Virus record (IMG/VR): IMGVR_UViG_3300035698_010492
Coordinates: 1 to 21,267 of that record
Origin: a virus
Strand: one strand, 5' to 3'
DNA length: 21,267 nucleotides
The notes below the pieces were generated by a model that saw only the letters and a program-made list of their open reading frames with translations, was not told the origin of the DNA and did not search any database. The number at the start of each line of letters is the position of its first letter. Within the stretch, counting starts at the first letter, position 1. Made by a program: the position numbers and the translations under genes. Shown one piece after another: positions 1 to 21,267 of this stretch.

Positions 1-215
1 AATAAGTAATTTATAACTTCCATATTAGCAAGATATAACTGACTTATAACTAACTTATTACTTACTAATAACTTATATCATGTGGCTTCTGATAGCTTTT
101 CAACCATCAACCACCATATTCAATATCATTCTCGATGATATTTTGCTCTCAGCAGCATGATCTTTTCATCATCTCTTGCGTTACAATCATGCGAGAAGTA
201 ATAAGTATCTTTCAT
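1..215 (-). CDS. DUF4373 (Lin1244/Lin1753-like) replication-type protein, N-terminal part only
   Basis: The gene runs off the left edge of the window, so only about 71 N-terminal residues are visible. They begin MKDTYYFSHDCNARDDEK and continue through LLRAKYHREGYGIWW. This matches the DUF4373 / Lin1244-Lin1753-like N-terminal domain of phage and plasmid replication or DnaD-like proteins (pattern F-HD-NA-D-K---L---YG-EGYGI-W). Both glycines of the conserved EGYG are encoded by TGA, which supports code 25. The ATG lies 8 nt after the upstream gene's stop, so this is the distal visible gene of the leftward block. Inside its coding DNA, plus-strand positions 37-80 hold imperfect 11-bp tandem repeats that resemble iterons. 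A replication-initiation role is inferred from the family and the neighbours; the C-terminal domain that would decide it lies outside the window. Confidence 0.72.
37..80. repeat. Imperfect 11-bp tandem repeats (iteron-like) within the DUF4373 gene
   Basis: On the plus strand the units AACTGACTTAT (37-47), AACTAACTTAT (48-58), TACTTACTAAT (59-69) and a partial AACTTATAT (70-78) follow each other with an 11-bp period. They lie inside a gene of a replication-initiator-like family, an arrangement like phages whose origin is embedded in the initiator gene. The stretch is very AT-rich, so low-complexity chance remains possible, and the array may continue beyond the window edge. Confidence 0.35.
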
Positions 216-223
216 GGGTCGCT

Positions 224-400
224 TTATGACAATAAAAATTCTCTATTTATTTCTTCATCTAGTTTTTTCTGTATTCATTTTAGATCTATCTTTTCATGTT
301 TCTTTATCTGTTTCTTTATCGTAAACTCTATATCCTCTATTGTTTTCTTTACGATCACAGTTTTGCTGTCTCTATGTAGTATTATATCTATCTTGTACAT
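224..400 (-). CDS. Small charged protein of unknown function
   Basis: The 58-aa protein begins MYKIDIILHRDSKT and is rich in Lys, Glu and Ile, with a predicted helical middle (IEDIEFTIKKQIKKHEKIDL). It contains one TGA-encoded Gly and ends at TAA. It lies between the HTH gene and the DUF4373 gene, 8 nt before the latter, and probably shares their leftward transcript. The frame stays open upstream to about 535 but has no ATG there. I chose the ATG at 400, which follows an AT-rich leader without a Shine-Dalgarno sequence. No family was recognised. Confidence 0.5.
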
Positions 401-580
401 ATTATTTACTATAAATAAAAACCCTAAGAGCGAAGCGACCAAGCAACTCTTAGAGTTCTTATATATTGACACTCCACCATATCCTCTAGGGATAACCAAT
501 CATCCATTGGTACTGTGTCAATACTGGTCACTTCTTTATGATGTATTTATAGTTATACAAACACATAAAGCAAGTCTTTT
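401..580 (-). other. Short interval with possible micro-ORFs and inverted repeats
   Basis: No confident gene lies here. Two very short code-25 frames are open on the minus strand: 566-486 (26 aa, starts MCLYNYKYIIKKGPVL) and 507-424 (27 aa, starts MDDWLSLEDMVECQ), the second starting inside the first. On the plus strand CTAAGAG (424-430) and CTCTTAG (447-453) form a hairpin; read leftward it is followed by GGTTTTT, so it resembles a weak intrinsic terminator or attenuator before the 58-aa gene. TATTGACAC at 464-472 and its reverse complement at 515-523 face each other, with an inner ACCAAT/ATTGGT hairpin between them. The interval looks regulatory or holds a micropeptide; the sequence does not decide which. 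Confidence 0.35.
424..453 (-). terminator. Weak terminator- or attenuator-like hairpin (leftward)
   Basis: CTAAGAG and CTCTTAG are perfect 7-nt inverted repeats around a 16-nt loop. In leftward transcription the hairpin is followed directly by GGTTTTTATTT. The stem is short and AT-rich, and the 58-aa gene starts only about 24 nt further on. Attenuation or RNA processing is therefore as likely as termination. Confidence 0.3.
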
Positions 581-760
581 TTAATCTTTTTTATTTGTCT
601 TTATCATGGCTCTCACACTAGACTCAGGGATCTTTATCTGTCACATAACTTTTACTGATTTTATGAGTCACTCGTTGATCCATTTATAGAGAGTCTTTCT
701 GCTTACTGATAGTAATTTAGTGACATCTCATACTCTATACATTTTTTCTATTTCGCTCAT
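581..760 (-). CDS. Excisionase/MerR-type helix-turn-helix DNA-binding protein
   Basis: A 59-aa protein consisting almost entirely of one HTH domain. Residues 7-50 (MYRVGDVTKLLSVSRKTLYK, then WINEGLIKSVKVMGQIKIPE) follow the excisionase / HTH_17 pattern: Y-V-EVA-LL-VSR-T-Y-WI-EG-I---KVG---IP. All three of its glycines are TGA-coded and sit at turn positions that are glycine in the family. It starts 6 nt after the ATPase stop codon, so it is probably co-transcribed. Likely roles are a small transcriptional regulator or a recombination directionality/architectural factor; no integrase gene is visible in the window to decide between them. Confidence 0.8.
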
Positions 761-766
761 GGTATA

Positions 767-2086
767 TTATTTAGATAAATAGGTTCAGTCTTTGATTGTT
801 ATTTCTTCATATCCTGTAGAGTATACTGTTTCTAGGAAACATTGAGCATCATATTTCTCAATCTTTTCTTTCAATCTCTCTAATGTATCAGGATCTAGTG
901 TATTCGCATCTTCAATAGTAATGACTTTTATTTTATTTGGTCAATTCAAACATATATCTACTCATATTTCTAGTTGTAGTGCTTTATTGAGTTCATCCAA
1001 AGCAATCCAGTCCTGTGTATTTTTATCAATAAGCACATACATGACTCCATCGATAAGTTTTAGATCAAATCATATATTTATTCATTCAATGAGTTTATTT
1101 TGTTTCTCTTCAATATCAGTAACTTTATCATCGTATTCTCTTCGTTCATTGTTGAGTCTATCTCTATCAGCAATTTGTCTGTCATAAAGTGATTTATTTG
1201 CTTTTATATCTGATAGTCATTGTTGTAACTCATTATATTTGTTTATTTTTTCGAGTATTTCAGATGGATCTTGTTTATCGAACGATTGTATTTCTTCTTC
1301 GATAGATGTTTTTAGATCAATTGCCCTAGCATATTCTGTTTTCTTAGTTATTAACTTGTCTTTTTGTTCTGAGAGTTGTCTTTCTAAAGTTTCTATTGAT
1401 CATTCTATTTGTTTGATCTCTAGCTCTGTACTATTTATTACATTTTCTCATCTTTCAAGTCTTGAAGACATATCATAGTATTTTGAGTTATACTCTTCTA
1501 TGTTTTTTAGTTTGTCTTGTAATTCTATGATATTCAGATCAGAAGTATTATCTAATTCTTCAAAAGAACTCGTATCTGTTTTATCAACCTCTTCTTTTTT
1601 GGCAAGATATGTTCTATGTAAACCTGTCCTCGCATCAAACAATGGAGTCCTTTGTTCTTCTAGTTTGTCATATTGTTCTTTCATACCCTGTGTTTCTAGC
1701 AAATACTTTAGTTTTTCCTTATTGTGTAGGTTCAAAAACTTATTAGGATCTCAAATAGTTCACAAGAATACGCTATCAAGCCGAGATTGTGGTCTAGATA
1801 CAAGCTCTCCGTTGTGTTCTACTTTCAGATCTCACTTATCTCATATAATTCTTTTGATTATGAAGTCGTCAAAATGTACTTCTATCTCTCATTTTTCCTC
1901 TCCGATCCTTACTTTTGCGTTACCTCACTTTTCTAGTTTGATTGCTGACTTTATTGCTTCAATGAAACTTGTCTTTCCTGCTCAGTTCTTACCGAATACA
2001 GCGACAAATCTTGATAGGTTGTTTGCTTCTACTTCTTTTATTCATTTGAAATTTTTGATGTGTACATACTTTATTGTTTGGCTCAT
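767..2086 (-). CDS. SbcC/RecF-like AAA (P-loop) ATPase with coiled coil
   Basis: A 439-aa protein of the SMC/SbcC/YhaN-type ATPase group. Residues 1-40 (MSQTIKYVHIKNFKG, then FGKNGAGKTS) give the typical N-terminal beta strands and a Walker A motif at 32-39. The internal conserved Gly of Walker A is a TGA codon at complement 1982-1984, strong direct evidence that UGA is glycine. Residues about 130-310 are a long Glu/Lys/Leu-rich coiled coil. The C-terminal lobe has a signature-like LNKALQLEIGVDI followed by a degenerate Walker B strand, KIKVITIEDANTLD. It is shorter than SbcC, resembling compact phage recombination ATPases. Lying between a RecB-like nuclease and the HTH protein, it probably acts in DNA end processing or as a recombination mediator. 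It starts 20 nt after the nuclease stop. Confidence 0.85.
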
Positions 2087-2094
2087 CTGTTTTT

Positions 2095-2112
2095 TTGTAT
2101 AAAGGATTAAAA
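2095..2112 (-). promoter_or_regulatory. 18-bp leader element, copy 1 (TTTTAATCCTTTATACAA)
   Basis: Read on the minus strand this exact 18-mer lies 8 nt before the ATG of the SbcC-like ATPase and covers the stop codon of the upstream nuclease gene. An identical copy lies on the plus strand at 7576-7593, 6 nt before the ATG at 7600. Strand, position and spacing to the start codon match in both copies. It could be a promoter -10 region (TTTATAC), a translation-initiation enhancer in a phage with few Shine-Dalgarno sequences, or a binding site for a shared regulator. Confidence 0.45.
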
Positions 2113-2994
2113 GATTGGTACTATTTCTCTAAACTCTTTCTGTATTCAACACTCCAATATAGGATAATATCTATTGTTTAATATTTTACCTCTATCTTCC
2201 GTATTGTCTATAAATGTATTATTATTGGTGTCTTCAATCAAGGTATCTAATATTGGGAAGATCCTGCTGTGCACTATTGTTTTCAATGTGTCTGCTGAGT
2301 AGTAATATGCTTCATATGCATAATTTCATGATGATTTTACTATATCCAGTATTCAATCTTTCCACTCTCATGTATGGATATATACAATCATGACATACCA
2401 AGCAAGTTGCATTCAATACTCATACTCATCATTTTGGCATAGTTTATTTTCTATCTTTGTTGTATCATAATATTGGTTGTATTCTAAATCTCTTGAAGTT
2501 TTTAGATCTCTTACTTGTTTTCATAATCTATCGAGAGTAGCTTTTAGTTTCATGCCTTTATATTCTACTATCAATTCTTTTTGGTGTTCATATTCTCACT
2601 CCATATCATACAATGGCTGTCTAGATAGCTCTTTGTATATTCCTTGTGTCATAGAACTTTGTGTATCATTGAGAACTGTCTTATTCCCATATAATTTATC
2701 TTTGAGTGATTGTACTGTCTCCTTTGATTGTGTTGGTATACCTCTCGCAAGACATTCTCTTTCAAGATCAGCTTTCAGAGATCAATTTGGTATAACATAC
2801 TCCTGATCGAATAGATGCCTAGAGAGTACATATTTATCAACCATATCTCCATGTATCAAAGCAGGAGACTCAGGAACGAACGAAGTATCGACCTCATCGA
2901 CATATACTTTCTTGTATGCTTCTTTTGATTGCATGTATAGTTTTAGTTTGGAGTTTGTGATATATCCCCTATTTCTTTCTATATAGCTACTCAT
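2107..2994 (-). CDS. PD-(D/E)XK exonuclease (RecB/YqaJ/Cas4-like) with SAP-like segment
   Basis: A 295-aa protein. Features in order: N-terminal SKLKLYMQSKEAYKK (residues 15-29); an HGDMVDKYV helix (48-56) like the G-x-x-(V/F)-D/H region of RecB nucleases; a SAP-like helical segment at about 72-102 (LERECLARGIPTQSKETVQS); then the catalytic core LKATLDR (Asp155) and DLKTS (Asp163, Lys165), which gives the D...(D/E)xK pattern; then the Gln motif MQLAWY (about 195-200). Pairing with RecT points to a 5'-3' exonuclease that makes the ssDNA overhangs on which RecT acts. The ATG at 2994 is the first ATG after an in-frame TAA; an in-frame TTG at 3009 is a less likely start. It has several TGA-Gly codons. 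Confidence 0.8.
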
Positions 2995-3016
2995 GTTTGT
3001 ATATTTCAAAGTAAAA

Positions 3017-3115
3017 TTACTTAAATGATAATATTATTGGTCACAATCATATATGTAGTTCTCAATTTGTTACTCATATTCAGAACATAATATAAGATCA
3101 TATATCTATCAACAT
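3017..3115 (-). CDS. Possible 32-aa hydrophobic peptide, open only in code 25
   Basis: This short frame (begins MLIDIGSYIMFGIG, ends PIILSFK) fills most of the 152-nt gap between recT and the nuclease gene, leaving 31 and 22 nt on either side. All its glycines, six of 32 residues, are TGA. The mix of hydrophobic residues and Gly resembles a small membrane-associated peptide. No family was recognised. At this length chance cannot be excluded, but the fit to gene spacing and the sensible composition favour it. Confidence 0.42.
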
Positions 3116-3146
3116 TCAATGTTTTTTTGTGGAAAATCTATATGTT

Positions 3147-3956
3147 TTATTCATCTTTTTTCTCCTCAGGATCTAAAGGTTTTATATCAGCAAGTTTTTC
3201 TTCTACATCTGTGTTTATTATCTCTTGTTGGTCATTATCAGGATATTGTTCTCACATTACACTATCATCAGTCATAACTGATTGATCTGATAGTAATGCT
3301 TTCTCTAAATCTACTGATAGAGGAGCGTATTTTGATAACAATAGCTTCAATACAGTCTTTTGTGCCATAGTGTCAAATTCATCTTTCCATAATCAATATC
3401 ATTTTTTATATGATTGGGAGAACTTCATTCAATGTTTCTTCATATCATCTACTGTCATATACATAGTCTTCTCAAATCATTCATTCAGTTGGAAATACGC
3501 AGCATATCATATAGGATCTCACTCGGCAGGAATATCAAAGTCAAACACAAATCAAGTAAGAGGATTGTTACCAGTAAGCTGTCATGGATAGATAGCACAT
3601 ACAGAGATATGCTTAAATCTTCATGATCTTTGGGCGAGCTGGATAAATCATTTATACCCTATTTGGAATTGTGCCTGTACTCAACTTTTAGAGTTGTATG
3701 GTACAATATACGCAAATCATAGATTAGGATTGATAGGCAACTTTATCGAAGCTGCTGTTACTGCTGCCATAAATACTGATTGAGGATCTGCTTTTTTCAA
3801 CAAATCATTTTGTGATACTATAGTCATTACAGTAGTAAGAAACGATCAGGCATTCTCCTTTAATAGATCATCGAATTTCTTTTTGATCGCATCAGTCTTT
3901 AATAGAGCGATAGCATCTTTCTTCTCTACAATTGGAGTCTCTTCTGTTGCTGTCAT
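3147..3956 (-). CDS. recT: RecT-family single-strand annealing protein
   Basis: A 269-aa protein, normal length for RecT. The core at about residues 57-110 has the family's characteristic run: PQSVFMAAVTAASIKLPI, then NPNLGFAYIVPYN, then VQAQFQIGYKGFIQLAQRSG and FKHI. A later WKDEFDTMAQKTVLKLLLSKY segment and an acidic, Lys-rich tail are also typical. By hand count about 15 of its 17 glycines are TGA, including those in NLGFAY and YKGF. RecT proteins anneal and exchange single strands behind a partner exonuclease, here the PD-(D/E)XK protein downstream. The start is 2 nt after the stop of a 36-aa peptide gene, suggesting translational coupling near the promoter-proximal end of the leftward block. 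Confidence 0.95.
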
Positions 3957-3958
3957 AG

Positions 3959-4069
3959 TTATTTATAACGAATAAAAACATTAGATAGTGTTCTAGTCTT
4001 TCTCTCATATGGCATAACAAGTATAGTAGCCATAGCTCATATAAAGAAAGATCATGCCAGTATAAACAT
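3959..4069 (-). CDS. 36-aa membrane-associated peptide upstream of recT
   Basis: The peptide begins MFILAGSFFIGAMATILVM, a single hydrophobic segment, and ends with a basic tail (PYERKTRTLSNVFIRYK). It uses two TGA-Gly codons and is invisible with the standard code. Its TAA lies 2 nt before the recT ATG, the tight spacing expected of translational coupling. It would be the first gene of the leftward transcript. Function is unknown. The basic tail after the membrane segment predicts a cytoplasmic C-terminus. Confidence 0.5.
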
Positions 4070-4204
4070 AGTAGTGTGAGTTATGATACAAAAGTTTTGA
4101 AGCAGAGGTTGTTGTTAATAGAAGTAACCAACTCCCCTTTCTTTGTATCTGCTTCCCTTGTGTAATTAGATAGTAACCATTTTTTTCTAGAAATCAAGAG
4201 AAAG

Positions 4205-4226
4205 TTGTAGTAAATTGTAGTATAAT
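4205..4226 (+). promoter_or_regulatory. Tandem TTGTAGTA repeat overlapping a TATAAT box
   Basis: TTGTAGTA occurs at 4205-4212 and 4215-4222, one helical turn apart, and the second copy runs into TATAAT (4221-4226), a perfect -10 consensus for rightward transcription. No good -35 is present at 17 nt, as might be expected of an activator-dependent promoter or of an operator pair. It would drive the late block starting at 4370. Confidence 0.35.
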
Positions 4227-4330
4227 GTATACTTTTGTTTCCAAGGTATATGTTTCACAGGTTTAGAACTATACAAACTTCATGTGCTAAAATTTGCTTT
4301 TTTTGTTGTTTGTATGTATAATTGATAGTA

Positions 4331-4346
4331 CAGGTATTGACACCTG
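4331..4346 (+). promoter_or_regulatory. Palindromic TTGACA-containing element before the late block
   Basis: CAGGT-ATTGAC-ACCTG is an interrupted palindrome carrying a perfect -35 hexamer (TTGACA, 4337-4342), 24 nt before the start codon at 4370. The same 9-mer TATTGACAC also occurs at 464-472 and, inverted, at 515-523, both in the other regulatory-looking interval. No strong -10 follows at the usual distance, so an operator is as likely as a promoter. Confidence 0.35.
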
Positions 4347-4369
4347 CTTTATATTATAACAAATATGCT

Positions 4370-5041
4370 ATGAAGAAGCGACACACAGATCTAACTCCAA
4401 CACAAGTACAAAACAGATTGTTCAATCGATTTTGTTTCACTATCATCTTGTCATGAGTACTTATGACTCTGATATTTAGATCTACTCCTACTATGGAAGC
4501 GAACAACATCCAAGAGCAAGTAGACGAAAATCTCACAAACAAGAAACCTACTGATCGATGGAGACTAAACTCCAATTGATATAGTCAGAAGTATGTATAT
4601 TTGACATGAAACACTAGAGATGATCGTTCGATCCAACTCTTAAACGCTTACTGATTTGACTGAGTGGATGTTTGGTCGTCAATCAAAACAATTGCTCGTA
4701 TATGGAGAGTCCAGCCGGAAATAATTGTATGTATATCTTATGCTGATAGCTCATTAGGAAAACACTTAAAAACAGCAAACAATCGAGGAAATGTTGGAAA
4801 CAATGATAGAGGAGACACTCAATCCTACGAAACGCTAGAGCAATGATTTAACGCAATAGGGAAAGTCCTCAATAATAAATATCTCTCATATATCTATACG
4901 ATCGACTATCTATCAAGATACAAGAACACAACAGGAACTGTATATGCTACAAGTAACGAAAACCATTTTATAAATACATATAATTGTTTGTCGATGATCC
5001 ATGATAAGAAGTTGCCTGAGAACTGGAACTTTAGACGATAA
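4370..5041 (+). CDS. Membrane-anchored lysozyme-like peptidoglycan hydrolase (putative endolysin)
   Basis: A 223-aa protein. Residues about 20-36 (RFCFTIILSGVLMTLIF) form an N-terminal membrane anchor or uncleaved signal. The C-terminal domain (about 98-200) contains QPEIIVCISYADSSLGK, NNRGNVGNNDRGD, an ETLEQGFNAIG helix and LNNKYLSYIYTIDYLS, a pattern I associate with lysozyme-fold transglycosylase-like proteins of candidate-phyla bacteria. In such proteins the A-(E)-(T/S)-S-L-G element usually carries a Glu; here it appears to be Asp126, which may alter or reduce catalysis. As first gene of the late block, next to a small membrane protein, an endolysin role (possibly signal-anchor-release) is plausible. 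Virion-associated wall degradation during entry is an alternative. Confidence 0.6.
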
Positions 5042-5140
5042 AATCAATACTTGTAATTACGATCTATAATACTATAAGTAAGGCATATTCACAAAGTTGT
5101 TGTGCTTAAATCGCCGACAATATTTATACCTATCCATGAT

Positions 5141-5344
5141 ATGACATCAGTTGTTATCATTGCTATATTGATACTCATACCCTGTTTAATCCTTACAATA
5201 ATGTTACATATGGAATACAAAAACAACTTAATAGATCTCATAAAGAAAGTAATCAAAGACAGGAACATTCTGAGAAGAACTTTCAAGAGATTATATCGCC
5301 TGACAGACGATGGACTCGTTCTATCTACATTAGATTTTAGATAA
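5141..5344 (+). CDS. Small single-pass membrane protein (holin-like candidate)
   Basis: From the ATG at 5141 the protein is 67 aa: one strongly hydrophobic N-terminal segment (VVIIAILILIPCLILTIML) followed by a basic, charged tail (NLIDLIKKVIKDRNILRR and onward). An in-frame GTG at 5102 would add 13 residues. It contains no glycine codon of the TGA type and is therefore open in the standard code too. Its place directly after the lysozyme-like gene suggests a lysis partner (holin or spanin-like), but the sequence itself supports only 'small membrane protein'. It ends 43 nt before the small terminase gene. Confidence 0.55.
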   Translation: MTSVVIIAILILIPCLILTIMLHMEYKNNLIDLIKKVIKDRNILRRTFKRLYRLTDDGLVLSTLDFR

Positions 5345-5387
5345 AAACAAAATAGATGAGATCTAATTTACATCATAACAATAAACT

Positions 5388-5948
5388 ATGACCAAAGAAT
5401 GAGGGAAGAAAAAAAACAATCTATGAGGAAGACCAACAAAGTATCATGTAAAGTATTGCGATGCTATTATATCATTTATGGAAAGACAAGCTCATACAGT
5501 AGTTATAGACGAGACCTATTACAAGATCCCTGATAAAGTTCTCACCCAATGATATGAAGACGGAGAGATAATACTCTGAGATATGCCTACATGATCTATC
5601 AAAGCACAAACACACAAAGTTATAGCAAATACATTTCCTACGATCGAAAGGTTCGCACATAGCATCTGAGTACACAGAGATACTTTGTACGAACGAGCCA
5701 ATGGAAAAAGCAACGATGGGGAGCTTAAACACCCTGAGTTTTCCGACGCATATAGAAGAGCAACACAAATACAGGAAGCAATCCTCAATGAAAATGCCTT
5801 ACAATGAAACTATAATCCATCATATGCTATGTTCTTGGCAAAGAATAAATTTGGTTATAAAGATAAACAAGATATAGAACATAGTGGAGAAATAAACACA
5901 ACAGTCAGAGGTATTTTGGATAAGATCACAAAGAAAAAAGACATATAA
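5388..5948 (+). CDS. Terminase small subunit (gp3-like DNA-packaging protein)
   Basis: A 186-aa protein immediately upstream of the large terminase. After a basic, Gly-rich start (LGGRPTKY) come a helical segment with the HTH-like FPTIERFAHSIGVHRDTLYE (about residues 84-103), EFSDAYRRATQIQEAILNEN, and LQGNYNPSYAMFLAKNKFGY followed by KDKQDIEHSGEI. This order (HTH, A-A-IQE-L, G-YN---A-F--KN--GY-DK) is characteristic of small terminase / gp3-like packaging proteins, which bind the packaging-initiation site and stimulate the large subunit. It contains about eight TGA-Gly codons, including the Gly pair of the GGRPTKY start. There is an 85-nt gap before the large subunit gene. Confidence 0.82.
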
Positions 5949-6033
5949 GTCAAGTTTCCCTTAGTATAGAAGAAATCGCCGAATAGATCCTCGCAGTAAA
6001 TTCTTCTCTCTCCTTTATTTAACATCTTGACAA

Positions 6034-7575
6034 ATGGAAGATACTCAGCAAGATATACAAGAGCTGGAAGATAAATTGTCGTCAAAGCGATGGAGAATGA
6101 CATCCTGAGAGTTCTATAAGATCAAGAATAAAGAATGAGAGATCGTTTCATTTGTTCCTAATAAGTTCCAACTATACTATCTCAAAAACAAGCATACAAG
6201 AAATATAATACTCAAAGCTAGGCAGATGGGATTTTCTACTGTGATACAACTAGATTATTTGGATGATGCGTTATTTAACTCTAATTTCTCCGTAGGTATA
6301 ATCGCCCAAGATAGAGAAACTGCTGGGATTATCAGAAAGGATAAGATCGAAGTCGCCTTAGATAATCTTCCTGATTTTGTGAAATGATACCGAGAATATG
6401 ATAAACAAAACTCCAAAGAGATAACTTTCAGTAACGGATCATCAATATATGTTTCTAATTCTTTCAGATGATGAACACTCCAAAGACTCCATATCTCAGA
6501 GTATGGAAAGATCTGTGCTAAACGACCAGCAAAAGCTGATGAGATAAGAACATGAGCGATCGAAGCTGTCGCACAATGACAAGAAGTTACGATAGAGTCT
6601 ACAGCCGAATGAAACGACTGAGACTTTTTCGATAAATGTGAAGAGTATTACAAAATGATATGAAAACCTCTTGCTCCTTTGGATTATAAATTCCTATTCT
6701 TTCCTCGATGGCTAGAAACAACTTATTCTTATGAATGAGTCGTTGTTACTATTCCACAAGATGTAGAGGTATATTTCAAGAAGCTAGAAGATGAATACTG
6801 AGTAGAGCTTACCCAATGACAGAAGAACTGGTATTATCTGAAACTCAAACAACTCAGAGACCAAATGAAGAGAGAATATCCATCAGTATACAAAGAAGCG
6901 TTTGAAGTTGCTATTGAATGATCATATCTCCAAACAGAGATCAATATGATGTATCAAGACAATAGACTCACCTCAGTTCCTTATGACCACAATCTTCCAG
7001 TCTATACTTCATGGGATATATGATGAGCATGATGATGAGATGATATGACTGTGCGATTTTTCCAAATGTATTGATTTGAGATAAGATGGATCGACTATCG
7101 AGAATGATCCTGATATTCTATGACATATGTTCTAGAAAACATAATAGACCAAAAACCATATAACTATGCTACTCATATATGACCACATGATATGAGAGTA
7201 CACTCACTTATGACAGGAAAGACTAGGATCGATAGTGCCAAAGATTTGTGATACGACTTTACTCTTGTTGGATCTCCTGCTGGTGCTGTATCAAATAGAA
7301 TTGATCTTATGAGAAAGTTATTCCCAAGGAGTTGGTTTGATCATAAGAAATGTTTGCCTTGAATTAACAAATTAAAAAACTACAAGCGTAAACGAGACGA
7401 CACAAATGGATGTCGAACTGATCAAGTTCATAAGAATGGATCTCAACATACTGCTGATTGATTTGGATATGGATGTCAGTATATTGACGAGACTCTTCTC
7501 GAGAAGATTAGTGAGAAGAAAGAGACTCATGAGAATATGTGAATGTATAGCCAGTTCAAAGAGTCCATCAAATAG
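6034..7575 (+). CDS. terL: Terminase large subunit
   Basis: A 513-aa packaging ATPase-nuclease of normal length. The N-terminal ATPase domain has the adenine-region segment FVPNKFQLYYL (about 40-50), a Walker A-like KARQMGFST (61-69), a Walker B-like LHISEYGK (about 152-159) and a TIESTAEG coupling motif (about 187-194). The C-terminal RNase H-like nuclease begins at TSWDIGGAGGGDD (325-337; Asp328 a likely metal ligand), followed by HIGPHDMRVH (about 381-390) and HTADGFGYG near residue 480. Glycines of WDIGGAGGG are mostly TGA (five codons within 18 nt). By hand count about 27 of 39 glycines are TGA. It ends at TAG, showing that UAG is a stop here. Confidence 0.95.
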
Positions 7576-7593
7576 TTTTAATCCTTTATACAA
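7576..7593 (+). promoter_or_regulatory. 18-bp leader element, copy 2 (TTTTAATCCTTTATACAA)
   Basis: This exact 18-mer starts directly after the terminase TAG and ends 6 nt before the ATG at 7600. The other copy (complement 2095-2112) sits at the same place before the SbcC-like ATPase gene in the opposite arm. It may be a promoter, a translation-initiation element or a regulator site shared by the two arms. Confidence 0.45.
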
Positions 7594-7599
7594 TATATC

Positions 7600-7842
7600 A
7601 TGAAAAAAGCGTACCTAAACTATGGAACAGAAGACCAAGTTATTCTATGACCAGTAAAAAATGTAGATCTAGAATCACAATCTATTATTGGACAAGTAAC
7701 TATCAAAGATCTAGAGACTGGTAAGACTAAGTTATATAAACCTAAACCTAAAAAAGAAGCTAAAGCACATCCAGCTAAGAAGTCTGTAATGGAGAAAGTT
7801 GTTGATAAAGTGAAGAAAGCAGTACAAAATAAAAAGAAATAG
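7600..7842 (+). CDS. Small basic protein between terminase and portal
   Basis: An 80-aa protein: an N-terminal beta-like part (YLNYGTEDQVILGPVKNVDL and a following VTIKDLETGKTKLY) and a Lys-rich C-terminal tail (KPKPKKEAKAHPAKK through KKAVQNKKK). The Gly of VILGPVK is TGA. No family was recognised. Its position suggests a minor head or packaging accessory protein. The Lys-rich tail suggests contact with DNA or with an acidic partner such as the scaffold. It is preceded by the 18-bp leader element and ends at TAG. Confidence 0.7.
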
Positions 7843-7869
7843 TTTGTTTATCTATAAACATTATCTACT

Positions 7870-9990
7870 ATGGCAAAAGGAAAATCATCATACAAAAAAA
7901 CATGACCTGAGTGAGATGAGATTGTTGTCGAAGAAGTTATCACAGAGGAATGAATAAACAAACAAAAGAAACTCAGAGAGAAGCTATCTAATAAAAAATC
8001 AACAGGAGATGATGGTTGATATAGTATATGAGAGCTTCATTGAAAGACTTTTACGGAAGAGTCGATCAAAGATGAAGATGTAGATGTAGATAAGATAGTA
8101 GCAACAGTAATAAAAGAGCTTAAAAAGACCGAAGACTCTCTGGGCGAAGTTCTATCTACTTATGCTGATGTCAAAAAATGATACCTCGATCTAGAAAATA
8201 GATCAGATCCTTTCTATGTAGATTACAATCTTCTCTATAATAATGTCGATATGCTTATGGCGTTATCGTATAGTAATGAGATGAAAGTTATGTTTACTGG
8301 AACAGATGAGTCTGATATGGACAATAGTAATATCATCACCAAGACAGCTGAGTATGATGCTAGAGATGAGTTATGACTTGACCTATTAGAATATGAGCTA
8401 TGAATGGATAAATACCTATGATGAGTCGCTGTTGCTGAACGAGATTGATGGAACGAGTATACAAATGCTCCTATCGCTATTGTTATGCCAGTAGAACATT
8501 ATAGACCTGATCCTGATGGACGATGACACGCTGATAAATATAGACGACATGGATGTCATTGAAAGATGACTAAACAGCAGATGATAGATCCATGAAACTT
8601 CTTCAATATAGATGATGTTGTCGATACAGTATGGAACGATGACAAAACAAATACCATGAGTGACAATTGATCCAATATATCACTACAAGCTGATCAATCA
8701 ACAGATGAGTCTGCTTATTTTGTAGTATACAATCACTTCGGAACTAAATCAGATTGAACAAAATATCTTGCTACACTTGCCAACTCATGATCTCTATTGA
8801 TCAGATATGTAGAGCTGGACTACAAGATATGAGGAAAACCTGTATTCCCATTATCGCTAGACTTTTGGAAACCTAAAAAATGATTTCCTATGGGGATCAA
8901 ACCATATGATATTACTAATAGAAAACAGAGAGTACTATCATTGATCCTTAATCTAGCAGTCAAACAATCAGTAAGATCATCACTCGGTAACCATATCATA
9001 GTAGATGAGAAAGCTGTAAAGAATAAAGCACAACTATCTCAGCTATCAGAGTTTCCTGAGGTAATACTTGTTGATACAAATGGATGAGAAAAGAATGTAA
9101 ACAATATAGTAACAGAACTCCAAAGAAGCTGAGTACCACAAGATAATATCACAGTAGAGAATAGGATCAAACAGCTCAACTATGAAGAGACAAGTATATG
9201 ACCTAATCAATTGTGACTATCTCCTGAATGAAATCAAACAGCTACTGAGATAAGAGACAACGCAACTAATGCTAATGTCAGACTCTCTCTATCGACAAGA
9301 GTCGCTCAGATATTCTATAAAGACTTCCGAAGAAAATGGCTCATGATGTATCAGTACCATTTCCCAAAGGATTGAAAGAAGCAAGTTGTTATCTCTAGAG
9401 AGTATGGTGATAAGTATATGACATTTGAGCATAAGTATCTTACATTTAGCTGAGATCCTCATATCAAGATAGTGGCAAAGACTGAGTTTGAGATGAACAG
9501 CAGAAAACTATTCTCTAATCATGTTGTCCTACACTCATATATAGAAAAACTTGCCATGATGCCTTATGTTCCTTTGGAAGTAAGAATGTCTATGAGGAAA
9601 GCATTGAGACTTCTATGATACCCTGAGGATGAGATCCTAAGATATGTGAAAGAGTCTGTCGAAGAGATGGAAGCAAAAGCACAACTATATCTCCTTAATG
9701 ATAACGAGAAATTGGATGAGCTAGTTCCTAATCAGATAGATGAACACCATGAAGACTATATCGAAGTATATAGACAAGCGAAGCCAACAGAAGCTACAAG
9801 ATTTGCTGTATTGGATAGGATCAGGATGTTGAAACAGAGGAAGAAAAAAGATAGAGAAGCAGAGAAACAACAAGTCCTTGACAACGGACAATGAAACGCT
9901 AATACTAATAGTATGTCTAATCAAATGACAGCTGATATGATCAGCAAAGGTGGGCAAGAATGATCAACTCTGAAAGATATTCAGATGTAA
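7870..9990 (+). CDS. Portal protein
   Basis: A 706-aa protein directly downstream of the terminase genes. That length fits the large portals of podoviruses (P22/N4-like) better than the roughly 450-500 aa of siphophages. It is mainly helical and charged. Portal-like segments include an N-terminal Glu/Lys region, YLDLENRSDPFYVDYNLLY (about 107-125), a middle domain with TNANVRLSLSTRVAQIFYKD followed by FRRKWLMMYQYHF (about 465-500), and a C-terminal coiled tail (MLKQRKKKDREAEKQQ). By hand count about 30 of 46 glycines are TGA. Family assignment rests on position, size and this general pattern rather than on a diagnostic motif. The portal forms the dodecameric ring through which DNA is packaged and ejected. 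Confidence 0.75.
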
Positions 9991-10021
9991 CCTAGTTTTA
10001 TATTTATAAAAACATATACAC

Positions 10022-10477
10022 ATGTGAGAAACACAACCTAAATTTGAACCTACAGAAGAACAAAAACAAATGGCATATAAGATGCTAGAAGAACAAAGAG
10101 TAAATTCTTTAGATGTAGTCGAAAAAACTCCTCTCAAAGAGATGGTCGATATGTGATTGTTATCTCAATCAGATATTACTACATTTAGAACAGCTCATGT
10201 ATCTTGATACCTAAAAAGTATTCTAGAGATCTGTGTGACTATACCAAACATCATCGAAACTAATCAACAAGTATTGGTAGAAATAGAGGACGGACTATCT
10301 AAGTTTGAACTAGAACCTAGTCCTGATGATGAGAATTTTAGTATATGGATGAGTCTTATGTGACACAGAAGAGCAACAATAAACCAAATCAATAACAAAA
10401 AAGAAGAGATAGAGAATAGAAAATCAGAACTAGAAAACTATAAAGATATATTAGTACAGTTCGCAGATCTTATTTAA
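10022..10477 (+). CDS. Head-region protein of unknown function
   Basis: A 151-aa, mostly helical, acidic protein. Its second codon is TGA (Met-Gly-Glu), so no standard-code start would be called here. The C-terminal third (INQINNKKEEIENRKSELEN) is a probable coiled coil. It lies 31 nt after the portal gene and 17 nt before the next gene. No family was recognised. The location among head genes suggests a minor head, portal-associated or assembly-chaperone protein. Confidence 0.65.
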
Positions 10478-10494
10478 TTGCTAAAAAACAAATT

Positions 10495-11310
10495 ATGGGG
10501 GGAGAGAAAGTAGAACATGTAATAGCAGGAGTAGGGAAGTTATGATTTGATATGGAATTGGATGGGATGAAAGAATATGTAGCTAAAACCACATGAATGT
10601 CTAAGATCGATCAAGTTCTTAACTTCTACTGAATACCTTATAGCAGAAAAAATAATTACAAAGCATATCTCAGATACAAACCAAGAGAAAGTCATTGTGC
10701 GATAATCAATGACTATTTTCTCTGATTGTTTAGAAGTGGTAGAGAATGATTTGATGATCCTGATACTGATTATAGTAACTTCGACTATCAAACACTCCAA
10801 CAAGAATATAATGACAAACATCCTGAGGATGAACAAACAGGACTAGATCTTCATGTAAATTATGGAGCGTTTACAAATAATGAGAAAGAGCATCTAGCAG
10901 CAATCAAAAAGGAACAAGCAGGACAAAGCAATGAGGAGATGAAACTTGTTACCGATGTCCTGAAATGAATGATGACTGAAATGAATGAGATTAAAAAAAC
11001 AATAGGTCTTTTATCACCTAATACACCTATACAAAATGACAACAGCAAGACCACTACACCACATGAAATTAAAGAAACTTGAAGCTCTATGGGAGAAAGG
11101 GAAGACGGAACAGCTAGCAGCTGAGGAGATTGAAGCACTAAAGCAGTTGTTGGATGAGGAGAATGATCCGGAGAGAGCTGATCAAAGGATAGTAACAAAA
11201 ACCTTAGAAGTGAACATGCGATTGGACTCGATCAATCCACAGCACAATGATTGATCATCCCAAGCAACATTGCCGAAAGACTTGGAACTGATGAATGAAA
11301 GTGAGAGTAA
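10495..11310 (+). CDS. Head-region protein with TGA-coded Gly/Ser-rich tail
   Basis: In code 25 this frame gives 271 aa. Residues 1-180 are ordinary protein (starts MGGEKVEHVIAGVGKLGF; includes QVLNFYGIPYSRKNNYKAYL and an acidic helical part, IKKEQAGQSNEEMKLVTDVL). From about residue 190 the composition changes to a Gly/Ser-rich linker (GSTKAVVGGGEGSGESGSK), with many of its glycines TGA, then a short end, GLIIPSNIAERLGTDEGKGE. The region from 11036 is also open in the +1 frame, which encodes a convincing Glu/Lys-rich helical sequence. The Gly-rich tail could therefore be real, or could be a by-product of UGA not stopping this frame. Function is unknown; it lies in the head module upstream of the scaffold. 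Confidence 0.65.
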
Positions 11311-11794
11311 TGATGAAATAATCGAACAAGAAGAAGATGGAGAAGAATTAGAAGAAAATAATCCATCAGAGGAAGAAGTATCGACTATAACAGAGTATGA
11401 CCTAGAAAGACTAAATGCTATCTATGAGATGCTACCTCTTATCAAAGAATGTCATAGGATCTGTATGTTTATGTTAGAGAATAGATGATTTAACAACGCA
11501 TACAAATGATATATGGATAGAGATAGTGAAACTCGCAGATCAGCAGAACTCCATGTAGTGTTTGATTTTTATGGGATCGCACATGATCAATGGAAGAATG
11601 TCGAGCTATTACAATCAATAGAGTATTCCAACAGAGATCATATCGACACTATATGTAAGTATCTTGCTATAGAGGGAATAGGATTTGATAGAGAAGACTT
11701 TATCTACAAACCAAAAAACAATGGCGTCAAAAGCGAAGAAATCTCGAGAGAAAGCAAAGCAAAAACTACCTGAGCAGCTGGTTGGAGACCTTAG
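11291..11794 (+). CDS. Acidic head-region protein (start may lie upstream at 11036)
   Basis: From the ATG at 11291 the protein is 167 aa and overlaps the previous gene by 20 nt. It has a very acidic N-terminus (DEIIEQEEDGEELEENN), then a helical domain (YDLERLNAIYEMLPLIKECH, MLENRGFNNAYKGYMDRDSE) and FDFYGIAHDQWKNVELLQSI. The frame stays open upstream to 11006. ATGs at 11036 and 11063 would add a helical, coiled-coil-like N-terminus (KLKKLEALWEKGKTEQLAAE) but overlap the previous gene by about 250-275 nt. The 3' end overlaps the next gene by 74 nt; its last 25 residues include a TGA-Gly and may be a read-on tail. No family was recognised. Confidence 0.6.
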
Positions 11795-12095
11795 AACACT
11801 ACAAGAGAGTGAGTGATGGAAGTTTATATCGGCACAGCTACATGATAAAGCACAAGATATAAAGCAGTTGATATGGACTCCATCTACTGATCAGACATTG
11901 AGATATAATGTAGATCATCTACTCAAAGAAAGACTCGCTGTGATATACATATTTATGAACTTACCAATGGACTCTCTATCAGTATTTGAAGCTATACTAT
12001 CATCGGATGAGGAGAACAAGAAACCGATAGTAGATAGACTCAAAGAAATGGACGAGAAATTTGCTGAGGAACTACTACGCTATGTCAAGCTATAA
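11721..12095 (+). CDS. Small helical head-region protein
   Basis: A 124-aa protein with a basic N-terminus (MASKAKKSREKAKQK), then LRTLQESEGWKFISAQLHDK and LLKERLAVIYIFMNLPMDSL, and a Glu/Lys-rich helical C-terminus. The E-S-E-G-W-K-x-I element, with Gly as TGA, resembles small helical proteins found near portal and capsid genes in several phages. I cannot name the family. It starts 74 nt before the previous gene ends, in another frame. It is the last gene before the structured RNA at 12105-12193. Confidence 0.68.
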
Positions 12096-12104
12096 GACCT
12101 TAAC

Positions 12105-12193
12105 GGTTTTATATGGGGGTAAGGGGTTTTTATGGCAAGATCTTTCCTCACCGGATCAACCATCTGTTTGTCCTCTTACTCCCATATAATGCC
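12105..12193 (+). ncRNA. Long structured RNA stem-loop upstream of the scaffold-capsid genes
   Basis: Positions 12109-12126 (TTATATGGGGGTAAGGGG) pair with 12172-12189 (CCTCTTACTCCCATATAA) in an uninterrupted 18-bp stem, two pairs of which are G-U wobbles. The wobbles pair only in the plus-strand transcript, so the structure fits a rightward RNA rather than a DNA palindrome. GG/CC (12105-12106 / 12192-12193) can extend it across a small internal loop. Inside the 45-nt loop ATGG (12132-12135) can pair with CCAT (12160-12163) and GATC (12139-12142) with GATC (12154-12157). No U-tract follows, so it is not a classical terminator. Possible roles are an RNase III-type processing site, an mRNA stabiliser for scaffold-capsid transcripts, or a translational control element. 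Confidence 0.55.
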
Positions 12194-12242
12194 ATTGAAA
12201 TATTCTCTTGCATTAGCAAAATCTTTTATTATTAACATGTAG
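12132..12242 (+). CDS. Possible 36-aa leader peptide inside the stem-loop
   Basis: An ATG at 12132 opens a 36-aa frame (MARSFLTGSTICLSSYSHIM and onward, ending SFIINM) that stops at TAG five nt before the scaffold ATG. TAAGGGG lies 5 nt upstream, one of the few Shine-Dalgarno-like sequences in the window, but it is buried in the 5' arm of the 18-bp stem. Translation of this frame would open the stem, so a leader-peptide control of scaffold/capsid expression can be imagined. It has no TGA codon and could be a chance frame. Confidence 0.25.
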   Translation: MARSFLTGSTICLSSYSHIMPLKYSLALAKSFIINM

Positions 12243-12247
12243 ATCAC

Positions 12248-12883
12248 ATGACAGTTGATCAATTGCTATCATCAGGCGTAAATGATGAAGAGCTGGACAC
12301 AGGCGTAAATGTGTTAGACGAAGAAGAAACTGATTTGGACAATGAAGAAATGGAAGATGACGAAGAAGAAACTAATGATTGAGATCAATCCCAAAAGAAA
12401 GATCGAAAGAAGAAGTATCATTCTACTGTCACCATCCAAAATAGGAGAATATCACAGCTAGAGAAAGAATTGGCTAATAAAGCTAAGGAAGATGATCTCA
12501 GCGACGATGATCTCGCATTACTTCAAGAGAAGTATGATGAACAAGATCTCAATGTTATCAAGAAGCTGATCAAAAAAGAAGCTAGAAACTTGATCGACAA
12601 TGACAAAAGTTCTTCACTACAACAAAGGGAGTTATGAATATTCTTCAAAAAACATCCTGAAATTACAGAACCTGAACTCAAACATGTAAAGGATCTACAA
12701 AATCAATATGGATATAGTCTTGAAAAAGCGTACTCAGTATTGTTTGGTAGAAATGATACAGAAGACAAGAGATCAAACCGTTCTGTCAATAGCTTTGGAT
12801 GAGATGCTAAATGATGATCAAAGTCGCAAGACTGAGGGAATGATGAAGCGTACAATGATATGGTAAAGAACTATACTAAATAA
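12248..12883 (+). CDS. Capsid scaffolding protein
   Basis: A 211-aa protein directly upstream of the major capsid gene, the usual place for a scaffold. The N-terminus is highly acidic (LDEEETDLDNEEMEDDEEE, about residues 23-41), followed by a basic KKDRKKKYHSTVTIQNRRIS and a long helical/coiled-coil stretch (ISQLEKELANKAKEDDLSDD to LNVIKKLIKKEARNLI). The Gly/Ser/Asn-rich tail (NSFGGDAKGGSKSQDGG) leads to a short C-terminal helix, as in scaffolds whose C-terminus binds capsid subunits. About half of its 12 glycines are TGA. Identification rests on position and composition; scaffold sequences are poorly conserved. Confidence 0.78.
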
Positions 12884-12895
12884 AAAATAAACAGA

Positions 12896-12928
12896 TGGTA
12901 AGTAGAGGTGATTTTTATTTGCTTACCA
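12896..12928 (+). promoter_or_regulatory. Hairpin with Shine-Dalgarno-like loop before the capsid start
   Basis: TGGTAAG (12896-12902) and CTTACCA (12922-12928) form a 7-bp stem ending 9 nt before the capsid ATG at 12938. The loop contains AGAGGTGAT (12904-12912), a good anti-16S complement and rare in this window. It is about 25 nt from the ATG, too far for ordinary use. It could serve standby ribosome binding, or be chance. Confidence 0.35.
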
Positions 12929-12937
12929 AGCAATACA

Positions 12938-13900
12938 ATGATGAATTATAGTGGATTAAAATCCAGCTCATCTACTTCTGACAAGACTTTTCTTGACAAG
13001 GTAGTTAGAAGAGTATTAGAAAATTTTGAACCAAATCTTATCTTCAACCAGTTTGGAGAAGCTCCTATCTCAGAAGTAGGTGCTGACAATATAGTTTGGG
13101 CTAAGTTTCCTGCTTTGACTTACAGTCCTGCTCAGGCAGAATTGATCGATGGAGTAACTCCAAACGATGTATCTTTCACAGCAGAAACAATCTCAGTACA
13201 ATCAAAACAATATGGAATGTATGTTATCCTTACTGACAAAGTAAAGTTGAAACAACTTTTCAATCTTTCTATGATTGTATCTGAAATTCTTGGAGACAAT
13301 ATGTCTAGAATATGTGATAATGTTATTCAGAATGAAGTAACTGATAATGCTACAAATAGAGTATTGGCAGCTACAACAGCTGGTGGAACTAGAGCAGCAA
13401 ACAGAGCAGCTATCGGAGCTACAAACATTATGTTTACTTACGATATTGCTTGTGTTGCTACTAAATTGGCAGCAGCAAACGCTCCTAAATTCGCAGCAGG
13501 TGCTTATGGTGGAATACTTCACCCATTTGTATCTCACCGAATTAAAACAGAGTCTGGTGCTGGTGGATGGCTTCAAATCAAGCAGTATACTACTGCTGGA
13601 CAAGATGACATTTACAAAGGAGAAATCGGTATGATCCATGGTGTAAGAATTATGGAGTCTGCTAATGTAAAATCATACGCTTCTACTGTAACAGTATACC
13701 CATCTACTTTCTTTGGAAAAAGAGCTTATGGAGTATCTGAACTACAATCTATGGAAACAATTATACATGGATTTGGATCAGCTGGAACAGCTGATGCCTT
13801 GAACCAAAGAATGACAATAGGTGTGAAGAAATCATTTGCTCCTAAAATTCTTAATCAAGCATCTATAGTAGTGTTTGAATGTGCTGGAGCAGTCGTATAA
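12938..13900 (+). CDS. Major capsid protein, N4-gp56 family
   Basis: A 320-aa protein from the first ATG (another ATG follows at 12941; GTG 12908 is less likely). It follows the N4-gp56-type pattern: NFEPNLIFNQFGEAP near the N-terminus, VGADNIVWAKFPAL, ELIDGVTPNDVSFTAETISV, QSKQYGMYVILTDKV, NATNRVLAATTAGGT, ILHPFVSHRI, GEIGMIHGVRIMES, and C-terminal VYPSTFFGKRAYGVSEL with IHGFGSAGTADALNQRM. It builds the HK97-fold icosahedral shell with the scaffold encoded just upstream. It is the only large gene in the window without any in-frame TGA: all of about 26 glycines are GGA/GGT-type. That implies selection against the recoded codon in the most heavily translated late gene. Confidence 0.93.
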   Translation: MMNYSGLKSSSSTSDKTFLDKVVRRVLENFEPNLIFNQFGEAPISEVGADNIVWAKFPALTYSPAQAELIDGVTPNDVSFTAETISVQSKQYGMYVILTDKVKLKQLFNLSMIVSEILGDNMSRICDNVIQNEVTDNATNRVLAATTAGGTRAANRAAIGATNIMFTYDIACVATKLAAANAPKFAAGAYGGILHPFVSHRIKTESGAGGWLQIKQYTTAGQDDIYKGEIGMIHGVRIMESANVKSYASTVTVYPSTFFGKRAYGVSELQSMETIIHGFGSAGTADALNQRMTIGVKKSFAPKILNQASIVVFECAGAVV

Positions 13901-13933
13901 TAATACCTTTTTATCTTTTGTACTATAATAACC

Positions 13934-14728
13934 ATGACACAATTGGACTTGAAACAAGTATCTCGCAAGTCTCGTGACCTTAATATGTCTGCGAGTCAAG
14001 TGATTGATAACTTTACTGATAGAGCGTTCGCTATGTGACCTCTATGAAATGTTCTTCCAGTAACAACTGATGCCCTTACAAATTTTGTAAGAACACCTAA
14101 TTCAACTTTATATGTAAGAAATATCAACGCTCAAACTCTTCTTGCTCCAACAACTGTTGCGACTGGATTGTCTATCGCTGGGGATCTTACTTCATGAGAT
14201 GGATTTGATATTGGATTGAACGAAGCAAACCAAGCTGACTCTAGATTTGTATTTGAAATCGGAGCTGAACCAGTTGGTTTCTATATTGAAGCTAGATTTA
14301 CAATTTCTGATGTATCAGGAGTTGCTGGATTATTGCTAGGATTTAGAAAACTTGGTGCTTCTGCTGCTGCTAGAACTTCTTATACTGATTATGCTTACGC
14401 AGCAATTGTATGAGCTAAGATCGAAACAGCTGGTAGATTGAACAACGCAACTGAAACTCTTGTAGACTCTACTGATGTTATTGCTGACACAAACGCAATC
14501 ACATTGAGAGTTGAAGTAACTTCTGATGGAAAGGCAACTTTCTTTACGAGTTATGATCCAACACTAGATGTATTGGACACAAGTGGTAAATTATACCAAC
14601 CAAAAGTATCTCAAACATTTACTTTTGATAGTGGTGATATGGTAGTGCCAAACATGAGATTTATTCAGGCTTCTGATGTATGTGATACATTGGTTGTGAA
14701 CTATCTTAAATGTGGGTATCTTAACTAA
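13934..14728 (+). CDS. Structural protein after the capsid gene (decoration/minor head candidate)
   Basis: A 264-aa protein, rich in Ala, Thr, Asp and beta-prone residues, with few charged helices. After an N-terminal helical part (LDLKQVSRKSRDLNMSASQV) it looks like a beta-sandwich: FVFEIGAEPVGFYIEARFTI, SDVSGVAGLLLGFRKLG, AITLRVEVTSDGKATFFTSY, FDSGDMVVPNMRFIQASDVC. The repeated F/V-E-x and D-G-x-x-x-F-F pattern resembles jelly-roll/concanavalin-like decoration or head-fibre proteins. Only 4 of about 19 glycines are TGA, next lowest after the capsid protein, which suggests an abundant virion protein. It starts 33 nt after the capsid stop and is followed by a perfect 9-bp hairpin. Confidence 0.68.
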
Positions 14729-14735
14729 TAATACA

Positions 14736-14761
14736 CTACGGAGAGGGTAACTTCTCCGTAG
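14736..14761 (+). terminator. Perfect 9-bp hairpin between structural genes, no U-tract
   Basis: CTACGGAGA (14736-14744) and TCTCCGTAG (14753-14761) pair perfectly around an 8-nt loop, 7 nt after the stop of the second structural gene. The GC-rich stem stands out in this AT-rich sequence. No T-run follows, so it may be a partial terminator or an mRNA 3'-end stabiliser that separates the abundant capsid transcripts from the tail genes. Confidence 0.5.
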
Positions 14762-14791
14762 GAATTATCATTTAGTATCTAACCTATCATC

Positions 14792-15601
14792 ATGGGAATA
14801 GTATCGGATGTTATTGCTGCTGCGTATATCGAAGCTGGGCTAAGTGATGTAAATGTAGTTGCTGCTCCTGCTATACGCTATTGTGATGATATATACCAAG
14901 AGTTGATCGACATAAAGAAACTCACAAACGAAGATTATATAAGAAAGACATCGAAGAGTAATACAATAGTATATACGAATGTATATGCTCTTCCTGCTGA
15001 TTTTGAAAAGATGAAAGAGGTGTCTGTGAAATACCAAGCATCATGATACGATCTGCGAGTCACCGGTACTGCTTATACAGCATGACAAAGAGTATCTGAC
15101 TCAGGTAAAGATTATGTGTGTCTAGCAAATCATACAGCATGAGCGACATTTGCTGGTGATTCTGATAATCGAAAACAAGTATATATATGATACAAAGTAT
15201 GTACTCCAAGTACAATAGACTTCAAATTTCCTGATGACTATAACCAGTTATGAGATTTTGATGCTCCGAAATATTATTATTTCAATGACAATCTATATAT
15301 ATATCCTTTCCCACAAGAAGCTGTAGTAGAATGAGTATTATTTGATTATATACCTGAAATAACAACTCTTACAACAAGTACAGATGATGCTGACATATAT
15401 ATAGAACCAAAACTTGTGAAACATTGGATCATGTGAACAGCAGCGAAATTTAGATGACATGTAAGAGACTTCGATTGACAGCTACAATTGGAAGCAAGAT
15501 ACGAAACAGGTAAGATGAAATGTGAGGATCGATGGATAAGTAGACATTACTGACCATTACAAGAACACTTACCGTCATCTTTACTTAGATATATGAGGTA
15601 G
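14792..15601 (+). CDS. Head-tail connector/adaptor protein with carbohydrate-binding-like insertion
   Basis: A 269-aa protein. The N-terminal helices (MGIVSDVIAAAYIEAGLSDV, CDDIYQELIDIKKLTNEDYI) and the LYIYPFPQEAVVEGVLFDYI element, followed by helical IEPKLVKHWIMGTAAKFR, are the arrangement seen in phage head-tail connector or adaptor proteins (gp6/gp4-like). Residues about 88-130 look inserted: TGTAYTAGQRVSDSGKDYVC followed by LANHTAGATFAGD. This matches the Y-x-x-G-x-x-V-x-x-x-G-x-x-Y pattern of carbohydrate-binding (CBM5/12-like) modules often found on virion surfaces. About 10 of 16 glycines are TGA. It ends at TAG one nt before the next start. Confidence 0.65.
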
Positions 15602-15602
15602 T

Positions 15603-17030
15603 ATGGCACGAGAAAAGCCACAGGCAATTTATAGTATCGATAGAGCATACTGAGGGCAGGCAGAGGAAAAATTCCTATGAACTGGTGACAATTATGCGTA
15701 CTCTCAAAATGTAAATATATACGAGAGTTCTAAATCATTTGAACTGTCGAAAGATTTTACTCAGGTGAGTTTTTGAACAGATCCAACAAATAATATCAAC
15801 AAGATCCTAAGACTACCAAACGATATACAATCAAACGCATATTTTTCTGCTGATTGAAAAGTATATATAGACTCATGATCTTGACCTGCTCTTGTGTATA
15901 CTATGACATGATTAGATAAAAATATACTAAATGCCATTACATTTACTGATCTATTGGTGTTTTTTACTGCCACAAAAGTACATAAGATAGAATTTACATG
16001 AGATGACTTCAAAACATTTGCTTCATGTACTGAGGATGTTCTAACATTTGCTGCTTGATACCAATGATTTTCTGCGAATGAGTCGTACGACTTGCCAGTT
16101 TATAACTACAAAGATACACTATTGTATCGAGGGGCTGGGAAATATTTGTATAGCTCATGAAATACATTATCTGCTGCCAGTACATCTGAAACCTATAGAA
16201 CATGAGCAAAGATCGTATGATTAACATTTCTCAATAGTAATCTGAAAGTATACATAAATTATATGAATGTTGCGAGTAATCTATATTTTTGGAGAGAGGA
16301 TGTCTCTGACAGTACGGAATATAAAAACATAGTCTTCAAAGCAGTAGTTTCCGATGGAACAACTGATTATGTTGTATGTAGCGATGGACTGTATCTTTTC
16401 AATTGATATGCTAAAACAAAGCTCCATAACTACAATTTCTCTGACTTTGGGAAGAGCTGATCTAATTATTATATCCCACAAAACCTTTTGTGACTAGATC
16501 CATATTTCTTCTATGTCTCATATAACAAAACTATATTTAAGTTTGGTAGAAAATTCTCTGATCTGAGATATGCTTTTTCTATATCATCTATCGAGACAAA
16601 CAATATAACTTCTCTTGTAGAGAATACTCCTATAGGATGATATATATATTATGCTGACGATAGTGATGATGTATATGTAGAGAGTTCTTCGACATACAAA
16701 ACCGAATGATACCTAGAATGAATAGTGTTCTATGGTGACTCGATGGAAAAGAAAAAGAAGATCGATCATGTGTTTGAAGCGTTCGAGATACCAACGAACA
16801 CAAGTATAGAGTTATATTTCTCTATCGATGGTGCTGCTTATCCATGAACTGCTAATGTTGTTCTGCCTGCTCAAACAACGAAATGGCAGTTGATATCTGC
16901 TAATGAACTGGCAAATTATTCTTATCAGCGAGTACAAGTGAAGATTGTTCTAAAATCCAATTGAAGTGCTACTCCAAAACAGTATGAATTTACTAGTGTA
17001 AGTGAGTATCTAGAGAATTGATTTAACTAA
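15603..17030 (+). CDS. Tail/head-completion protein, beta-propeller-like
   Basis: A 475-aa protein, dominated by short beta strands with repeated aromatic-Asp-Gly turns: AYFSADGKVYIDSGSGPALV, DLLVFFTATKVHKIEF, TLLYRGAGKYLYSSGN, YVVCSDGLYLFNGYAKTKL, FYVSYNKTIFKFGRKFSDL. The spacing of these strand pairs suggests a beta-propeller, as in stabilisation/tail proteins that follow the connector in podovirus-like head-tail genes. The last 110 residues (from about KIDHVFEAFEIPTNTSIELY) look like a separate beta-sandwich. Its start is one nt after the previous TAG, so the two are probably translationally coupled. Most glycines are TGA. The assignment is structural inference. Confidence 0.58.
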
Positions 17031-17044
17031 TAATAATTTCTACT

Positions 17045-19555
17045 ATGGCAACTCTTCCTCAGATATGACAGCAATGAAACAACTTTACTTTCAATAACCA
17101 ACAGTTTAATTCTAAATCTGCTGCTGCTAAAGCACAGACTAGATGGATCAATACAACATGATGGAAACCTGATGTATGAGAGACCATAAAGAAAGCTGCT
17201 GCGAACAATGTATCATCATCAACAATAGCAAAAGCAGCATGAACTGCTGTCGCAAAAGCTGGCAATCTTCCACAAAACCAAACAGCACAAGCACAAGAGA
17301 CTGTAAAATCATTACAGAATATTTCTAAAATATGAGAAAATATACAAGATCCAAATAATCCAAATCCTGAAAATCCTACTGATAACTGAACAGAATGAGC
17401 ATCATGAGTTGTTACTGAACTAGATCCAAACACAACAGGTGAAAATGCTCCTGCTGCTATTGATCCGGCAACATGACTTCCTGCTCAATGATCTGCTGAT
17501 GCTTGACAATGATGAGCTGCTTGACAATCTAATGCTGCTGGTGGATGATGAAGTTCTGCTATACCATCACAAAGCAACGCATGATGATCTGCCTGATGAG
17601 GTGGATGAGTCAATGGATGAAGTTCTACTGTATGATGAGTATGAGCAGGAAATGCTATGATGATGTGATCTGACTCTAGTATATGAGACACTATGCCAAA
17701 TGCTAATGCTCCTATAGCTGATCAATCAGCGATGAACGCACAATGAGCGACAATAGACCAATGAAATATAAACAACATAAAACAAGACCAAAATCTTTGA
17801 CTTTCAAACTCTCCTGATAGTCCATTTTGGAATAAGTTCTGAAATCCTGCGATAGATCAAGAAACATGAATACCATGATATATGAATGAGCGTAATAAAG
17901 TTATAGCTTCTCAACTGATGTTGAGCAATCCTAATATGAAGTCAATGTCTGATGCTACTAGAAAGCAATCGATCATCGAAGACATAGTGAGAAGACAAGG
18001 GAAAGAACTCGATCCTGCTATTATGGACTGGTATCAAAACACAGCGAACACAATCAATAACCTTATTACTAGACAGATCCCACCATATACTTCTAATGAC
18101 TTCTTTGGGATGATGCTCAAAGGAGAAAGTGTATCAGAAGAAATGACTGAGAACAATCAAAATCCTAGTTATATGAACGCAAAGAGTAGGTTTAACAACC
18201 TAAAAACTTTCTCGTCTATGAATGTAAATGATCTTGCGAACCAAATAAAATCAGGAAGACTCAACCAATGAAGTGTTGGATGGAACGATCTTATAAATAA
18301 AGGTATGTGACAGATCCTGAATGATGCGAACGCAATAAATAATACAACTACTGGAAACAGTATAGTAAACAAAGTTCTTTCGGAAGCGTTTGGATTTAGT
18401 TCGGACATATCTCTTGCTCTCCAAGAAAGTGGAGTAGTAGATTTTCTAGGTACTGGACTTGAATGAGCATTGAGTCTAAAGATTTTCCAAACAATGACAG
18501 AAGATAAATTACCAACAGTATGAGCATATCTAGCAGCTGATGATGATGTACAAGCAGCAAAGACAGCATCTAGAGAGTCAGAAGCAGAACTCAATAAACT
18601 ATGAGATGAGATAAACGCTTTCTCTGATGATATAAAAACAAAAGTAGTAGAGAGATGATGAGAAGCAACCGGAGATCCTTTCTTAGAGTCTTATATTGTA
18701 GAGAAAACAAAACCTTTCGTAAGAAAACGAGAAGCGTTGAACGGACAATACAAAAACCAAATAGCGAAACTAGAGGATGCGACAGAGAACGCAAAACTTG
18801 CTTTCGAGATAAAAGAGTACAACAAGAACATGGAGATCAAATGATATGAATTTATATTGAACTCTATAAATAGCAATAAACAAGCAAAAGCATCAGCTGA
18901 AAAAGCACAATACGATATGGCAAAAGACGAGAGAGACTTCGCATATAAAGTTGCTAACGATCAAAGATGATATGAATTGGATCTAGCAAAGTTTAGAAAA
19001 GCTTGATCTAGTGGATGAACTCCTAGATCATCAGCAAATGATATCATACAATGAATATATAATTGATCTATAAAATCGACTAATGTATTCAATAAAAAGA
19101 CTCTAGCAAGTCTATGACTATCTGATATGTCGAGAGAGTGAGTAGTATGAACCCTTACAAACGCTTTATTCTCAGAAAACTTGTCTAAAAAATCTAGTAT
19201 ATGAGAGATGTCCACAGCTGTGAATGCTATAAAGACTGCTTTTGGTGATGACTACAAAGAGAGTAAGGACTATCTAGCGTATCTGAATAATACAGTATGA
19301 TGACCTAGAGCATTGAATTATGTTCGAGCGAATTTTGATGATGTATTTTGAGATTGAGCTACTCCAACAGAATACGCATCAGCAATAAGCTTGGCAGCAT
19401 GAGAGACTGATATATCAAAATCACAACTAATAACTGACACCCTTATAGATAAATTATGAAGAAGTTGAGCGAATAGTGTTTTAGATCAATTGTGATTGAA
19501 AAAGAGTAAGACAAAAGTATGAAAGGTTATATCAGCACTAAATCCATTTGACTAA
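17045..19555 (+). CDS. 836-aa virion/internal protein with TGA-coded Gly-rich linker
   Basis: An 836-aa protein. The N-terminal 80 residues are Asn/Gln/Ala-rich. Residues about 138-222 are a low-complexity Gly/Ser/Ala/Asn linker in which about 19 glycines are TGA, often paired (AGGSAGGGGGVNGGSS). The middle is helical (ASQLMLSNPNMKSMSDATRK, ITRQIPPYTSNDFFGMMLKG). A long coiled-coil stretch at about residues 500-640 includes KTASRESEAELNKLGDEINA, REALNGQYKNQIAKLEDATE and YDMAKDERDFAYKVANDQRG. The C-terminus is ALNPFD. Its size, position after the tail-type gene and coiled coil fit a podovirus internal or ejection protein; a tape-measure-like role is less likely. With the standard code only small fragments would be seen. 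Confidence 0.62.
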
Positions 19556-19579
19556 TATTTTATCAAAAAACAATCGATC

Positions 19580-21267
19580 ATGCTAGATATACTACAAAAA
19601 TTTAAGTCGAGTATAAAATCAGTATTTGATTTTGATAAAGACAAAATTTCTAGCACCAATTCTGCCACTAGCTTAGGTTGATCGGTAGCTGAGATGCCAA
19701 AGACGAATTTCAATGTTTTTGCTCCAGTCGGAACTAAGGAAACTCCTATAATGACGAACCCTAGCAAACCAAAACCTGCTGCTCCTATGGTAGATCCATC
19801 AAAGAATTTCCTAGAAAGATTGACATCTAAAGATGCTCCTGTATTTTGAGCAACTCCTACAATTAGAAAACAATACTCTGACGCTTGATACCAAGAAACA
19901 AAAGTACAAGATCTTTTCGATACTTTCAATAGATCTTTTTCGGATCTTCTTGTATCAGGTAAACAAGCATATCTTTGACCAATATCTAATACTCTATGAC
20001 AAGTAGGGATAATGTCACCGGAAACTATAAAGAAAAATGAAGCATCATATCAAAAATGAAAAGATAAACAGGCACAAAATGCTATAAATAGTCCATATCT
20101 AGAAGAAAGACCTGAATGGAAAGTATGAATATCAGAAGCATTTAAGACATGAGTTGCTAAAGATCCATGATACTGGGCGAATATAATATCTCAAACAGCA
20201 TGACAACTTGCTGCTACTGTTCCTGCTGCTGTAGTTTGATCTGCTGCTGGATGACCTATTTGATGAGCATTGGGTATGTGAGCTATGTTCTACTGACCAT
20301 CAGTACAATGAGTATATGAAGATCTACAAAATAGTAATGTGGATAATGATATAGCAGGACCTGTAGCTATGGCAATATGAGTGCCTATCGCTGCTTTAGA
20401 TATAATAGCTGATAGACTACTACTTTCAAAAATTCCATGATTTAATACTCTATTCTCAAAAATAAAGAAAGAAGCTACACAGAAAGCTGTAAGTTTCGCT
20501 ATAAAACAATTATCTAAAAAGAAGATGGTTTGACAATCTGTAAAAGATTTTCTAGTGACAGTAAATACTGAGGGTATGACAGAAGTCGCACAACAAGCTC
20601 TACAAAACGCAACTGTGAAATATTTTGATTGAAGCAGAGATCTTTTTGAATGAGCGTTAGATAGCTATGTTATGTGAGTAGTATGATCTTCTCCTTTCTG
20701 AACGATGTGATGAATAGGAAAATATATAGAACTATGAGAACAAAACAAACAAGCATGAATGATGGATGAAGCAAGAACACAAGCTGCTAATAATATTGCA
20801 TGAGCAGAAAACAGTTATTCTCCTATGTCAAATATAGATCCTACTTTCAATCAGAAGAATACAACACAAAAACTTATATCGATAGACAACAGACTCCAAG
20901 AGATAACAACAGAACATGGTGAAGAATTTTCTACTATGCCTTTGAATATCAAAGAAGAGAGTGTATTACTCCAAAGGGAGAAAGATGACCTATTATGAAT
21001 ACAAGAAGCTAAGTATCAACAATATGACGAACTCATCGAGGATCTTCCTGAGAAAAAACCTATCATCCAACCAGCACAAGAGTACAAATGACCTGAACAA
21101 TTTACTTCTAAGATGCTCGAAGATCTCAAAGGGAAAACTACAATTGCTAAACAATACATACAGGACTTTATGAATAGAGCTGATGTGAAACAAGCAGAGA
21201 AGAATGTTATTAAAGATGTACTTACTAAATTTGATGGCAAGAAAATAAATGTATCAGATTTTGGGAA
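19580..21267 (+). CDS. Large ejection/polyvalent-type virion protein, C-terminal part missing
   Basis: The first 562 residues are present and the gene runs off the right edge. An N-terminal Pro-rich region (TNPSKPKPAAPMVDPSKNFL) precedes a hydrophobic Gly/Ala-rich segment at about 200-245 (GQLAATVPAAVVGSAAGGPI, GGALGMGAMFYGPSVQGVYE) and a second one, AGPVAMAIGVPIAALDIIAD. Next comes VNTEGMTEVAQQALQNATV. This order (Gly/Ala membrane-active stretch, then E-G-x-TE-x-x-Q) is common in internal virion proteins and large polyvalent proteins injected with DNA. Near the edge, TTIAKQYIQDFMNRADVKQA and KNVIKDVLTKFDGKKINV resemble a domain I associate with phage polyvalent proteins. Enzymatic domains, if any, would lie beyond the window. 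It uses many TGA-Gly codons. Confidence 0.62.

Follow-up and report, generated by a model that had tools for sequence, protein, structure and literature searches.

Two head-module genes share 275 nt in the +1 phase in a phage that reads UGA as glycine, and the overlap looks selected

The window, by which we mean the whole stretch of DNA analysed, comprises positions 1 to 21,267 (21,267 nt) of the IMG/VR virus record IMGVR_UViG_3300035698_010492, taken as a single strand from 5′ to 3′. Its head module contains the following features:

7870-9990, plus strand: portal-position protein, 706 aa, conserved; putative role from gene order
10022-10477, plus strand: 'pre', a small conserved gene of 151 aa upstream of A
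10495-11310, plus strand: gene A, 271 aa under genetic code 25; an open reading frame with homologues in 7 distinct genomes
11008-11035, plus strand: putative leader of gene B, within gene A; AT-rich, G-poor, non-Shine-Dalgarno start context
11036-11794, plus strand: gene B, 252 aa under code 25, in the +1 frame; from its open reading frame, alignments, AlphaFold2 (AF2) model and start context
11036-11310, plus strand: apparent A/B dual-coding overlap of 275 nt, in which the wobble base of B is the first codon base of A
11721-12095, plus strand: gene C, 124 aa, the next small head-module gene, overlapping B in the +1 phase
11721-11794, plus strand: B/C overlap of 74 nt, +1 phase, with a single TGA in the B frame
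12248-12883, plus strand: scaffold-position protein, 211 aa; putative role from gene order
12938-13900, plus strand: major capsid protein (PHROG 1357, major head protein, E 8.4e-34)

The portal-position protein has no match in PHROGs or Pfam, and in the distant annotated relative MW202801, where the gene order is terminase, head-to-tail joining protein, two hypothetical proteins and capsid, it is the 'head to tail joining protein' that occupies the portal position. Elsewhere in the window, the minus strand encodes a RecT-family protein (3147-3956, E 1.6e-46) and an AAA/SMC-like ATPase (767-2086), the latter with a best Pfam E-value of 3e-8 that lies below the curated cut-off. The reading of UGA as glycine follows from alignments of the capsid and portal proteins, in which every conserved column facing an in-frame TGA is a glycine (6 capsid and 5 portal columns), as is characteristic of code 25. 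The codon is unevenly used: in the window the capsid gene specifies glycine by 25 GGN and no TGA codons and the portal gene by 13 GGN and 23 TGA, and TGA-free capsid genes also occur in the related loci L003, L005, L006 and L009. This suggests that the reassigned codon is avoided in the capsid gene, which is presumably highly expressed.

Given their position between portal and capsid, A and B presumably have a role in head assembly. Neither matched PHROGs or Pfam at the thresholds used, their homologues taken singly gave only isolated weak matches to PHROGs, sequence searches of the PDB gave no useful match, and a Foldseek search with the fold of B returned nothing with E below 0.001. The AF2 models are of low overall confidence (mean pLDDT 51 for A and 61 for B). 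In the model of A, an N-terminal helical domain (about residues 1-170) is followed by an acidic, Gly/Ser-rich tail that is predicted to be disordered (pLDDT about 30-42 over residues 171-271). B is made up of a conserved N-terminal helix with the pattern LHHMKxKKxExL...LTxxE, a charged linker and a C-terminal helical domain; in its model, residues 5-24 and 29-42 form helices, the linker is disordered and a more clearly defined domain begins at about residue 120. The non-overlapping parts of the two genes (10495-11035 of A and 11318-11794 of B) share a motif of the xxFYGI type (hhalign probability 43%, E 2.5e-4), and A and B may possibly be paralogues from an old duplication.

The preliminary description of this DNA had reported two frames open over about 275 nt at 11036-11310, and these coordinates are right; with TGA translated as Gly, the B frame is +1 to A, that is, one base 3′ of it. 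Within the overlap, TGA accounts for 9 of the roughly 90 codons in the A frame and for one in the B frame. Direct searches with A or B alone found no relatives, and neither did a terminase query; a DNA search of named phages and a tblastn search with the domain of B had no match, and tblastn with the capsid reached only distant phages at <30% identity. Relatives were recovered by means of capsid and portal queries and profiles; the profiles gathered 41 and 5 viral loci plus 2 genome loci. Profile scans of 46 records, the window included, detected A in 15 and B in 10. One of the B matches, in L012, is the A-like reading frame itself, and two contigs are duplicates, which leaves seven distinct genomes carrying both genes, some of them related to each other: the window, L002, L003, L004, L005, L008 and L009, the order in which values for the seven are given below.

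All seven of these UGA=Gly genomes keep the overlap, and in the same +1 phase. With the B starts chosen as described below, its length is 275, 320, 260, 164, 296, 308 and 176 nt (323 and 335 nt in L005 and L008 if the first ATG is taken), and the A frame contains 9, 8, 15, 4, 13, 12 and 6 TGA codons within it. The reading of two coding frames would have fallen had related genomes interrupted either of them by TAA or TAG across this interval; no such codon occurs in any of the seven. In standard-code relatives the profiles detected neither A nor B, and in the nine whose gene lists were inspected the interval is occupied by other genes.

For the beginning of B, the candidates had been 11036 and 11063, and a start-context model favours the former. 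The model is position-based, was trained on 76 starts with those of B and C excluded, and was compared with 1744 internal ATGs; the weight score of 2.7 at 11036 is matched by 1.6% of these, and ATG 11063 ranks at 44% of the internal ATGs in the window. The chosen B starts rank in the top 1.6, 0.6, 1.0, 0.8, 0.7 and 0.3% in the window, L002, L003, L005, L008 and L009, and L004, where the context is poor, ranks at 56%. In L005 and L008 the second ATG had been picked by alignment before the model existed, and the model concurs. No clear Shine-Dalgarno motif is present at the gene starts inspected in the window and L002-L009, that of B included. These genomes have a U-rich, TTTTAT-like element at about -25 to -15 and an A-rich, G-poor leader; TTTTAT itself stands upstream of 30 of 81 starts versus 2% of 497 internal ATGs.

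The start context bears on a highly unlikely alternative, in which B is made mainly by +1 ribosomal frameshifting out of A, as an A-B fusion resembling the products of tail-assembly chaperone genes. The +1 phase found in every one of the seven genomes is what such a mechanism would call for. However, in each of the seven a stop codon interrupts the B frame 18-99 nt before the chosen start, six of them have at that start an ATG in the context typical of their own genes, the overlap is much longer than a frameshift requires, and no shared slippery site stood out in the start contexts inspected. A frameshift pair is also recognized by a second frame that has no start of its own, and B has one. 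Since the upstream stop is so near, frameshifting would be confined to a short interval, where it might occur as a minor event; the start at 11036, together with the conserved N-terminal motif of B, makes independent initiation the preferred explanation.

At the next junction (11721-11794) the preliminary description had seen 'the same' with 74 nt of overlap. The length is correct and the phase is again +1, but hardly any UGA is involved (0-2 per genome, 1 in the window). The start of C in the window scores so well that only 0.7% of internal ATGs match it. For C in L003, L004 and L009 the model favours start sites downstream of the first ATG (L003:2785, L004:3180 and L009:4242), which would bring the B/C overlaps to about 65-98 nt. 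In L008 the B gene (L008:4108-4737) is missing the C-terminal tail by which B overlaps C in the remaining six genomes, and no B/C overlap exists there. C also overlaps the gene before it, once more in the +1 phase, in L010 (161 nt), L012 (161 nt), L011 (104 nt) and L021 (89 nt); profiles identify the preceding gene as a homologue of A in L010 and L012, and they detected no such homology in L011 and L021.

It had further been proposed that the loss of UGA as a stop makes such overlaps more common in general, and this found no support here. Among 204 adjacent same-strand pairs counted in a rough survey of 19 code-25 loci, 12 share at least 60 nt, and all 12 are A/B or B/C, that is, at one locus; in 9 standard-code loci, 2 of 81 pairs do so, both of them the same pair. 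The caller used for the census drops genes shorter than 90 aa or overlapped over half their length, and misses the B of L008 and others. The related statement, that the two frames could not both be open were UGA not sense, is true of the sequences as observed, each of which has 4-15 UGA codons in the A tail and would, with UGA as a stop, end 5-92 nt after the start of B. In principle it is too strong, because a UGA-free tail could be encoded with C in place of T at the wobble position.

Whether the A frame is held open can be judged against a null model in which the amino acids of B are fixed and its codons are redrawn from each genome's own codon use. The probability of an open A frame is then 0.0064, 0.0050, 0.0080, 0.0074, 0.0004, 0.0002 and 0.0026 in the seven genomes. 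When the codons are instead shuffled within the whole of B, the values become 0.062, 0.034, 0.0034, 0.024, 0.007, 0.0034 and 0.151, and with shuffling restricted to the overlap they are 0.32, 0.052, 0.0066, 0.59, 0.014, 0.005 and 0.28. The window alone is therefore a weak case by the overlap-only shuffle (P=0.32), and it is the pooled test over seven genomes that is strong: across 588 B codons, no TAA or TAG is observed in the A frame versus 30.9 expected from genome codon use (14.4 under the overlap-only shuffle), and TGA is enriched, with 66 observed versus 38.5 expected. Stops in the same frame of the control regions (A before the overlap, the rest of B, portal, capsid, scaffold and 'pre') occur at 1.04-1.19 of expectation. 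By this measure the A frame is selected and not a passive read-on tail. The A/C overlaps (P 0.05-0.50) and the B/C overlaps (P 0.047-0.19) are individually borderline or not significant.

Because the A frame lies one base upstream of B, the wobble base of B is the first base of the A codon, and its choice is biased by context. The preliminary description had suggested that one frame may shape the other, and had remarked that TGA in A often arises from a T followed by GAx in B; both points are borne out. More specifically, before GAx the B wobble base within the overlap is T at 61% and G at 24% of sites, versus 37% and 11% in the control, so that A acquires Gly in place of Arg. Where AAx or AGx follows, it is G at 57% of sites and T at none, versus 21% and 36% in the control, and A then has Glu where Lys or a stop would otherwise stand. 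In the other contexts of the overlap T falls to 9%. Taken genome by genome, the odds ratio exceeds 1 in all seven for both contexts, with p <0.05 in four for the GA shift and in five for the AA/AG shift.

The resulting A tail has, in comparison with redrawn codons, more acidic residues (116 versus 60) and glycines (99 versus 71) and fewer basic (59 versus 129) and aromatic ones (7 versus 35). Its net charge is -7, -8, -6, 0, -13, -16 and -7 in the seven genomes, L004 being the exception without net negative charge. Under the overlap-only shuffle, glycine at GA sites (92 versus 64.8) and acidic residues at AA/AG sites (71 versus 49.4) are still in excess, and since the effects persist there, a plain local base bias is no explanation. 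On this evidence, selection is acting on the composition of the A tail and not on openness alone.

The same data speak to the exceedingly improbable alternative that the wobble bias reflects an RNA or DNA element, or a local mutation bias, and not a second protein. Overall wobble composition is indeed unusual in the overlap (G 32% and T 17%, versus 14.5% and 32% in the rest of B), as such an element or bias could produce, but the dependence of the wobble base on the next codon and its survival under shuffling within the overlap both argue against it, as does folding around the B start, which is weakly structured in four genomes and nothing special in three, with no common pattern.

Rates of synonymous change, which the preliminary description had proposed to compare for both frames, turned out differently for the two. 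Codons were compared at residues identical in a pair of genomes, for 11 of the 21 possible pairs, which are not independent. In A, change is lowered over B: 94 of 294 codons differ in the tail versus 465 of 957 outside. In B, the expected drop within the overlap is absent (150/322, 0.466, versus 258/538, 0.480, in the rest of the gene), so that the more conserved of the two frames does not show the lowered synonymous divergence that is frequent, though not strictly required, in overlapping pairs. Codon use in the overlap is about equally unusual in both frames (-1.73 for the A tail and -1.60 for the head of B, versus about -1.30 outside), and thus favours neither frame as the older one. That synonymous change is lowered in the A tail and not in B indicates that B holds a specific sequence and A a composition, and constraint on B in the overlap is thus visible as base choice, not as rate. 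The A tail itself aligns poorly between genomes.

This poor alignment, the low complexity and variable length of the tail (overlaps of 164-320 nt) and the undiminished synonymous change in B are what would be anticipated if the tail were functionless, a neutral read-on past a lost UGA stop to the next chance TAA or TAG. Even so, that explanation is very unlikely: it does not account for the pooled absence of TAA and TAG from the A frame or for a composition shifted beyond mere openness, and read-on of this kind is not general, the 12 long overlaps of the code-25 census all being at this locus. Hardly credible is the converse possibility that only A is coding across the interval and that B starts near or after the stop of A, for example at ATG 11291. 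The first 90 or so residues of B are less conserved than its C-terminal domain, in keeping with a late start, but the B frame carries motifs within the overlap (by eye in the alignments, the LHHMKxKKxExL type in five of the seven genomes and the LTxxE type in all seven, more loosely in some), the context of ATG 11291 is poor, being equalled by 85% of internal ATGs, and the lowered synonymous change in A over the overlap is as if B were constrained there.

Two frames open in different phases, an overlap and a phase conserved among relatives, signs of selection on both frames, which together mark an overlapping gene pair, and a start context proper to B can all be established at the level of sequence, and the A/B overlap gives the impression of being real and under selection, not an accident. 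We consider it highly probable that A and B, each initiated separately, belong to one late head operon in phages with UGA=Gly, and that the tail of A has been selected for composition over the N-terminus of B. In this arrangement, the last 90 or so codons of A would be read over the first 90 or so of B, one base upstream, with B initiating at 11036 from its own non-Shine-Dalgarno leader inside A. The N-terminal helix of B would be conserved as a sequence, and for the tail of A only the composition would be under constraint (an open frame, acidic and Gly-rich, with little Lys, Arg, aromatics or Cys, and predicted disordered). Synonymous positions of B would be chosen accordingly, with T or G before GAx and G before AAx or AGx, and UGA=Gly would permit the use of xxT-GAx. 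Both proteins are probably made, presumably from one late mRNA; during head assembly the acidic A tail may act as a flexible linker or as a contact arm, and the overlap may couple the output of the two genes.

It is conceivable, if rather doubtful, that the reassigned stop was itself recruited for dual coding. Over acidic stretches the most frequent out-of-frame stop is xxT-GAx; read as glycine, it makes a disordered tail over the acidic N-terminus of B feasible and would have become a wanted residue in a Gly-rich, acidic tail, after which TAA and TAG would have been purged and TGA enriched. If this is true, the code change opened a coding architecture that is closed to standard-code relatives. 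The overlap itself (i) offers an internal, codon-level readout of a former stop acting as sense in a second frame, with TAA and TAG purged and TGA enriched, and (ii) opens to testing the effect of a code change on which gene overlaps are possible. A practical consequence concerns annotation: Prodigal caps same-strand overlaps at about 60 nt, and gene callers with such limits will truncate or drop one of the two genes, so that head-module proteins of recoded phages may be misannotated.

Known systems resemble the A/B pair in part. The gpG/gpGT genes of lambda also form two overlapping frames in a phage morphogenesis module, but they are a programmed frameshift pair, whereas B starts in a context of its own and its frame is interrupted by an upstream stop. 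In phiX174, which uses the standard code, E is nested in D and encodes a lysis protein, whereas A and B form a tail-to-head overlap of two head-module proteins. The likeness to D/E lies in base composition, since, according to PMC8227390, composition at the third position of one frame sets the residues of the other, with a Leu-rich E there and a Gly/Glu-rich A tail here. In its code the window is comparable to the code-25 phages of Gracilibacteria and Absconditabacteria, for which PMC10746230 describes UGA as Gly and dense in-frame TGA; the word 'overlap' is absent from its main text. A search confined largely to open papers, most of them seen as listings, found no report of such overlap in connection with reassigned UGA, Absconditabacteria or Gracilibacteria. 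The closest parallels are the long same-strand overlaps of prokaryotes and phages treated in PMC3887535 and PMC8227390, where phase 1 is the phase of most long overlaps and disorder is common in overlapping proteins. As in A/B, the downstream gene lies one base 3′ and the first base of one frame is the third of the other (cp13 in the review's terms). The difference is that in A/B one of the stops has changed its meaning, and that its triplet, far from being purged, is over-represented in the second frame.

Follow-up and report, generated by a model that had tools for sequence, protein, structure and literature searches.

The window, by which we mean the whole 21,267-base stretch of an IMG/VR virus record whose genes were called mechanically, is read in genetic code 25; in this reading its genes are open, they end at TAA or TAG, and 266 of the 456 Gly codons are TGA. 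When in-frame TGA codons of the window and its relatives were masked in alignments, the residue most frequently aligned with them was Gly. The signal was clear at conserved columns of relatives' capsids (Gly at 6/6 in L006 and 9/11 in L035) and weaker in the portal protein of the window (Gly 90, Asn 74). No suppressor tRNA was found within the window, nor was a tRNA-Gly(UCA) found there or in the searched stretches of its relatives. Two relatives of the capsid gene sit in contigs binned as Patescibacteria/Gracilibacteria MAGs. The features considered are collected in Table 1. Neither the putative scaffold gene nor the putative portal gene gave a family match, and the terminase large subunit (TerL), used as a single query, retrieved no relatives.

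Table 1. Features of the window, with the share of TGA among their Gly codons.
Feature	Position	Strand	TGA/Gly	Remarks
RecT ssDNA-annealing protein	3147..3956	-	14/16	
Terminase large subunit (TerL)	6034..7575	+	27/39	control
Putative portal gene	7870..9990	+	30/46	control late gene; assigned by position and homology to relatives
Putative scaffold gene	12248..12883	+	6/12	assigned by position only
Major capsid protein gene, code 25	12938..13900	+	0/26	17 GGA, 9 GGT
Gene after the capsid gene (orf13934), probable high-copy virion protein	13934..14728	+	4/19	codon index 0.24
SU10-adaptor-like protein	14792-15601			short CBM_5_12 (chitin-binding-like) match, residues 91-118
Large structural-region gene	17045..19555	+	60/83	control

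The capsid gene was identified through PHROG 1357 "major head protein" (E=8e-34). Its match to Pfam Phage_capsid_3 was barely over the cut-off, the HK97 capsid profile PF05065 found no match in the window, and the AlphaFold model of the protein is poor (pLDDT 36). An alternative start is the in-frame GTG at 12908; no Gly codons lie between it and the ATG at 12938. A Shine-Dalgarno-like sequence, AGAGGTGA (window 12900-12940), is situated some 30 bases 5' of this ATG, and the GTG overlaps it.

Working from hand counts, a preliminary description of this DNA had reported no TGA among about 26 Gly codons of the capsid gene. The exact count is 0/26 as against 266/430 in the other genes of the window (Fisher, p=4.5e-11), and the hand counts for TerL, the portal, the scaffold, orf13934 and RecT (about 15/17) were likewise correct to within one or two codons (Table 1). 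Among the A-ending Gly codons, chosen for comparison as being one substitution apart, the ratio GGA:TGA is 17:0 in the capsid gene and 88:266 in the rest (p=1.8e-10). TGA trinucleotides are common in its two other forward frames (10 and 13), which rules out avoidance of TGA as a sequence motif and shows that the avoidance concerns the codon only.

A search with a two-sequence capsid alignment yielded, besides 41 IMG/VR loci, two contigs from Patescibacteria MAGs. With duplicates removed there were 22 code-25 loci, that is, the window and 21 relatives. The TGA share of the capsid gene was below that of the rest of the locus in all 22 (Wilcoxon, 4.8e-7), with a Mantel-Haenszel odds ratio of 0.146 and 136 TGA codons observed in the capsids where 306 were expected. 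Since these loci span only about six capsid clades they do not represent 22 independent events. The depth of depletion differs from genome to genome: L003 has 0/28 in a genome at 61%, L006 14/26 at 81%, and L035 21/24 at 92%, the capsids of L035 and L036 having 81-88% TGA within genomes at 92-94%. In code-25 genomes we also found two prophages carrying unrelated capsids of the HK97 type; one is depleted (13/33 vs 0.74, p=1.8e-4) and the other, L271, is not (21/29 vs 0.64, p=0.53). Related capsids using TGA at the genome average, which would have spoken against the preliminary description, were thus not encountered among the 22 loci, and L271 is the marked exception. RecT relatives, sought as a route to further code-25 phages, were found in standard-code phages only (up to 54% identity), and so contributed no independent code-25 capsids.

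The same pattern is present in code-25 bacteria, for which we used genomes of the class to which the Gracilibacteria MAG belongs. The TGA share of the EF-Tu gene is below that of its surroundings in 48 of 49 genomes (means 0.14 vs 0.44; Wilcoxon, 7e-15), so that a TGA-rich EF-Tu, which might have contradicted the preliminary description, occurs here only in one marked exception, G014 (35/38 TGA). Ribosomal protein L2 is intermediate, with TGA lower in 22 of 32 genomes (p=0.009) and not lower in ten. For a complete genome, G158 (1,343,103 bases), we calculated an EF-Tu-like codon index which omits Gly and was trained on the EF-Tu genes of other code-25 genomes, the complete genome being left out. 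TGA share falls as this index rises (rho -0.24, p=2e-11), from 0.59 in the lower three fifths of genes to 0.14 in the highest 2%. From their sequences we take the top-index genes to resemble those for EF-Tu, an S-layer-like protein, pilin, L1, L10, L11, EF-G, EF-Ts and ATP synthase subunits; given how the index was trained, EF-Tu itself can be expected to rank at the top.

In its non-Gly codons also the bias of the capsid gene tracks that of EF-Tu (rho 0.66, p=2e-6, 42 codons), ATA and CTA being likewise avoided. Within the window only the capsid gene (0.23) and orf13934 have a high index, all others, the scaffold gene among them, falling between -0.10 and 0.04. Over pooled phage genes the index correlates with TGA use (rho -0.50, p=7e-13), and among the remaining genes of the window, for example RecT and the scaffold, the two are unrelated (Spearman 0.03). 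As only two genes carry the signature, it is a step and not a gradient. Judged by codon content, then, the capsid gene and orf13934 are written like those genes of code-25 bacteria that stand highest in expression, and TGA avoidance is the strongest part of this signature; "highly expressed" is to be understood here in terms of gene identity and codon-based proxies. The earlier proposal that TGA use follows expected expression is upheld across the phages (22/22), for EF-Tu (48/49) and along the index in one genome, but the gradient it had described within the phage reduces to a two-gene step.

The homologs of orf13934 in L001 to L007 contain TGA at 0/24, 2/21, 1/21, 0/17, 0/21, 10/21 and 0/18 of their Gly codons, making this gene TGA-poor in seven of eight close phages (0-4 of 17-24). 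Its low-confidence model (pLDDT 53, pTM 0.60) resembles ConA-like beta-sandwich folds, the top match being Shewanella SO2946. We consider its predicted product likely to be a high-copy virion surface protein.

In our opinion the absence of TGA from the capsid gene would be explained by translational selection acting on the genes with the very highest expression, and on the sequence evidence we give this reading a probability of roughly 0.8. One might instead suppose that the gene was newly acquired from a standard-code phage and has yet to gain TGA codons. Such a TGA-free route does exist, in that the complete bacterial genome holds genes with no TGA and many GGC or GGG codons which resemble recent acquisitions; the capsid gene, unlike these, has neither GGC nor GGG. 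In the capsid tree, moreover, the window falls within a supported clade of eight code-25 phages, each with TGA-using genes elsewhere, while relatives with the standard code, 33-36% identical, group apart in a clade of their own. At the 20 Gly columns which are invariant in the eight phages GGA and GGT interchange freely and TGA occurs 11 times, ten of them in L006, which is nested among the TGA-poor capsids, and one in L005. Saturation of these silent sites with GGA/GGT swaps implies ample time for mutation, and recent acquisition therefore fails to explain the pattern. RecT, whose nearest found relatives are in standard-code phages, is yet the gene of the window richest in TGA. We regard recent acquisition as highly unlikely.

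If UGA were misread, for instance as Trp by tRNA-Trp, it might be avoided where errors are costly, and proteomics of a BD1-5 bacterium did reveal single peptides with UGA read as Trp, Ala, Asp and Lys as against 40 with Gly (PMC4032931). The tRNA-Trp of the complete genome, however, has a normal 5-bp anticodon stem, and TGA is no rarer at conserved than at variable Gly sites (Akashi-type odds ratios of 1.05 in hosts, 1.14 in phages and 1.86 in the capsid, in a test weakened by the tendency of new Gly codons to arise as GGN). The earlier suggestion that UGA decoding is error-prone is accordingly not borne out, and an explanation from accuracy seems very unlikely. This lineage descends from users of the standard code, where UGA means stop; even so, early termination at this codon, or loss of ribosomes from it, appears very improbable as the cause. 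Exactly one PCRF release factor was found in 22 of 23 code-25 genomes and none in G014. Its motif, readable in 13 of the 22, was PxT (RF1-type) in every case with no SPF (RF2) motif among them; the other nine, including the complete genome, gave no motif in the scan. With only RF1-type factors seen, the residual termination which had been invoked is improbable, and the 5'-to-3' fall in TGA frequency which a rising cost of lost chains predicts was not observed. Lastly, it has been proposed for code 4 and code 15 phages that stop-codon recoding regulates late genes; regulation of this kind would go with a recoded stop enriched in late or lysis genes, a suppressor tRNA in the phage and a host with the standard code. 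TGA content does differ among the late genes of the window, but in the reverse direction: the gene for what is presumably the most abundant late protein lacks TGA, whereas it abounds in the genes for the portal and terminase and in the large tail-side genes. The window has no detected suppressor tRNA, and the hosts share the pattern. That recoding tunes late expression, as had also been suggested, is barely credible.

Under translational selection we would envisage that the one dedicated tRNA-Gly(UCA) reads UGA more slowly or less efficiently than tRNA-Gly(UCC) reads GGA and GGU. AT-biased mutation, for which GGA to TGA is one step, would have made TGA the majority codon where selection is weak, and the cost would suffice to purge it only from very highly translated genes such as those for the capsid, EF-Tu, the S-layer-like protein and pilin. 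The complete genome encodes one tRNA-Gly(UCC) and one tRNA-Gly(UCA), and no further tRNA-Gly, including one with a GCC anticodon, was found in it; a search of 20 genomes gave one full-length match to tRNA-Gly(UCA) in each, sharing 85-100% identity with the copy in the complete genome. This tRNA, proposed to be scarce, does have a single gene, but in the one complete genome the sole tRNA-Gly found for GGN codons has no more than one either. Their gene dosage being equal, copy number alone has no explanatory power, and it is slow decoding of UGA that we infer.

Across 20 code-25 genomes (L208-L227, 1501-1579) the D-loop of tRNA-Gly(UCA) is conserved, reading AAAAGAGTGA in most and lacking the usual GG, and variation in the acceptor and T stems is compensated. 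The GG-less D-loop is a possible cause of slow decoding. Extended to the whole UGA-Gly lineage and its viruses, the argument would be that UGA spread by mutation to become the majority codon and yet stayed non-optimal, perhaps by virtue of a slow tRNA-Gly(UCA) with an unusual D-loop, so that Gly codon choice reads out protein abundance; this we offer tentatively, at a little under even odds.

UGA-Gly was reportedly first described by Campbell in 2013, a report lying outside our literature search, in which no account of TGA depletion in code-25 bacteria or phages was found. In classical translational selection, known from bacteria and phage capsids, proteins made in large amounts draw on a limited range of codons in common with the abundant proteins of the host; what is shunned here, by contrast, is a former stop codon that is also the most frequent Gly codon of the genome. 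In Blastocrithidia (PMC12153298) and in a ciliate (PMC10553269), strongly expressed genes contain fewer of the reassigned stop codons, and translational burden or inefficiency has been proposed. The resemblance is that genes presumed to stand highest in expression are poor in the reassigned codon. Blastocrithidia and the ciliate are eukaryotes, with UAR as Glu and UGA as Trp in the former and UAA and UAG reassigned in the latter, whereas we are dealing with bacteria and phages in which UGA is Gly and frequently outnumbers the other Gly codons taken together, no RF2 having been seen in the genomes where it could be looked for. Phages of Absconditabacteria/Gracilibacteria that use code 25, as their hosts do, with dense in-frame TGA read as Gly, have been described (PMC10746230; RSA-ATP1, PMC13059738), TGA use being treated at the genome level in the available portions of both papers. 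RSA-ATP1 is there reported to have a tRNA-Gly(TCA), whereas none was found in the window. PMC10746230 proposes a likeness between high TGA use and codon optimization; for the most expressed genes our results argue against that idea.

These results indicate that reassignment of UGA to Gly was apparently driven by mutation and tolerated, rather than arising from a translational benefit. TGA depletion provides a simple marker of high expression in uncultured Patescibacteria and their phages, by which orf13934 is flagged. A capsid gene free of TGA looks standard-coded, so that assignment of the code from the capsid gene or from a short contig will mislead. TGA share could also serve to date transfers from standard-code bacteria: in G158, genes with no TGA and a mixed set of GGN codons, many of them GGC or GGG (e.g. 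307107-310892), have the appearance of recent acquisitions from such bacteria.
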